DNA of 64,000 nucleotides, from positions 186,001 to 250,000 of the forward strand of contig JAKAWQ010000001.1 of NCBI GenBank assembly GCA_021816925.1. Reading direction: 5' to 3'. Both the position numbers and the translations under genes were made by a program. The notes beneath the pieces are model-generated. The model was given only the letters and a program-made list of their open reading frames with translations. It had not been told where the DNA came from and searched no databases. Each line of letters opens with the position of its first letter. Position 1 is the stretch's first letter. Shown one piece after another: positions 1 to 64,000 of the stretch. The DNA comes from Pseudomonadota bacterium (GTDB lineage: Bacteria; Pseudomonadota; Alphaproteobacteria; Acetobacterales; Acetobacteraceae).

Positions 1-287
1 CCCGTGAAAGTGAGGGTCGCCGCGCCGCCGGCGCAAAGAATTCCCCCCGCGGCCGGCAGCAGCCACGCCGGACGGATGAGAACGGGTACCAGAACGCTGT
101 CCCAGATCCAGGGCGCGAGATGGCGCTGGATCCCGGCCTGAAGGAGGTTGAGGAGCCCGGAATCGATGCTGTAGAGGAGCGAGCCGAGCGGCAGATCCGG
201 CGGCTCGAGCGTTGCCAGCGCGAACGCCGCCACCAACAAAACTGCGGCGAGGATGGCAAGGGTTCGGCGGAGGATCAGAGAAATCAC
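1..287 (-). CDS. Small two-helix membrane protein, 3' end cut by window edge
   Basis: A reading frame starts at a GTG that overlaps the msrP stop (GTGA) and runs off the window with no stop for 95 codons. It encodes a basic N-terminus, a hydrophobic helix at about residues 8-26, an amphipathic stretch containing LNLLQAGIQRHLAPWIWD at about 46-63, and a second hydrophobic segment at about 66-90. The overlap implies translational coupling to msrP. The usual partner of MsrP is the heme membrane protein MsrQ, but this protein shows neither the ferric-reductase fold nor heme-ligand histidines in the visible part. I do not recognise the family. It may be a small membrane anchor or an unrelated co-transcribed gene. 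Confidence 0.55.
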   Translation of the reverse strand, partial: MISLILRRTLAILAAVLLVAAFALATLEPPDLPLGSLLYSIDSGLLNLLQAGIQRHLAPWIWDSVLVPVLIRPAWLLPAAGGILCAGGAATLTFT

Positions 288-1258
288 CGGAAGAGCTGCT
301 GGCCTTTGATCCCCTTATACATGCCCGCCACCCATTCGCCATAGCCGTTGTAGATCTGTGTCGGCACAACCTTGTCGAAGCCGATGAGGCGCTCACGCGC
401 CTGGCTCCAGCGAGGATGCGGTACCGCCGGATTGACGTTGGCCCAAAAGCCGTATTCGCGTCCGTCCACCTCCTCCCAGAAGGTGAGCGGGCGCTTCGCC
501 GCGAAAGTGACTTGCACGATCGCCTTGGCGGACTTGAAGCCGTATTTCCACGGCACGACGAGACGGATGGGTCCGCCATTCTGCGGCTTGAGCGGCTGGC
601 CGTAGAGACCGACGGCGAGGATGGCGAGATCGTTCGACGCCTCGAACATCGTCAGGCCCTCAACATAGGGCCAGGGATACCAGACCTCGCGCAGGCCCGG
701 CATGGCGCGATGGTTCTCGTCGGTGCGGAAGACGATGTACTTGGCGGAGGAAAGGGGCTTCGCGATCTCGAGCAGGCGCTTCAGGGGAAGTCCGGTCCAG
801 GGAATCGTGAGCGCCCATGCCTCGACGCAGCGGTGGCGATACAGCCGCTCCTGCAGCGAGACCTGCTTGAGCAGGTCCTCAAGGCCGATCGTCTGCTTCT
901 GCTCGACCAGCCCGTCGATCGTGATCGACCAAGGGTGGAGCGGCAGTCTCTGGGCCTCACGCCAGATGTTCTTCTGGCTGCCGAACTCGTAATAGTTGTT
1001 GTAGGTGTAAACGTCCTTGGACGGCGTGAAGGCCCGGCCCGGCAAAAATCGCGGATCGACAGGTGCGGCCATCGGGCCGGGAAAGCCGGTCGGAACGCCG
1101 GCGGGCGTGGGGGAAACGGCAGCGCGCGCGGCGACGGCCGAACCGCCGAGGCCTAGCGCGGCAGCACTGCCCAGCAGCGAACGCCTGCCGAGCGCCACCC
1201 TCTCTGGTGTTGCCTCGGACTCCGGGATTTCCCAACCGTGCCGCCAGCGGATGAGCAT
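284..1258 (-). CDS. msrP: Protein-methionine-sulfoxide reductase catalytic subunit MsrP (YedY)
   Basis: This 324-residue periplasmic molybdopterin enzyme reduces methionine sulfoxide in oxidised envelope proteins, taking electrons from the membrane. The N-terminus (MLIRWRHGWEIPESEATP) is typical of the family. It is followed by a twin-arginine signal (RRSLLG, residues 25-30) and an Ala-rich hydrophobic stretch, which fits Tat export of a folded molybdoenzyme. The molybdenum-ligating cysteine is Cys144 in the conserved RHRCVEAWAL segment, followed by the IPWTGLPL core. Length is normal for the family. The stop overlaps the start of the downstream small membrane gene. MsrQ itself is not visible in the window. 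Confidence 0.93.
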   Translation of the reverse strand: MLIRWRHGWEIPESEATPERVALGRRSLLGSAAALGLGGSAVAARAAVSPTPAGVPTGFPGPMAAPVDPRFLPGRAFTPSKDVYTYNNYYEFGSQKNIWREAQRLPLHPWSITIDGLVEQKQTIGLEDLLKQVSLQERLYRHRCVEAWALTIPWTGLPLKRLLEIAKPLSSAKYIVFRTDENHRAMPGLREVWYPWPYVEGLTMFEASNDLAILAVGLYGQPLKPQNGGPIRLVVPWKYGFKSAKAIVQVTFAAKRPLTFWEEVDGREYGFWANVNPAVPHPRWSQARERLIGFDKVVPTQIYNGYGEWVAGMYKGIKGQQLFR

Positions 1259-1482
1259 TGATCTTCTCCCTCTCCCCGTCGATTACGCTCAAAGAGAAGA
1301 TTGGGATGCAATCCCCGTTTGTCATGCCGCCCCGACACACCTCGGCATCGGCCGAGTCCGGGACAGTGATTGCCTCGGCCGGATCGCTCTGATACCGACC
1401 GTGCGGGCGAAGGAGCCGCGCATGGGAAACCCGCCTGCAATGACGGCCTCGGGAACCGACCGGTGAGCCGCCGCACCGCGGC

Positions 1483-2976
1483 GTGACGCCGCCCCTGGAT
1501 CAAGAGCCGAACCGTCCGGTGACCGCGGCGAACGCGGCCAGCGCGCCGACGCCACCCGTGTCCCCGCCGGAGGCAGCCGCGAAAGCCTCAACCGTTCCCC
1601 AGAGCGTGCTTGAGGCAATGAAGCGCGCGGACGCGGCGGCGCGAGCGAAGCGGCTCGGCGAAGCCGCCGGAATCTGCACCGACGTTTTGGCGGAGCTGCC
1701 GGATTATCCGCCGGCGCTGGCTCTGCTCGGCACGCTGCTCGGTCATCGCGGCGAGACAGCGCGTGGCGTCGCCTTGCTCGAGCGGGCAGTCGGACGCCAG
1801 CCCGAGGTGCCGCTTTGGTACAGTAACCTCGCCGCGCTCTACCGCTTCGCCTACCGGTTGGACGAAGGGCTGAACGCGGCGCGCATGGCGGTAAAGCTGG
1901 CGCCGGGCAACGCCGCCTTTCTCGTCAACCTTGGAATCGCCCATGTCGATCTCGGCGAGGGCATGGAAGCGGTGAACTGCTTCCTCGCGGCGCTCGGCCA
2001 CGACCAGGACAACGCAGCCGCACACCTCGCACTGGCCCAGGCGTTGCTCTCGCGCGGGGACTTCGCGCCCGGTTGGCTCGAATATGAATGGCGGAACAAG
2101 ATCGAGCAGGCCAAAGGCATGTTGCCGAAGATGAGCGCCGCTCCCTGGAACGGGATGCGCCTGCCGAATAACCGCCTCTTGCTGGTGGCCGACCAGGGAT
2201 TCGGCGATTCGCTGCAATTCTGCCGTTACATTCCGCGCGTGGTCGGGCGCGCAGCAGAGGTGATCGTCGGATGCAGCGCCGAGCTCGCGCCGCTGTTTTC
2301 GCGAATTCCGGGCGTGGCCGGAACCTATTACCGCTGGCCGGACATCCCCGCACACGCCGCCTATTGCCTGCTCTCCAGCCTGCCGCTGCTGTTCAACACC
2401 GATGCCACGTCGATCCCCGCCGAGGTCCCCTACCTCCAGGCGGATGGTGAGCGGGTGGCGGCGTGGGGCCGGCGGGTAGAGGAGGCCCTTCCCAAAGGGA
2501 AGATGCGCGTCGGCTTCGCTTGGTCGGGGCGGCCGACGCACCCGAATGACCGGCGCCGCTCGCTCCGGCTCCCCCAGATGCAGCCGTTGGCGCGGCTCAC
2601 GAACGTTGCGCTGGTGCCGCTGCAGCCCGGGCTCTCGGCCGCGGATACCAAAGCCCTGGCCGAATTTCCGAACGCCGTCGACTTTACCAAAGATCTCAAA
2701 GATTTTGGAGAAACTGCTGCACTTCTCTCTCATCTCGATCTCGTGTTGTCGATCGACACGGCCGCGGCCCATCTCGCTGGCGCGCTTGGCCGCCCTGTGT
2801 GGGTGATGCTGCCGCGTCCAGCCGATTGGCGTTGGCTGACCGAGCGATGGGACAGCCCGTGGTATCCGACCATGCGGCTCTATCGCCAGCCGCGCCCGGG
2901 TGCCTGGGAGGCGGTGATCGCCGAGGTGGCGGAGGCGCTGGCCGTGCAGGCCGCAGGGCGCGCGCCCCACGCATAG
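1483..2976 (+). CDS. TPR-repeat glycosyltransferase-like protein
   Basis: A 497-residue protein. After a Pro/Ala-rich N-terminus (residues 1-40) come several tetratricopeptide repeats (about 45-205, with motifs such as NLGIAHVDLGEGMEAVNCF). A C-terminal domain of the GT9/heptosyltransferase-like type (about 225-490) follows, containing DQGFGDSLQFCRY and the conserved SIDTAAAHLAGALGRPVWVMLP nucleotide-sugar-site region. Proteins of this layout are common in alphaproteobacteria and are thought to glycosylate proteins or surface polysaccharides; the acceptor is unknown. The start is a GTG at 1483; an internal ATG at 1618 would remove the disordered N-terminus. No operon partner is evident. Confidence 0.8.
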   Translation: MTPPLDQEPNRPVTAANAASAPTPPVSPPEAAAKASTVPQSVLEAMKRADAAARAKRLGEAAGICTDVLAELPDYPPALALLGTLLGHRGETARGVALLERAVGRQPEVPLWYSNLAALYRFAYRLDEGLNAARMAVKLAPGNAAFLVNLGIAHVDLGEGMEAVNCFLAALGHDQDNAAAHLALAQALLSRGDFAPGWLEYEWRNKIEQAKGMLPKMSAAPWNGMRLPNNRLLLVADQGFGDSLQFCRYIPRVVGRAAEVIVGCSAELAPLFSRIPGVAGTYYRWPDIPAHAAYCLLSSLPLLFNTDATSIPAEVPYLQADGERVAAWGRRVEEALPKGKMRVGFAWSGRPTHPNDRRRSLRLPQMQPLARLTNVALVPLQPGLSAADTKALAEFPNAVDFTKDLKDFGETAALLSHLDLVLSIDTAAAHLAGALGRPVWVMLPRPADWRWLTERWDSPWYPTMRLYRQPRPGAWEAVIAEVAEALAVQAAGRAPHA

Positions 2977-3025
2977 CCAGGAGCGCCAAGCCGCACAAGT
3001 CAGAAACGAAGTCTAGTTCAATGCG

Positions 3026-3748
3026 ATGATAGACGATGTGAATGTTGGAACTAAGCTTCCCGGCAGCGCCGCTTCCGGACCATTCCGCGTGGCCACGGTG
3101 CAGGCGCTGGCTCTGCGCGCGCCGGCCGAGCGGCCGAGTGAAACGCCGTTCGGGCGTGCGCTCGGGCGGCAATGCGTGCTCGTGCGGGTGACGGACAACA
3201 AGGGCGCGGAGGGCTGGGGCGAGGCCTGGGCGAACTTTCCTTCGGGAGTCGGGGCAGAGCATCGGGCGAAGCTGATCGAGGTGGTGATGGCGCCGCTTCT
3301 CGTGGGGCCACGGGCCGGAGAGCCGCTCTGGCGACTCTTCGGCGGGGCGACGCGCGTGCCCGTGTATAAGAGCGGGCTGGCTACGGAGGCAGTGGCCGAA
3401 GCGCTGTCGGGGCTGGGCGCCGCGCCGGCTATCCGGCACTCAAGGGTCTGGGGCGGGGCCAAGAACCATGCGGCGCTGCTCTGGCGAGTGCGCGAGCAGA
3501 TCGGGCCCGGTGGGGCGCCGATGGCGGACGCGAACCAGACCTGGAGCGTTGCCGAAGCCGCCCGGCTGCTGCCGCGACTGGCCGGGCTTGGGCTCGGGTG
3601 GCTCGAGGAGCCGATCGCCGCGGATGCGAGCGCGGCAGATTGGAGGCAGATGGCGGTGCGCAACGGGGTTCTCACGCTTCCGGAGGCGCCGGGGATCGGA
3701 TTTGGGCCGCAATTGGAGGCGATCGCGAGGTGGCGGGTTGGGGCATGA
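3026..3748 (+). pseudogene. Decayed enolase-superfamily (mandelate racemase/muconate lactonizing-like) gene
   Basis: The frame is open for 240 codons but encodes only pieces of a protein that is normally about 360-380 residues. Visible blocks are the N-terminal capping domain (GWGEAWANFPSG), AGEPLWRLFGGA from the start of the barrel, DANQTW with its metal-type Asp, LEEPIAAD, and a C-terminal LPEAPGIGF. The stretch between PLLVG and AGEPLW lacks about 45 residues, and the whole region between DWRQMA and the C-terminus (second and third metal ligands, general acid/base) is missing. Around 3420-3450 the expected GYPALK motif is in another frame, so two compensating indels have occurred. The last 77 bases overlap the 3' end of the convergent recD2 gene. 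Confidence 0.72.
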
Positions 3749-5957
3749 GCCACTCCCCGAGCTTTGAGAAGCGGTGGCGATCGCCGTGCGTCTTCACAGC
3801 GATCGCGAGCGCGCGCTTCTGCCCGAGCAGCACGACGAGGCGCTTGCCGCGCGTGATGCCGGTATAGAGCAGGTTGCGCGCCAGCATCATGTAATGCTGC
3901 GTGGCAAGAGGGATGACGACGGCGGGATATTCCGATCCCTGGCTCTTGTGGATGGTGGTCGCGTAGGCGAGCTGCAACTCGTCAAGCTCGCCGAATGAGT
4001 ATCGGACCTCGCGGCCCTCGAAAACGACGACGACTTCACCTTCCTCGAGATCGACCCCGCGGACGATGCCGAGATCGCCGTTGAAGACCTCCCGCTCGTA
4101 ATCATTCTCGACCTGCATCACCTTGTCCCCGGAGGCGAGGGTCGAGCCGAAGCGCTCGACGCGAGCGGCACCGGGCGAAAGTGGGTTGAGTACCTGCTGG
4201 AGCGCAAGATTGAGTGCGCGCGCACCGAGGCCCCCGCGCTGCATCGGCGAGAGCACCTGGACGTCGCGGATAGGATCGAGTCCGAAACTTTTTGGGATAC
4301 GCTCGCTGACCAGACTCACGAGCTTGCGCAGAATCTCCTCGGGTGTGGCGGCCTGGATGAAGTGGAAGTCCGACGCCTCGCCCGGAATCTCCGGCTCCGG
4401 CAGCAGGCCGCGGTTGATGCGGTGCGCAGCGAGGATGATATGGCTCGCAGCCGCCTGGCGGAACACCTCGGTAAGGCGGACGATGGGAACCGCACCCGAA
4501 GCAATGATGTCAGCAAGCACCTGGCCCGGTCCGACCGAGGGAATCTGATCCACATCGCCGATGACGAGGAGCGCGGCCTCGCTTGGCACGGCGCGCAGGA
4601 GAGCACGCATCAGCGGCACGTCGATCATGCTCGCCTCGTCGAGCACGAGGAGATCGACGGGGAGCGGGTTGGCGGCGTGACGGCGAAATTCACCCGTCGC
4701 GGGATTGACCTCGAGCAGACGATGAATGGTCTTGGCCTCGAGCCCTGTGCTTTCGGAAAGCCGCTTGGCGGCGCGGCCGGTGGGGGCGGCAATGGCCACC
4801 CGCACCTCCTTGGCGCGGAGGATGGCGAGGATGGCGTTCACAATCGTCGTCTTCCCGACGCCGGGACCGCCGGTGATGACGAGGAGTTTGTTGGCAAGCG
4901 CAAGCCGGACGGCCTCGCGTTGCGAGAGTGCGAGGACCAGGCCGGTCTTGACCTCGACCCAAGGCAGGGCCTTCGCCGGATCGATCGCGGGCCAGGGCAT
5001 CGGACCGGCAGAGAGCGCCTTCAGGCGCTCCGCGATCTCCTCCTCCGCGCGCCAAAGGCCGGCGAGGAAGACAGCGGGGGCCCCGGCCAACGAGTCCGCG
5101 CGCACGGTCCCCTCGGCAATCTCCTGCTCGAGCGCCGCCTCGACGAGGTCGCGCGGGACCTCGATGAGGCGCGCCGCGAGATCGAGAAGCGCCCCGCGCG
5201 GCAGCCCGCAATGCCCTTCATCCATCGCCTCGGCGAGCGCATGGCCGATGCCGGCGGCAACCCGAATGGGCGCCGTTTTCGCGATGCCGAGCTTTTCCGC
5301 GATCGTGTCCGCGCTGCGGAATCCGATGCCGCGGATGTCGCGCGCGAGGCGGTAGGGATTCTCGCTGATCACGCGCACGGCCTCCGCGCCGTAGGTCTTG
5401 TAGATGCGCACCGAGCGCGCCGTGGAGACGCCGTGGCCGTGCAGGAAGAGCATGATTTCGCGGATCACCCTCTGCTCCGCCCAGCCCTCGCGGATGCGGG
5501 CAAGGCGCTTGGGGCCGATGCCCGGCACCTCTTCGAGGCGGGCGGGTTCCTGCTCGATGAGATCGAGCACGGCCGGGCCCAGGCCCTGCACAAGGCGCTT
5601 GGCAGTCACCGGGCCGATCCCACGGATCATGCCCGAGCCGAGATAGCGCACGATCCCTTCGGCGCTGGTCGGAGGCGCGGTCTTGAGAAAGCTTGCCCGG
5701 AACTGCAGGCCGTGCCGACGATCGTTCTGCCAGTTGCCGCTTGCCTGGATGAATTCGCCGGGCGCGATCGCGGCCGCGTGCCCGACCAGCACCACGGGCT
5801 CGCGCCGCCCGCGCGCCTTTACTCGCAGCACGGCAAAGCCGTTCTCCGGATTGTGGTAGGTTACCCGCTCGACCAGTCCGGCCAGGAATTCGGTTGCCGG
5901 TTCCGGCGCCACCTTCGCCTGCCTTTCTCTCGGCGCTGAACCTGCCCTGGCGCTCAC
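3672..5957 (-). CDS. recD2: RecD2-type SF1 DNA helicase
   Basis: A 761-residue ATP-dependent 5'-3' helicase of the RecD2 (RecD-like, without RecBC) type. N-terminal OB-like region, then helix-hairpin-helix motifs (IRGIGPVTAKRL near 111-122, VPGIGPKRLARI near 144-155, IRGIGFRSADTI near 208-219). The helicase core has Walker A GGPGVGKT at 363-370, followed by APTGRAAKRLSE, Walker B LLVLDEAS, the GDVDQIPSVGPGQVL motif and the C-terminal ATTIHKSQGSEYP motif VI region. All core motifs are intact. The gene is monocistronic and converges on the decayed enolase-superfamily gene. The role is probably in DNA repair or recombination; the precise substrate cannot be read from sequence. Confidence 0.93.
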   Translation of the reverse strand: MSARAGSAPRERQAKVAPEPATEFLAGLVERVTYHNPENGFAVLRVKARGRREPVVLVGHAAAIAPGEFIQASGNWQNDRRHGLQFRASFLKTAPPTSAEGIVRYLGSGMIRGIGPVTAKRLVQGLGPAVLDLIEQEPARLEEVPGIGPKRLARIREGWAEQRVIREIMLFLHGHGVSTARSVRIYKTYGAEAVRVISENPYRLARDIRGIGFRSADTIAEKLGIAKTAPIRVAAGIGHALAEAMDEGHCGLPRGALLDLAARLIEVPRDLVEAALEQEIAEGTVRADSLAGAPAVFLAGLWRAEEEIAERLKALSAGPMPWPAIDPAKALPWVEVKTGLVLALSQREAVRLALANKLLVITGGPGVGKTTIVNAILAILRAKEVRVAIAAPTGRAAKRLSESTGLEAKTIHRLLEVNPATGEFRRHAANPLPVDLLVLDEASMIDVPLMRALLRAVPSEAALLVIGDVDQIPSVGPGQVLADIIASGAVPIVRLTEVFRQAAASHIILAAHRINRGLLPEPEIPGEASDFHFIQAATPEEILRKLVSLVSERIPKSFGLDPIRDVQVLSPMQRGGLGARALNLALQQVLNPLSPGAARVERFGSTLASGDKVMQVENDYEREVFNGDLGIVRGVDLEEGEVVVVFEGREVRYSFGELDELQLAYATTIHKSQGSEYPAVVIPLATQHYMMLARNLLYTGITRGKRLVVLLGQKRALAIAVKTHGDRHRFSKLGEWLMPQPATSRSPPIAAQIRSPAPPEA

Positions 5958-6015
5958 CCTTCCGCAACCATCGCCAGGCCGGCATGATCGGCAACGTGAA
6001 CCATGGGGGAAGACG

Positions 6016-6081
6016 ATGGAAAAACCGGAGCTGCTGGTAACGCAGCGGCTGCCCCCGGCAGTAGAGGCGCGGGCAGCACGC
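6016..6081 (+). pseudogene. 5' fragment of a D-2-hydroxyacid dehydrogenase gene (partial duplicate of the gene at 11370)
   Basis: The first 22 codons match the start of the intact dehydrogenase gene at 11370 at 59 of 66 bases. The peptide begins MEKPELLVTQRLPPAVEARA against MEKSVLLVTRRLPPAVEARA. Similarity stops abruptly at the Arg codon near 6081, after which the frame enters the 3' end of the convergent response-regulator gene. A purine-rich RBS-like stretch (gggggaag) precedes the ATG, so a short peptide could still be made, but no catalytic domain remains. I interpret it as a remnant of a duplication or recombination event. Confidence 0.75.
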
Positions 6082-6092
6082 GGGAGTAACGG

Positions 6093-6899
6093 TCAGCCCG
6101 GCGAGTCGCCCGCTACTTCCGACGGCTCGGCCTCGTCCCAGCGATAGCCGAATCCGTGATAGCTGCGGATCGCCCTGAATTCGGGATCGATACGAAGGAA
6201 TTTCTGGCGGATGCGCTTGATGGCCGCCCGCACATTGCCGCGATATCCGCTGTCGCCCCGCCCCGAGACGAAGCCTTCGCCCCTGATGATGTCGTAAATG
6301 TCGCGGTGGCTGATGTCGAAGCCAGGTGAGGCGACCAGACGGCTGATGATACGAAACTCCGCCAGGCTGAGCGGGACACGCCTGCCCTTCCAGGTGACAC
6401 GGCAGAGCTCACGGTGCAACTCGAGCCCGTTTTCGGCACCCGGCTCAGGCGCAGCCGGCGCGGATCCGTCGGCAGACCGCGCGGCGGCATTGGCGATCAG
6501 CAATTCCATCGACTTCACAAGATGGCGGAGCGCGTTCTGCATCTCGGCAAGATCGTCGGCCCCGCGCCGCAACGGATCGTTTTCGTCTGTTGGGCCGGGA
6601 CAAACCGGAAGGAAAAGCACGGCAGGGCGCGCGCCGCATTCGCGCATCCGCTGCATAACCTCGGTTCCGGCCATGCCGGGGCACTCCCAGTCGAGGACGA
6701 CGAGATCGGGTGCCGGGTGCTGATGCATGCGCGCGAGAATGGTGGGCACATCCGCGACTGTCTCGATCATGGCTCCGGTGAGAGCGAGCGTGCGGATCAA
6801 GGGCTCCTGCGCGTGACCGACGCTGGCGAGCGTTAGCACCCACGGGGCGCCCGGCGCGCCCGGCAGTGCGGCCCTCGGGGCATCAGCGTCCCATTTCAT
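6093..6899 (-). CDS. OmpR/PhoB-type response regulator with degenerate receiver domain
   Basis: A 268-residue protein, starting at ATG 6899 (MKWDADAP). Residues about 15-115 have a receiver-like pattern with a candidate phospho-acceptor Asp in DLVVLDW. The acidic pair normally following strand beta-1 is replaced by ASVGHA, and the conserved Thr/Ser and Lys are not evident. The C-terminal 100 residues are a winged-helix DNA-binding domain (LSLAEFRIISRLV, RAAIKRIRQKF, GFGYRW). No histidine kinase gene lies nearby. The domain layout supports a transcription factor; the missing pocket residues suggest control without ordinary phosphorylation. In-frame upstream starts exist (up to about 7202), but they would add sequence unlike any receiver. 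Confidence 0.78.
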   Translation of the reverse strand: MKWDADAPRAALPGAPGAPWVLTLASVGHAQEPLIRTLALTGAMIETVADVPTILARMHQHPAPDLVVLDWECPGMAGTEVMQRMRECGARPAVLFLPVCPGPTDENDPLRRGADDLAEMQNALRHLVKSMELLIANAAARSADGSAPAAPEPGAENGLELHRELCRVTWKGRRVPLSLAEFRIISRLVASPGFDISHRDIYDIIRGEGFVSGRGDSGYRGNVRAAIKRIRQKFLRIDPEFRAIRSYHGFGYRWDEAEPSEVAGDSPG

Positions 6900-7406
6900 T
6901 CGCGAAGACCTTGCGGCATCGAGCCACCGGATGTTGCCGGGCGACCGCGCCGCAATGTCAATGGACCAGGGCATGGTGCAGATACGAACATCACGTCGGC
7001 ATCTCCGTTGCTTCTCGCACGTCCTGCAGACCTGCAACAACGCCGGTCCGCGAACGCGCAACCCCTCCCCTCCTCGCGAGGCAGCGCCGGCCAGGAAATC
7101 CGATCGCCGCTTTGTGGGTACCGCCATGGGCGAGACGACGGCGATCTCATGGCGATTTAATGACCGCGCAAGTTTGCGGACTGGCCGCGCGATTTTTGCC
7201 ACAATGTTCCTTCGTCAATGGCTTGAGTTTGTCTGTCGTCAGGAAGTGGAAGCTGCAGCCGTACCACGGCGGTGCGATCTTCCGGTGCGCAGATGCGAGC
7301 GGCGGCGCCCACGGGTGCGAGCGCGACGCGCTGCAGCTTGCTTCTCGTCGCCTCGGTTTCGATCGGCCGCCCGTCATGATGGCGTCACGAACCAAGGAGG
7401 GTAGCC
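6900..7406. other. Non-coding interval, about 0.5 kb
   Basis: This lies between the divergent response-regulator and lipoprotein genes. Open frames here have poor codon bias and no recognisable protein features. The only clear element is the strong Shine-Dalgarno sequence aaggaggg at about 7394-7401 serving the lipoprotein gene. I see no convincing hairpin, tRNA or small protein. Confidence 0.5.
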
Positions 7407-8414
7407 ATGAAATCCGTCGGTCTGCCGGTCTACCTCGCCGGGCTCGCATTTGTGCTCGGCCTGTCGGGATGCGCGGCCCAACCTGCCGGCACGGCTTTCA
7501 ATGCGCCGGCGGGCACAGGGGCCGCCGGATTCGGCCCCGGCAGCCCGCTGCCGCGGATCTACGGGCTCTATGCAGTGAACGGAGGGGCCCTCATTCGCCT
7601 CAATGGAAGCAAAACATGGGAGCGACGCACTTGGTCGGTACGGGATGCTCTCGCGCCGGAGGTCAATTTCATCGTATTCAGCCGCCGCCTCGCATCCGAT
7701 TCGCAGCCGCTCAGCTCTTCCGTCCTGCTCGAGCGCGTGGCCAGCGTCCGGTACAAACAGACTGCGTCGGGCAGCGTCATCCCGTATACGGTCGGTGCGC
7801 GGTGGGCATCCCCGAATCTCCCGGCGTACCGCATCCCTCTCGAGTTCGCGCCCGTGCCAAACCAGCCCAGCATGATCGTTGCCGTGCCCCAGGAGCCGCT
7901 GACACCCGGCCTCTATTCGCTCAAGCTGCTCGGCAAGGCGGTCTGGAATTCCCGCTTCGGCATTGCCTGGTCGAGCGTTGCGGTGAACCAGTACGCGGCA
8001 CAAAACTGCGTCGATAAATTCCTGGGCGGCTATCGGCCGTGCGGCGCCGTTCCGACCGCCAGCAGCGCTCTCGCCAGCGACCCGATTGCGCGCGGCGCGG
8101 CGCCGGTAAACCTCGTACCCGCGGCGACCGAGAGGTTTGCGGTGCGCGACCTCCGTTCCGCCCGTGTCGTGCAAGGCGATGGAGCCCGGACGCTGGTGAT
8201 CGAAGGGGAGCTCGTGAACACGTCGTCCGTACGGGCTCTCATGCCGGCCCTTGCGGTCAGTCTGCTCGGTCCGCAGGGCACCGTCGTGCAGGCCTTGCCC
8301 GCCGTCACCCTACCGGGTCGACCGCTCGATCCAGGCGGAGTCTACAACTTCCGCATCAACGTTTCGAACGCAGCCTCGGGCGCGACGGGCGTACGAGTAA
8401 CGCCAACCGCGTGA
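7407..8414 (+). CDS. Putative lipoprotein with C-terminal immunoglobulin-like/DUF3426-like segment
   Basis: A 335-residue protein with a clear lipoprotein signal: basic start, hydrophobic helix and lipobox LSGC, placing the lipidated Cys at residue 22. The body has no enzyme motif I recognise. The last about 80 residues (IEGELVNTSSVRALMPALAVSL ... GGVYNFRINV) resemble the beta-sandwich of DUF3426-type proteins, which is a weak similarity judged by eye. The start at ATG 7407 is fixed by a strong RBS (aaggaggg) 6 bases upstream. It probably sits on the inner leaflet of the outer membrane or on the periplasmic face of the inner membrane. Function unknown. Confidence 0.78.
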   Translation: MKSVGLPVYLAGLAFVLGLSGCAAQPAGTAFNAPAGTGAAGFGPGSPLPRIYGLYAVNGGALIRLNGSKTWERRTWSVRDALAPEVNFIVFSRRLASDSQPLSSSVLLERVASVRYKQTASGSVIPYTVGARWASPNLPAYRIPLEFAPVPNQPSMIVAVPQEPLTPGLYSLKLLGKAVWNSRFGIAWSSVAVNQYAAQNCVDKFLGGYRPCGAVPTASSALASDPIARGAAPVNLVPAATERFAVRDLRSARVVQGDGARTLVIEGELVNTSSVRALMPALAVSLLGPQGTVVQALPAVTLPGRPLDPGGVYNFRINVSNAASGATGVRVTPTA

Positions 8415-8429
8415 GCGGCGCTGCTCCTT

Positions 8430-8861
8430 TCAGTGCCCTGGTGCCGCCGCGGCGCGCGCCGCAGCCCCCGGCTTGGGGGCCGTCGTAGCCGAAGATTCGG
8501 CGCTGGCAGTGCAACCGGGACCCGCTTGCTCCGCACGCTTGTGGGCGCTCCGCCGGATCGTTTTGTTGCCGACCCTGACCATCACTTCCGATGAAGATTC
8601 GGCGCTGCAACTGCCAGGGCCGGAAGTTGAAGCGGAGCCCGACGCGTTGGCCGAGGCGGAAGCGGAGGCGGTCGCCGAACTCTCCGACGTGCTGCTCACG
8701 CGGTACGAGGACGCACCGCCCGCTGCACCGTGGGCCGCAATCGGTGGCATGCTCACGCTGCTCAAACTCGCCGGCCATGCCGCCCTCGCGTGATGGCTTG
8801 CCGCAACCAAAAACGCGCAAAGCAGGATCACACCGGGTCCGCCAAAATCCGTTTGAAGCAT
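8430..8861 (-). CDS. Small secreted Ser/Ala-rich protein, function unknown
   Basis: A 143-residue protein. The start at ATG 8861 is supported by the RBS aggag 6-10 bases upstream. The N-terminus is a Sec-type signal peptide (hydrophobic GVILLCAFLVAA, then ASHHARA with a likely cleavage site near residue 27). The mature part begins with a Ser/Ala-rich low-complexity run (SSATASASASANASGSAS). A more ordered Cys-bounded core of about 45 residues follows (CSAESSSEVMVRVGNKTI ... GPGC), then another Ser/Ala tail. It converges with the lipoprotein gene (15-bp gap) and is divergent from the large low-complexity gene at 9424. No family recognised; the plus-strand frame over the same bases lacks a signal peptide and RBS. 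Confidence 0.6.
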   Translation of the reverse strand: MLQTDFGGPGVILLCAFLVAASHHARAAWPASLSSVSMPPIAAHGAAGGASSYRVSSTSESSATASASASANASGSASTSGPGSCSAESSSEVMVRVGNKTIRRSAHKRAEQAGPGCTASAESSATTAPKPGAAARAAAAPGH

Positions 8862-9423
8862 TGCCTTCTCCTGCAAGCAAAGATGCATTTCCAAGCCTCC
8901 TTGACCTTCCGAAGTGGACCGCCCGAGCGGCATTGCAAGTGCGGGCGGGCCAGCAGATCTTTCTTCGCTCGAATCGGGTCGGACCTGGCAGCAGAGTGCG
9001 TCCGAGTCTCAAGGCGATTTCCGCTCGCGCTCTATTGCAGAGTTTTACAGATGCGAGCGCACTTTGGCGACAACGTGGCGACTCTCAAGCGTCCTGGTGG
9101 CCCGATCGTGACGCCGTTTGAATCAATTCTTCAACGACGCTGACACAAGGCTGAGCGCACCACGTCACGGTGCAGCGAATGATTTCCGGAAACGTGAGGG
9201 CGCGCTGTCCCCGATCTAAGGAATTGACCGATTGCCGCGGCCGACCGTGCGGCTATGAACACGATCCGATGTCGGTCACGATTTCCGCGTGGTGAGCAAA
9301 ACTTGAATTCGTTCCAGGAAAAGACACTCGCGTCTGGCAGCCGGTGCGCCTAGTTCGAGGTCGGCGGTCCGCGCAACGGACAACCGCGAGGAACATCGAT
9401 ACGCAGCAAAAGGAAACGAAGCT
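8862..9423. other. Divergent intergenic region between two low-complexity secreted-protein genes
   Basis: These 562 bases lie between the divergent Ser/Ala-rich genes. No frame has coding character and no tRNA is present. The region must carry promoters in both directions, but I could not find a well-spaced -35/-10 pair or a sigma-54 site. The RBS of the plus-strand gene is the aaaggaaacgaag stretch just before 9424. Confidence 0.45.
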
Positions 9424-11190
9424 ATGCAGAGAACTCGATCGCGACTGATTTTGCTGGCGACGATCAGCACGATGACGATTGCCGGAGCGAGTCTTCCGGT
9501 GACGATGGATCTTTCCCGGCCCATTGTGCGAATATCGAAGGCCTACGCGGATCGGAACAGCAACTCGGGCCCCGGCAACAGCGACGCCGGCCCAGGCGCC
9601 GGCGGGGCCTCGTCGAGCAGCGCTGCGGGCGGTCAGGCAAGCGTCGGTGGCGCAGGCACCGCAACCAGCGGCGCCCACTCGGCGAATACGGCGTCAGTCG
9701 GCACGGGAACCGCGAGCGTCTCTTCGCATTCGTCCGCCAATACCGCGAGCACCGGTACGGGTAGCGCCGTCGGCATGGCCTCCGGCCTCGCCTCGGGGCT
9801 CGCCGCCCAGACCGGCCAGTCGACCGCCGCTACAGTGGGCACCGCAGCCGCGGCCGCCAGCGTCGGCAGCGGCAAGGCGAGCACCGCGGCCAACGCCGCC
9901 GCGCAGGCCGCGGCGTCACAGACCGGAGTGGCGAGCGCCAACACCTCGTCCGGCGCGCACGCCGCCTCGACCGGCAACGCGTCGGCCACTGGCAGCGGTG
10001 CCGCCGGCGCGGCAGCGTCTGCGGCGCCCGCATCCTCGCCATCAGCTAGCGGCCCGTCGGTGGCGGCCAACGGGACGAGCAACAGCAACGCGGCGAGCAA
10101 CGGCACGGGCATGTCGGTCGCCGGTTCGTCGAGTCATTCGTTCGGGACGTCCGTCGGCGGCCACGCGGCCGTCGCCGGCTCGATCTCCAACGGGCATGCG
10201 GCGGCCACCGGCGGCAGCACCGCCTCCTTTGGGTCCAGCGGAACTGCCACCGCAACCAACGGATCGCTGTCGGCAACCGCCAACTCGAACGTGGCGGGGT
10301 CGGTCGCCGGCACCGGGAAGGGTTCGGTTACGGCGCATTCGCTTGACGTATCGGTTGCGGTCAACACACCGAGCGGCGTGAAGAGCGTTTCAATCAGCCG
10401 CGGCGGCGTAACTGGCCACACCACCGGCAAGGAAACGGCTACCGGATCGTTCAATTCCGGGGGCACGGCGACCGCAGCCATCGGCTCGTCGCTTTCCTCG
10501 ATGGCGCAAAGCGGTGTCAACGGCGCGCTCACGGGTAACGGCAACGGCGCATCGAAGGGCATGGCAGCGTCGCTTTCGACCGCTGCGATGGGCTCACATG
10601 GGACCAGCAGCCGCTCCACGAGCCTCGGGCACGTGAGCGCGACCCAGAACGCCGTTGCCTCATACAACGCCACCGGCAGCAGCGCCGTCAACGGCAGCGC
10701 AACCGCACCGATCGGCGCCGGCCCGATGTCCGTCGCTTCGAACAGCGCCGTCAACGGCGCGGTTGATGGCCGCGGGACCGCGGGCTCGATCGCCGCGAAC
10801 AACTCGAGCGCCGCAATCGGCTTCAGCCATGGCACGACAACGCTCGGCGGCCGCTCGACGTCGCACGGCAGCCTCTCGGCCAGCGGCAGCGGCACGGCCG
10901 CGTTCAACGGTAAGGGCTCGGCCACTGCATCTCTCGCCAGCTCCGGCAGTCCCGTCGCCTCGCTCGGCGCGAACAGCGCGGCGACGGGCCAATTGCCCGG
11001 CACGAGCGGAGCGCCGTTCAGCGCCTTCGGCACCGGCGGAGCCAACGCTACCGGCAACAGCGCAGGCCAGGTCTCGACAACCGCCAACGCCAACGAGGCC
11101 GCCTTCGGTGGTCTCTCGCCCTCCAACCCCGGCGTAACCAACGCCCGGGCGCGGGGTACGGCCGGATCGGCGGTGTCGATCTCGCCGTAA
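9424..11190 (+). CDS. Large secreted Ala/Ser/Gly/Thr-rich low-complexity protein
   Basis: A 588-residue protein. Residues 1-9 are basic, followed by a hydrophobic helix (LILLATISTMTIAGAS) that looks like a Sec signal. Nearly all of the remainder is built from Ala, Ser, Gly, Thr and Asn in irregular short repeats such as ATGSxxS, SAVNGS and GAVDGRG, with no Cys and few charged residues. Such composition suits an extracellular or surface-exposed, possibly fibrous protein, but there is no autotransporter, anchor or RTX motif. A rho-independent terminator follows at 11221, so the gene is monocistronic. The reading frame and RBS are clear; function is unknown. Confidence 0.72.
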   Translation: MQRTRSRLILLATISTMTIAGASLPVTMDLSRPIVRISKAYADRNSNSGPGNSDAGPGAGGASSSSAAGGQASVGGAGTATSGAHSANTASVGTGTASVSSHSSANTASTGTGSAVGMASGLASGLAAQTGQSTAATVGTAAAAASVGSGKASTAANAAAQAAASQTGVASANTSSGAHAASTGNASATGSGAAGAAASAAPASSPSASGPSVAANGTSNSNAASNGTGMSVAGSSSHSFGTSVGGHAAVAGSISNGHAAATGGSTASFGSSGTATATNGSLSATANSNVAGSVAGTGKGSVTAHSLDVSVAVNTPSGVKSVSISRGGVTGHTTGKETATGSFNSGGTATAAIGSSLSSMAQSGVNGALTGNGNGASKGMAASLSTAAMGSHGTSSRSTSLGHVSATQNAVASYNATGSSAVNGSATAPIGAGPMSVASNSAVNGAVDGRGTAGSIAANNSSAAIGFSHGTTTLGGRSTSHGSLSASGSGTAAFNGKGSATASLASSGSPVASLGANSAATGQLPGTSGAPFSAFGTGGANATGNSAGQVSTTANANEAAFGGLSPSNPGVTNARARGTAGSAVSISP

Positions 11191-11220
11191 TACTTCTGCT
11201 TCTCTCCCCCTTGACTCATG

Positions 11221-11248
11221 CCGGCGGACGCGAGTCCGCCGGTTTTTT
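11221..11248 (+). terminator. Rho-independent terminator after the low-complexity secreted-protein gene
   Basis: A perfect 9-bp inverted repeat (ccggcggac / gtccgccgg) with a 4-base gcga loop is followed directly by six T residues. It lies 30 bases after the stop codon at 11190 and separates this gene from the downstream dehydrogenase gene. Confidence 0.92.
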
Positions 11249-11369
11249 GCCACCCATCACGCAAGTGTGTCGGGGCACCGGCCGGGCGAATGCCGCAGAC
11301 GCTTCCGTTCGCCCTTTCGCGCGCCCGCTTGAGTTGCCATCATTGCCCGCGCGACCGAAGGAAAGGGTC

Positions 11370-12332
11370 ATGGAAAAATCCGTGCTGCTGGTAACGCGGC
11401 GGCTGCCGCCGGCAGTGGAGGCGCGGGCAGCGCGCGATTTCTCGGCGCGGCTCAACCCCGAAGACCGCGCGCTCGCAGGCGCCGAACTCATGCGCCTTGC
11501 GGCCGGAGCGGCGGCGATCCTCTGCACGCCGACAGATCGGCTGGACGCGCCGGCAATCGCCGCGCTGCCTGAGAGCGTGCGGGTGATCGGAACCTTCAGC
11601 GTCGGCTTCGACCATATCGACTGCGCGGCGGCGAAGGCACGCGGAATCGCGATCTGCAACACGCCCGACGTGCTGTCGGTCGCGACCGCAGAGCTTGCGA
11701 TGCTGCTGATCCTGGCCGCGGCGCGGCGCGCCGGCGAGGGCGAGCGGCTGGTGCGCTCGGGGCGCTGGGGCGGATGGACACCGCTGCAGCTCCTCGGCAC
11801 CCAGGTTTCGGGGCGCCGGCTCGGGATCTTCGGGATGGGCCGGATCGGGCGGGAGGTCGCGCGGATCGCGCACGGCTTCGATATGCCGGTGCACTACCAC
11901 GACATCGTGCACCTGCCGGCGGATCGCGAGGCGGGCGCGGTCTTTCATGCCGACGAGCGAAGCTTCCTTGCAGCAAGCGAGGTTCTCTCGCTGCACGCAC
12001 CCGGCGGAGAAAGCACGCGGCAGTGGCTGAATGAGGCGCGGATCGCCATGCTGCCGCAGGGTGCGGTGGTCGTGAATGCGGCGCGCGGAACGCTGGTGGA
12101 CGACAGAGCGCTGATCGCCGCACTCCGCTCCGGCCAGGTTGCCGCCGCCGGACTCGACGTCTATGACGGTGAGCCTCGGGTGAATCCGGGCTATCTGACG
12201 CTCGAGAACGTGGTGCTGCTGCCGCATCTCGGGAGCGCGACACGATCAACCCGCGATGCGATGGGGTTCTTGGCGCTCGAAGGGATCGCCGCGGTGCTGG
12301 AGGGGAAGTCACCGCCCAACCGCGTCGCGTAG
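11370..12332 (+). CDS. D-2-hydroxyacid dehydrogenase (glyoxylate/hydroxypyruvate reductase-like)
   Basis: A 320-residue NAD(P)H-dependent reductase of 2-keto acids. Start chosen at ATG 11370, where MEKSVLLVTRRLPP matches the family N-terminus. The Rossmann motif GIFGMGRIG lies near residue 155. The catalytic triad is visible as Arg in NAARGTLVDD, Glu in DGEPRVNPGYL and His in LLPHLGSATRSTR. The closest functional type is D-glycerate dehydrogenase/glyoxylate reductase; the substrate cannot be fixed from sequence. In a methylotroph it could act in hydroxypyruvate or glyoxylate metabolism. A 66-bp duplicate of its 5' end is at 6016-6081. It is convergent with the importer operon that follows. 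Confidence 0.88.
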   Translation: MEKSVLLVTRRLPPAVEARAARDFSARLNPEDRALAGAELMRLAAGAAAILCTPTDRLDAPAIAALPESVRVIGTFSVGFDHIDCAAAKARGIAICNTPDVLSVATAELAMLLILAAARRAGEGERLVRSGRWGGWTPLQLLGTQVSGRRLGIFGMGRIGREVARIAHGFDMPVHYHDIVHLPADREAGAVFHADERSFLAASEVLSLHAPGGESTRQWLNEARIAMLPQGAVVVNAARGTLVDDRALIAALRSGQVAAAGLDVYDGEPRVNPGYLTLENVVLLPHLGSATRSTRDAMGFLALEGIAAVLEGKSPPNRVA

Positions 12333-12406
12333 TTTGAAGAGCGCTTGCACTCGAATCGCATGGCGGTCCGCCAAGGAGACGCAATGGATTGCCGGCCAGC
12401 GGATGA

Positions 12407-13117
12407 TCAGCCCCCGAGATAGGCGCGCCTGACCTCAGGATTTTGCAAGAGGTCCCCTGCTCGGCCCTCCAGCACGGTTCGGCCGGTCTGCAGAACGTAG
12501 GCACGATCGGCGAGCTCGAGGGCAAGCTCTGCGGATTGCTCGGCGATGAGGAGCGTGAGCCCTTCCGTGCGTAGCGTGAGGAGCGCTGCGAAGACCTGAT
12601 CGACAACGGCAGGCCCAAGGCCGAGGCTCGGCTCGTCGAGCAGCAGGAGCCGCGGCGCGCTCATCAGCGCGCGGCCGAGCGCGAGCATCTGCCGCTCGCC
12701 TCCCGAAAGAGTGCCGGCCGACTGGCGCCGTCGCTCGGCCAGGCGCGGAAACAGCGCATAGACGCGTGCGAACCGTCCGGGCAACTCCGCGCGCACGGCA
12801 AGTCGCGTGGCACCGAGGCGAAGATTGGCCTCCACGCTCTGGCGAGTGAAGAGGCGCCAGCCTTCCGGCGAAAGCGCGATGCCGCGGGCCACGATATGGT
12901 GCGCGGGGCGCCCCGCGATATCCTCGCCCTGCCAGAGGATCTGCCCACCCGCCGGTGGGACAAGGCCGGCAATGGCGTTGAGCGTTGTGGTCTTGCCGGC
13001 GCCGTTGGCGCCGAGCAGCGCGACGATCTCCCCTGCTGCGACGGTGAGCGAGACGTCGGCCGCGCCGATGAGATCACCGTAATGTACGGCGAGCCCGGCA
13101 ACCGCCAGCAGGCTCAC
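12407..13117 (-). CDS. livF: Branched-chain amino acid-type ABC transporter, ATP-binding protein LivF
   Basis: A 236-residue ATPase, the second of the two nucleotide-binding subunits of a HAAT-family importer. Walker A is GANGAGKTT (about 34-42), the signature is LSGGERQMLALGRAL, and Walker B is LLLLDEPSLGLGP. It is the last gene of a five-gene transporter set. Its ATG overlaps the livG stop (ATGA), which implies translational coupling. The substrate is better judged from the neighbouring 5-oxoprolinase than from the livF name. Confidence 0.93.
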   Translation of the reverse strand: MSLLAVAGLAVHYGDLIGAADVSLTVAAGEIVALLGANGAGKTTTLNAIAGLVPPAGGQILWQGEDIAGRPAHHIVARGIALSPEGWRLFTRQSVEANLRLGATRLAVRAELPGRFARVYALFPRLAERRRQSAGTLSGGERQMLALGRALMSAPRLLLLDEPSLGLGPAVVDQVFAALLTLRTEGLTLLIAEQSAELALELADRAYVLQTGRTVLEGRAGDLLQNPEVRRAYLGG

Positions 13118-13842
13118 GCGGAACGCCGGCGAAAGCGGGCGCCGAGATAGGCCTCGATCACCGCCTCGTCCTCAATCACGGCAGCGGGCGGGCCGGCGGC
13201 GATCACCTTGCCCTGGTGGAAGACGACAGCACGTTGCGCGAGGCTCAGGATCACCGCCATCACGTGCTCGACGATCACGAGCGTTATGCCAGCAGCGTGG
13301 ATGCTGCGGACAAGCTCGATCGCGGCTGCGGTCTCGGTGGGATTGAGGCCGGCCAGCGCCTCGTCGAGCAGCACGAGCTCGGGTTCGGTCGCAAGCGCGC
13401 GGGCGATCTCGAGCCGCTTGCGGCCGAGCGTGCCAAGGCTGCCGGCGGGCGCGCCCGCTTGCTGCGCGAGGCCGGTGAAGGCGATCACCTCCTCGGCCTT
13501 GCGGCGGGCCGCGGGCGCGTGGTGATGGCGCAGAAAGGCTCCCACCATCACGTTGTCGCGGACCGGCATCTCGGCAAACACCGCCGGCACCTGCCAGGTG
13601 CGGGCAATGCCGCGGCGCGCATGCGCCTCGGGCGAGAGCGCGGTGATATCCGCGCCCTTGTAGATGATCCGGCCGGCCTCGGGACGAACCTCGCCGGCAA
13701 GGCAGTTGAAGAAGGTACTCTTGCCGGCCCCGTTCGGCCCGATCAGCCCGACCACCTCACCTCTGTCGATCGCGAGGCACGCGCCGTCCACGGCGCGCAG
13801 GCTGCCGAACTGCTTGACGATGCCGCTCGCCTCAAGCAGCAC
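13114..13842 (-). CDS. livG: Branched-chain amino acid-type ABC transporter, ATP-binding protein LivG
   Basis: A 242-residue nucleotide-binding subunit that pairs with LivF. It has Walker A GPNGAGKST (about 35-43), the LivG-specific ARTWQVPAVFAEM region, a diverged signature segment (SLGTLGRKRLEIARAL) and Walker B LVLLDEALAGLNP. Its start overlaps the 3' end of livM by 11 bases and its stop overlaps livF. The two ATPases energise the LivH/LivM channel at the cytoplasmic face of the inner membrane. Confidence 0.93.
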   Translation of the reverse strand: MLLEASGIVKQFGSLRAVDGACLAIDRGEVVGLIGPNGAGKSTFFNCLAGEVRPEAGRIIYKGADITALSPEAHARRGIARTWQVPAVFAEMPVRDNVMVGAFLRHHHAPAARRKAEEVIAFTGLAQQAGAPAGSLGTLGRKRLEIARALATEPELVLLDEALAGLNPTETAAAIELVRSIHAAGITLVIVEHVMAVILSLAQRAVVFHQGKVIAAGPPAAVIEDEAVIEAYLGARFRRRSA

Positions 13843-14791
13843 GGAGGCGCCGCCGCGAGCGCACGAGCTGCCAAAGCTCGGCGATGCCGCCGGGCAGGAA
13901 ACGGCTGATCAACACGATGATGGCGCCATAGACGACGAATGTCGCACCCGTACCGCTTCCGCCGAAAAATGCATTGGTGGTTTCCTCAAGCGGGATCAGG
14001 GTCGCCGCTCCGATCAGAGGACCCCACAACGTGCCCGCGCCGCCGAGGGCGGCGATGATGACCATCTGTACCGAGACCAGCAGCCCGAGCCCGCTCTCTG
14101 GATCCACGAAGCCGATCATCACCGCATAGAGGCTGCCGGCGAGCGCGGTGAAGCCCGCCGAGACCAGCAGGGCGGCAAGCTTGGTGCGGACGGCCGGCAC
14201 GCCAAGGCTGCGCGCAGCACGCTCGCCGCCGCGGATGGCACGCAGATAGAATCCGAGGCGGCTTCGCTCGATGCGCGCGGTGATCAAGAGAAGAATGGTG
14301 AGCACCAGCAGGAAGATGTAGTAATAGGGCAACGGCGAGCGGAACGAGAGATCGGCGATGCTGCGTGGCGCCGCGGGGCCCATCAGGCCCGCCGCGCCGC
14401 CGACCAGCTTCCAGTTTCCGACCGCGATCGCGATCAGCTCGGCCGCCGCGATCGTTGCCATCGAAAAATAATGACCCTGCAGGCGGAAGGTCGGCAGACC
14501 CACCACCACCGCGAGCAAAAGTGCGGCGGCGATGCCGAAGGGCGCTCCGGCAATCGGCGGCCAGCCGAGCACGGTATAGGCAAGGAGGGCGCCGTAGGCG
14601 CCGGAACCGAAGAACATCGCATGGCCGACCGACACCTGGCCGGCATAGCCGCCAACCAGGTTCCAGGCCGAGGCCGAGATGGCGGCGAGCACGACGAGGG
14701 CGGCAACGCGCTGATAATAGACCTCGTGCAGCACGAACGGGAGACCAAGGGCCGCGAGACCAAGCAGAACGAGTGGCACGCGCGTTTTCAT
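13832..14791 (-). CDS. livM: Branched-chain amino acid-type ABC transporter permease LivM
   Basis: A 319-residue integral membrane protein with about nine hydrophobic segments and the family signature GGYAGQVSVGHAMFFGSGAY near residue 48. The cytoplasmic EAA-like loop (RAIRGGERAARSLGV) that contacts the ATPases lies near residue 180. It forms the channel with LivH. The gene begins 11 bases after livH and overlaps livG. Confidence 0.93.
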   Translation of the reverse strand: MKTRVPLVLLGLAALGLPFVLHEVYYQRVAALVVLAAISASAWNLVGGYAGQVSVGHAMFFGSGAYGALLAYTVLGWPPIAGAPFGIAAALLLAVVVGLPTFRLQGHYFSMATIAAAELIAIAVGNWKLVGGAAGLMGPAAPRSIADLSFRSPLPYYYIFLLVLTILLLITARIERSRLGFYLRAIRGGERAARSLGVPAVRTKLAALLVSAGFTALAGSLYAVMIGFVDPESGLGLLVSVQMVIIAALGGAGTLWGPLIGAATLIPLEETTNAFFGGSGTGATFVVYGAIIVLISRFLPGGIAELWQLVRSRRRLRAA

Positions 14792-14801
14792 CGGCTTCTC
14801 T

Positions 14802-15659
14802 TCACGCCTTTCCCATCAGTCCTTGCGGGCGAAGCCAGAGGGCGAGGAGGAACAGCGCGAAGACCACGACATCCTGCCAGGCAGCGCCGATGAACCATGC
14901 GGAAAGCGATTCGATGACGCCGATGGCAAGTCCGGCCACGAGCGCTCCCGGGATCGAGCCGAAGCCGCCGAGGCAAACCGTAACGAAGGCGATCAGAACG
15001 AGGGAGTCCCCGACCAGCGGGGAAATGTAAAAGAAAAGCGCAATCAGCGCGCCGGCGACACCGGCGCAGGCTGCGCCGATACCCCAGGCGAGCGCTTGCA
15101 TCGCATCGGGGCGGATGCCGACGAGCATGGCCGCGGTGCGGTCCTCGGCGACCGCGAGCAGGCGGCTGCCGAACGCGGTCCGCGTCAGCATCAGATGCAG
15201 CCCTACCGTCAGCAGAAGTGCCATCAGCCCGGCAAGCAGGCGCGAGTCCTGCAGGCGCAGCCCGGCGATCGCGAGCACGCCTCCCGCCATCCGGTTCGGA
15301 AGGGAGACGAAATTGGCGGAGAAGACCCAGAACACCATGTACCGGAGCAGGATGCCGAGACCGAAGGTCGAAAGGATCTGCGCCAGCATCGGCCCGCGCA
15401 TGACGTGGCGAATCAGCGCGAAATAGACGCCGACGCCGAGGCCGAACAGCATGAGGGCGGCCAGCGGCACGAAAACGGCCGGGCCGACATGCAGGAACGT
15501 GACGGCAACGAACGCAATGTACATCGCCAGCATGACGAAATCGCCATGCGCGAAATTGACGACGTTCATCATGCCCCAGATCAGCGTAAGCCCCGATGAA
15601 AGCAGGGCATAGACGGCGCCAAGCAGCAATCCGTCGGCGACGAGCTGAACCAGGATCAT
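14802..15659 (-). CDS. livH: Branched-chain amino acid-type ABC transporter permease LivH
   Basis: A 285-residue inner-membrane permease with about eight hydrophobic helices. It starts MILVQLVADGLLLGAVYALL, typical of LivH, followed by the NFAHGDFVMLAMY motif. The EAA-like loop (AVAEDRTAAMLVGI) lies near residue 175. It lies 36 bases downstream of the binding-protein gene and is the first permease of the set. Confidence 0.93.
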   Translation of the reverse strand: MILVQLVADGLLLGAVYALLSSGLTLIWGMMNVVNFAHGDFVMLAMYIAFVAVTFLHVGPAVFVPLAALMLFGLGVGVYFALIRHVMRGPMLAQILSTFGLGILLRYMVFWVFSANFVSLPNRMAGGVLAIAGLRLQDSRLLAGLMALLLTVGLHLMLTRTAFGSRLLAVAEDRTAAMLVGIRPDAMQALAWGIGAACAGVAGALIALFFYISPLVGDSLVLIAFVTVCLGGFGSIPGALVAGLAIGVIESLSAWFIGAAWQDVVVFALFLLALWLRPQGLMGKA

Positions 15660-15695
15660 ACGCCGACGGGTCTGCCGAACTCGGGTTGGGACGCC

Positions 15696-16952
15696 TCAGG
15701 TCCAACCCTTGAAGGGGAGGACGAGCTTTGCGGAGGCCTGGTCGCTCGGCCAGACCGCCTGGTACTCGGTGCCGTCGAGCTGTACCATCAACGCAGAGGC
15801 GAGGATGTTCTGGCCCTGAGCGTTGAACTTGATCCCCTTGTAGCCGATGAAGAGCTGGGCCGGCATAAGGTCAGTCGCGCCGAGCGCCGCACGGATCGCG
15901 TCGGGCTTGGTGCTGCCGGCGCGGTTGATCGCATCGCAGAGCACGAGCAGGCCCGTCATCGAGCGGGCGGTCGTGTCGTCCAGCTCCCGGCCGGTCTTCT
16001 TCTTGTAGAGTGCGTTGATCTTGGCAGCGTTGGAACCCGGTTTGCCGGGGACAAAGGCACTGCGATCGAGCACACCCTGGGCCAGTGAACCCACGGTGGT
16101 AATGAAGCTCGGGTCGGAGAAACCGGAATCGTCGCCGATCAGGATCGGCGGCTTGTAGTTCTGCACGTGCATCGTCTTCATGAAGAGGATGGCGTCCGAG
16201 GTGTAGCTGATGAAGATGGCGGCATCCGGCGCCGCTTGCTTCAGCTTGAGAACCTGGGCGGAGACGTCGGACGTGCCGTTGGTGTAGGCGACATCGAGCG
16301 CGACAGGTGTCTTCCGTTCCGCAGCCGCCTTCTTGATCGTATCGGCAACCGAGACGCCGTATTCGGAAGTGTCGTGCACCAGCGCGATCTTGGAGGTCTT
16401 CATCCCGGATTTCTGCACGCTCGCCAGGAAGTCGAGATAGAGCTTGGCGATGTCGGGTCCGATCGGCGTCGTGCGGAAGAACCACTTGTAGCCGCGCGTG
16501 GTCAGATTGGTGGCAACAGACTCGCCGTTGACGAAGGGGATGCCGTAGCGCTCCGAAACCGCGCTCGCGGTGAGCGTGTTGCCGGACTGATAGGCACCCG
16601 TGAGGGCAACAACGTGCTGCTGAGTGATCAGGCGGAGCGCGTCGCTCTGTGCAACAGCGGGGCTGTTCTGACCGTCGGCGAAGACGATCTCCACCTTCGC
16701 GCCCCCGAGCCTGGGAAGCCCGGCCGTCGCCATCAGTGGTATCGGAGCAAGGTTCGGGTTGGCGGTGTTGATGAGATCGACGAGGAGCTCGACACCGGAG
16801 CGAATGGCGTCCCCGGCCGAGGCCATAGCGCCGGTGAGCGGGAAGATTGCGCCGATTCGCACGGCCGCGGCGGCGTGCGCGGCGCTGACGCGCAGGATAG
16901 CCGGCAACGCAAGCGCCGGCGCGACGAGGACAGTACGGCGTGACAGTGTCAT
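15696..16952 (-). CDS. ABC transporter substrate-binding protein, Leu/Ile/Val-binding (LivK) type
   Basis: A 418-residue periplasmic type-I binding protein. The N-terminal SRRTVLVAPALALPAILRVSAAHA is a signal peptide with a possible twin-arginine character. The mature domain opens with VRIGAIFPLTG and includes the AVALTGAYQSGNTL-like ligand-site region. It captures the ligand for LivHMGF. The ligand is unknown from sequence; the adjacent 5-oxoprolinase, 47 bases upstream in the same direction, suggests 5-oxoproline or a similar cyclic amide rather than leucine. Confidence 0.88.
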   Translation of the reverse strand: MTLSRRTVLVAPALALPAILRVSAAHAAAAVRIGAIFPLTGAMASAGDAIRSGVELLVDLINTANPNLAPIPLMATAGLPRLGGAKVEIVFADGQNSPAVAQSDALRLITQQHVVALTGAYQSGNTLTASAVSERYGIPFVNGESVATNLTTRGYKWFFRTTPIGPDIAKLYLDFLASVQKSGMKTSKIALVHDTSEYGVSVADTIKKAAAERKTPVALDVAYTNGTSDVSAQVLKLKQAAPDAAIFISYTSDAILFMKTMHVQNYKPPILIGDDSGFSDPSFITTVGSLAQGVLDRSAFVPGKPGSNAAKINALYKKKTGRELDDTTARSMTGLLVLCDAINRAGSTKPDAIRAALGATDLMPAQLFIGYKGIKFNAQGQNILASALMVQLDGTEYQAVWPSDQASAKLVLPFKGWT

Positions 16953-16999
16953 GGTGAGGCTCTCCCTTTTGAGTTGTGGAATTTGACGGCAAAGCGGGT

Positions 17000-20650
<3,651 letters not shown>

Positions 20651-20723
20651 TTCAGCGCGACGAGTCGGTCATTTCGGAGCCCAGAATGCCGCCTGGCGCA
20701 CTGGCAAGGAAGGGGCGGGGCGC

Positions 20724-21083
20724 CTATCCGGTAAGCCCCTTCTCGAAGAAGACACTGCCTGCGATTGCGGCCGGAGGCAACGCCGCGTACGGCTCGAAGG
20801 CATCGCGGCGGCAGAAGCCCTCCTTCTCGTAAAAGCGCTGCGCGGCTCGCTGTGCCGTGCCCGTCTCGAGCCGCAGAGCCGAATGACCGGCGGTCCGCGC
20901 CTCCTCCTCGATCCGCGCGAGCAGCGCCCGGGCCACGCCCTGGCCGCGCAACGCCGCACGTACGTACATTCTTTTCACCTCGGCGAAATCGCGAAAGAGC
21001 GCAACGCCGCCGCAACCCGCTGCCGCTCCGTCAAGCCGCGCCAGAAAAAAGCGGATATCCGGCTGGAAGATTTCCTTCGGCAA
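20724..21083 (-). CDS. GNAT-family N-acetyltransferase, probably lacking its N-terminus
   Basis: Only 119 residues from a TTG at 21083. The preserved part has the core GNAT strands: FFLARLDGAAAGCGGVALF, then VKRMYVRAALRGQGVARALL containing the acetyl-CoA-binding R/Q-x-x-G-x-G/A segment, and the C-terminal ALRLETG...AQRFYEKEGF. Most relatives are about 150 residues, with an extra helix-rich 30 residues in front. In this frame an in-frame TAG lies 16 codons upstream, so the N-terminus is either shortened or frameshifted. The acetyl acceptor is unknown. The gene lies 73 bases upstream of oplAH on the same strand. Confidence 0.6.
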   Translation of the reverse strand: MPKEIFQPDIRFFLARLDGAAAGCGGVALFRDFAEVKRMYVRAALRGQGVARALLARIEEEARTAGHSALRLETGTAQRAAQRFYEKEGFCRRDAFEPYAALPPAAIAGSVFFEKGLTG

Positions 21084-21550
21084 GCGTACCTGAGAAACCC
21101 TCGGCAGTCGTCGCAGGTGACAACACTACCCGGGAGCTTCGCACGGCACCCTTGGTGGACCATCCTGTGCGGCGATGACCCATTGCGGCAAGGGAAATCG
21201 TGACGGCGGAGGCGAAGCGGCGTTCGATCAAGGCCGGTCGCGGCCGATACGGAGAGGCAGGTCCGCTCAGAACAGCGGCGGAACAGCGAGATTTGTTCCG
21301 GACTCGACACATATTGCACCCGCGCGGGCCGTTGGCCGGCGTATTCGGAGAGGACGAGCGCCTGCGGCCTGGTCGGGATCACGGGACGGCCGCGCGGCCG
21401 CCCGGCTCTTCAGATTGCTTCGGGGCGGCGCGTCTCGCGCTCCGACCATGCGCGGAATGCAGGCTGGCTCATTTCATGCACCATTCTGCGATCTCCCAAC
21501 CACCCGAGGATAGCGATCTTCCCGTATCGTGTCAGGCACTTTGCCGCACC
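21084..21550. other. Intergenic interval without recognisable gene
   Basis: These 467 bases lie between the GNAT gene and edd. Several short open frames cross it on both strands, but none has an RBS, a recognisable domain or consistent third-position GC bias. It could contain the missing 5' part of the GNAT gene in damaged form, but I could not align it by eye. No hairpin with a T-run was seen. Confidence 0.4.
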
Positions 21551-23362
21551 TCAGGCGAAGATCGTCGCCCCTTCGTCCGCGCCATTTACGGCGCGGCGGA
21601 ACGGAGCAAAAAGCTCGCGGCCAAGTCCTGCCTCGTTTTCGGAAAGATCGACCTCGGGCAACAGGCGCGAGGAAAACGTCGCAGCATCCAGCAGCACATC
21701 GAGTCGGCCGGCCCGGCAGTCGAGCCGGATGGGATCACCGTCGCGCACGCGAGCGAGCGCGCCGCCGGCGGCACATTCCGGGCTGACATGGATGGCGGCC
21801 GGAACCTTGCCCGAGGCACCGGACATCCGCCCATCAGTGACGAGGGCAACGCGGAAGCCGCGATCCTGCAGCACACCCAGGGCGGGCGTGAGCTTGTGCA
21901 ATTCTGGCATCCCGTTGGCCTTCGGCCCCTGGTACTGAATCACGGCAACGAAATCGCCCGCAAGCCCACCCGCCTTGAAAGCGCTGAGGAACTCCTCCTG
22001 GTCACGGAACACGCGCGCCGGCGCCTCGATCACCTGGTGTTCAGGCTTGAGAGCGGAGGTCTTTATCACCGCACGGCCGAGATTGCCGGTCAGGATGCGA
22101 AGCCCACCATCTGGGCTGAACGGACGCTCGGCCGTGCGCAACACGGTTTCATCGGCGCTGGCAGAAGAGACGGAACGCCAGGCAAGCGCACTGCCCTCGA
22201 GAACCGGGCACGTGCGGTAGGGAAGAAGCCCTTCGCCCCACACTGTCTTTGCGTCCTCGTGTAGCAGGCCGTGGTCCAGCAGGCTTGCAATCAGCACGGC
22301 CGTACCGCCGGCACGGTGGAACTGGTTCACGTCCGCCGAGCCGTTCGGATAGATGCGCGCGAGCAGCGGCACGTGCTCGGAAAGATCCGCGAAATCCTGC
22401 CAGGTGACGCGATGCCCGGCGGCCGCCGCCATGGCAACGAGATGGATCGTGTGGTTGGTCGAGCCGCCCGTGGCGAGCAGGCCCACCATGCCGTTGACCA
22501 CGGCGCGTTCGTCCATCAGGCGGCCGATCGGGGAGAATTCGTTGCCGAGCGCCGTGATCGCAAGAACGCGGCGCGCGGCGGCGGCGGTAAGGGCGTCGCG
22601 CAACTCCGTGTTCGGGTTCACGAAGGAGGCACCCGGTAAATGGAGCCCCATGATCTCCATCAGCATCTGGTTCGAGTTTGCCGTGCCGTAGAAAGTGCAG
22701 GTGCCGGGTGCGTGGTAGGATTGCATTTCCGCCTGGAGCAGCTCCGCGCGGCCGATCTTTCCCTCCGCGTGGAGTTGGCGGATGCGGGTTTTCTCGACGT
22801 TGGAAAGGCCCGAGGGCATCGGGCCGGCGGGCACGAAGATCACCGGCAGATGGCCGAAGCGGAGGGCGGCGATAACAAGGCCGGGAACGATCTTGTCGCA
22901 TACCCCGAGCATGAGCGCGCCATCGAATACGTCGTGCGAAAGGGCAACGGCGGCGGCGAGCGCGATCACGTCGCGGCTGAAGAGAGAAAGCTGCATGCCG
23001 GTACGACCCTGGGTAACGCCGTCGCACATGGCCGGCACGCCCCCGGCAAACTGGGCGACGCCGCCCGCCTTCCGCACGGCCTCCTTGATGAGGGCCGGAA
23101 AGCGCTCGAACGGCTGGTGCGCGGAAAGCATGTCGTTGTAGGCGGAGACAACCGCGATATTGGGCTTTTCCGTGCCTTTGAGATCCGCCTTGTCGGCCGC
23201 AGCGCAGGCCGCGAAGGCATGGGCGAGATTGCCGCAGCCAATACCGCCGCGCTGCACGCCCGCAGTGGCGGCGGCATCGAGGCGGACGAGATAGGCCTCG
23301 CGCGGTCCGGTGTTCCGCTCCCGGATGCGGCGCGTCACGGCGGCGATCGGTGCAATCGGCAT
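21551..23362 (-). CDS. edd: Phosphogluconate dehydratase (Entner-Doudoroff)
   Basis: A 603-residue Fe-S enzyme of the IlvD/Edd family that converts 6-phosphogluconate to 2-keto-3-deoxy-6-phosphogluconate. Start chosen at ATG 23362 ([13 protein letters not shown]); the frame is open further upstream but that part overlaps zwf. The cluster cysteines lie in [10 protein letters not shown] and in the family signature [10 protein letters not shown], with a third conserved block [14 protein letters not shown]. The C-terminal [21 protein letters not shown] is diagnostic. It sits 11 bases downstream of zwf, so the two are one transcription unit. The KDPG aldolase (eda) is not in the window. Confidence 0.95.
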
Positions 23363-23373
23363 GGCGGTCTCCC

Positions 23374-24870
23374 TCAGGGGATGTCGAGCGTCTCCTCGAA
23401 CCAGGTGCGGTTGTCCCGCTCGATCAGTGCAATCGCCGCCGACGGTCCCCAGGTGCCGGCGGTGTAGGGACGTGGCCGATCCCCGGCTTCCGCCCAGGCG
23501 CCGAGGATCTGGTCGATCCAGCCCCAGGCGGCTTCGACCTCGTCCCGACGCATGAAAAGCGTGGCATTGCCACGCACGACATCCATCAGGAGCCGCTCGT
23601 AGGCGTCCGGAAAGCGGCCCTTGAAGGCCTCCGCGAAACTGAGATTGAGCGCCGCGGAGCGGAGCCTGAGCCCGCCCGGTCCCGGCTCCTTCATCCAAAG
23701 GCTGAGGCGGATGTGCTCGTCCGGCTGCACCCGGATGATCAACCGGTTCGGAGAAGCGTCGCTGCCGTTGCTAGGGAAGATCCAGTGCGGCACGGGCCGG
23801 AACTGGATGACGATCTCTGAGACCTTCTGCGGCATCCGCTTGCCGGTGCGCAGATAAAAGGGCACCCTCGCCCACCGCCAGTTGCGGACCTCCGCCTTGA
23901 TGGCGACGAAGGTCTCGGTGCCGCTCGAGGCAGACACGTCTGGCTCCTCGAGATAGCCCCGGACCGGCGAACCCGCGATCGCGCCGGAGCGGTACTGGCC
24001 GCGCACTGTCTTGTGCGTCACATCGGCGGCCGAGATCGGAGCAAGCGCATGCAAAACCTTGATTTTTTCGTCACGCACCGCCTCGCGGTCGAGGGAGGCA
24101 GGCGGTTCCATGGCGACCAGGCAGAGAAGCTGGATGAGATGGTTCTGCACCATGTCGCGCAGCGCGCCGGTGCGATCGTAATAGATGCCGCGACCCTCGA
24201 TGCCAATGCTTTCGGCGACGGTGATCTGCACATGATCGATCGTGTGGCTCTGCCAGAGCGGCTCAAAGAGAGCATTGGCGAAGCGCAGCACGAGGAGATT
24301 CTGAACCGTCTCCTTGCCGAGATAGTGGTCGATGCGAAAGATGCGCGGCTCGGCAAAAACCGCGCCGACCTCGTCATTGATGCGGCGGGCAGAGGCAAGG
24401 TCGTTGCCGATCGGCTTTTCGAGCACCAGGCGGGCGTCGGGGCTCTGCGCTCCCGAGGCCTTGATCCGGTGCGCAATCGGGCCAAAGAGATGCGGCGCGG
24501 TCGCGAGATAGAAAACGCGGACCTCGCGAGGGGAATCGTCGAGCAGGCAGACAAGATCCGGCCAGCCGGCCTCGCCCGTGGCATCAAGCGAAACGAAATG
24601 CAGCCGCTCGCGAAAGCGCGTCCAGGTCTGTCCGTCGAGGTCCTCGCCATCGAGGAACTGGCGAAGGCTCGTCTCGACGTGCGCCTGGTACTCCGAACGC
24701 GAGAGCACGGAACGGGCGGCCGCGATGACGCGCGAAGGGGGCGGGATCTGGCCGTCGCGGTCGCGGCGGAAGAGCGCTGGCAGGAGCTTGCGGCTGGCGA
24801 GATCCCCGGTACCGCCGAAGACGACATAGTCGAACGGAGCAATGTAAGGATTATTGAAGTTGCTGGCCAT
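23374..24870 (-). CDS. zwf: Glucose-6-phosphate 1-dehydrogenase
   Basis: A 498-residue NADP-dependent oxidase of glucose 6-phosphate, the first committed step of the Entner-Doudoroff and pentose phosphate routes. Start chosen at ATG 24870 ([15 protein letters not shown]). The coenzyme-binding [16 protein letters not shown] is near residue 20, and the substrate/catalytic motif [13 protein letters not shown] is near 175. It follows the sorbitol dehydrogenase gene on the same strand after 75 bases and precedes edd, so hexoses released from polyols can be routed directly into the pathway. Confidence 0.95.
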
Positions 24871-24945
24871 CAGAGAGCTCCGATCGGCTTGCCGGTGCGG
24901 ATGGGCGTGCTGCCCGCCCGCCATAGCCGCCTGACCGAGCCAAGG

Positions 24946-25719
24946 CTAGCTCATCCAGTTGCCGCCATCCACGTTGAGCGTCTGCGCGACCACGTATTCG
25001 GCATCGTCGGAGGCAAGGAAGACCGCCGCGCCGGCAAGGTCCTCGGGCCGGCCCATCCGACCATAGGGGACCGCCTCACCGACCAGGCGCTTCTTCTCGC
25101 CGATCGGGCGATGCTCGTAGTGCGCGAAGAGCGCGTCCACCTCCGTCCACATGGCGGTATCGACCACGCCCGGAGCGATGCCGTTGACGCGGATCCCCTG
25201 CCGGATCAGGCCGAGGCCGGCCGATTGCGTCAGGCTGATGACCGCGGCCTTGCTCGCGCAGTAGACGCCGACCAGCGCCTCCCCGCGCCGGCCGGCCTGG
25301 GAGGCGAGGTTGATGATGGCGCCGCGCCGGCCGAGCTTGACCATCTGCCGGGCGATCGCCTGCAGCGTGAAGAGGAGGCCCTTCACGTTGATGGCAAAGA
25401 CACGATCATAGCTTGCCTCGGTGATCTCGAGGAACGGCGCCATCTCGAAGACCGCAGCGTTGTTGACGAGGATATCGAGCCCACCCCGGGCTTCGGTCGC
25501 GGCGGTAAAGGCGGCAATCGAGGCGGCGCTCGTCACGTCAAGACAAAAGGAATGCACGGCCGGACCGATGGCGGCAGCGGTGGCGGCCCCGGCCGCCTCG
25601 GAGACGTCGGCAATGCAGACGCGTGCCCCTTCGGCGGCGAAGCGCTCTGCGATCGCCCGGCCGATGCCCCGCGCCCCGCCGGTGACGGCGGCGTACCTGC
25701 CGGCGAGCTTTCCGCTCAA
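24946..25719 (-). CDS. smoS: Sorbitol (L-iditol 2-) dehydrogenase, short-chain type SmoS
   Basis: A 257-residue SDR that oxidises D-glucitol to D-fructose with NAD+. TTG start at 25719 is supported by the RBS taggagg 5 bases upstream; the upstream frame is also open but lies inside the preceding gene. The NAD motif is TGGARGIG (about 13-20). Active-site Ser and YxxxK are in INLASQAGRRG and VYCASKAAV. The segment VDTAMWTEVDALFAHYE followed by RPIGEKKRLVGEAVP is characteristic of rhizobial/Rhodobacter SmoS, which supports the substrate. It starts 10 bases after the neighbouring SDR gene. Confidence 0.85.
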   Translation of the reverse strand: MSGKLAGRYAAVTGGARGIGRAIAERFAAEGARVCIADVSEAAGAATAAAIGPAVHSFCLDVTSAASIAAFTAATEARGGLDILVNNAAVFEMAPFLEITEASYDRVFAINVKGLLFTLQAIARQMVKLGRRGAIINLASQAGRRGEALVGVYCASKAAVISLTQSAGLGLIRQGIRVNGIAPGVVDTAMWTEVDALFAHYEHRPIGEKKRLVGEAVPYGRMGRPEDLAGAAVFLASDDAEYVVAQTLNVDGGNWMS

Positions 25720-25729
25720 CGTGAGCCTC

Positions 25730-26503
25730 CTACCAGCAGGTGTAGCCGCCGTCGGCCAGCACAATCGCGCCGGTCATCAGGCTCGCCGCGTCGGAGGCAA
25801 GGAACAGCACGACCGAGGCGATCTCCTCGGGCTGGCCGATACGGTGCATCGGCGTCATCTCGAGCCAGGCACGGTTGAGTTCCGGATCCTCCATGCCGAA
25901 GCGCGTCAGCGGCGTGTCGATATAAGTGGGCGCGACAGCATTCACGCGCACGCCCCGCCCGGCCCACTCGGCGGCGAGCGAGCGCGTCAGATGATGCACG
26001 GCCGCCTTCGAGGCGTTGTAGTAGCTCTGCTCCTGCGGCTTGTTGACGATGAAACCGGACATCGAGCCGATATTGACGATGGCGCCGCGCCCCCGGGCAA
26101 GCATGGCAGCGCCGAACGTACGCGCGCACCAGAAAGTACCGTTGAGGTTGACGTTGAGCACATCCAGCCAAAGCTCATCCGCAACCGCTTCCGCCGGCGT
26201 CCCCGAGCGTGCGATGCCCGCATTGTTGACGAGAATATCGATCGCGCCGAACCGACGGTTGAGGGCAGTGGCGGCCTCGGTAACGGCCGCGGAATCCGTG
26301 ACGTCGAGCGACAGCGTATCGGCCCCGAGGCCGGCCGCCGCGAGTGTTGCCCTCCCTTCTTCCGCCACCATCGGATCCTTGTCGGCGATCGTTACGTGCG
26401 CACCGGCTTCGGCCAGGGCATGTGCACACGCAAGCCCGATCGCGCGGCCCCCGCCGGTGACGATCGCGTGGCGGCCGGTGAGAGAGAACTTCTCGCGATA
26501 CAT
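25730..26503 (-). CDS. Short-chain polyol dehydrogenase (arabinitol/xylitol-type SDR)
   Basis: A 257-residue SDR with NAD-binding TGGGRAIG (about 17-24), NNAG (about 94-97), Ser in VNIGSMSG and the catalytic YYNASKAAV. The N-terminus MYREKFSLTGRHAIVTGG and the C-terminus LADGGYTCW are typical of SDRs found in polyol ABC operons that oxidise pentitols or hexitols. The exact polyol cannot be read off. Having two different SDRs in one operon suggests that the locus handles more than one sugar alcohol. Located 20 bases after the ATPase gene. Confidence 0.8.
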   Translation of the reverse strand: MYREKFSLTGRHAIVTGGGRAIGLACAHALAEAGAHVTIADKDPMVAEEGRATLAAAGLGADTLSLDVTDSAAVTEAATALNRRFGAIDILVNNAGIARSGTPAEAVADELWLDVLNVNLNGTFWCARTFGAAMLARGRGAIVNIGSMSGFIVNKPQEQSYYNASKAAVHHLTRSLAAEWAGRGVRVNAVAPTYIDTPLTRFGMEDPELNRAWLEMTPMHRIGQPEEIASVVLFLASDAASLMTGAIVLADGGYTCW

Positions 26504-26523
26504 GCGGACTCCTCACGTTTCAC

Positions 26524-27615
26524 TCAGGTAGCAGAGCTGTCGGCGATCGCTCTTCCCTCGGCATCGAAGAGGCTGACGCGATCAAGGCGCGGCACAAGGT
26601 GAACCGCTTCGCCCGGGCGAACGTGCGCGAGATCGTCGGTACGCACGACGATGATCGCCCCGCGGCTCTCCTTGACGTAGAGGATCGTTTCCGCACCCAG
26701 ATGCTCCACCACATCGACGCTGCCGGCGAGCGGGCCTTCGGCGGCGAGCACGAAATGCTCCGGCCGGACGCCAAGGGTAAGGGCGGCGCCAGCGGCGGGC
26801 GGAGCACCCTGTGCGGCGAGGGCCACCGTGGCACCACCATCGAGGGCAAGCGAAAGTGACCCGTTCGCCACGCCGGCGACGCGGGCAGGAAAGAAATTCA
26901 TCTTGGGTGAGCCGATGAAGCCGGCAACGAAGAGGTTGGCCGGCCGGTGGTAGAGATCGAGCGGCGTGCCGACCTGCGCCACCTCGCCCTGGTTCAGGAC
27001 GACGATCCGGTCAGCCATCGTCATCGCCTCGATCTGATCATGCGTCACGTAGATCATCGTCGCATCGAGGCTGCGATGCAGCTTGACAAGCTCGGTTCGC
27101 ATTTGCACGCGCAACGCCGCATCGAGATTGGAAAGTGGCTCGTCGAACAGGAAGCCCTTCGGATTGCGAACGATCGCCCGCCCGATGGCGACGCGCTGGC
27201 GCTGGCCGCCTGAAAGCATGCGCGGCTTGCGTCCAAGCTCGGCCTCGAGCCGGAGGATGCGCGCAGCCTCGCGCACCTTCGCCTCGATCTCCGCACGCGG
27301 CCGGCCCGCCATCTTGAGCGCAAAGCCCATGTTCTGTGCGACCGTCATGTGCGGATAGAGCGCGTAGGACTGAAAGACCATCGCAAGCCCGCGCTTGTCA
27401 GGCGGAACGGCGTTCGCACGCGCCCCATCGATGAGGAAATCGCCCGACGTGATGTCCTCGAGGCCGGCGATCATCCGGAGAAGCGTGGTCTTCCCGCAGC
27501 CCGAGGGTCCCACGAAGACCATGAACTCCCGATCGGCGATGGCGAGATCAACGGATTTCACGGCCTCAAAGCCGCCGTACCACTTGCCAACCTGCCGGAG
27601 CTCGAGTGCCGCCAT
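26524..27615 (-). CDS. smoK: Sorbitol/mannitol-type ABC transporter ATP-binding protein
   Basis: A 363-residue MalK/UgpC-family ATPase. Start at ATG 27615 (MAALELRQVGKWYGG). Walker A is GPSGCGKTT (36-44), the signature is LSGGQRQRVAIGRAI (about 134), Walker B is FLFDEPLSNLDA, and the switch His is in YVTHDQIEAM. The C-terminal about 110 residues form the TOBE/OB regulatory domain (LGVRPEHF). It energises the SmoF/SmoG channel. Smo naming rests on neighbouring smoS-like and permease genes, so the substrate is inferred. Confidence 0.88.
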   Translation of the reverse strand: MAALELRQVGKWYGGFEAVKSVDLAIADREFMVFVGPSGCGKTTLLRMIAGLEDITSGDFLIDGARANAVPPDKRGLAMVFQSYALYPHMTVAQNMGFALKMAGRPRAEIEAKVREAARILRLEAELGRKPRMLSGGQRQRVAIGRAIVRNPKGFLFDEPLSNLDAALRVQMRTELVKLHRSLDATMIYVTHDQIEAMTMADRIVVLNQGEVAQVGTPLDLYHRPANLFVAGFIGSPKMNFFPARVAGVANGSLSLALDGGATVALAAQGAPPAAGAALTLGVRPEHFVLAAEGPLAGSVDVVEHLGAETILYVKESRGAIIVVRTDDLAHVRPGEAVHLVPRLDRVSLFDAEGRAIADSSAT

Positions 27616-27623
27616 CGACGATC

Positions 27624-28442
27624 CTACTTCACGGCGCCGACGGTGAGGCCGCGCACCAGGCGGCGCTGCGCCAGGCTGCCGAACAGGAGAATCGGTGCCA
27701 CCGCAAGCACCGAGGCGGCCGAGAGCTTCGCCCAGAACAGGCCCTCGGGCGCCGAATACCGGGCAATATAGGCGGCGAGGGTGCCGGCGTGGGCGGCGGT
27801 AAGGTTGATGCTCCAGAAGGATTCGTTCCACGACAGGATGATCGCGAGGAGAGCGGCCGAGGCAATTCCGGGCGAGGCCAGAGGAAGCAAGAGATGCGTC
27901 ATCTGCCCGCGCGGGCCGACCCCGTCCATGCGCGCGGCCTCCAGGATGTCGCGCGGAATATCACGGAAGAACGAGAAGAGCATCCAGACGACGATCGGGA
28001 GGTTCATCAGCGTGTCGACGATCACGAGGCCGGCGCGCGTGTCGAGCAGGCCCGCGTCGCGAAAAATCAGATAGACGGGTACAAGAACGCCGACCGGTGG
28101 CAGCATCTTCGTCGAAAGCATCCAGACGAGGAGGTCCTTGGTGCGTTTACCGGGTTGGAAGGCCATCGCATAGGCGGCAGGAAAGGCGATGAGAATGGCG
28201 AGCGCGGTGGAGGCGAAACTGACGATGACGCTGTTGGCAGCGAACAGCAGGTAGCCGGACTGGGCGGTGGCGGCGGCGAAGCTTTGCAGCACCGGACGGA
28301 AGAGGATGATCGGCGGGATGGCGACCGCCTCGCCCTCGGTCTTGAAGGCGGTGACGGTCATCCAGAGGATGGGAAAAAACATCAGGCAGGCGACGATCCA
28401 GGCCGCGATGGCGCCGGAGAGCGGGGCCTTGTCGTGCTGCAT
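27624..28442 (-). CDS. smoG: Sugar-alcohol ABC transporter permease (SmoG-like)
   Basis: A 272-residue inner-membrane permease of the MalG family with six hydrophobic segments. The EAA loop that docks to the ATPase is RDILEAARMDGVGP. It begins 4 bases after smoF and ends 8 bases before the ATPase start, so all transporter genes are closely coupled. Together with SmoF it forms the pore for the ligand delivered by SmoE. Confidence 0.88.
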   Translation of the reverse strand: MQHDKAPLSGAIAAWIVACLMFFPILWMTVTAFKTEGEAVAIPPIILFRPVLQSFAAATAQSGYLLFAANSVIVSFASTALAILIAFPAAYAMAFQPGKRTKDLLVWMLSTKMLPPVGVLVPVYLIFRDAGLLDTRAGLVIVDTLMNLPIVVWMLFSFFRDIPRDILEAARMDGVGPRGQMTHLLLPLASPGIASAALLAIILSWNESFWSINLTAAHAGTLAAYIARYSAPEGLFWAKLSAASVLAVAPILLFGSLAQRRLVRGLTVGAVK

Positions 28443-28446
28443 CGGG

Positions 28447-29361
28447 TCAGGTCTCGATGTTGCGCGCGACCGCGCGCATCAGGAAGAGCGCGACGATATT
28501 GGCAAGCACGATCGCCAGCACGCCGGCGGCCGAGGCGCCGCCGATGTTGAAGTCGAGCAACGCCCGGATATAGATGAGATAGGTGAGCGTCGTGGTCGCG
28601 GTGCCGGGGCCGCCGGCTGTCGTGGTCAGGATCTCGGCAAAGATCGAAAGCAGAAAAATCGACTCCATCATGATCGTGATGGTGGCCGGCCGCGCGAGGT
28701 GCGGCAGCACGATATAGATGATGCGACTGAGCGGCTTCGCACCGTCCATGCGCGCGGCCTCGAGCTGGTCCGTATCGAGCGATTGCAGGGCGGTAAGCAG
28801 GATCAGTGTGGCGAAAGGCGTCCACTCCCAGGCAACGATCATCACGAGCGCGATCATGGGCGCGGTGGTGAACCAGGCGATCGGGTGCAGGCCGACCAGC
28901 TTGAAGAGCCAGCCGACGAGGCCGTTCAGAGGATCGAACAGCAGGTTCTTGAAGATCAGGGCAGCGACCGGCGGCAGCACGAAGAAGGGCGCGATCACCA
29001 TCAGCCGGGCGATTCCGCGGCCCGGAAAGTTCTGGTTCAGAAGCAGAGCAAAGAGCGTTCCGAGGATGATCGTGATGGCGAGCACGCCGAGCGTGAGGAC
29101 GAGCGTGTTGAAGATCGCCGTCCAGAAGGCAGGATCCGTGAGGAGGAGGTTGTAGTTGAGAAGGCCGGCAAAGCCGCGGCGCTCGGGGTAGAGAAGATTG
29201 TAGCGTTCGAACGAATAGCGGAGCGTCATCACGAGCGGGACGAACGCCCAGGCGCCGAGCAGAATGACAGCCGGAAACAACAGCAGCCACGAGGAGCGGC
29301 GGCGTGCGCGCGCGAGCGACTCCGCCGCCACCACCCGCCCTGCGAGCGCCGTGCTGCTCAT
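28447..29361 (-). CDS. smoF: Sugar-alcohol ABC transporter permease (SmoF-like)
   Basis: A 304-residue MalF-type inner-membrane permease. A basic N-terminal tail (about 1-22) precedes six helices. The EAA loop reads DQLEAARMDGAKPL. It is located 30 bases downstream of the binding-protein gene. Family assignment is clear; polyol specificity is inferred from the operon. Confidence 0.88.
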   Translation of the reverse strand: MSSTALAGRVVAAESLARARRRSSWLLLFPAVILLGAWAFVPLVMTLRYSFERYNLLYPERRGFAGLLNYNLLLTDPAFWTAIFNTLVLTLGVLAITIILGTLFALLLNQNFPGRGIARLMVIAPFFVLPPVAALIFKNLLFDPLNGLVGWLFKLVGLHPIAWFTTAPMIALVMIVAWEWTPFATLILLTALQSLDTDQLEAARMDGAKPLSRIIYIVLPHLARPATITIMMESIFLLSIFAEILTTTAGGPGTATTTLTYLIYIRALLDFNIGGASAAGVLAIVLANIVALFLMRAVARNIET

Positions 29362-29391
29362 CGCCGCGCCCTTGCCACGGATCTCCGCCGG

Positions 29392-30717
29392 CTATTTGAT
29401 GTAGCCGGCCTCCGTCATGGTGCGCCGGGTCGAGGCCTCGGCGCTCTGCAACGCCTGCGCCACCGTTTCACGCCCGGCAAGCGCGGCGGCGATGTCCTGG
29501 CCAACCGTCGTCCCGATACCCTGGAATTCGGGAATGCCGACGAACTGGACCCCCGTGTAGGGCACCGGATTCATGGTCGGATGCAAAGGATCCGCAGACA
29601 GGATCATCTGCTCGACCAGTGGCGCGAACGGCGCGGCCTTCAGATACTCCGGATTCTTGTAGGTCGATTCGCGCGTGCCCGGCGGGACGGCGACCCAGCC
29701 CTGCGTGCGCCCGACGAGGCCGATGTAGGACTTCGAGGTGGCCCAGGCGAGGAACTTCCGGGCATCCACGGCCTGGCGGGAGGAGACGGGGATCGCAAGC
29801 GCCCACGACCACAGCCAATGGGCACCATGAGGCGTCACGTCCGTGGGCGCCGGGGCCACGGCAACATCGGCCGCAACCTTCGACTTCGCCGGATCATAGA
29901 GGTAGCCGGCGGCGACGGTGGCGTCGATCCACATGCCGCATTTGCCGGTGGAGAAGAGGGCGAGATTCTCGGTGAAGCCGTTGGAGGTTGCGTTCGGCGG
30001 CCCGTCCTTCTTCATCAGATCCACATAGAAGGTGATTGCCTTCTCCCAGGCGGGGCTGGTGAGCTGCGGCTCCCACTTCATGTTGAACCACTCGCCGCCG
30101 AATGTGTTCACGAGCGTTGTGAGATAGGCCATGTTCTCGCCCCAGCCGGGCAGGCCGCGCAGGCAGACGCCGTAAATCCCTTTGGCAGGATCGGTGAGCT
30201 TGTCGGCGAACGTTTTGATCTCGTCATAGGTAGGGTGCGCCGGCATGGTGAGGCCGGCGGCCTTGAAGAGGTCCTTCCGGTAATAGGTCATCGAGCTTTC
30301 GGCATAGAACGGCACGGCATAGAGCGTGCGGTTGTAGGAAAGCCCGGCGCGAACAGAGGGGAAGATATCGGCGAGATCGTAGGCGGCGCCGAGATTGCCG
30401 ACCGGATCGAGCCAGTGGTTCTTCGCCCAGAGCGGCGCCTCATAGGTGCCTATCGTTACGATATCGAAACTTCCAGCATGCGTCGCGATGTCGGTAGTGA
30501 CGCGCTGGCGGAGCGTGTTCTCCGGCAGCACCACCCAGTTGAGCTTGATGCCGGTCTCCTTGGTGAACGCGGGCGAGAGCTTCTGCATCACCAGCATGTC
30601 GGGGTTGTTGACGGTAGCGATCGTGAGGGTGGCGGCGGTGGCGGCAATCGGCGCGAGGAGCGCCCCGGCGAGGAGGCCGGCTGCGAGCGGTGCGACGGCG
30701 AAGCGACGTTCCTTCAT
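29392..30717 (-). CDS. smoE: Polyol ABC transporter substrate-binding protein (SmoE-like)
   Basis: A 441-residue periplasmic binding protein of the family-1 extracellular solute-binding type. Start at ATG 30717; the signal peptide is KERRFAVAPLAAGLLAGALLAPIAATAA with cleavage near residue 29. The mature protein opens TLTIATVNNPDM, as in sorbitol/mannitol-binding SmoE proteins, and carries PFYAESSMTYYRKDLF and GLPGWGENMAYL. It has its own upstream region of 271 bases containing a CTTTC-N5-GAAAG dyad, so it is probably a separately controlled promoter within the locus, consistent with high demand for the binding protein. Confidence 0.87.
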   Translation of the reverse strand: MKERRFAVAPLAAGLLAGALLAPIAATAATLTIATVNNPDMLVMQKLSPAFTKETGIKLNWVVLPENTLRQRVTTDIATHAGSFDIVTIGTYEAPLWAKNHWLDPVGNLGAAYDLADIFPSVRAGLSYNRTLYAVPFYAESSMTYYRKDLFKAAGLTMPAHPTYDEIKTFADKLTDPAKGIYGVCLRGLPGWGENMAYLTTLVNTFGGEWFNMKWEPQLTSPAWEKAITFYVDLMKKDGPPNATSNGFTENLALFSTGKCGMWIDATVAAGYLYDPAKSKVAADVAVAPAPTDVTPHGAHWLWSWALAIPVSSRQAVDARKFLAWATSKSYIGLVGRTQGWVAVPPGTRESTYKNPEYLKAAPFAPLVEQMILSADPLHPTMNPVPYTGVQFVGIPEFQGIGTTVGQDIAAALAGRETVAQALQSAEASTRRTMTEAGYIK

Positions 30718-30903
30718 CGTGGCTGATCCTTCCATGGCTGCGGGCGTGGCCGGCGGGCGAGGCAGGGAAAGGCGGCGCCACGCCGGGGCAGCGGCGCGGG
30801 GAAGGCGCACGAGCGGCCGGATGCGGATGGGTGCATCTTGCGTCTCTCCCTGGCTGTCGGCGGGCTTTGTGCCCTATTCGCCTTATTATTTGAAGGTAAA
30901 TTA

Positions 30904-30918
30904 CTTTCGTTTAGAAAG
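30904..30918. promoter_or_regulatory. Candidate DeoR-type operator upstream of smoE
   Basis: CTTTC-GTTTA-GAAAG, a perfect 5-bp dyad in an unusually AT-rich patch (about 30870-30925) of otherwise GC-rich DNA, about 190 bp upstream of the smoE start. The same CTTTC-N5-GAAAG arrangement occurs upstream of the DeoR-family gene (34633-34647). The TTTCGTTT core resembles sites known for DeoR-family sugar regulators. Confidence 0.6.
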
Positions 30919-30988
30919 TCAACCCGGATTCGACGGGACCACGACGCCTGGCCACGGCCGCAGCACGAATGCGTTAAGACCGGTCGGA

Positions 30989-32656
30989 TCAGCCGGCGCC
31001 CTGCATCAGCGCCCGATAGGCCATCTGATCCGCGTAAAGGCGCTGGAAGACTGCGTATTTCGCCTCATGGTAGCGCGCCGTCGCACCGGTTGCCGGGGAG
31101 ATGACACGCCCGATGCGGCTCATCCCCGCCATCGCCGCGGGAATGTCGGGATAAGCCCGCCCGGCGACCGCACCGAGGATTGCCGCGCCGAGCAGCACCG
31201 CCTCGGGTTCGCGCGCGAGCGCGATCGGCAGGCCCAGCGCATCGGCGTGCGCGCGGAGGAAGAGAGAATTGCGTGTGCCTCCGCCGGCGGCAAGCACGAG
31301 GTCGATCGCATACCCGGCACCGTTCAGCGTCTCGACGATGTGGCGCGTGCCGTAGGCGATCGCCTGAATGGTTGCGAGGTAAAGGCGGGCGAGATCGTCG
31401 GGCCCGGCCGCAAGCGTAAGCCCGGAGACCATGCCGCGAAGCGACGGGTCCGCGCGCGGAGAACGGTTGCCGTGAAAATCGGGAAGGAGATGAAGATCGG
31501 CTGTCAGCGTGGCCGGATCCCGGCCCTCGGCAAGAACTTCAAGGCGCGCATTGAGAACTTCGTAAATCGAGAGGCCGGTGCCGCGAGCGGCTTCGGCAAG
31601 CTTGGGATAGGCGGCATGCGTCGTGATGACATGATCGATCAGCACCCCGGTGGCGGACTGCCCGCCCTCGTTGAGCCAGAGATCCGGCACCATCGCACCG
31701 AAATAGGGGCCCCAGACGCCGGGGACGAAACGGGGTTCTGCCGAAACCGCCATGTGGCAGCTCGAAGTACCCCCGATCAGGACAAGACGCCGCGAAAGCG
31801 CGGTCCTGCCCGGCGCATGGCCGTCGAGGGAGGCACCGACAAGGCCGATACCACCGGCATGCGCATCGATCGCGGAGGCAGCGACCGGCGTGGCGGATGG
31901 AAGGCCGAGTTCTGCGGCGGCACCCGGCGAGAGACCCTCGCCAACCGGAGCGCCGGGCGGGAGAATCTCCGTGCCGATGCGGGCGAACCGCTCCTCGGCC
32001 AGCATGCCGAGGCCGATCGCATGGAAGTAGCTCTCGTCCCAGCGCCCCTCGTGGCCGAGATACGTCCATTTGCAGACCGTCGAGCAGAGCGAACGCGAAA
32101 AGGCGCCGGTGGCGCGCCAGGTCAGGAAGTCGGGCAGATCGAGGAAATGCCGCGCGCGGCCAAAAATTTCGGGCCGATGGCGGTGCAGCCAGAGCAGCTT
32201 CGGCGTCTGCATCTCGGGAGAGATTCCCCCGCCGAGATAGCAGAGGACGGGATGGCGGGTGGCGTTGATGTCCGTGGCCTCGGTAAGCGCGCGATGGTCC
32301 ATCCAGAGGATCACGTCCTGCACGGGGCTCGCCCCGTCCGTGTCTGGATCCGCCCCGACCGGCAGGGGACTGGCATCCGACCCGAGAACAACGAGCGAGC
32401 ACGTGGCGTCGAACCCGATGCCGCGGGCCCGCACCGGGCCGGAGGCGGCACCGGCCCGACTGACCGCGGCCACGACCGCCGCCCAGATATCCGCGGAGGA
32501 TTGCTGGGCCTGATCGGCGCCGGAGCGCCAGACGGCAATCGGATGCTCGGCTTGGCCGAGGCAGGCGCCGTCGAGCGCAAAGATGCCCGCACGCGCCGCG
32601 GCCGTGCCGACATCAACGCCGATGACCGCCTCGCGGGGGAGCACCGCGTGGTCCAC
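30989..32656 (-). CDS. FGGY-family pentulose kinase (ribulokinase/xylulokinase-like)
   Basis: A 555-residue kinase. GTG start at 32656 directly follows the stop of the PfkB kinase gene (TGAGGGTG). The first phosphate motif is [16 protein letters not shown] (about 9-24). The substrate region has [11 protein letters not shown] and ILWMDHRA. The C-terminal nucleotide motif is [25 protein letters not shown]. Length (longer than the usual about 490 of XylB) and motifs fit the 5-carbon FGGY subgroup that phosphorylates D-ribulose or L-ribulose-like pentuloses. In this operon it would phosphorylate the pentulose formed by one of the polyol dehydrogenases. Confidence 0.85.
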
Positions 32657-32658
32657 CC

Positions 32659-33618
32659 TCAGGAGGCGTTTGCGATGAGCGCGCGCATCTCTCTCAGGGT
32701 GGAGATCCCTTCCATTCCGCCCTGCCGGCTGACGGCAAGCGCGCCGGCCGCATTGGCAAGACTGAGGCACTCCTCGACCGGCAGGCCAGAGCGGCGACAG
32801 GTAACGAACGTGGCGCCAAAGCAGTCGCCCGCGCCGGTGGGATCCGCCTCGACGACCTTGTACCCCGGACAATCGATCGCGCGGTCGCGATCATAGTAGC
32901 TCGAACCCCTTGCGGCACGCTTCACGACAATGCAGCCGACTCCGAGCTCCAGCAGTTCTGCGATTGCCGCCGGTTCGGATTTCGCCTCGGTCGGGATCAC
33001 CAGCTCCGGGCCGCTCGGCAGAAAAATGTCGCAGTACTGGAGCATCAGCTCGAGACCGGCCCGCATCTCGGCGATGTCCATCATCTCTTTCCTGATATTG
33101 GGATCGAACGAGACGGTGGCACCGTTCGCCTTCACGATCTCGATCGCCTTCTTCACCTCGTCAATGAGATGAAACGAAAAAAGCGAAGAACCCATAATAT
33201 GAAAATGCGCACACTCGGCCAAAAGCGCACGCGCCGGTTGGTCGATCTCGGTCTGGCCGGCAGCGCTGCGCTTGAGATTGAAAAGGAAATCCCTCTCGCC
33301 ATCCTCCCGGTAGCGCACAAAGGCACTCGCAGTGACATGATCCTCATGCACGCGGACGGCACTCACGTCCACCCTGCCGCGCTTGAGCCGTTCGATGTTG
33401 AGCCAGCCGAAATCATCGTCGCCGACGCAACTGATGATGGCGGCGGCATGACCGAGGCGAGCGGCCTGGGCGATAAAGATCGCCGGTGCGCCGCCGGGAA
33501 ACGGACCACGGAGGTTGAGCGGCTCGAGGAAGCCTCGACCGCGCTCGAGCGCCATAATGTCCACGAGAATCTCGCCGATCGTGACGATCTTTCCGGGCTT
33601 GATGGCGGAGAGGGTCAT
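32659..33618 (-). CDS. PfkB-family sugar kinase (tagatose/fructokinase-like)
   Basis: A 319-residue ribokinase-fold kinase. Start at ATG 33618 ([22 protein letters not shown]), overlapping the regulator's stop as ATGA. The [19 protein letters not shown] motif near 38 and the C-terminal anion-hole/catalytic-base motif [16 protein letters not shown] near 265 (Asp of GAGD) are intact. The N-terminal pattern resembles tagatose kinases of rhizobia. Fructose produced by sorbitol or mannitol oxidation is the other plausible substrate. Confidence 0.85.
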
Positions 33619-34460
33619 GGGGGAGCTCCGGGAGCAGCGCCCGTCTGAAGGTGCAGGCGCGAGAAATGGGCGGCTGCACCTGGCTCCGCAGCGAGGAGGA
33701 CGAAGCCGGTGGCGGCCAGAACGCCGCGCGAGCGGGTGCTGGGCGAGGTAGGAAAGATCGCGTCCGTGAGAAGGGTGAGAGGAATCTCGGAAAGGCGTCG
33801 TTCGAGCGAGAGCGCGGGACGCTCGACCAGCACGATTCGTCGCGCGGCGCGGCGACAAGCAGCGGTGCAGAAGCGCTCGGCGGCCTTCGAGGCAAGCAGG
33901 AGACCCGCCTCGCTGCTCAACATCTCGGCCTGCATGAGGAAGTGGGTGAGCGGGTAGAACTCGAGACTGCGCAGCGCCTGCGAGCCTTCGAGCGAACAGG
34001 AGTCAGGACCGATCTCCCCGCCGAGCAGATGAATGCGGGCATCGAGCAGGTGGCGCGCAAGCGGCACAGCTTCAAGCGCGGCCAGGATGAGCGAAAGACC
34101 CTGGATCTCCGCAAGCAACGGGATGATCTGCATCGGCAGTTCCCCGTGCCCGATGAGAAGCACATGGTCGGCCTCGATGATCCGGCTGGCAAGCCGGAGC
34201 ATCGGCATCGCGAGGGATTTGCCGAGCGGTTCGCCGGATGGTCGCTCGCGCGGATGCGACACCTTGGCAGCGATCGCCTTGCCGAAACTGCGCACGAGCA
34301 GCCCCTGCTCCTCGAGATAATTGAGGTCGGCACGGATGGTGACGGTGGAAACGGCAAGTGCCTCGCTCAGCTCGTCCACGCGCATCTGGCCGTGCTGGCG
34401 GATCCAGTCGGCAATCTTCAACCGGCGCCGCAGCACCGCACTCCTGCTCCCGATGTTCAA
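33615..34460 (-). CDS. DeoR-family transcriptional regulator of the polyol operon
   Basis: A 281-residue regulator. TTG start at 34460 is supported by cggagg 9 bases upstream. The N-terminal winged helix (about 5-60: RLKIADWIRQHGQMRVDELSEAL, then STVTIRADLNYLEEQGLL) is typical DeoR. The C-terminal effector domain, the sugar-phosphate-isomerase fold, covers about 85-260 with LLGGEIGPDSCSLEG. First gene of the operon and translationally coupled to the PfkB kinase, so it probably senses a phosphorylated intermediate. The likely operators are the CTTTC-N5-GAAAG dyads at 34633 and 30904. Confidence 0.82.
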   Translation of the reverse strand: MNIGSRSAVLRRRLKIADWIRQHGQMRVDELSEALAVSTVTIRADLNYLEEQGLLVRSFGKAIAAKVSHPRERPSGEPLGKSLAMPMLRLASRIIEADHVLLIGHGELPMQIIPLLAEIQGLSLILAALEAVPLARHLLDARIHLLGGEIGPDSCSLEGSQALRSLEFYPLTHFLMQAEMLSSEAGLLLASKAAERFCTAACRRAARRIVLVERPALSLERRLSEIPLTLLTDAIFPTSPSTRSRGVLAATGFVLLAAEPGAAAHFSRLHLQTGAAPGAPP

Positions 34461-34620
34461 CGTATGCGGCCTCCGGCGGCGCGACCCTCGGTGGAGCGCG
34501 GCAGAGAGAGGGCCCTCCGGCCGCAGGGCACGACTGGCGCGGACATGCGAGAAGCAACGCCTCCCCTCTTCTCCCACGCCTGCAACGGGCGGGTTCGTCA
34601 GTAAGCTGAATTTATAGAAC

Positions 34621-34654
34621 GAAAGGCAACAGCTTTCAAGGTGAAAGGCAACAG
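34621..34654. promoter_or_regulatory. Candidate operator: tandem GAAAGGCAACAG repeats with CTTTC-N5-GAAAG dyad
   Basis: The 12-base sequence GAAAGGCAACAG occurs at 34621-34632 and again at 34643-34654, spaced 22 bp apart, i.e. two helical turns. Between them CTTTC (34633-34637) forms an inverted repeat with GAAAG (34643-34647). It lies between the divergent DeoR-family and flavin-reductase genes. The dyad recurs upstream of smoE. It could control the regulator's own operon and perhaps the divergent gene. Confidence 0.62.
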
Positions 34655-34757
34655 AATGCGGCGAGCGCAGGGAGCGACCCGCCGCGGGCCTGTCACGCGC
34701 CGAGGGTCGCAGCGGGCTGCTATAAGGGTCGGCGGAAACGAAAAGGATTTTGCTGCG

Positions 34758-35402
34758 ATGCTGTTCGAGTTCGACCGCATCAGCCCGGAGAACCGTTACA
34801 AGCTCCTGGTTTCAACCGTCGTGCCCAGGCCGATCGCTTGGGTGGTCACCCTCGATCTGGAGGGGCGGGTGAACGCAGCGCCGTTCTCCTTCTTCAATGC
34901 GGTTTCGCAGGATCCTCCGGTGGTGGTGATCGGCATCGGCGGGCGGGGCCCAGGCCGCAGCAAGGATACCGCGGTCAACATCCGCAACCGGCCCGAATTC
35001 GTGGTGAACCTCGTCAACGCAGATGAGGCCGCGGCAATGAACGTCACCGCGATCGAATGGGAACCGGAGGTGCGCGAGCTCGAAGAGGCGGGGCTCACCA
35101 CGATCCCCTCGGTCAAGGTAAAGCCGCCGCGCATCGCCGAAAGCCCTGTTGCGCTCGAGTGCGTCAAGCACGTGACCGTCGAGCTCGGCATCGACCGTTC
35201 GGTGGTGTTCGGCCGCGTGGTCGCGATGCACGTGCGTGACGACGCCGTGCTGGACGCTGCGAAGTGTTACATCGACACTCCGAAGCTCGACCTGATCGGG
35301 CGCATGCATGGGCGCGGCTGGTACACCCGCACACGCGACCGCTTCGAGATGCCGCGCATCGCGGTCTCGGACTGGCGCGGCCAGGCTGAGGCGGCGGAAT
35401 AG
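34758..35402 (+). CDS. Flavin reductase-like (FMN-binding split-barrel) protein
   Basis: A 214-residue protein of the flavin reductase-like domain family. Start at ATG 34758 (MLFEFDRISPENRYKLL). Conserved features are VVPRPIAWVVTLD near 20, NAAPFSFFNAVSQDPPVVVIGI near 38 and DTAVNIRNRPEFVVNL near 70, the FMN-phosphate-binding region. Such proteins supply reduced flavin to monooxygenases or act as free reductases; no partner oxygenase is nearby. Followed after 4 bases by a DUF2905 gene, so the two are probably co-transcribed. Confidence 0.85.
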   Translation: MLFEFDRISPENRYKLLVSTVVPRPIAWVVTLDLEGRVNAAPFSFFNAVSQDPPVVVIGIGGRGPGRSKDTAVNIRNRPEFVVNLVNADEAAAMNVTAIEWEPEVRELEEAGLTTIPSVKVKPPRIAESPVALECVKHVTVELGIDRSVVFGRVVAMHVRDDAVLDAAKCYIDTPKLDLIGRMHGRGWYTRTRDRFEMPRIAVSDWRGQAEAAE

Positions 35403-35406
35403 CAGC

Positions 35407-35607
35407 ATGGTCGCGCGCCTCCTGATCGTCGCCGGCATTGCACTTGCGGGGCTCGGCCTGATCTGGCCGCTCTTCGGCCACATGCCGGGCGACTTCCAAT
35501 TCTGGCGCGGGGGTGCGCCTTTCTTCATTCCCCTCGGTTCCTGCTTCCTGGCCTCGATCTACTTCACTGCAGCACTGATCGGGGGCTTCTGGTTCTTGTG
35601 GCCCTGA
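35407..35607 (+). CDS. DUF2905 family small membrane protein
   Basis: A 66-residue protein with two hydrophobic segments (ARLLIVAGIALAGLGLIWPL at 3-22 and about 42-65) separated by the family's conserved HMPGDFQFWRGG, which corresponds to the usual LPGDI..R segment of DUF2905. Starts 4 bases after the flavin reductase stop. Function unknown. Confidence 0.8.
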   Translation: MVARLLIVAGIALAGLGLIWPLFGHMPGDFQFWRGGAPFFIPLGSCFLASIYFTAALIGGFWFLWP

Positions 35608-35701
35608 CTGAGGTCGCCCGAAGCGACATGCGGCCGGCCGGCGCGCTGCTTGCATTCCTCCCGGGGATGAGCAAACGATCGGCCCCGAGAAGGAGGGCGG
35701 C

Positions 35702-36667
35702 ATGGCGGCTCGGCAGTTCGCGGTATTCATCGATGGCGAGGCTGGCACGACGGGGCTCGATCTCCGCCGCCGCTTGACCTCGATGCCGGGCGTCACTGTC
35801 CGCAGCTTGCCCGAGGCAGGGAGGAAAAGCCCGGCGGCGCGCCGCGCGCTGATGGCGGAGGTCGATCTCGTCGCGCTCTGCCTGCCCGACGAGGCGGCGC
35901 GCGAGTCGGTCGCCCTCGCCGCGGAACTCGGCCCCGCGGCGCCGAAGCTCCTCGACGCAAGCACCGCGCATCGCGTGCATCCGGATTGGATCTACGGATT
36001 CCCCGAGATGGCACCCGGCCAGGCGGATCGCATTGCCGCGGCAAGCCGGGTCACCAATCCCGGCTGTTATCCGACCGGCGCGATCGCGCTGATCCGCCCG
36101 CTCGTCGATGCGGGTCTGCTGCCAGACGATTATCCGGTCGCCATCCATGCGGTGAGCGGCTATTCGGGTGGCGGGCGCAGCATGATTTCCGCACACGAGA
36201 CCGCGCGGGGGCCCGCCTTCGAGCTCTACGCTCTCGGCTTGACGCACAAGCATATCCCGGAGCTGCATCGCTACGCGGGGCTCTCGCGGCGGCCGATCTT
36301 TGTCCCTTCGGTCGGGCATTTCCGCCAGGGCATGCTGGTCGCGGTGCCGCTCCATCTTGATCTGCTGCCCGCGCGCCCGCGGCCGGCCGATCTCGCCGCC
36401 GCACTCTCCCGGCACTACGCGGGGGCAAAGCTGGTTGGCGTAGCGCCGCTTCCCGCCGACCGGCGGATCGAGCCCGAGGCGCTGAACGGGACCGACCTGC
36501 TCGAGCTCCGCGTGTTCGCGAATGAGGCGCACCGCCAGGCGGTGCTGGTGGCGCGGCTCGACAATCTCGGCAAGGGTGCGGCCGGGGCCGCCGTGCAGAA
36601 CATCGCCCTGATGCTCGGGCTGGCCGGCGCGGAGCCGATGCGAGCGGAGTCCGCCGTCAGCGCCTGA
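35702..36667 (+). CDS. argC: N-acetyl-gamma-glutamyl-phosphate reductase, type 2
   Basis: A 321-residue enzyme that reduces N-acetyl-glutamyl phosphate to the semialdehyde in arginine synthesis. The start [20 protein letters not shown] identifies the shorter type 2 form. The nucleophile is Cys122 in [12 protein letters not shown], and the conserved [13 protein letters not shown] and the His in VPSVGHF are present. A good RBS (gaggaggg-like, agaaggagg) lies just before ATG 35702. No other arg genes are visible. Confidence 0.93.
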
Positions 36668-36834
36668 GCGGCCTCGGCCCGGCCGGGAGGGAATGCAGTG
36701 CGATCTCCGCGCACGGCGCCACGCCCTTCGCATTTCCGCGGACGGGTCTTGCACAAACCAGCGTGCCGCACGAGATCCGCGCCCTGCCGTGTCGCGTAGA
36801 GATCGGAGAAACGCTCCGGGCAGAGGAGGAAGCG

Positions 36835-37392
36835 ATGCATCGCACCGCTCTCATCGTAGTTTTGACGCTGGCTCTCGCCGGCTGCGCGGTGACGCCTACG
36901 CCCAGTACCGCCACGCTGCCGGCGGGCGCCTTCGGCAGCAACGCCGACAACGACATCATGGCGATCAACACTGCCGCGTGGGCGTTCGCGAACCCGGCCC
37001 GCACCCGCGGCAACCTGATCAATGCGATCCACGCCGTGATGGCGATCGACTATCTGGCGGGAGAGCTCACCGCGAGCCCGCGCTGGAACACGATGTCCCC
37101 GCTCACCAAGCTGGAGATGCTGCGTGCCCGAACCGAGGTGCGCGCAGCGGTCGGAATTGCACCCGACGCTCCTTCGCAGGCAGTGGTGAACGCGCTCCTC
37201 GCGCTGGCCGCGAACCCGACGCAAGAGACCGCGACGCGGGTGCTGACGCCGCCGGTGTTCACCTTGCCGCCCAAACAGATACTCGCGCGCCTCGACGATC
37301 TGCCTTACCTGCCGATCGCCGCCCGCGCGAGTTACATGGCCAGCGCGCAGGAATTTCCAAGTAATGACTTCCAGTGCTTCAACTGCAACTGA
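36835..37392 (+). CDS. Small lipoprotein, function unknown
   Basis: A 185-residue protein with ATG 36835 preceded by agaggagg. The signal HRTALIVVLTLALAGCAV has lipobox LAGC with Cys at residue 16. The mature part is mostly helical with no recognised domain (MAINTAAWAFANPARTRGN, TKLEMLRARTEVRAAVGI). The C-terminus ends in DFQCFNCN, a Cys-x-x-Cys pair that could bind metal or form a disulfide. Its 3' end overlaps the upstream possible start of the aldo/keto reductase. No homologous family recognised. Confidence 0.75.
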   Translation: MHRTALIVVLTLALAGCAVTPTPSTATLPAGAFGSNADNDIMAINTAAWAFANPARTRGNLINAIHAVMAIDYLAGELTASPRWNTMSPLTKLEMLRARTEVRAAVGIAPDAPSQAVVNALLALAANPTQETATRVLTPPVFTLPPKQILARLDDLPYLPIAARASYMASAQEFPSNDFQCFNCN

Positions 37393-38398
37393 ACCTTTGG
37401 GTGCGGTGGTGATGGAGCGCCCGGCCGCACTTCCCCCGCCGGGCCTCGGGCTCGGCGGCGCGCCGCTCGGAAACCTCTTCGCCCCGGTCGCGGAGGCGGA
37501 TGCTGCCGCCACGCTCGCCGTCGCCTGGGAAGAGGGTGTTCGCTACTTCGACACTGCCCCTCTCTACGGCGCCGGACTCTCGGAGCACCGGGTGGGCGCC
37601 TTCCTGCGGCGTCATCGTCGCGAAACGTTCGTGCTTTCCACCAAGGTCGGCCGGCTGCTCGAACCTGATCCCGCACAGGACCTCGCACAGGCAGGTTATG
37701 TCGAGGCGCTTCCGTTCCGAATCCGATTCGATTACACTGCGGAGGGAACTCGCCGCTCGATCGAGGCCAGCCTGCAGCGCCTTGGGCTTGCGCGTATCGA
37801 CATCGTCTGGATCCACGACCCGGCGGAAGATGCGCACGGAATCGCCTGGCGCGAGACGTTCGCCGCCGCGATGACCGGGGCGGCGCCGACCCTCGCAGCG
37901 ATGAAGAAGGCGGGAACGATCGGCGCCTGGGGCCTCGGCGTAAACCGGATCGAGCCTTGCCTCAGCGCACTCGAGGAGGCCGAACCCGATCTCTTTCTGC
38001 TCGCGGGCCGCTACACGCTGCTCGACACCAGTGCCCTCAAAACGCTCTTTCCTGCCTGTGGGGAGCGTGGCGTCGGGATTGTGGCAGGCGGGCCCTACAA
38101 CTCCGGTCTGCTCGCCGGCGGCACCACCTTCGATTACCGGGCCGCATCCCCGGCAATGCTCGAGCGGCGAAACCGCCTCGGGCGTTGCTGCGATCGGTTC
38201 GGGGTGCCCATCAAGGCCGCGGCGCTGCAATTCTCCGCCGCCCACCCCGTTGTTCGCGCCGTGATCGCCGGCGCTCGCAATCCCGCCGAGATGAGGGAGA
38301 ACGCGGCCATGATGCGCGCGGTCATCCCGGCCGCCTTCTGGGCAGCGCTCAGAGAAGAGGGACTGATCCCCAAAGACGCCCCAAGCCCGACCACCTGA
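37364..38398 (+). CDS. Aldo/keto reductase (D-threo-aldose 1-dehydrogenase-like)
   Basis: A 344-residue (or about 328 if ATG 37412 is used) NAD(P)-dependent AKR. The catalytic tetrad is recognisable: Asp in YFDTAPLYG, Tyr in the same motif, Lys in FVLSTKVGRLL, and His in IDIVWIHDP. The N-terminal GLGLGGAPLGNLFAPV is typical of the L-fucose/D-threo-aldose dehydrogenase subgroup that oxidises aldoses to lactones. The longer start overlaps the lipoprotein gene by 29 bases and has no clear RBS, so the start is uncertain. Convergent with atpF. Confidence 0.85.
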   Translation: MTSSASTATEPLGAVVMERPAALPPPGLGLGGAPLGNLFAPVAEADAAATLAVAWEEGVRYFDTAPLYGAGLSEHRVGAFLRRHRRETFVLSTKVGRLLEPDPAQDLAQAGYVEALPFRIRFDYTAEGTRRSIEASLQRLGLARIDIVWIHDPAEDAHGIAWRETFAAAMTGAAPTLAAMKKAGTIGAWGLGVNRIEPCLSALEEAEPDLFLLAGRYTLLDTSALKTLFPACGERGVGIVAGGPYNSGLLAGGTTFDYRAASPAMLERRNRLGRCCDRFGVPIKAAALQFSAAHPVVRAVIAGARNPAEMRENAAMMRAVIPAAFWAALREEGLIPKDAPSPTT

Positions 38399-38425
38399 GC
38401 AAAGCGCGTCTCCCGCGACTCTGCC

Positions 38426-38950
38426 TCAAGCGATCTTGCGCGCGAGTGCAGCCGGGAGCGCGGTGATCGCGCGATTGACAAGCGCGGCGTCGGCGCCGGC
38501 GTCGAGTTCCTGCCGGATCACATCGGCAGCGGCACCGGTTGCGATCTCGACGGCCGCGATCCTCACCGCCGTGACGGCGGCCTTCTCGGCGGCCGCGATG
38601 CGGTCGATCGCCATCCGCTCGCGCCGCCGTGCGGCCTGCTCGGCCTCCTTGGCGGCCGTGGCAGCCAGGTGCTCGGCTTCGGCCCTCGCCCCTTCGAGCA
38701 GCACCTTCGCTTCGTCCAAGGCCGCCCGACGCCGCGCCTCTGCATCCTTCAGCATCGCCTCCGCCTCCCTGCGCAGGCGTCCCGCCTCGGCGATCTCCGC
38801 GCGGATCGCGGCGGCCCGGGCGTCCAGCATGCCCGCCACGACCGCCCAAAGCCGCTTGCCGAAGATCACGAAGAAAATAACGAACGCGACAGCAACCCAG
38901 AACACCGACTGCACGAACGGCGAGAGGGCAAGCGAGAAGGTCGTGACCAT
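38426..38950 (-). CDS. atpF: ATP synthase F0 subunit b
   Basis: A 174-residue peripheral-stalk subunit. One N-terminal membrane helix (about 12-38, VFWVAVAFVIFFVIFGKRLW) is followed by a long charged Ala/Glu/Arg-rich coiled coil. Last gene of the F0 operon. With the separate b' gene upstream it forms a b/b' heterodimer, as in phototrophic and other alphaproteobacteria. F1 genes are not in this window. Confidence 0.92.
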   Translation of the reverse strand: MVTTFSLALSPFVQSVFWVAVAFVIFFVIFGKRLWAVVAGMLDARAAAIRAEIAEAGRLRREAEAMLKDAEARRRAALDEAKVLLEGARAEAEHLAATAAKEAEQAARRRERMAIDRIAAAEKAAVTAVRIAAVEIATGAAADVIRQELDAGADAALVNRAITALPAALARKIA

Positions 38951-38978
38951 GGCGGCTCAGGTCCTGCGCCCGGCGCGT

Positions 38979-39572
38979 TCAATCATGCGATGCTCGTGCA
39001 AGCGAGACCTCGATCGCGCGCGCGAGCGTCCCCGCGCGCGCCGGCCGTCCGGTGAGTCGCGTGATCATCGCTCCCGCCGCCTCGCACGCCACTTCGCGGA
39101 GCGCTCCCATTGCCTGGCTGCGCGCCGCACTGATCCTCGCCTCCGCCTCTTTGAGATCACCTTCAAGCCGCGCATTCAGCGTCGCGGCCTCGCGCGCCGC
39201 GGCCTCGCGCGCCGCCGCCGTCGCGGCGGCAATCTCCGCCTGCGCCTCTGCGCGCGCTGCGCGTGTGGCAGCCGCCAGCTCGGCCACTGCCCGGTCCGCC
39301 TCGGCCTTCGCCACCTTGGCCGCATCGAGGTCAGCGCTGATTCGCCTCGCACGCTCTTCCAGCACGGCACCCACTCCCGGCAGCGCCCATCGCGCGAGCA
39401 CGGCGTAGAGGGCCAGAAAGATCACCACCATCCAGACCACCTGGCTGATGGTCAGCGGATTGCCGAATTGGAACTGCGGCATGCCGCCCTGCTCGGCCGC
39501 AAGCGCCGTGGCCGGGAAGAGCGCGATCAGGAACGCAGGAAGCAGGCGCATCCGGACCGTCTCGAACGCCAC
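38979..39572 (-). CDS. atpF': ATP synthase F0 subunit b'
   Basis: A 197-residue homologue of subunit b. It has an N-terminal signal-like hydrophobic stretch (LLPAFLIALFPATALA), a membrane helix near residues 45-65 (ISQVVWMVVIFLALYAVL) and a long alanine-rich coiled coil with a KVAKAEADRAVAEL-type heptad pattern. Only 3 bases separate its start from the atpE stop. The extended N-terminus is usual for alphaproteobacterial b'. Confidence 0.92.
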   Translation of the reverse strand: MAFETVRMRLLPAFLIALFPATALAAEQGGMPQFQFGNPLTISQVVWMVVIFLALYAVLARWALPGVGAVLEERARRISADLDAAKVAKAEADRAVAELAAATRAARAEAQAEIAAATAAAREAAAREAATLNARLEGDLKEAEARISAARSQAMGALREVACEAAGAMITRLTGRPARAGTLARAIEVSLARASHD

Positions 39573-39575
39573 GTC

Positions 39576-39800
39576 TCAGCCGAAGAGCACCAGGAACGAA
39601 ATCAGCAGCGCATAGAGCGCCACTGCTTCGGTGAGCGCGAAGCCGAGGATGCCGAGGCCGAACACCTGGTTGCGCGCGGCCGGGTTGCGCGCGACGCTGT
39701 TCACCAACGCAGCAAAGATATTGCCGATGCCGACACCCGCACCGGCGACGCCGATCGCGGCAAGGCCGGCACCGATTGCCCTGGCAGCCTGGGGATCCAT
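39576..39800 (-). CDS. atpE: ATP synthase F0 subunit c (proteolipid)
   Basis: A 74-residue hairpin of two membrane helices. Start at ATG 39800 ([14 protein letters not shown]). The first helix is Gly-rich ([13 protein letters not shown]), the cytoplasmic loop is [11 protein letters not shown], and the proton-binding carboxylate is the Glu in [14 protein letters not shown]. No sodium-binding signature is apparent in the surrounding residues. Confidence 0.95.
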
Positions 39801-39822
39801 GAGCGTGTTCCTTTTCTGTCGT

Positions 39823-40578
39823 TCAGTGGAGATGCACGGCGTCGTGCAGGTAAAGGCAGGTGAGCACGGCGAAAACGTAGGCCTGGAGGCCGGCAACCAG
39901 CAACTCGAAGCCTACCAGCACGACATTGATCGCAAGCGGCAGCACGCCCGCGGCGATCCCGGCAACGCCGAGCGCGGCGGCAAGGATCAGCATGAAGCCC
40001 GCAAAGACCTCCCAGAGCACATGGCCGGCGACGATGTTGGCGAAAAGTCGGATCGAGAGCGAAACAGGGCGCGAGAAGAAGGTCAATATCTCGATCGGCA
40101 CCAGCACCGGAGCCAACAGCGTCGGGGCCCCCGCCGGCAGGAAATAACCGAAGAAGTGCAGCCGGTGCTTGACCAGTCCGACGATGATCGTGAGCACGAA
40201 AACGATCACCGCAAGCCCGGCCGTCACCGCGATGTGGCTCGTGAAGGCAAAGAAATAAGGGAAAAGCCCGACGAGGTTTCCGAACAGGATGAAAAAGAAG
40301 AGCGTAAACACGAAGGGAAAGAACGGCTGCCACCCTTCCCCGATGATATCGCCGCAGAAATTCGCAACGAACTCGTAGCCCATCTCGGCACAGGCCTGCA
40401 GCCGCCCCGGCACCAGCGCGCGCGGTCGCATGCCGAGCCCGAACAGCGCGAGGACGAGCGCGCTCGCCAGCACCATCATGAGGTTCGCGTTGGTGAAGTT
40501 CACCGAGGCGCCGATCGGTCCGAGACTCGTGGCCAGCCGGAATTGGCCGAGCGCATCGATCGAGGGTCCTGCCGCCAC
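39823..40578 (-). CDS. atpB: ATP synthase F0 subunit a
   Basis: A 251-residue channel subunit of the proton translocator. Membrane helices span the protein. The essential arginine lies in [15 protein letters not shown] near residue 178, and the conserved [14 protein letters not shown]-type motif near the C-terminus completes the half-channel. Lies between atpI and atpE in the canonical order. Confidence 0.95.
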
Positions 40579-40619
40579 CCGTCCTCGTCCCTATCCCCGC
40601 GCGGTCCGCCCGGACCGCT

Positions 40620-40985
40620 TCAGACCTCCGGCGTTCCTCCCGATCCGCGGGATCGAGGCGGGCCGCCGCCGTCCGGCGCGAACAGGCGCCAGACATTCAG
40701 TATCCCGGCCGCGGAGCCGAGCACCACGAACAGCACCAGCAACCACGGCGCCGTGCCAAGCACCCGATCGAGCCACCAGCCGATCGCCACCGCCACCGCC
40801 ATGGCCGCAACCAACTCACCGGCCAGCCGAAAGGCCATCGCAAGCGGCCGCTCCGCCCAACCCATGCCGCCGCCTTCGTCCTTCGAAGCGGGCTCGAGAC
40901 CCCGCTTCTCCCGGGCGGCCTTGAGACGCTCCTCAAAGGAGGGAACCGGCCCGTCCGGTTGTTGGCCAACGGCTGGGTCGGTCAT
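40620..40985 (-). CDS. atpI: ATP synthase protein I
   Basis: A 121-residue accessory protein. Start at ATG 40985 (MTDPAVGQQPDG). A charged N-terminus (FEERLKAAREKRG) precedes two membrane helices (about 54-72 and 78-98) with the GWWLDRVLGTAPWLLVLF pattern typical of AtpI. It assists c-ring assembly and possibly Mg2+ supply. First gene of the F0 operon. Confidence 0.85.
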   Translation of the reverse strand: MTDPAVGQQPDGPVPSFEERLKAAREKRGLEPASKDEGGGMGWAERPLAMAFRLAGELVAAMAVAVAIGWWLDRVLGTAPWLLVLFVVLGSAAGILNVWRLFAPDGGGPPRSRGSGGTPEV

Positions 40986-41075
40986 TCCCGCCCCTCCACA
41001 AGATGCCTTGGCGGAAAGCGGGCGCTTGGTAACGGCGGCTTCATTGGGTGTCAAGAACGCTCCAACCGGCCCCGG

Positions 41076-41669
41076 TCAGCCGGTTTCTGGCGTCTTGGCG
41101 CGGAAGAGGAGCGACCAGCCCTGCCCATCCTCGAGCATGGCCGGCGCGATGATCAAAACGTATGATGAGCGGTAACGGTCCGCGTATTTGCCGCCATGCC
41201 GGTCGGTTCGGTCGCCGTCGGCAGCAGTCGATCCATGAGCAGCGGGCATGCCCGTCACCGCCGCTGTGTCGCACCGGCTCCTCCTGCTCGGCGCAATAGG
41301 CCGCTCCGCCATCCGGGCGAGCAGTTGCCGGAGCCCTTGCGTGCGCCGCCTCCGCACGTGAACCGGCCGCGCGAAGTGCCTGAGCCGATCGAACGCATCG
41401 CGCAGCCCGACCGGCCGCGTCGAGCGCGCCATCGTCGTCGCGCAGCGCCACGATCACCGCATCGGGAGGGTGCGCGACAAGATCCGCGCCGATCGCCTCC
41501 CGATCCGCCGCGCGCCATCTATCTCCGCGACAAGGCAGTCGCAAACGACGGCCCAGGAAGCAGCAAGTCCTGGATGAAAGACGTGCTCGGGAACTTCGCC
41601 GCCTTACGCAACCACGGCTTCTTGAGCTCGCTGATGACCGAAATCGAGGCAGACTTCCGCAAATAGCCG
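41076..41669 (-). pseudogene. Probable frameshifted gene remnant between smc and atpI
   Basis: No single frame covers this 0.6-kb gap, but minus-strand segments with strong GC3 bias appear in different frames. One reads EAIGADLVAHPPDAVIVAL (about 41445-41500). The next, shifted, reads GLRDAFDRLRHFARPVHV and continues through RYRSSYVLIIAPAM to a stop at 41076. A further coding-like stretch (AVVCDCLVAEIDG) lies upstream in another frame. This pattern suggests a gene broken by several indels. The 3'-most plus-strand frame (ending FLSSLMTEIEADFRK at 41666) is an alternative for the left part. I do not recognise the protein family. Conserved alphaproteobacterial order has smc directly followed by atpI. 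Confidence 0.45.
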
Positions 41670-44600
41670 CTACTCCGCCGCCATCCGCGGCGGATCGGCC
41701 ATCTCGGCAGCACGCGTGAGATCGACCGACAAAACCCGCGACACCCCGCGCTCCTGCATCGTTACGCCGTAGAGTCGGTCCATCCGCGCCATCGTCAACG
41801 GATGGTGCGTCGCAATCAGCATCCGCGTGCCGCATTCGCGCACCACATCCTCGATCAGCGCACAGAAGCGTGCCACATTCACGTCATCGAGCGGCGCATC
41901 CACCTCGTCCAGCACCGCAATCGGTGCGGGAGTGCAGCGAAACACGGCAAACACGAGCGAGAGCGCAACCAGCGCCTGCTCGCCGCCCGAGAGCAACGAG
42001 AGCTGGACGAGCCTCTTACCCGGTGGCTGGGCATAGATCTCGAGCCCGGCGGCGAGCGGATCCTCGGCGCCGACCAATGCCAGATGCGCTCGCCCGCCCC
42101 CGAACATGCGCTGGAAGAGCGCCTGGAAATGCCGGTCCACCTCGGTGAACATGGCGGAAAGGCGGGCGCGACCTTCGCGGTTGAGATGCCCGATCGAGCC
42201 GCGCAGCTTGGCGATCGCGTTGGCCAGCTCCTCACCCTCGCGCATGATCGCGCCAATGCGGCTCTCGATCTCGCCCGCCTCGATCTCGGCGCGAAGGTTC
42301 ACCGGGCCCATCGCCTCGCGCTCGCGCATCAGCCGCTCCAGCCGCTGCCGGGCCGTTGCCTCGGCATCCGCCCGGTCGCTTGCCGCGGGCAACACCGCCT
42401 CCGCACCCAACCGCTCACGGACGCGCAGCCCGAGCGCGGTCAGCGCCGCCTCGGCCTCGCGCTCTGCCGCCTCGCCGAGCAGCACCTGCTCGCGCGCTGC
42501 CGCCACGCCGCGCTCCGCTGCCCTGAGCGCCCGCTCGGCAGCGACCGCATCCTCCTCCGCGTCCGCCAGCCGCCGGGCAGCCCCGCGGTGCGTCTCCTCC
42601 GTTCGCTCCAACTCCGCGGTCGCAGCGCTTTCTCGGCCGGCAAGCTCCGCCGGGCGCGCGGCCAGCGCCGCATGCTCCGCCGCAAGCGATGCGCGCCGGC
42701 CCGTCAGTTCGTCCGCTCGCCGCGTGACCGCCTCTCGCCGTTCCGCCCAGTCGCCACGCTCCCGCCCGATCGCAGCCTGCCGGGCGGAAAGCGCGCTCAT
42801 CCGCTCGGCGATCGCCGCTTGCTCCGACCGCGCGGCCGCCTCACGCGCGCGGGCCGCCCCCAGCGCCGCCCGCGCGGCCTCGAGTGCCGAGCGTGCTTCA
42901 GCCGGGTCGCGAAGCTCTGCCCGCTCGGCGGCAAGCCGGGAAAGGGCCCCCTCGAGTTCGGCGTGTTCGGCAACGATCCGCTCCGCGCGCTGTGCGAGCG
43001 CCTCGGAGCGCAACGCGGCGGCCTCGGCGGCACGGCGGAGCGCATCGGTGGCCCGCCGGAGTTCATGGCAGCGCACTTCGGCCTCACGATGGGCGCCAGC
43101 AGCAGCGCCGGCTGCCGCGGCCGCAGCACGTTCTGCAACGGCAAGTCTCTCGCGCCTCGCGTGCGCCTCGTGTGCGGCCGTCTCGGCCGCATCGCTTTGG
43201 CCGCGAAGCTGGGCCAGCCGGTTGCGCGCGGTCATCCGGACCGCAGCGGCGCTTTGCGTGCCGGGCACCACCGTGTAGCCGTCCCAGCGCCAGAGCCCGC
43301 CCTCGCGCGAGACAAGTGCCTGGCCGGGAACAAGGCCCGCCTGCAGCCGCTCCGCCTCGGCGGGATTTTCGATCAGCCCGACCAACCTGAGCGCGCGCGC
43401 CAGCACCGGAGGCGCAGGCAGCAATGCATCGAGCGGAGCCGCTGCGGCGGGCAGCTCAGCAACTTCACCCAGGGTCGGAAGCTCCCGCCAGCGCTCGCCG
43501 CTTGCCTCCAACGCCTCTCCAAGCGCTGCCGCGAGCGCCGCCTCGAACCCGCCGGGAACCACAAGCGTGTCGGCAAGAGCGGGTCCGCCCCCCGCACCCT
43601 CCTCGTTGGCCGCAAGCATGGCCGCCAGTGCCTCGGCCTCGGCGTCAAGCCGCGCCCGATCCGCCTGTGCGACAGCGAACCGCTCGCGCGCATCCTCATG
43701 CGCCGCCGCCGCGGCCTGCCTCTCGGCTTCTTTCCGTTCGCGCTCGGCAAAGGCCTGTCGGAGGGCTGCCTCGCCCGCCTCCTCCTCACGCATCGCCGCG
43801 GTCAGGCATGCCGCATCCACTGCCGCCTTGGCCGTCTGCGCCTGGTCTGCCGCGAGCCGCCGCTCATCCTCGACCAGCCGTGCGCGGCGCTCGCCGAGGC
43901 GCGCCCACTCCCGTTCGACCCCGCCCGCTCGTGCGACCGCCGCGGCGGCCGCCTCGGCTGCGCGCTCCGCTGCCGCCTCAACCGCTGCCGCCTCGCCGGC
44001 CGCCGCCAACGCCCGGATGCCGGCCGCCTCGGCCTCCGAGGGGTGCCGGCGGAGCGCAGCAGCGATCTCCTCCGCCTCCTTGGCAAGCCGCGCCTCGGCT
44101 GCCTCGGCATCGGCTGCCAGGACCGCTGCATGGGTCAGGTCACGGTCGAGCTCGCCGATCCGAGCGGCAGCGGCAGCGAGCTCCGTCCGGGCCCGCGTCT
44201 CTTCCGCCGCGACCTGTTCGCGCGCAAGGCGCGCCCGTTCAAGTGCGGTCCGGCTCGCCGCTTCGGCCTCGCGCCGTTCGGGCAGCGCCGCAGTGATTGC
44301 GGCCGCCCGGGCGCCGGCCGTCTCGGCAGCCGTCACCGCGTCCGCAAGCGTAAGCCGCGCCGCCAGGAGATGAGCCTCCGCGACGGCCCGGCCGGCAACC
44401 GCGCGCGCCTGTTCGATGGCGAACAGCTCCGCCTCGGCGGCCCGGATCGCGCCCCCGAGGTTGCGGTAGCGGCTGGCCTGCCGCGCCTGACGGCGAAGCC
44501 CGGCAAGCTGCGCCTCGAGCTCCGCCTTGACTTCCTCGGCGCGGGCGAGATTGGCCTCCGCTGCGGCAAGCTTGAGTTCCGCCTCGTGCCGCCTGGCGTG

Positions 44601-45125
44601 CAGCCCGGTGATCCCGGCCGCCTCCTCCAGGACCGCACGCCGCTCCTCCGGCCGCCCCGCAACCAGCGCCGTGATCCGTCCTTGGGTAATGATCGCCGAG
44701 GCACGCGGCCCACTGCCGAGATCGGCGAAGAGGGTCTGCACGTCGCGCCCGCGGACTTCCCGGCCGTTGATGCGGAATGTGCTGCCCCGCCCGCGTTCGA
44801 CGCCCCGGCTGACCGCGAGCTCCGCCGCCTCCTGGAACGGAGGCGGCAGCTTCGTCTCATTCGCGTCGAGCGTCAGCGTCACCTCGGCCAGGTTGCGCGC
44901 AGGGCGCGCCGTGGTGCCGGCGAAGATCACGTCTTCCATCTCGCCGCTGCGCATCGATTTCGCGCTCGTCTCGCCCATCACGAACCTCAGTGCCTCGACC
45001 ACGTTCGACTTGCCGCACCCGTTCGGCCCCACGATCCCGGTGAGGCCGGGCAGGATCTCGATCGATACGGCATCGGCGAAGCTTTTGAACCCGGCGAGAC
45101 GCAGGCGCGTGAAGCAGGCGGGCAA
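41670..45125 (-). CDS. smc: Chromosome segregation ATPase SMC
   Basis: A 1151-residue structural maintenance of chromosomes protein. The N-terminal head has MPACFTRLRLAGFKSFADAV and Walker A GPNGCGKS at 33-40. Two long coiled-coil arms, unusually rich in Ala/Glu/Arg, flank the hinge at about 480-600 (LADTLVVPGGFEAALAAAL). The C-terminal head has signature LSGGEQALVALSL (from about 1045), Walker B IAVLDEVDAPLDD (about 1069-1081) and the His switch ATHHPLTM. It organises and segregates the chromosome with ScpA/ScpB, which are not in the window. Lies 10 bases downstream of dsbA. Confidence 0.96.
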   Translation of the reverse strand: MPACFTRLRLAGFKSFADAVSIEILPGLTGIVGPNGCGKSNVVEALRFVMGETSAKSMRSGEMEDVIFAGTTARPARNLAEVTLTLDANETKLPPPFQEAAELAVSRGVERGRGSTFRINGREVRGRDVQTLFADLGSGPRASAIITQGRITALVAGRPEERRAVLEEAAGITGLHARRHEAELKLAAAEANLARAEEVKAELEAQLAGLRRQARQASRYRNLGGAIRAAEAELFAIEQARAVAGRAVAEAHLLAARLTLADAVTAAETAGARAAAITAALPERREAEAASRTALERARLAREQVAAEETRARTELAAAAARIGELDRDLTHAAVLAADAEAAEARLAKEAEEIAAALRRHPSEAEAAGIRALAAAGEAAAVEAAAERAAEAAAAAVARAGGVEREWARLGERRARLVEDERRLAADQAQTAKAAVDAACLTAAMREEEAGEAALRQAFAERERKEAERQAAAAAHEDARERFAVAQADRARLDAEAEALAAMLAANEEGAGGGPALADTLVVPGGFEAALAAALGEALEASGERWRELPTLGEVAELPAAAAPLDALLPAPPVLARALRLVGLIENPAEAERLQAGLVPGQALVSREGGLWRWDGYTVVPGTQSAAAVRMTARNRLAQLRGQSDAAETAAHEAHARRERLAVAERAAAAAAGAAAGAHREAEVRCHELRRATDALRRAAEAAALRSEALAQRAERIVAEHAELEGALSRLAAERAELRDPAEARSALEAARAALGAARAREAAARSEQAAIAERMSALSARQAAIGRERGDWAERREAVTRRADELTGRRASLAAEHAALAARPAELAGRESAATAELERTEETHRGAARRLADAEEDAVAAERALRAAERGVAAAREQVLLGEAAEREAEAALTALGLRVRERLGAEAVLPAASDRADAEATARQRLERLMREREAMGPVNLRAEIEAGEIESRIGAIMREGEELANAIAKLRGSIGHLNREGRARLSAMFTEVDRHFQALFQRMFGGGRAHLALVGAEDPLAAGLEIYAQPPGKRLVQLSLLSGGEQALVALSLVFAVFRCTPAPIAVLDEVDAPLDDVNVARFCALIEDVVRECGTRMLIATHHPLTMARMDRLYGVTMQERGVSRVLSVDLTRAAEMADPPRMAAE

Positions 45126-45135
45126 ACGGGCTCCT

Positions 45136-45753
45136 TCAGCCGCCGGCGGCGGCGATTAGCTTGGCGAACTCCACATAAGGCATGTCGCCGGGGTGCGGAT
45201 GCCCGTTGATAATGAACGTCGGAGTCGAGTCGACGCGATATTTTTGTTCGGCATGCCGCTGCTCCTCCAGGATGAAGTTCTCCAGTGCCTTGTTGTTGAT
45301 GGCCGCCTGAAAGGCGGCCTGCGACATCCCGTCGAGCGCCGCGAGCTTACCGATCTCCGCCGTCGAGTTCACGTTCGGGGCAAAGGCCCAGCGGTCCTGA
45401 CTGGCGAAGAGGGAAAAAATGAACGGGGCATAGCGGGGAAGCGGCAGCGAGCGGGCCACCATCGCCGCCGTCAGCGCCACCCGATCGAGAGGAAAGTCGC
45501 GGAAAATCCAATAGACGCTGCCCGGCGCGATCAGCTTCTTGCGCACCTCCGGCATCGTGTGGTTGGCGAAGTGTGCACAGTGGGTGCAGGTCAGCGAAAA
45601 ATACTCGATCACGTGCACCTTGGCCTTCGGATTCCCGAGCGTTCTCAGGCCGAAGGCCGGGTCGGCGGCAGCCCGCGCGAATTCCGGGGCAAACAGAATT
45701 GCAGCCGGGGTCACCGCGGCGGCGGCAAGTAGAGAGCGGCGCAAGAGCGGCAT
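45136..45753 (-). CDS. DsbA-like thiol:disulfide oxidoreductase
   Basis: A 205-residue secreted thioredoxin-fold protein. Start at ATG 45753; the frame is open upstream but that part lacks signal-peptide character. The signal is LLRRSLLAAAAVTPAAILFAPEFARA. The active site is CTHC (SLTCTHCAHFAN), a variant of the DsbA CPHC, with the cis-Pro loop in DSTPTFIINGHP. It probably oxidises or isomerises cysteines in periplasmic proteins. In this genome possible clients include the Cys-rich quinoprotein partners. Neighbour of smc, as in many alphaproteobacteria, and divergent from pqqA. Confidence 0.87.
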   Translation of the reverse strand: MPLLRRSLLAAAAVTPAAILFAPEFARAAADPAFGLRTLGNPKAKVHVIEYFSLTCTHCAHFANHTMPEVRKKLIAPGSVYWIFRDFPLDRVALTAAMVARSLPLPRYAPFIFSLFASQDRWAFAPNVNSTAEIGKLAALDGMSQAAFQAAINNKALENFILEEQRHAEQKYRVDSTPTFIINGHPHPGDMPYVEFAKLIAAAGG

Positions 45754-45988
45754 GATCAAAACCTCGAGCAAGCTAAGGGGCCATGATACGTCCGGCCGGT
45801 TCGCCCGGCCGCACAGCAAAAGGGGGTGCCGTGTCTCTCCGGTCAAGCCCCCGAACGGTTCTGCTTTCTGAGCCCGCCCCGGTACCACCCCGAACCGCGG
45901 CCGATTGCGGTTTCTCGCGGCGCTGCGGCCCGTTTTTCCTGCCTCGGCGCTTGCATGACACGACGATCCGGCGCAATCTTCGCGTGTT

Positions 45989-46009
45989 CCCCTCGCATCC
46001 GGCGAGGGG
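45989..46009 (+). promoter_or_regulatory. Leader hairpin upstream of pqqA
   Basis: A perfect 8-bp GC stem (cccctcgc / gcgagggg) with a 5-base loop (atccg), ending 29 bases before the pqqA ATG. No T-run follows, so it is not a simple terminator. It would sit in the 5' leader of pqqA mRNA, where it could protect the message or act in regulation. Confidence 0.6.
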
Positions 46010-46038
46010 GACTTCGATGTCCGGAAGGAACCAAATCC

Positions 46039-46116
46039 ATGTGGAGAAAGCCGAAGGTCGTCGAAATCGCCGTGGGCATGGAAATCAATTCCTACGCTTG
46101 CGCCGAATTGGACTGA
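46039..46116 (+). CDS. pqqA: PQQ precursor peptide PqqA
   Basis: A 25-residue ribosomally made precursor of pyrroloquinoline quinone. It reads MWRKPKVVEIAVGM followed by EINSY, with the cross-linked Glu15 and Tyr19 in the conserved E-x-x-x-Y spacing; these two side chains become PQQ. The RBS ggaaggaa is 10 bases upstream. The gene is flanked by a leader hairpin and a strong intercistronic hairpin before pqqB, and is easily missed because of its size. PqqA is bound by PqqD and modified by PqqE. Confidence 0.95.
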   Translation: MWRKPKVVEIAVGMEINSYACAELD

Positions 46117-46133
46117 AATCCTGGGTCGTCTAA

Positions 46134-46172
46134 GCGCCGGGGGCGAATGGGTTGGCTCGCCGCTCCCGGCGC
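46134..46172 (+). terminator. Intercistronic hairpin between pqqA and pqqB
   Basis: A 12-bp stem (gcgccgggggcg / cgctcccggcgc) with one G-U wobble and a 15-base loop, lying 17 bases after the pqqA stop and 15 bases before the pqqB ATG. There is no T-run, so it probably acts as a partial terminator or as an RNA-stabilising barrier that yields excess pqqA transcript, as reported for pqqA in other PQQ producers. Confidence 0.7.
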
Positions 46173-46187
46173 AACTTGTCTCAAACC

Positions 46188-47114
46188 ATGCGAATCATTG
46201 TTCTGGGCGGCGCGGCCGGTGGGGGATTCCCGCAATGGAATTGCGCCTGTTCCAATTGTGTCCGGGCGCGCCGCAAAGACCCGGCCGCGCGTCCAAGAAC
46301 CCAGTGTTCCCTCGCCGTTTCCGCCGATGGCCAAAACTGGCTTCTTCTGAACGCATCCCCGGACCTGCGCGAGCAGATCGCCGCCACTCCCGACCTTCAT
46401 CCCCGCGGCAGCGGCCGTGACAGCCCGGTCAGGGCCGTGGTGCTTACCGGCGCCGATATCGACGCCGTCGCCGGGCTCCTGCATCTGCGCGAAAGCCAGC
46501 CGCTCCGCCTTCTCGCCTCGGCGCGCGTGCTCGCGCTGATCGGGGCCAATCCGATCTTCCGCGTGCTTGATCCCGCCTTCGTCGTGCAACGCGAGATTGC
46601 TCTCGGCCAGGCCGTGCCGGTCACGGATTTCGTCGGCGTACCGCTTGGCCTCACGGTCGAGGCCTTTGCGGTCCCCGGCAAGGTCGCGCTCTACGCCGAG
46701 GCCGCTGACGCGCCCGACTTCGGCTCCGCCCCGGGTGACGCGATCGGCCTCGCCGTGCGCGAGGAAAGAAACGGCGCAAGCTTCCACTTCGTGCCCGCCT
46801 GCGCGGCGCTCTCGCCCGCGCTTCTCACCCGGCTCAGCGGCTCGCGCCTGCTCTTCTTCGACGGCACACTTTGGACTGATGATGAAATGATCCGCCTCGG
46901 CCTCGGCACGAAGACCGGCCGCCGCATGGGCCATCTCTCCGTCTCGGGAGAGAGCGGCACGATGGCGGGCCTCTCGGATCTCGGCATTGCACGCAAGGTC
47001 TTCGTGCACGTCAACAACACCAACCCGATCCTGCTCGCCGATTCGCCCGAACGGCAGAGCCTCACGCTGGCAGGTTGGGAAGTCGCGGAGGACGGAATGG
47101 AGGTCGCGCTTTGA
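46188..47114 (+). CDS. pqqB: PQQ biosynthesis protein PqqB (metallo-beta-lactamase fold)
   Basis: A 308-residue protein. ATG 46188 (MRIIVLGGAAGGGFPQWNC) is the family start. Metallo-hydrolase-type motifs include NASPDLREQI near 54, LTGADIDAVAGLLHLRE, and LFFDGTLWTDDEM. It is thought to hydroxylate or otherwise process the cross-linked Glu-Tyr before the PqqC step. Early conserved cysteines NCACSNC fit the structural zinc site of PqqB. It is co-transcribed with pqqCDE. Confidence 0.95.
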   Translation: MRIIVLGGAAGGGFPQWNCACSNCVRARRKDPAARPRTQCSLAVSADGQNWLLLNASPDLREQIAATPDLHPRGSGRDSPVRAVVLTGADIDAVAGLLHLRESQPLRLLASARVLALIGANPIFRVLDPAFVVQREIALGQAVPVTDFVGVPLGLTVEAFAVPGKVALYAEAADAPDFGSAPGDAIGLAVREERNGASFHFVPACAALSPALLTRLSGSRLLFFDGTLWTDDEMIRLGLGTKTGRRMGHLSVSGESGTMAGLSDLGIARKVFVHVNNTNPILLADSPERQSLTLAGWEVAEDGMEVAL

Positions 47115-47122
47115 CCGCCCTG

Positions 47123-47842
47123 ATGAGTGCCGCCGAACTGGAAGCCGCGCTCCGTGCAGTCGGTGCCGCGCGCTACCATAACCGCCATCCCTTCCACGGC
47201 CTTTTGCACGGCGGCAAGCTCGACAAGCGGCAGGTGCAGGCCTGGGCACTCAACCGCTACTACTACCAGTGCCGCATCCCACAGAAAGACACCGCACTGA
47301 TGGCGCGCGCCGAGGATCCGGCGCTCCGCCGCGTCTGGCGTCAGCGCCTGGTCGATCACGACGGCGCGGCACCGGGCGAGGGCGGGATCGAGCGCTGGCT
47401 TCGCCTCACCACGGATCTGGGCCTCGATCGCGAGTATGTCGTCTCGACCGCAGGCGTGCTTCCCGGTGTCCGCTACGCCGTCGATGCCTATGTCGCCTAC
47501 GTCAGGGAGCGCTCACTGCTCGAGGCGGTCGCCTCCTCGCTCACCGAGATCTTTTCGCCCGCGATCATCTCCGAACGCGTGGCCGGCATGCTCGCCAGTT
47601 ACGACTTCATCACCCGAGACACACTCGCCTACTTCAACGCCCGCCTCGACCAGGCGCCCCGCGACGCCGACTTCGCACTCGACTACGTCACGCGCCACGC
47701 GCGCACGCCCGAGCAGCAGCACGCCGTGATCGCCGCACTCACGTTCAAATGCGACCTGCTCTGGGCGCAGCTCGATGCACTGCACCATGCCTATGTCGTC
47801 CCCGCTCACGTGCCGCCCGGGGCCTTCGGTGCGAAGCCATGA
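47123..47842 (+). CDS. pqqC: Pyrroloquinoline-quinone synthase PqqC
   Basis: A 239-residue cofactorless oxidase that performs the final ring closure and eight-electron oxidation to PQQ. Start at ATG 47123 (MSAAELEAALRAVG). The all-helical haem-oxygenase-like fold has signature ARYHNRHPFHGLLHGGKL, LNRYYYQCRIPQKD and TLAYFNARLDQAPRDADF. Begins 8 bases after pqqB and overlaps pqqD by ATGA. Confidence 0.95.
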   Translation: MSAAELEAALRAVGAARYHNRHPFHGLLHGGKLDKRQVQAWALNRYYYQCRIPQKDTALMARAEDPALRRVWRQRLVDHDGAAPGEGGIERWLRLTTDLGLDREYVVSTAGVLPGVRYAVDAYVAYVRERSLLEAVASSLTEIFSPAIISERVAGMLASYDFITRDTLAYFNARLDQAPRDADFALDYVTRHARTPEQQHAVIAALTFKCDLLWAQLDALHHAYVVPAHVPPGAFGAKP

Positions 47843-48126
47843 GCGCGAGCGCAACACTGACCGCCGCGAGCCAGCCGGGGCTTTCGCCCCATGCGCGGCT
47901 GCGCCACGATGGAGCGCGCGGCGGCTGGGTGCTGCTCGGGCCTGAGCGGGTACTGATGCTCGACGAGATTGCGGCCGAGATCCTCACCCTCTGCGACGGC
48001 GCGGCGAGCATCGGCGCGATCGCCGATGCGCTCGCCCAACGCCACGCAGCGCCCCCCGCCGCCGTCCTCAACGATGTGCTCGAGATGCTGCAGGATTTGC
48101 GCGACAAGGGGTTGCTCACCGCATGA
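47839..48126 (+). CDS. pqqD: PQQ biosynthesis peptide chaperone PqqD
   Basis: A 95-residue winged-helix RiPP recognition element. Its start overlaps the pqqC stop and its stop overlaps the pqqE start. The family pattern LSPHARLRHDGARGGWVLLGPERVLMLDEIAAEIL is followed by the helix-rich C-terminus with LNDVLEMLQDLRDKGLL. It presents PqqA to the radical SAM enzyme PqqE. Both overlaps imply tight translational coupling. Confidence 0.94.
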   Translation: MSASATLTAASQPGLSPHARLRHDGARGGWVLLGPERVLMLDEIAAEILTLCDGAASIGAIADALAQRHAAPPAAVLNDVLEMLQDLRDKGLLTA

Positions 48127-49235
48127 GTGCGCCCGGCCCGCCGCTCGCCCTGCTCGCGGAGCTCACGCACCGCTGCCCGCTCGGCTGCCCTTATTGCTCG
48201 AACCCGCTCTCGCTCGAGCGTGTGCGCGACGAACTCGATACCACGATCTGGCAGCGCGTGATCGGCGAGGCCGCGGCGCTCGGCGCGCTCCAGATCCATT
48301 TCTCGGGCGGCGAGCCGTTGGTGCGCGCCGATCTCGCCGCTCTCGTCGCCCATGCCCACGCCGCCGGTCTCTACACCAACCTCATCACCTCCGCCGTCCT
48401 GTTCGATCACCGGCGCCTCGCACCGCTCAAGCATGCCGGCCTCGACCACGTCCAAATCAGCCTGCAGGATACCGCGCCGGACAATGCCGACCGCATCGCG
48501 GGCTATGCAGGCGGCCATCGCAAGAAGCTCGAAGCGGCACGGCTTGTCCGCGGAGCCGGGCTTGCGCTCACCATCAACGCGGTGATGCATCGCCAGAACC
48601 TCGCGCGTCTTCCCGAAATGATCGATCTTGCGCTCGAGCTCGGGGCGGGCCGACTGGAGGTCGCTCAGGTGCAGTATTACGGCTGGGCGCTTCGCAACCG
48701 GCCGAGCCTGATCCCGACGCGCGCCGAGGTTGCTGCCGCGGTCGCGATCGTGGCGGCGGCGCGTGAACGCCTGAAGGGCCGCCTCGTCATCGACCATGTG
48801 GTGCCGGATTATTACGCGAAGCGTCCGAAAGCCTGCATGGGCGGCTGGGCCCGGCAGTTCATCAACATCACCCCCTCGGGCCTCGTCCTGCCGTGCCACG
48901 CGGCTCAGGGCATCCCGACACTTCGTTTCGAGAGCGTCCGCGAGCGCCCGCTTGCCGAGATCTGGGAACGTTCCGAAGCCTTCGAGCGCTTCCGCGGTAC
49001 CGCCTGGATGGCCGAGCCCTGCCGCTCATGCGAGCGCCGCGAGATCGACTTCGGCGGCTGTCGCTGCCAAGCGATGGCGATCTTGGGCGAGGCCGGCGAG
49101 ACCGACCCGGCATGCGCCCTCTCGCCGCATCACGCCCGCCTGCTCGCCCTGGCCGAAGCCGAGAGTGCGGCCGAGCCGCCCTCCTTCACCTATCGCCGCT
49201 ACGCCAACGCCCCCTCGGAGCCGGCCCCGGCCTGA
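48123..49235 (+). CDS. pqqE: PqqA peptide cyclase, radical SAM enzyme PqqE
   Basis: A 370-residue radical SAM enzyme that forms the Glu-Tyr carbon-carbon bond in PqqA. The SAM cluster motif is C-x3-C-x2-C at residues 18, 22 and 25 (HRCPLGCPYCSNP), followed by the GGEPL SAM-binding loop. The C-terminal SPASM region contains auxiliary-cluster cysteines (ACMGGWARQF, LPCHAA, PCRSCERREIDFGGCRCQAM). Last gene of the pqq operon; no pqqF protease gene is seen here. Confidence 0.95.
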   Translation: MSAPGPPLALLAELTHRCPLGCPYCSNPLSLERVRDELDTTIWQRVIGEAAALGALQIHFSGGEPLVRADLAALVAHAHAAGLYTNLITSAVLFDHRRLAPLKHAGLDHVQISLQDTAPDNADRIAGYAGGHRKKLEAARLVRGAGLALTINAVMHRQNLARLPEMIDLALELGAGRLEVAQVQYYGWALRNRPSLIPTRAEVAAAVAIVAAARERLKGRLVIDHVVPDYYAKRPKACMGGWARQFINITPSGLVLPCHAAQGIPTLRFESVRERPLAEIWERSEAFERFRGTAWMAEPCRSCERREIDFGGCRCQAMAILGEAGETDPACALSPHHARLLALAEAESAAEPPSFTYRRYANAPSEPAPA

Positions 49236-49275
49236 TCGCCGAAACCCCTGATCGTCGAAAACCTCGCCGGCCCCC

Positions 49276-50382
49276 TCAATACAGTACAACGCTGCGGATC
49301 GATTCGCCTTTGGCCATCAGGTCGAAAGCGTCGTTGATGCGCTCGAGCGGCATGGTGTGGGTGATGAGATCATCGATATTGACGCGCCGGTCCATGTACC
49401 AATCGACGATGCGCGGCACGTCCGTGCGCCCCCGCGCGCCGCCGAAGGCGGTCCCCTTCCACACCCGGCCGGTGACAAGCTGGAACGGCCGCGTCGCGAT
49501 TTCCTGCCCCGCCCCGGCCACGCCGATGATGGTGCACACGCCCCAGCCCTTGTGGCAGCACTCGAGTGCCTGGCGCATCAGCGTCGTGTTGCCGACACAT
49601 TCGAAGCTGTAATCGGCCCCGCCGCCGGTCAGCTCGACGAGATGGCCGACAAGGTCGCTGATGCCGGCCGGATTGACGAAATGCGTCACCCCGAACTTGC
49701 GCGCCAGGGCCTCGCGCTTCGCATTGAGATCGACGCCCACGATCATTCCTGCGCCGATCATGTGCGCGCCCTGCACGACGTTGAGGCCGATTCCGCCGAG
49801 CCCGAACACGACCACGCGCGCTCCCGGCTCGACCTTGGCGGTGAAGATCACCGCGCCGATCCCGGTGGTAACGCCGCAGCCGATGTAGCAGACCTTGTCG
49901 AACGGCGCGTCTTTGCGGATCTTCGCCACCGCGATCTCCGGCAGCACCGTGTAGTTGGCGAAGGTCGAGCACCCCATGTAGTGCAGGATCGGCCGGCCAT
50001 TGAGCGAGAACCGGCTCGTTCCGTCGGGCATCAGGCCGCGGCCTTGGGTACTGCGGATTTTCTGGCAGAGATTGGTCTTGCGGCTCAGGCAGTATTCGCA
50101 CTCTCGGCATTCCGGCGTGTAGAGCGGTATCACGTGGTCGCCGGGCTTCACCGAACTCACGCCAGCGCCGACCTCTTGCACGATCCCGGCCCCCTCGTGG
50201 CCGAGGATCGTCGGGAAGAGCCCTTCCGGGTCGGCCCCCGAGAGCGTGTATTTGTCGGTGTGGCAGATGCCGGTCGCCTTGATCTCCACCAGCACCTCCC
50301 CGGCCCGCGGACCCGCCAGCTGGACGTTCTCGATGCTGAGCGGTTTGCCGGCTTCGAACGCAACCGCAGCGCGCGTTTCCAT
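49276..50382 (-). CDS. frmA: S-(hydroxymethyl)glutathione dehydrogenase / class III alcohol dehydrogenase
   Basis: A 368-residue zinc-dependent NAD+ dehydrogenase that oxidises the glutathione adduct of formaldehyde. The catalytic-zinc Cys is in [15 protein letters not shown], the [12 protein letters not shown] segment carries the second ligand, and four structural-zinc cysteines lie in [17 protein letters not shown]. The NAD-fold is [13 protein letters not shown]. The presence of class III residues (Thr-Asp of CHTDKYT) supports formaldehyde use. In this locus it would remove formaldehyde released by XoxF or made elsewhere. Convergent with pqqE. Confidence 0.93.
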
Positions 50383-50463
50383 GACAGAACCTCATTCACC
50401 GGAACGCAGGAAAAGCCGGCGGACCGCTCTGCGAACGGGAGCGGCCCGAGCCGGCGTTGAGAT

Positions 50464-50913
50464 TTAGGCGGCCACCTTGGCGGTCCCCGCCCATCCCTCG
50501 TGCCTGGAAAGCCCGTCGTTCGGGATAGTGATCATCGGATGCTTCGAGCGCGTGAACACCCAGCGATCCGGCTTCGCGCCGAGATCCGCACCCCGCTCCA
50601 GCGTCGGCACGTGAACCAGCACGTAATCGGGGAACGCATCCACATAGAGGAACATGTGACAGCCGCAGGTGCCGCAGAAGCGCCGGTGCGCCGTGGGCTT
50701 GGTGTCGAAGTTCTTGATCTTCTCCTCGTGCGCGGTCACCCGGAACCCGCTCTTCTCGACCACCGCGATAATGGCCATCGCGCCGCCCGAGATGTCGGTG
50801 CAGTCGGTGCAGAGACAGTAATGCACCTCATAGGGTTGCTTCGTGATCTCGAAGCGCACCGGATCGGTGGTGCACCGGCAATGGCCCGTAACATGGATAC
50901 CTGATCCTGACAT
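50464..50913 (-). CDS. GFA-family (glutathione-dependent formaldehyde-activating enzyme-like) protein
   Basis: A 149-residue protein of the Gfa/CENP-V fold. Zinc-binding cysteines are arranged as HCRC at about 11-14, YCLCTDC at about 32-38 and CGTCGCHM at about 80-87. Related proteins condense formaldehyde and glutathione, but many GFA-family members have other or unknown roles. Position directly upstream of frmA on the same strand (81-base gap) supports a formaldehyde role. S-formylglutathione hydrolase is not present in the window. Confidence 0.85.
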   Translation of the reverse strand: MSGSGIHVTGHCRCTTDPVRFEITKQPYEVHYCLCTDCTDISGGAMAIIAVVEKSGFRVTAHEEKIKNFDTKPTAHRRFCGTCGCHMFLYVDAFPDYVLVHVPTLERGADLGAKPDRWVFTRSKHPMITIPNDGLSRHEGWAGTAKVAA

Positions 50914-50983
50914 CGTCCTTTCCTCCCCCTCCGGGATGTTTTCTCTGTCCTAGGCAACGTACCGGCTTTCCGGCATGCGTGAC

Positions 50984-51005
50984 GCGCCTCTGCTCTCAGA
51001 GGCGC
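50984..51005 (-). terminator. Hairpin downstream of the cytochrome c gene, possible terminator
   Basis: A perfect 8-bp stem (gcgcctct / agaggcgc) with a 6-base loop lies about 40 bases past the cytochrome stop and before the GFA gene. There is no T-run on either strand, so it could be a processing or stability element rather than an intrinsic terminator. Confidence 0.4.
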
Positions 51006-51045
51006 CTCCGTTGGGCCTCGTCATCCGCTCCTGCGCCCTTCTCAC

Positions 51046-51402
51046 TCATTTGAGAGAAAGAATCCACTCGACGATCGCCTTGATGTCAGCATCCGACAGC
51101 GTCGGATGCGGCGGCATCGGCACCATGCCCCAGGTGCCGACATGACCGTCCTTCACCGCCTTGACGAGCGTCGCGACCGCATCCTTCTGCCCGGCGAACT
51201 TCTTGGCAATATCCACATAGGAAGGGCCGACCAACTTTTGGTTGACAGCGTGGCAGGTGACGCAATCGTTGCTCTTGTAGAGCTGCTCGCCGAGCGGAAC
51301 CGCCGCCCGAACTGGCCCGGACGCGAGCGCAACCAGCGGCGTGGCAAGCACGGCGGCCGTCACGAGCCTCGCTCCTTTGCGACCCCACCGCTCCGTCATC
51401 AT
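51046..51402 (-). CDS. Small periplasmic cytochrome c (class I, c551-like)
   Basis: A 118-residue monohaem cytochrome. Start at ATG 51402 (an adjacent in-frame ATG is at 51399), with agggaagg just upstream. The signal peptide spans about residues 10-33 (cleavage near VRAAVPL). Haem attaches at CVTCH (Cys47, Cys50, His51), and the distal Met is in GTWGMVPMPPHP. It should carry electrons in the periplasm. A perfect sigma-54 promoter and an upstream element shared with xoxF precede it, which implies that it is the electron carrier serving the XoxF system, between XoxG and the terminal oxidase. Confidence 0.9.
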   Translation of the reverse strand: MMTERWGRKGARLVTAAVLATPLVALASGPVRAAVPLGEQLYKSNDCVTCHAVNQKLVGPSYVDIAKKFAGQKDAVATLVKAVKDGHVGTWGMVPMPPHPTLSDADIKAIVEWILSLK

Positions 51403-51550
51403 CCTTCCCTCTTGCTCATCCAGGGAAAGGCCGTCGCACCGCGGTCCATAGTGTCTTCCTTGCAGAGGCCGCACACAACCCCTAGCCTCCCTCGGCAGCG
51501 CCGAACAGGGCCATCACCCGTACACCACTTCACATCCTACGCAACGTTTT

Positions 51551-51566
51551 TGCAAGGCTCGTGCCA
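51551..51566 (-). promoter_or_regulatory. Sigma-54 (-24/-12) promoter of the cytochrome c gene
   Basis: On the minus strand this reads TGGCACGAGCCTTGCA. It matches the sigma-54 consensus TGGCACG-N4-TTGCA at every defined position, and GG and GC are correctly 12 bases apart. Transcription would start near 51540, giving a leader of about 140 bases before ATG 51402. The required enhancer-binding activator gene lies immediately on the other side. Confidence 0.9.
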
Positions 51567-51652
51567 TCGCCCCCGGGCAGGGCAGGGCCTTGGGATTTCA
51601 CCTGCTTGCGCCTGGAGCGCCGCACCGTTCCGCGTCTTTTCGCATCGGAGTC

Positions 51653-51688
51653 GTGACAACAGCGCCAAAAACGAGGACAATCTGTACC
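51653..51688. promoter_or_regulatory. Candidate activator-binding site (UAS) for the cytochrome c sigma-54 promoter
   Basis: GTGACA at 51653-51658 and GGACAATCTGT at 51675-51685. The second block starts 111 bp upstream of the -24 G. The same two blocks with the same promoter distance occur upstream of xoxF (57454-57490). The site also lies 73-108 bp before the activator's own start, so autoregulation is possible. Confidence 0.75.
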
Positions 51689-51760
51689 GCAAAACAAGCG
51701 CCCGCATAAACAGCCGGCGGCCGGGGCTCGGGCGTCAAGGAAAAGGGGAGATGTCCGCTC

Positions 51761-53761
51761 ATGCCAAGGGAGATTCCTGCCGATCCGACGAGCCGGACAG
51801 GTCAGAATGCCGAGAGCCATGCCGAATTCATCCGACAGAGCTGTGCCGGCATCGTGGGCAGCCTGCTCGGGCCGCAGACCGAGTCCTATGTGGTCGCGGC
51901 CTGGGAGCGCTGTCTCCGCGATTATCATCTCGAACCCGGCGGCAACCCGCCGAGCGAGCGGGTCGGCAGCAGGATCCTTGAAAAGAAGCGCGCCCAGCTC
52001 GGCCCGCTCGCGCAGATCGCCCGTGCCGAGATGCGCCGCCTGTTCGGACAGATCGCACCCTCGCACTATCTCCTGCTGCTCGCCGACGCCGAGGGCCTGA
52101 TCCTCGAGCGGATGTGCGAGCCCGGCCATGAGGAACTGCTGCGGCGCGTCGATCTCGCCCCCGGCTTCATCTGGGACGAGCGGCACGAAGGCACCAACGG
52201 TCCCGGCACCTGCCTGCACGACCGCCGCCCGCGGCTCGTGCATCGCGAGGAACATTTCTTCGCGCGCAATGTCCGCATGACCTGTTCGGCGGCGCCGCTC
52301 TGGGGACCGAACGGCCAACTGCTCGGCGCGCTCGACGCCTCGCACTTCGACTGTCCCGACAGTCGGCAAAGCCAAGTGCCGACTCTCGCGCTGGTCAGCA
52401 CCTCGACCCGCATCATCGAGCAGTCCTATTTCACCAGCAGCTTCAAGGATTGCTGGATCCTCCGCTTCCATGACCAGGTCGAGATGGTCGGCCAGTTGCA
52501 CGCCGCGATGCTGGCGGTGGACGAGCATGGCCGCGTGCGTGCCGCCGACAGCACGGCGCCGGCGCGCCTCGGCCTTGCCGGCCATGACTCGCTGGTCGGC
52601 CGTAGCATCGAGGCGCTGTTCGACACCTCCCTCAGCCGCTTCTTCAATGACGCGCAGGCACGGCCGTACCAAATCTGGCCTGCCACGAGCCGCACCGGGC
52701 ATCTCCTCTACGCCGGCATCTGGCCGCCGCAGGAGCCGCCGCCCACGCTCTGGCCGGCCAGAACCACGGATCGGCTGCCGCCGCAGCGCACCGACCTCGC
52801 CGCGCATCGACTTGGCGACCCCGTCATGACGCACAACGTCTGGTGCGCCGAGCGGGTGATGAACCGGGACATCCATATCCTCCTCCAGGGCGAGACCGGA
52901 ACCGGCAAGGACACTTTCGCTCGCGCCATCCATCAAAGCAGCGAACGCTGCGATAAGCCTTTCATCGCGTTGAGCTGCGCGGCGATCCCGGAAACACTGA
53001 TCGAGAGCGAGCTCTTCGGTTACGACGCCGGCGCCTTCACCGGCGCCCGCACCGGGGGCATGCGCGGCAAGGTTGTCGCCGCGCACGGCGGCATCCTCTT
53101 CCTCGACGAGATCGGCGACATGCCACTCGGCCTGCAGGCGCGCCTGCTGCGCTTGCTCGAGGAAAAGGAGGTGATGCCGCTCGGCAGTAGCCGTGCCATC
53201 ACCGTTGATCTGCGCGTCATCAGCGCGACCAACCGCGATCTCCGGCAGATGGTGCTCGAGGGTAGCTTCCGCAAAGATCTCTACTACCGCCTGAGCGGGC
53301 TCGTGCTCACCTTGCCGCCGCTCCGGGAACGGCGCGACATCGAGCAGCTCATCCGTGCCATCGCCGCCGAGGAAAACGAAGGCGCTCCGGTCGCCTTCAC
53401 CCCCGAGGCGCTCGCGACCCTCCTCGCCCACCGCTGGCCCGGCAATATCCGCGAACTGCGGAACACGCTCGCAACCGCGATCGCGCTCGCCGGCGGCGCG
53501 CCTCTCGAATGCAAGCATCTCGGCCGGGACTTTGCCGCTCCGCAGGCTTCGACCTCCTCACCGTGCCACCCGATACCGGCCGCGGATGATTCGGATCCCC
53601 TTGCCGAGGCGGAGCGCGAGAGGCTGTTGCTCGAACTCAAACGACGCCATTGGAACGCAACCGCCACCGCAGCCGCACTCGGCATCAGCCGCAATACGCT
53701 CTATCGCAAGCTGCGCAAGCATGGTGTACGCGTCGGGTCGGACGAACCCGTTGAAAGCTGA
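51761..53761 (+). CDS. Sigma-54-dependent enhancer-binding transcriptional activator (AcoR-like)
   Basis: A 666-residue activator. N-terminal sensory part with a GAF-type domain (about 85-225: LLLLADAEGLILERM, GTNGPGTCL, CSAAPLWGPNGQLLGALD). A PAS-like stretch follows (about 240-320: FHDQVEMVGQLHAAMLAVDEHG). The AAA+ domain has Walker A GETGTGKD (377-384), the sigma-54-contacting GAFTGA (424-429), Walker B GILFLDE (444-450) and the sensor WPGNIRELRN (559-568). A Fis-type helix-turn-helix closes the protein (about 621-653). There is no receiver domain, so it senses a small molecule directly. It is divergent from the cytochrome c gene and convergent with xoxJ. Its predicted targets are both sigma-54 promoters in this locus. 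Confidence 0.93.
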   Translation: MPREIPADPTSRTGQNAESHAEFIRQSCAGIVGSLLGPQTESYVVAAWERCLRDYHLEPGGNPPSERVGSRILEKKRAQLGPLAQIARAEMRRLFGQIAPSHYLLLLADAEGLILERMCEPGHEELLRRVDLAPGFIWDERHEGTNGPGTCLHDRRPRLVHREEHFFARNVRMTCSAAPLWGPNGQLLGALDASHFDCPDSRQSQVPTLALVSTSTRIIEQSYFTSSFKDCWILRFHDQVEMVGQLHAAMLAVDEHGRVRAADSTAPARLGLAGHDSLVGRSIEALFDTSLSRFFNDAQARPYQIWPATSRTGHLLYAGIWPPQEPPPTLWPARTTDRLPPQRTDLAAHRLGDPVMTHNVWCAERVMNRDIHILLQGETGTGKDTFARAIHQSSERCDKPFIALSCAAIPETLIESELFGYDAGAFTGARTGGMRGKVVAAHGGILFLDEIGDMPLGLQARLLRLLEEKEVMPLGSSRAITVDLRVISATNRDLRQMVLEGSFRKDLYYRLSGLVLTLPPLRERRDIEQLIRAIAAEENEGAPVAFTPEALATLLAHRWPGNIRELRNTLATAIALAGGAPLECKHLGRDFAAPQASTSSPCHPIPAADDSDPLAEAERERLLLELKRRHWNATATAAALGISRNTLYRKLRKHGVRVGSDEPVES

Positions 53762-53821
53762 GACCGCCTCGCAAGGGCGGCGCCGCCACGCGGTTGCGCT
53801 AGCCTTCAATGCAAGGCCGAA

Positions 53822-54712
53822 TTAGCCGCCGGCGAAGATCACGTGGTTGCGGTCGTCGAGCAGCGGCACGCCGTAACTCTCAAGGATGCGCGTGATCTCC
53901 GGCTGCTCCTTGGCAATGGCCGCATTGAGCGTTCGCCGCCAGGCAACCGCGCCCTGCCGCACGCCCATCACGATGCCGAACGCCATCGGCGGGCCCTCGC
54001 TCGATTCATGCAGGAGCGGCGCTATCGCGAGCCTGCCACCCGAGCGGCTCGCAAAATATCCGGCAATCGGTCCCCACAAAACCCCGATATCGATCTTGCC
54101 GCGCTCAAGGTCGTGTACAAGGCTCCTTGCCGGCGAAAAGAACCGGAGATTGACCGAAAGCTCATAGGCATGGACATGGTCAAGCAGTCCGTTCTCGGCC
54201 AGGATCGTCGCCGGCGGCGTTCCGGCGATGATGCCGATCCGCTTGCCCTTGAGCCGCGGATCCTCGAGGCTTTGGATGCCGTCGAAGCCGGTGTGCGGCC
54301 GGAAGATGAGCGCATAGGTCGATCGATAGTAGGCGTTCGAGTTGGCGACACGCGTCGAACCCTGGGTGATGCCCATCACGACATCGCAACGATAATTGTA
54401 AAGTGTCATGCGCAGGAACCCGAAGACCTGCGGCTGCCAGGTGAACCCGAGCTTCTTGCCCAGGTCCTTGGCAAGGACGGCGGCAATCCGGTTCTCGAAT
54501 CCCTGCCGTGCCTGGTTCGAGAAGGGAAGATCGTTCGGATCCGCGCACACCCGGAAGACGTGCGGATCGACGAGCTCGGCACCGATACCGAGCCCCGGCG
54601 CCTGAGCCAAGGCGCGGCTGGCGAGCACAAGCAGCAATCCAAGCGCAAGGAATACGCTGCGCCAGGCCGCGTGCCGGCCGCGCTCGGCCCTCACATCGAA
54701 ATGCCGAGACAT
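53822..54712 (-). CDS. xoxJ: XoxJ/MoxJ-type periplasmic binding protein of the methanol oxidation system
   Basis: A 296-residue secreted protein of the quinoprotein-dehydrogenase-associated solute-binding family. Start at ATG 54712, overlapping the 3' end of xoxG by 22 bases. The signal VFLALGLLLVLASRALA is cleaved near residue 36. The mature start FRVCADPNDLPFSNQARQGFENRI is diagnostic. It is believed to help mature or activate XoxF rather than to feed a transporter. Third gene of the xoxFGJ operon. Confidence 0.9.
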   Translation of the reverse strand: MSRHFDVRAERGRHAAWRSVFLALGLLLVLASRALAQAPGLGIGAELVDPHVFRVCADPNDLPFSNQARQGFENRIAAVLAKDLGKKLGFTWQPQVFGFLRMTLYNYRCDVVMGITQGSTRVANSNAYYRSTYALIFRPHTGFDGIQSLEDPRLKGKRIGIIAGTPPATILAENGLLDHVHAYELSVNLRFFSPARSLVHDLERGKIDIGVLWGPIAGYFASRSGGRLAIAPLLHESSEGPPMAFGIVMGVRQGAVAWRRTLNAAIAKEQPEITRILESYGVPLLDDRNHVIFAGG

Positions 54713-55218
54713 TTGTACGAGCTTTGGTTGAAACCCTTGGGCGATGCAACGCGCTTCTCCGGCCGGCCGCGCCCGAGTGCGCCGGTCGAGCGGGCGCGCA
54801 GATAGACGTAGATCTCCTGGATGAAGCACATTACATTCCGATCGGTCCCGAACGACGGCATCACCAGATCCTGAGCGGAATTGACCGCTTTGATGCCCCC
54901 CGCGACGTCGGCAATGAACTGGGAGTAGTCGATGCCTTTGAGCGCATGCACGAGGTCCGGCGCGTAGGAGGAGCCCAGGCCGTCCGGTCCGTGGCAGCGC
55001 AGGCAGGTATCGCTGTAGCGCAGATAGCCGACGAATGTGCCCCAATCAACTGTGCCATCCTTGGAAATTTTGTACGTCGGCGCTCCTTGTCGGTCAGTCC
55101 AGATGCCGCCGGACTGCTTGACAGGCTTCGGATTGCCTGGCGCGGCCGCGAGCGCGGCGATGCCGCCCCCGATGGCCAGGGCAATTGCGATGAGGATGAG
55201 GCGGGAACGACCGTTCAC
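54691..55218 (-). CDS. xoxG: XoxG-type c-type cytochrome (four-cysteine, methanol-metabolism family)
   Basis: A 175-residue cytochrome c, the proposed direct electron acceptor of XoxF. GTG start at 55218. The membrane/signal helix is SRLILIAIALAIGGGIAAL. Haem attaches at CLRCHG near residue 72. Two further cysteines (NVMCFIQ near 130 and YKCLG near the C-terminus) complete the four-Cys pattern that defines this family. The likely axial Met is in LVMPSFG. It is located 97 bases after xoxF and overlaps xoxJ. Confidence 0.91.
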   Translation of the reverse strand: MNGRSRLILIAIALAIGGGIAALAAAPGNPKPVKQSGGIWTDRQGAPTYKISKDGTVDWGTFVGYLRYSDTCLRCHGPDGLGSSYAPDLVHALKGIDYSQFIADVAGGIKAVNSAQDLVMPSFGTDRNVMCFIQEIYVYLRARSTGALGRGRPEKRVASPKGFNQSSYKCLGISM

Positions 55219-55315
55219 TGCCGCGGAATCCTTGGTCGGTGTTGAGAACGGAAGGGCCGGCACCCCCGAACGGAATGCCGGCCCAGGCCCTTTCAGGCTA
55301 ACGCGCGGTCCAGAC

Positions 55316-57157
55316 TCACGACCCAGGCAGCGCGAACACCGTGAGCTGACCACCGAGCGCCGTGTAGTTCTTGAGCGCCGCATAGCCGCCAACGGCGCCG
55401 AGCCCCGCGTGCGGATCTGTCAGACCCGCAGCAAGCCCGATGCCCGCCCAGCCGCCGACACCCGAGAGCACCGCGATATACTGCTTGCCGTTGTGCATGT
55501 AGGTCATCACGTTGCCGATGATCCCCGAGGGCGTCTTGAAGTTGTAGAGGATCTTGCCGGTCTTGGCATCGACGGCGCGCAGATACCCTTTCAGCGTGCC
55601 GTAGAAGACCACCCCGCCTGCGGTCGTAAGCGCGCCGCCCCAGTCGGAGAACTGGTCGTGGATTTGCCAGACGGTCTTGCCCGTCACCGGATTGAAGGCG
55701 ATGAAGCGGCCCATGTAGCCGCCTGGCCCAGGGAACATCGAGAGCGTCGCCCCGACATAGGGCTGCCCCGCGGTGTATGCCACCGGATAGGGCTCGTAGT
55801 CCATGCACACGTGGTTGGTCGGCACGTAGAAGAGGCCGGTCTGCGGATCGAAGCTCGCCGGCTGCTCGTCCTTGGCGCCGAGCGCCGCCGGGCAGATGCC
55901 CTTGTAGTTGACGTTGACGCCGCGCGAACCGGGTGCGTACTTCGCCACCACGTTCGGCCGCCCGTAGTTCGGGCTGGACGGGTTCATATCGACCCCGGTC
56001 GTCCAGTTCACGGAGGGGTCGTACTTGTGCACGGCGATCAGCGCACCGGTGGCCCGGTTCAGCACATAGGCCAAGCCGTTGCGGTCGAAGTGGACAAGCG
56101 CCGGCACCTGTTGGCCGTTGATCGTGAGGTCGGCCAGGATCATCTCGTTGACGCCGTCATAGTCCCACTGGTCGTGCGGCGTCATCTGATAGACCCACTT
56201 GGCCACGCCGGTATTCAGGTCGCGGGCGAAGATGGTCATCGACCACTTGTTGTCGCCCGGTCGCTGCACTGGGTTCCAGGTCGAGGGATTGCCCGAACCG
56301 TAATAGAGCAGGTTGAGTTTGGGGTCATAGGAATACCAACCCCACGTGTCTCCGCCCCCGATCTTCCACTGGTCTCCCTTCCACGTCTTCAGGCTCGAAT
56401 CGGCCCCGACCGGCTTGCCGAGCGACATGGTCGTCTTCGGATTCAAGAGAATCATGTTGTCGGGGCCTTCGGAGTAGGCCTTCCAGAGGATGTGCCCGTC
56501 CGTCATGCTGAGCGCGGCAACGAAGCCGTTCACCCCGAACTCACCGCCCGAGACGCCGACGATCACCTTGTCGCCGATTACGAGCGGCGCCTCCGTGCCG
56601 GTTGCGCCGACCTTGTAGCTGGCGAGTGCCGTCGTCCAGTCCACCTTGCCGGTCTTGGCGTCGAGCGCCACCACGGTGTTGTCAGCCTGGTGGAGAATGA
56701 TCTTGCCGTCTCCGTAGGCAACGCCGCGGTTCACCGTATCGCAGCACATCACCGGAATCACTTCCGGATTCTGCGTCGGTGTATATTGCCAAAGGATGCG
56801 TTCGTGGTTGTTGAGATCGAGCGCATAGACGGTGTTCGGGAACGGCGTGACGAGATACATCACGTTTCCGATCACCAGTGGCTGCCCTTCGTGCCCGCGC
56901 AGCACGCCGGTCGAGAAGGTCCACGCCACCTGGAGATGGCTCGCGTTGCTGGCGTTGATCTGATTGAGCGGCGAATAGCGGGTCGAGGCATAATTGAGCG
57001 CCGGTATCGCCCAGTTGTCAGGGCTCGCCGCCGCCTTCGAAAGCGACGGCAGCGAACTGCTCGTCGCGTTCTGCGCCCTAGCCGTCGGCCCCGCCACAAA
57101 TGCTCCCGCCAGCGCACCCAGCGCCGCGCAGGCAACCCATGTACGAGTGCGTTTCAC
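55316..57157 (-). CDS. xoxF: Lanthanide-dependent PQQ methanol/alcohol dehydrogenase XoxF
   Basis: A 613-residue periplasmic quinoprotein. Start at the second of two tandem GTG codons (57157; ggagg lies 6 bases upstream). Signal peptide to about residue 29 ([23 protein letters not shown]). The eight-bladed propeller has W-motif repeats. Adjacent Cys138-Cys139 form the active-site disulfide ring. Predicted metal ligands are Glu206, Asn290 and catalytic Asp332, with an extra Asp334 two residues on (QWDYDGVNE). That second Asp marks XoxF and lanthanide use; calcium MxaF enzymes have Ala there. No mxaI-like small subunit is present. Transcribed from a sigma-54 promoter. Confidence 0.96.
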
Positions 57158-57352
57158 CACGTTCCTCCCTTCTGAATTGTACAACCGCCACGTCTTCCGG
57201 CTTCCGCCGAAAGACGCCAGACACATTCCACCTTAGACTCTTGGTCGTCCTATCCGCTCGGGCACCCGCCCATCAATTTCCTCCGCCTTGTCGGCCGCGG
57301 GTGTCCCCCAACCCTGCTTCGTCGGGAAGGTAAAGAACCCGACACGAGTTGA

Positions 57353-57369
57353 AGCAAATGTTATGCCAA
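57353..57369 (-). promoter_or_regulatory. Sigma-54 (-24/-12) promoter of xoxFGJ
   Basis: On the minus strand this reads TTGGCATAACATTTGCT. TGGCA matches the -24 element and TTGCT matches the -12 element; the GG and GC dinucleotides are 12 bases apart as required. It would give a leader of about 185 bases before the xoxF start. It pairs with the upstream element at 57454-57490. Confidence 0.85.
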
Positions 57370-57453
57370 TGCCGCGATTTCCCGGCCCGCGCCGGAATCT
57401 CGGGAAGATTCGATCATCCTCGGCAGCGCTTCCTACTGGATCGCGCCAGGCCC

Positions 57454-57490
57454 GTGACAGAACCGCGAGCAAAAGGGGACAGTCTGTCAC
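57454..57490. promoter_or_regulatory. Candidate activator-binding site (UAS) for the xoxF sigma-54 promoter
   Basis: GTGACA at 57454-57459 and GGACAGTCTGT at 57477-57487, the latter centred on the perfect palindrome GACAG-T-CTGTC. GTGACAG and CTGTCAC also form an outer 7-bp inverted repeat. The second block starts 111 bp upstream of the -24 G, exactly as at the cytochrome c promoter. Confidence 0.78.
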
Positions 57491-57535
57491 AGGGAGGATA
57501 CGGAGCGCTGTCCCTCCCCTGATCGGAGCCGCCGC

Positions 57536-57904
57536 TCAGAAGCAGCGCACCTCGCCCTCCGCCTCGGCTTCACGCAGGCGACGGACGATCTTCTTTGCAG
57601 CGGCCGTACGGAACTCCATGGCCAGGAAACTCTTCTCCTGCTGCATGCGCAGGACCGTCTCCGCTGACACATAGTCCTTGTAGGGAAGGATCGACGCCAC
57701 TACGTCGATGGCGCAGGAGCAACGGTCCAGCGCCTCGTGCGTTTCGCCGTTTACGGCCATGCATCCGAACACGTAATCCGCGCGCGCCGAGGTCGGATAG
57801 TCGTTGGCTGCACTGCCCGCCGGTACAGAGCGGGGAGAAGCGGCAAAGCCGGCCAGGGGAATGGTGATCAACGCGAGCGCCAGCAGTTTTCCCATTTTCC
57901 TCAT
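57536..57904 (-). CDS. Small secreted four-Cys protein, function unknown
   Basis: A 122-residue protein. Start at ATG 57904 (MRKMGKLLALALITIPLAG; ggagg just upstream; an in-frame ATG at 57895 is the alternative). The signal peptide is cleaved near FAASP. The mature part has cysteines in FGCMAVNG, DRCSCAIDVV and the C-terminal VRCF, so two disulfides are possible. The helical segment ILPYKDYVSAETVLRMQQEK follows. No enzyme motif is recognised. It lies upstream of the xoxF promoter on the same strand and inside the PQQ island, so a periplasmic accessory role in alcohol oxidation is plausible but unproven. Confidence 0.72.
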   Translation of the reverse strand: MRKMGKLLALALITIPLAGFAASPRSVPAGSAANDYPTSARADYVFGCMAVNGETHEALDRCSCAIDVVASILPYKDYVSAETVLRMQQEKSFLAMEFRTAAAKKIVRRLREAEAEGEVRCF

Positions 57905-58106
57905 TTCCTCCAAGGGCTGTTTGGGTGCTTCGTCCCGATCACGCTCCGGCCCGCTGTTTTTTCCGTGCCGCCGGCCACGGCCGGCGATCGCATCTTGCAA
58001 GGCGGAAACGTAAGTGGAAAGCTGGCCGATGAAAGGGAGGGCAAAAAAATATTAGGGACCGCGATCCCGCCACAACCTCTTGCAGAATGGGGAAGGATCC
58101 GTTGCC

Positions 58107-59108
58107 GTGCCGTCCTTGCGTTATTTGCCGTTGCTGCCGCGTCGTAGTCTCCTCGCCGCCGCCGGCCTCGCCGCCGCGCGCGCAACATGCCAGGCGGAGC
58201 CCTTGCCGCCCGTTCGCCTTGGCGTGCTTGCCTTCGGCACCGTGCAATGGGTAGCAAGCATAATCCGGAGCCACGGCCTCGATCGGGCGCACGGCTTCAC
58301 TCTCGTCACCCGGAAGCTTGCCAACAACGACGGTGGCAAGGTGGCGCTGCTGGCCGGCGCGGTCGATATCATCGTCTCGGACTGGCTGTTCGTCGGCGCT
58401 GAACGGGCGCATGGGTTCAAGCTCCGCTTCGCACCGTTCTCCTCGGCGAGCGGCGCGCTCATGCTCGGGCGGCACACCGGTATCCGGACATACAAAGATC
58501 TTGCGCATCGCCGCCTCGGCGTCGCCGGCGGGCCATTCGACAAGTCCTGGGCGATCGTGCGGGCCGCCGCCCTCCGCCAGTCAGGGATCGATCTCTCGCG
58601 CGCTGCCGACATCGTCTATGCGGCACCACCGCTGCTGAGCGCCAAACTCGAACAGGGCGGCCTCGACGCCGCGCTAACTTATTGGAATTTCGCCGCCGCA
58701 CTCGAAGTCGCCGGCCTCCACCCGCTCGTCAGCGTGTCGGCCGCAGCCAAGGCCCTTGGCCTGCCGGCCCATCCGCCGTTGATCGGCTATGTCTTCAAAG
58801 AATCATGGGCCGAGCAGCAGGCGCCGGCCATCCGCGGATTCCTTGCCGCGAGCGCCGCTGCAGAGGCTCTCCTCGCCCGCTCCGATGCCGCCTGGTCGGA
58901 GATCCGCCCGCTCATGCACGCCGACGACGACCGCCTCTTCGTGCTGCTGCGCAAGCGATTCCGCGCCGGCATCGTACATGTCGCGCCGGCTGTGGAGGAG
59001 CGTGCCGCAGAGCGCCTCTTCGCCATCCTCCACGCAGAAGGCGGTGCTGCCGCCACCGGCGGGCTCGCCAGCCTGCCGCCCGGGGTGTTCTGGCCGGCGC
59101 CGTCGTGA
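58107..59108 (+). CDS. ABC transporter substrate-binding protein, SsuA/NMT1-like
   Basis: A 333-residue secreted binding protein. GTG start at 58107 with ggaagga 9 bases upstream. The signal (LPRRSLLAAAGLAAARATCQA) has a twin-arginine-like RRSLLA. The mature protein starts VRLGVLAFGTVQWVASII and has GAVDIIVSDWLFVGAERA and RRLGVAGGPFDKSW, as in NMT1/THI5-like proteins that bind small organic ligands such as sulfonates or pyrimidines. The ligand is unknown. It overlaps the permease gene (GTGA) and belongs to the PQQ island by position. Confidence 0.82.
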   Translation: MPSLRYLPLLPRRSLLAAAGLAAARATCQAEPLPPVRLGVLAFGTVQWVASIIRSHGLDRAHGFTLVTRKLANNDGGKVALLAGAVDIIVSDWLFVGAERAHGFKLRFAPFSSASGALMLGRHTGIRTYKDLAHRRLGVAGGPFDKSWAIVRAAALRQSGIDLSRAADIVYAAPPLLSAKLEQGGLDAALTYWNFAAALEVAGLHPLVSVSAAAKALGLPAHPPLIGYVFKESWAEQQAPAIRGFLAASAAAEALLARSDAAWSEIRPLMHADDDRLFVLLRKRFRAGIVHVAPAVEERAAERLFAILHAEGGAAATGGLASLPPGVFWPAPS

Positions 59109-59854
59109 TCGGTTCCGCGGCGCGGTTACGCGCCCTCTCGCTCGCCGCCTTCCTCGGCCTCTGGTGGGGTGCCGCGCTGATCGCCGCCAAGCCCGCGCTC
59201 CTGCCGCCGCCGCCCGCCGTGCTCGGCTTCGCCTGGCAGGCCGTGCTTTCGGGGGCCATGCCGCGTAACATCGCCATCACGAGCCTACGCGTCGCCGCCG
59301 CCTTTGTCGTCTCGATGCTGGTCGGCAGCGCCGTCGGCTATCTCGCCGGCCGTTCGCGTCGGGCGGATACGTTGATCGACCCCTGGCTCGTCATCCTGCT
59401 CAACCTTCCCGTCCTGGTCGTCGTGGTACTCTGCTACATCTGGGTCGGACTCAACGATGTGGCCGCGGTGCTTGCAGTCGCCTTGGTCAAGGTCCCGACC
59501 GTGATGGTGACGGTGCGGGAGGGGGCGCGGGCGCTGGATCCTGGCTTCGACGAACTCGCCATCGTTTATCGCCTGCCCTGGCGGCAGCGCGCGCGGCGCA
59601 TCGTCATCCCGCAATTGGCACCCTATCTTGCCGCGGCCGGCCGCAGCGGGCTTTCAATCACCTGGAAGATCGTGCTGATCGTCGAGTTGCTTGGCCGCCC
59701 GAACGGGGTGGGCTTTGCCCTCGACGAGCTCTTTCAAACCTTCGACGTCGCCGGCATCCTTGCCTATGGCTTCGCTTTTGCGGCCTTGATGCTGCTCGTC
59801 GAAGGGTTGTTGCTGCGGCCGTGGGAAAACCATGCCAATGCCTGGCGGCGGTAG
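59105..59854 (+). CDS. ABC transporter permease, SsuC-like
   Basis: A 249-residue inner-membrane permease with about six helices (for example AAFVVSMLVGSAVGYLAGR and WLVILLNLPVLVVVVLCYI). The ATPase-docking EAA loop is DELAIVYRLPWRQRARRIVIP. The GTG start overlaps the binding-protein stop. It forms a conventional three-part importer with its neighbours. Confidence 0.87.
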   Translation: MIGSAARLRALSLAAFLGLWWGAALIAAKPALLPPPPAVLGFAWQAVLSGAMPRNIAITSLRVAAAFVVSMLVGSAVGYLAGRSRRADTLIDPWLVILLNLPVLVVVVLCYIWVGLNDVAAVLAVALVKVPTVMVTVREGARALDPGFDELAIVYRLPWRQRARRIVIPQLAPYLAAAGRSGLSITWKIVLIVELLGRPNGVGFALDELFQTFDVAGILAYGFAFAALMLLVEGLLLRPWENHANAWRR

Positions 59855-59951
59855 CATCGGGCAGTCGCGGGCGGCGGGCCATGCCGCCCGCCGTCCGGGC
59901 CACGCCGATCCGCTGCCCGGAGCACACCCGCCTGCCGCAGGCGGGCTTCAT

Positions 59952-60671
59952 GTGCACATCCAAGCCAAATCCTATGCCGATGCCGGCGGGCGGCGGCGCG
60001 AGGTGCTGGGCGAAACCCGCTTCGCCGGCACGGGGGGGGAGGTTCTCGCGTTGCTTGCGCCCTCCGGTACCGGCAAGACCACCATTCTCCGCATCGTGCT
60101 CGGCCTCGACCGGGACTTCGAGGGCGAAATCCGGCTCCCTCAGGGTCGGCTCGGCGTGATGTTCCAGGAACCGCGCCTGCTGCCCTGGCTCACGGTCGAG
60201 GCCAATCTCCGCCTCGTCGCCGGGACCGATGCCCGTGAGATCCCCCTCTTGCTCGCCGAGGTCGGACTCGCCGGCATCGAGACGCTTCATCCCAAGGCGC
60301 TTTCGCTCGGGATGGCGCGGCGGGTGGCGTTGGTGCGCGCCCTCCTCGGCCGTCCGGCCATGCTCGTGCTCGACGAGCCCTTCGCCTCGCTCGATCCGAA
60401 ATCAGCCTCCGAGCTTGCCGCGCTGCTCGCCCGTGCCGCGCATCAGCAGGGTGCGCTCGTCCTCCTCTCGACGCATGATCTCGATCCGGCGCTCGGCTGT
60501 GCCGACCGGCTGCTCGTGCTCGCCGGCACGCCGGCGCTGCTCGCCGCCGATTGGCCGACCGGCGCCGCGCTGCGCTGCGCAGGCGCCGGAGCCGGCCGCC
60601 TCTTCAAGCAAAGACTCCTGAGCCGCTTTCCTTTCCTCGGCGCCGAACCGGCCACCGACGGTGCGCCATGA
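59952..60671 (+). CDS. ABC transporter ATP-binding protein, SsuB-like
   Basis: A 239-residue ATPase if the GTG at 59952 is used; an ATG at 59832 inside the permease gene would add 40 low-complexity residues. Walker A is APSGTGKTT, the Q-loop is GVMFQEPRLLPWLTV, and Walker B is MLVLDEPFASLDP with the switch in LLSTHDLD. The signature is altered to LSLGMARRVALVRAL instead of LSGGQ. It completes the SsuABC-like importer in this locus. Confidence 0.84.
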   Translation: MHIQAKSYADAGGRRREVLGETRFAGTGGEVLALLAPSGTGKTTILRIVLGLDRDFEGEIRLPQGRLGVMFQEPRLLPWLTVEANLRLVAGTDAREIPLLLAEVGLAGIETLHPKALSLGMARRVALVRALLGRPAMLVLDEPFASLDPKSASELAALLARAAHQQGALVLLSTHDLDPALGCADRLLVLAGTPALLAADWPTGAALRCAGAGAGRLFKQRLLSRFPFLGAEPATDGAP

Positions 60672-60807
60672 TGCGCAGGCATACAGGCTCTTCACTCGAA
60701 CATTCGGTTCGCGGCGGTTTGTCGCTTGCACAGCGCGCGTTTTCGCCGTTTCATGACGCGCAGGCCGGGAAGGAAACCATTTGCCGAGCCGGGGGGACGT
60801 TCGTTCA

Positions 60808-62061
60808 ATGACAACGCTGGAACCGTTTCCGGAAGGGCCATCGGTTTCCGGCCGGCGCGCTGTTCTCGGCGCGTTCGCCGCGGTGGCCGGCACCAGCCTC
60901 GTGCGCCCGGTTGCCGCGGCGCCGGCGCCCACGCTCACGATCGGCTACGTGCACTGGCTGCACAGCGTAGAGACGATCTCGCTGATCTTCCGGCCGAAGC
61001 CGGACAACGGCCGCGCCGGCGCGGAGGTGGGCGTTGCCGACAACAACACCACCGGGCGCTTCCTCGATCAGAACTTCGCCCTCGCTTCCGTCGAGGTGCG
61101 CACAAACGAAGATCCGGTCGCCGCGCTCAACACGCTGATCGCCAAGGGCATTCGCCTCGTCATCACCGATCGCCCCGCGGCCGATGTCTTCAAGCTCGCG
61201 GAAGCCGGCGCGCCGCACGGCGTCACCATCTTCAATGCCGGCGCCGGGGAGGATTCGCTCCGCGAAGCGGATTGCCGCAACAACGTCATCCACACTGCGC
61301 CGTCCGACAACATGCTTACCGACGCGCTCGCGCAGTACCTGATCTGGAAACGCTGGCCGCGCTGGTTCCTGGTCTATGGTGAGCATCCGCGCGATCTCAG
61401 GCTCGCCGCCGCGTATCGCCGTTCGGCGAAGATCTTCGGCGCCCATATCGTCGCCGACCGCCAGTACAAGGGCAAAGCCGGCTCGCGCGAGACGGACAGC
61501 GGGCTGATCGAGTTGCAGAAGCAGTTGCCTGTCTTCACCCAGAACGCTCCGAACTACGACGTGCTGGTCGCAGCCGACGAGAATTCGGTGTTCGCCGCCT
61601 ATCTCCCTTACCGCACCTGGGACGCCAGGCCGGTCGCCGGCTCGGCCGGCCTCATCCCGACAAGCTGGGACCCGAACAGCACCGAGTTCGGCGGCAAGCA
61701 GATGCAGGATCGTTTCATCGCCTACGCCCACCGCTTCATGACCGCCCTCGACATGAACGCCTGGGTCGCAGCCCGGATGATCGGCACCGCGGCGAGCTAC
61801 GCGCACTCCCTCGCACCCGGCAAGATCATGGCCTTCATGCGCGGCCCGCAATTCCAGCTCGGCGCCTATCGCGGCCTCAGCCTCTCGATCCGAACCTGGA
61901 ACGGTCAGGTTCGCCAGGCGATCCTGCTCTCCGACTCCGGGCGCACCGTCGTCTCGATGTCGCCGCAGCCGGGGTTCCTGCACCAGCGCACGGTGCTCGA
62001 CACGCTCGGTACCGACAAGCCGCAAACGAGGTGCAAAATCTCCATGGCAAGCAAGGGCTAG
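60808..62061 (+). CDS. PQQ-dependent alcohol dehydrogenase system-associated ABC binding protein
   Basis: A 417-residue type-I binding protein. Start at ATG 60808, with a G-rich RBS (ggggggac). The signal has a twin-arginine (SGRRAVLGAFAAVAGTSLVRPVAAAP). The mature start TLTIGYVHWLHSVETISLIFRP and the GRAGAEVGVADNNTTGRFL motif are characteristic of the family tied to PQQ-dependent alcohol catabolism. First gene of a second ABC set, followed within 3 bases by the beta-propeller gene. Proposed roles include export or import of a quinoprotein-related factor; none is proven. Confidence 0.88.
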   Translation: MTTLEPFPEGPSVSGRRAVLGAFAAVAGTSLVRPVAAAPAPTLTIGYVHWLHSVETISLIFRPKPDNGRAGAEVGVADNNTTGRFLDQNFALASVEVRTNEDPVAALNTLIAKGIRLVITDRPAADVFKLAEAGAPHGVTIFNAGAGEDSLREADCRNNVIHTAPSDNMLTDALAQYLIWKRWPRWFLVYGEHPRDLRLAAAYRRSAKIFGAHIVADRQYKGKAGSRETDSGLIELQKQLPVFTQNAPNYDVLVAADENSVFAAYLPYRTWDARPVAGSAGLIPTSWDPNSTEFGGKQMQDRFIAYAHRFMTALDMNAWVAARMIGTAASYAHSLAPGKIMAFMRGPQFQLGAYRGLSLSIRTWNGQVRQAILLSDSGRTVVSMSPQPGFLHQRTVLDTLGTDKPQTRCKISMASKG

Positions 62062-62064
62062 GCA

Positions 62065-63090
62065 ATGACTACGCGACGCTCCGTTCTGCTCGGGCTTCCC
62101 CTCGCCCTCGCCGCCATGCCCGCCGAGGCTGCCATCGCCGGCATGGCCTACACCTCGAACGAGAAGGACAACACGCTCAGCGTCATCGACCTTGCACGCA
62201 TGAAGACGGTGAAAACCGTGCCGACCGGCCAGCGGCCCCGCGGCATGGCGCTCACGAGCGACGGCGGGCGGCTGCTCGTCTGCCAGGGCGATTCCAACCG
62301 CGTCGACATCTTCGACACCAAGACCTGGAAGGTGATCGGCTCGATCGATACGCCGGATCCCGAATACGCGGCGCTGCGCCAGCCGGGAAACAATCCGCTC
62401 TACGTCTCCAACGAGAACAATGCGCTCGTAACCGTCTGGAACATCGACACGCAGAAGATGCTGGTGCAGATGCCGACCGGCGTCGAACCGGAGGGCATGG
62501 CGGTGAGCCCGGACGGAAAGCTCATCGTCAACACCACCGAAACCACCAACATGGCGCAGTTCTTCTCTTACGGCACCGGCAAGAACCTCGCCAACGTCCT
62601 CGTGCCGCCGCGTCCGCGCTGGGCAGCCTTCACCCATGACGGGCGCGAGGTCTGGGTCTCCTCCGAGCTCGGCGGCACGGTCACCGTGATCGACACGAAG
62701 ACTTTCAAGATTCTTGATACCATCCATTTCGCCGTCGAGGGCCTGCGCAGCACCTTCATCCAGCCGGTCGGCATCAACATCACGCACGACGACAAACTCG
62801 CCTTCGTCGCACTCGGCCCGGCCAACCGCGTCGCCGTCGTGAACGTGCCGGAGCGCAAGGTCCTCTCCTACGTCTCCACTGGCAAAAGCATGTTCAATGC
62901 CAAGGTCAAGAAATACCTTTTGGTCGGCCAGCGTCCCTGGCACATGGCCTTCACGCCGGACGAGAAATACCTGCTGACCGCCAACGGGCTCTCGAACGAC
63001 GTCTCCGTGATCCACGTCGCCAACCTGCGCGTGGTCAACACCGTTCCGGTCGGACAGCAGCCATGGATGGTCCTGGTCTCGCCGCACTGA
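62065..63090 (+). CDS. PQQ-dependent catabolism-associated beta-propeller protein
   Basis: A 341-residue periplasmic YVTN-type seven-bladed propeller. The signal is TTRRSVLLGLPLALAAMPAEA. Repeats such as NTLSVIDLARMKTVKTVPTG, RVDIFDTKTWKVIGSIDTP and DVSVIHVANLRVVNTVPVGQ are spaced about 42 residues apart. It has no catalytic or PQQ-binding residues of a dehydrogenase. The family regularly accompanies PQQ-dependent alcohol dehydrogenase ABC genes. It overlaps the ATPase gene by 28 bases. Confidence 0.9.
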   Translation: MTTRRSVLLGLPLALAAMPAEAAIAGMAYTSNEKDNTLSVIDLARMKTVKTVPTGQRPRGMALTSDGGRLLVCQGDSNRVDIFDTKTWKVIGSIDTPDPEYAALRQPGNNPLYVSNENNALVTVWNIDTQKMLVQMPTGVEPEGMAVSPDGKLIVNTTETTNMAQFFSYGTGKNLANVLVPPRPRWAAFTHDGREVWVSSELGGTVTVIDTKTFKILDTIHFAVEGLRSTFIQPVGINITHDDKLAFVALGPANRVAVVNVPERKVLSYVSTGKSMFNAKVKKYLLVGQRPWHMAFTPDEKYLLTANGLSNDVSVIHVANLRVVNTVPVGQQPWMVLVSPH

Positions 63091-63872
63091 GGGCGCCGGG
63101 TCTCGCCGCAGAGACATCCGCGCTCAGCGTCGAAAGGGTAAGCCACTCCTACGGCGAGCGGCGCGCGCTTGAGGGGGTGAGCCTCGCCGTGCCGCGCGGC
63201 GGCTTCGTCGCCCTGCTCGGCCTGAACGGCGCGGGAAAGACGACGCTCTTCTCGCTGATCACGCGCCTTTTCGATACGCGGCACGGCCGGATCACCGTGC
63301 AGGGCTTCGATGTCTCCCGCCGGCCGAGCGCCGCGCTCGCCGAACTCGGGGTCGTGTTCCAGGCACGCACCCTCGATCTCGATATCACCGTCGGCGACAA
63401 TCTCCTCTATCATGCAGCCCTGCACGGCATCGGCCGGCGCCGTGCGCGCGAGCGCGTCGCCGCCGTGCTCGAGGATGTCGGGCTTTCCGATCGTGCACGC
63501 GAGAAGGCCCGCCGGCTCTCAGGCGGGCAGATGCGCCGCATCGAGATCGCGCGCGCCCTGGTCCACGAGCCGAGCGTGCTCGCCCTCGACGAGCCGACCG
63601 TCGGCCTCGACGTCGCCTCCAAGGCGACGATCGTCGAGCAGGTGCGGGCGCTCGCGCGCGCGCGTGGCGTGGCAGTGCTCTGGGCGACCCACCTGCTCGA
63701 CGAAATCGAGCCCGGCGATCAGGTCGTCGTTCTGCACCTTGGCAAGGTCCTCGCCTCGGGCGAGATGTCCGCGATCATCGCCTCGGCGGGAGCCGCCGAT
63801 CTCCGCTCGGCCTTCCGCGCCCTCACCGGTGCGGCCGCGCCGGTGCCGGACGCAGAAGAGGGCGGCGCATGA
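63063..63872 (+). CDS. PQQ-alcohol-dehydrogenase-associated ABC transporter, ATP-binding protein
   Basis: A 269-residue ATPase of the PedB-like group. Start at ATG 63063, overlapping the propeller gene; a later start is possible because the first about 17 residues are not conserved. Walker A is GLNGAGKTT, the signature is LSGGQMRRIEIARAL, and Walker B is VLALDEPTVGLDV, followed by the switch ATHLLDE. Its nearest functional types are export-like, DrrA-related ATPases, suggesting that this system exports or flips a molecule. It overlaps the permease by ATGA. Confidence 0.9.
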   Translation: MDGPGLAALRAPGLAAETSALSVERVSHSYGERRALEGVSLAVPRGGFVALLGLNGAGKTTLFSLITRLFDTRHGRITVQGFDVSRRPSAALAELGVVFQARTLDLDITVGDNLLYHAALHGIGRRRARERVAAVLEDVGLSDRAREKARRLSGGQMRRIEIARALVHEPSVLALDEPTVGLDVASKATIVEQVRALARARGVAVLWATHLLDEIEPGDQVVVLHLGKVLASGEMSAIIASAGAADLRSAFRALTGAAAPVPDAEEGGA

Positions 63873-64000
63873 GTGCGACCGCGCTCGACCACAGGCGCCA
63901 GGGCCTCACGCCCGGTGGCTATCTGATCTGCATGCGCGGCGTGATGTGGCGTGAGGCGCTGCGCTTCGTGCATCAGCGCGGGCGGTTCCTCGCCGCGCTG
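63869..64000 (+). CDS. PQQ-alcohol-dehydrogenase-associated ABC transporter permease (PedC-like), 5' part only
   Basis: The first 44 codons of an inner-membrane permease, running off the window end. It reads MSATALDHRRQG, then a cytoplasmic N-terminus GYLICMRGVMWREALRFVHQRG typical of ABC-2-type permeases in the PedC group. The ATGA overlap with the ATPase gene marks a two-component ABC exporter. The rest of the protein is outside the window. Confidence 0.82.
   Translation, partial: MSATALDHRRQGLTPGGYLICMRGVMWREALRFVHQRGRFLAAL

Follow-up and report, generated by a model that had tools for sequence, protein, structure and literature searches.

A predicted two-part binding site for an AcoR/DhaR-type sigma-54 activator at the xoxF promoter and a cytochrome c promoter

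Introduction

DhaR, the activator of dihydroxyacetone kinase in E. coli, is regulated by DhaK/DhaL. In Bacillus, acetoin catabolism is activated by AcoR. The AcoR operator, GACAAAACGAGACAGATGTCTCATTTTGTC as quoted in PMC12648084, contains GACA-N2-TGTC. This operator is about 30 bp long and has two pairs of sites, one of which is indispensable; neither site 1 nor site 2 can be lost (PMC10018347). MmoR is the sigma-54 activator of soluble methane monooxygenase, and the MmoR protein of Methylocella contains a GAF domain (PMC5874634).

The switching-on of xoxF has been worked out in just a few model methylotrophs, and the circuits that have been described are two-component systems. The known switches for xoxF and PQQ-ADH include MxcQE-MxbDM, MxaY/MxaB, and PedS2/PedR2, and exaA from Azospirillum is controlled by sigma-54 and a LuxR-type regulator (PMC6115532). 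In the openly licensed literature, we found no description of xoxF being controlled by sigma-54, AcoR, or an enhancer-binding protein, so within that literature, sigma-54 control of xoxF appears to be undescribed.

Here we analyze a 64-kb stretch of DNA (64,000 nucleotides, which we will call the window) from an Acetobacteraceae genome of 4.3 Mb. An initial annotation proposed that a short palindrome upstream of xoxF is the likely recognition core of the activator that is encoded nearby.

Results

A sigma-54 activator is linked to xoxF and to genes for formaldehyde oxidation

The relevant genes are:

49276-50382, minus strand: flhA, S-(hydroxymethyl)glutathione dehydrogenase (TIGR02818, 604.7 bits)
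50464-50913, minus strand: Gfa, glutathione-dependent formaldehyde-activating enzyme (PF04828, E = 2.7e-20)
51046-51402, minus strand: 118-amino-acid cytochrome c, the gene that comes first behind the second sigma-54 promoter (PF00034, E = 4.4e-12)
51761-53761, plus strand: sigma-54 enhancer-binding protein of the AcoR/DhaR type (Sigma54_activat, PF00158, E = 2.7e-64)
53822-54718, minus strand: periplasmic binding protein of the xoxJ type, encoded downstream of xoxG (TIGR03871, 282.3 bits, above the cut-off)
54691-55218, minus strand: xoxG-type cytochrome c, downstream of xoxF (TIGR03874, 169.5 bits, above the cut-off)
55316-57157, minus strand: xoxF, PQQ-dependent methanol dehydrogenase (TIGR03075, 715.9 bits; WDYDG motif)

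The activator has an intact GAFTGA motif, and GETGTGKD and ILFLDEIGDM match the Walker A and Walker B motifs. At its C terminus (residues 614-654) is a Fis-type helix-turn-helix domain (HTH_8, PF02954, E = 7.6e-10). The N terminus has no match to GAF in Pfam and a weak match to PAS. An AlphaFold2 model of this region, although of low confidence (pLDDT 60), has DhaR(N) as its best match among solved structures (E = 5.5e-9). This resemblance suggests that the activator might be controlled by a small molecule or a partner protein, rather than by phosphorylation.

The activator gene is divergent from the gene for the 118-amino-acid cytochrome c. The genes for this cytochrome, the Gfa-like protein, and S-(hydroxymethyl)glutathione dehydrogenase follow one another on the minus strand (49276-51402), behind the second sigma-54 promoter. 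Judging from this layout, cytochrome-gfa-flhA is probably one operon, and formaldehyde oxidation may be under the control of the "cytochrome" promoter.

A 123-amino-acid protein is encoded upstream of xoxF (57539-57907, minus strand). It has no match in Pfam or NCBIfam and appears as an uncharacterized, xoxF-associated protein: relatives are found upstream of xoxF in genome G718 (L080, 660-944) and next to a same-family activator in genome G675 (L081, 6721-6993).

Both promoters have conserved sigma-54 elements

The pattern TGGCAY-N5-TTGC has exactly two matches in the window, as compared to 0.22 expected, and there is one at each promoter:

57354-57368, minus strand: -24/-12 element of xoxF, TGGCATAACATTTGC, conserved in the congeneric genomes G001, G002, and G004
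51552-51566, minus strand: -24/-12 element of the cytochrome gene, TGGCACGAGCCTTGC, conserved in G001, G003, G004, and L052

Both elements have the sequence expected of a promoter that depends on sigma-54 (RpoN), and the genome encodes RpoN (TIGR02395, 382.8 bits, at G000:C60). In G001 and G004, near-copies of the -12 part follow the sigma-54 element, as if the promoter were partly duplicated. At xoxF, TCACGGC..TTGCTTGACA occurs twice (L034, 1221-1290, and the same place in G001), and at the cytochrome gene, CACGGGCCTTGCA occurs twice (L049 around 8749, G004, and the same place in G001).

A palindrome within a larger arrangement

The palindrome, GACAGTCTGTC, lies between xoxF and the gene for the 123-amino-acid protein, which are both on the minus strand. 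It is a perfect 5-1-5 palindrome, as the initial annotation said, and there is a single copy in the 4.3 Mb genome; the annotation's coordinates (57477-57487) were off by one base, as it is at 57478-57488. The window contains 151 bare perfect palindromes of the 5-1-5 form. If up to two mismatches are allowed, the 11-mer is, if anything, rarer than expected (4 matches in the window versus 10.97). GTGACA-N18-GACANTCTGT is matched exactly once in the window, versus 0.53 matches expected even if three mismatches are allowed. The rare thing is the arrangement around the palindrome, rather than the bare palindrome.

When we read along each gene, both promoters in the window have a dyad, [G/T]ACA-N3-TGTCC, and then TGTCAC 21-22 bp nearer to the promoter. 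We predict that these elements form a two-part upstream activating sequence (UAS):

57476-57490, minus strand: site 1 of xoxF, the dyad GTGACA-GAC-TGTCCC, which holds the palindrome
57454-57460, minus strand: site 2 of xoxF, the half-site CTGTCAC, on the promoter-proximal side of site 1
51674-51688, minus strand: site 1 of the cytochrome promoter, GGTACA-GAT-TGTCCT, conserved in five genomes
51653-51658, minus strand: site 2 of the cytochrome promoter, the half-site TGTCAC, 21 bp away from site 1

At xoxF, the TGTC half-sites are at -113 and -91 from the sigma-54 element, or 22 bp apart, which is two helical turns. From the start of the dyad to the sigma-54 element is 120 bp at both promoters. 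We compared these to the xoxF promoters of G001, G002, and G004 and the cytochrome promoters of G001, G003, and G004. Across all eight promoters, the half-sites are 21-23 bp apart and the dyad starts 119-123 bp from the promoter. (L052 provides a fifth cytochrome promoter.) Thus, as expected for a UAS, there are half-sites within about 80-150 bp upstream whose sequence and position are both conserved.

GACA-N3-TGTCC in site 1 and CTGTCAC in site 2 are invariant in all four congeneric xoxF promoters. Overall, 19 of 22 UAS columns are invariant at xoxF, as compared to 25 of the other 103 columns in the stretch leading to the promoter; for the cytochrome promoter, the corresponding fractions are 16/18 and 23/103. 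Because the UAS columns were picked after viewing the alignment, and because G001 and G004 are close relatives, the Fisher p values of about 1e-7 overstate the significance of these differences.

The exact 11-mer is not the conserved core

The initial annotation treated GACAG-T-CTGTC as the recognition core and the cytochrome counterpart (GACAATCTGTA, at 51676-51686) as a copy that had decayed by one step. That the 11-mer alone is recognized would fit with its being a perfect palindrome that is unique in the genome, but we consider this very improbable. First, the G-C pair around the center varies in orthologous xoxF sites (GAG or GAT) and is complementary in only one of four xoxF sites. Second, the other half-site is as well conserved as the palindrome. 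Third, conservation extends to the cytochrome variant, which is kept in five genomes. This variant differs from the xoxF copy at two positions (G5 to A and C11 to A), and its left arm is retained in all five of the cytochrome promoters that we examined. On the gene strand, the left arm has T in 5/5 cytochrome promoters and G in 4/4 xoxF promoters. This consistent split implies that the difference is maintained, so the cytochrome site is a conserved variant and not a decayed copy. We speculate that the left arm could set different strengths for the two promoters.

Similarly, GTGACAG/CTGTCAC does flank the xoxF copy, but it is not a second dyad that is found at xoxF only, as GTGACA is also present at the cytochrome promoter (51653-51658) with nearly equal spacing. 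What sets xoxF apart is that the left arm of its dyad is completed to GTGACA. The three central bases differ from site to site (GAC, GAG, GAT, AAA, CTT, or GCC) while ACA and TGTC are constant. The best consensus from these alignments is GTGACA-N3-TGTC[C/A]C with a tandem TGTCAC half-site. Five of six pairs in the dyad are complementary at xoxF, versus three to five of six at the cytochrome promoter; tighter binding at xoxF, which was predicted previously, is plausible given this symmetry.

Is the repeat an RNA hairpin?

GTGACAG...CTGTCAC could also act in RNA, as a terminator or mRNA-stabilizing hairpin at the 3' end of the upstream gene for the 123-amino-acid protein. The repeat is 46-82 bases past the stop codon of that gene, and the RNA folds better than shuffled sequences do (z = -2.6; 4 of 200 shuffles were equally good). 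On the other hand, the cytochrome promoter has the same elements without such an upstream gene on that strand. Also, a simple scan called no terminator at the repeat, and G001 and G004 keep the letters of the protein site but have lost the repeat's left arm. We rejected a hairpin or terminator as the main function, and it seems a very doubtful explanation overall. Read-through RNA from the gene for the 123-amino-acid protein could fold into a long hairpin here (z = -2.6; 57443-57492, minus strand), which is absent at the cytochrome promoter.

The two-part site is specific to these promoters

Returning to a protein-binding site as the preferred reading, we searched for GTGACA-N15..20-GACA-N3-TGT and found eight matches in five congeneric genomes (~21 Mb), of which exactly two are in the source genome. 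All eight are at xoxF or cytochrome promoters, while a control search of the same genomes with the reversed motif gave one match.

The initial annotation had also proposed a matrix search with orthologous promoters. When we built the matrix from other genomes only, the search found exactly the two promoters that had been named: the window's two sites took the top two ranks among about 128,000 positions. They scored 37.0 and 32.4 bits, and the next unrelated position scored 11.4 bits. That the cytochrome site scored higher is due to the training set and carries no information on affinity.

We also searched 385 genomes from across the class for the pair of half-sites combined with the sigma-54 pattern. 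Besides the window, there were two matches, which are probably due to chance; neither has a relative of any window protein nearby. Searching the literature for the letters of the motif turned up nothing useful.

The motif travels with the activator family

In a scan of named genomes, similarity to the window's activator protein led us to three metagenome-assembled genomes from more distant Pseudomonadota (L053-L055; one is from Burkholderiales and two are labelled Proteobacteria). In all three, an activator that is about 50% identical lies directly before xoxF (about 60% identical), and there is a sigma-54 promoter before xoxF. They have TGTCAC at about -113 and TGT[TC]CC near -91, which are close to the positions of the half-sites in the window. 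Compared to the window, the two half-site variants have swapped places, and the left arm is missing from site 1. All seven of the xoxF-linked activators group in a single clade (support 100/99), apart from the activators that are linked to aldehyde dehydrogenase (ALDH), and this clade spans a genus of Acetobacteraceae as well as the more distant Pseudomonadota.

Some of the ALDH-linked activators have similar sites. In G038, the genes for a 46% identical homolog and an aldehyde dehydrogenase are divergent, and GTGACA-AAA-TGTCCC lies at a distance of 64 bp from a sigma-54 promoter. Near the ALDH-linked activators in Pseudomonas-like genomes (family f194; this label is based on gene content and our judgement), we found GTGACA-CTT-TGTCCC (in three genomes) or the perfect GTGACA-GCC-TGTCAC. 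For instance, a perfect 15-bp palindrome, GTGACAGCCTGTCAC (L071, 1339-1353 in the activator's orientation), has an AcoR-like activator on one side and an aldehyde dehydrogenase gene on the other, with further TGTCAC/GTGACA half-sites around it. It would be a good model site for binding tests.

Half-sites occur at 3.5 per kb upstream of homologous activators, versus 0.47 per kb in the remainder of those loci, or about seven times as often. That the motif travels with the activator family is our main argument that the activator at 51761-53761 binds the motif. There were no matching motifs near the more distant homologs of the enhancer-binding protein from within the family (L007-L014). The xoxF cluster of G718 (L080) has a 42% identical activator; its promoter has only a weaker element (TGGCACGCTACATGC), and we found no clear UAS at that linked xoxF.

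Might another protein bind the dyad instead, such as a different enhancer-binding protein or a regulator of the GntR, MarR, or CRP/FNR type? The core dyad is short, and the genome does encode other sigma-54 activators. But across genera, the site tracks this clade of activators and their ALDH-linked relatives. Its location about 110 bp upstream of the sigma-54 elements suits an enhancer-binding protein, and one of the two sites lies right beside the activator gene. We view another regulator as quite improbable.

These results partly support the initial annotation. It appears to have identified a real regulatory element and to have credited it to the likeliest protein, and the palindrome lies where the linked Fis-type activator most probably binds, as it had proposed. 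It erred in the coordinates, the extent of the core, the "decay," and the outer repeat.

Discussion

A model for activation

We think it highly likely, from these sequence comparisons, that the activator (51761-53761) uses the bipartite UAS and the sigma-54 promoters to switch on xoxF and the formaldehyde genes. The palindrome would be the promoter-distal part of a bipartite enhancer for this AcoR/DhaR-type activator, whose dimer would recognize GTGACA-N3-TGTC[C/A]C. The TGTCAC half-site lies about two helical turns (21-23 bp) nearer to the promoter and on the same face of the DNA, so that protomers could load side by side. An inducer would be sensed by the N-terminal GAF-PAS-type domain, leading to formation of the AAA+ ring. 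The inducer is probably an alcohol, an aldehyde, or a related metabolite, which is a guess from the targets. The DNA in between, some 85 bp counted from the last half-site, would loop, and the GAFTGA loops would then remodel the sigma-54 polymerase at TGGCAY-N5-TTGC, driven by ATP. This would turn on xoxFGJ, and the matching site would turn on cytochrome-gfa-flhA. If cytochrome-gfa-flhA is one operon, then methanol oxidation would be coupled to formaldehyde oxidation. The arrangement fits standard sigma-54 activation, with an enhancer-binding protein acting from about 90-115 bp upstream, and the mechanism itself would be ordinary. The interesting part is the regulatory link to xoxF.

This compact and conserved circuit, with one activator, two promoters, and one motif, offers a directly testable regulator of lanthanide-type methanol oxidation. 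It is relevant to uncultured Acetobacteraceae and to other Pseudomonadota, and the motif could be used to find more xoxF loci that are under the same control. We lean towards the view that this dedicated AcoR/DhaR-type clade is a further route to xoxF, separate from the two-component switches, which responds to an alcohol or aldehyde signal (or to metal status) and co-activates formaldehyde oxidation.

Comparison with known systems

Like AcoR from Bacillus, the window's activator is a sigma-54 AAA+ protein with a Fis-type helix-turn-helix domain, and GACA/TGTC half-sites are common to both. The layout differs: here, the dyad has a 3-bp center and a tandem second half-site that is 21-23 bp away. 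At the window's promoters, we did not find the type of operator that is known from Bacillus (a palindrome of about 30 bp with two pairs of sites), as there is a tandem half-site and no nested palindrome. The targets differ as well, being xoxF and formaldehyde genes instead of aco genes.

The ALDH-linked AcoR-like activators (L062-L071 and G038) have the same GTGACA-N3-TGTC[CA]C, with extra TGTCAC/GTGACA in the divergent intergenic region. However, their target is aldehyde dehydrogenase, and the xoxF-linked activators are a separate clade. The likeness to DhaR is in the N-terminal model (pLDDT 60), which matches its GAF-PAS sensor. In the MmoR system, too, genes of C1 metabolism are under a sigma-54 promoter and have an enhancer-binding protein linked to them, but the target enzyme is another one. 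Finally, the known switches are two-component or LuxR-type systems, whereas this locus links xoxF to a one-component sigma-54 enhancer-binding protein.
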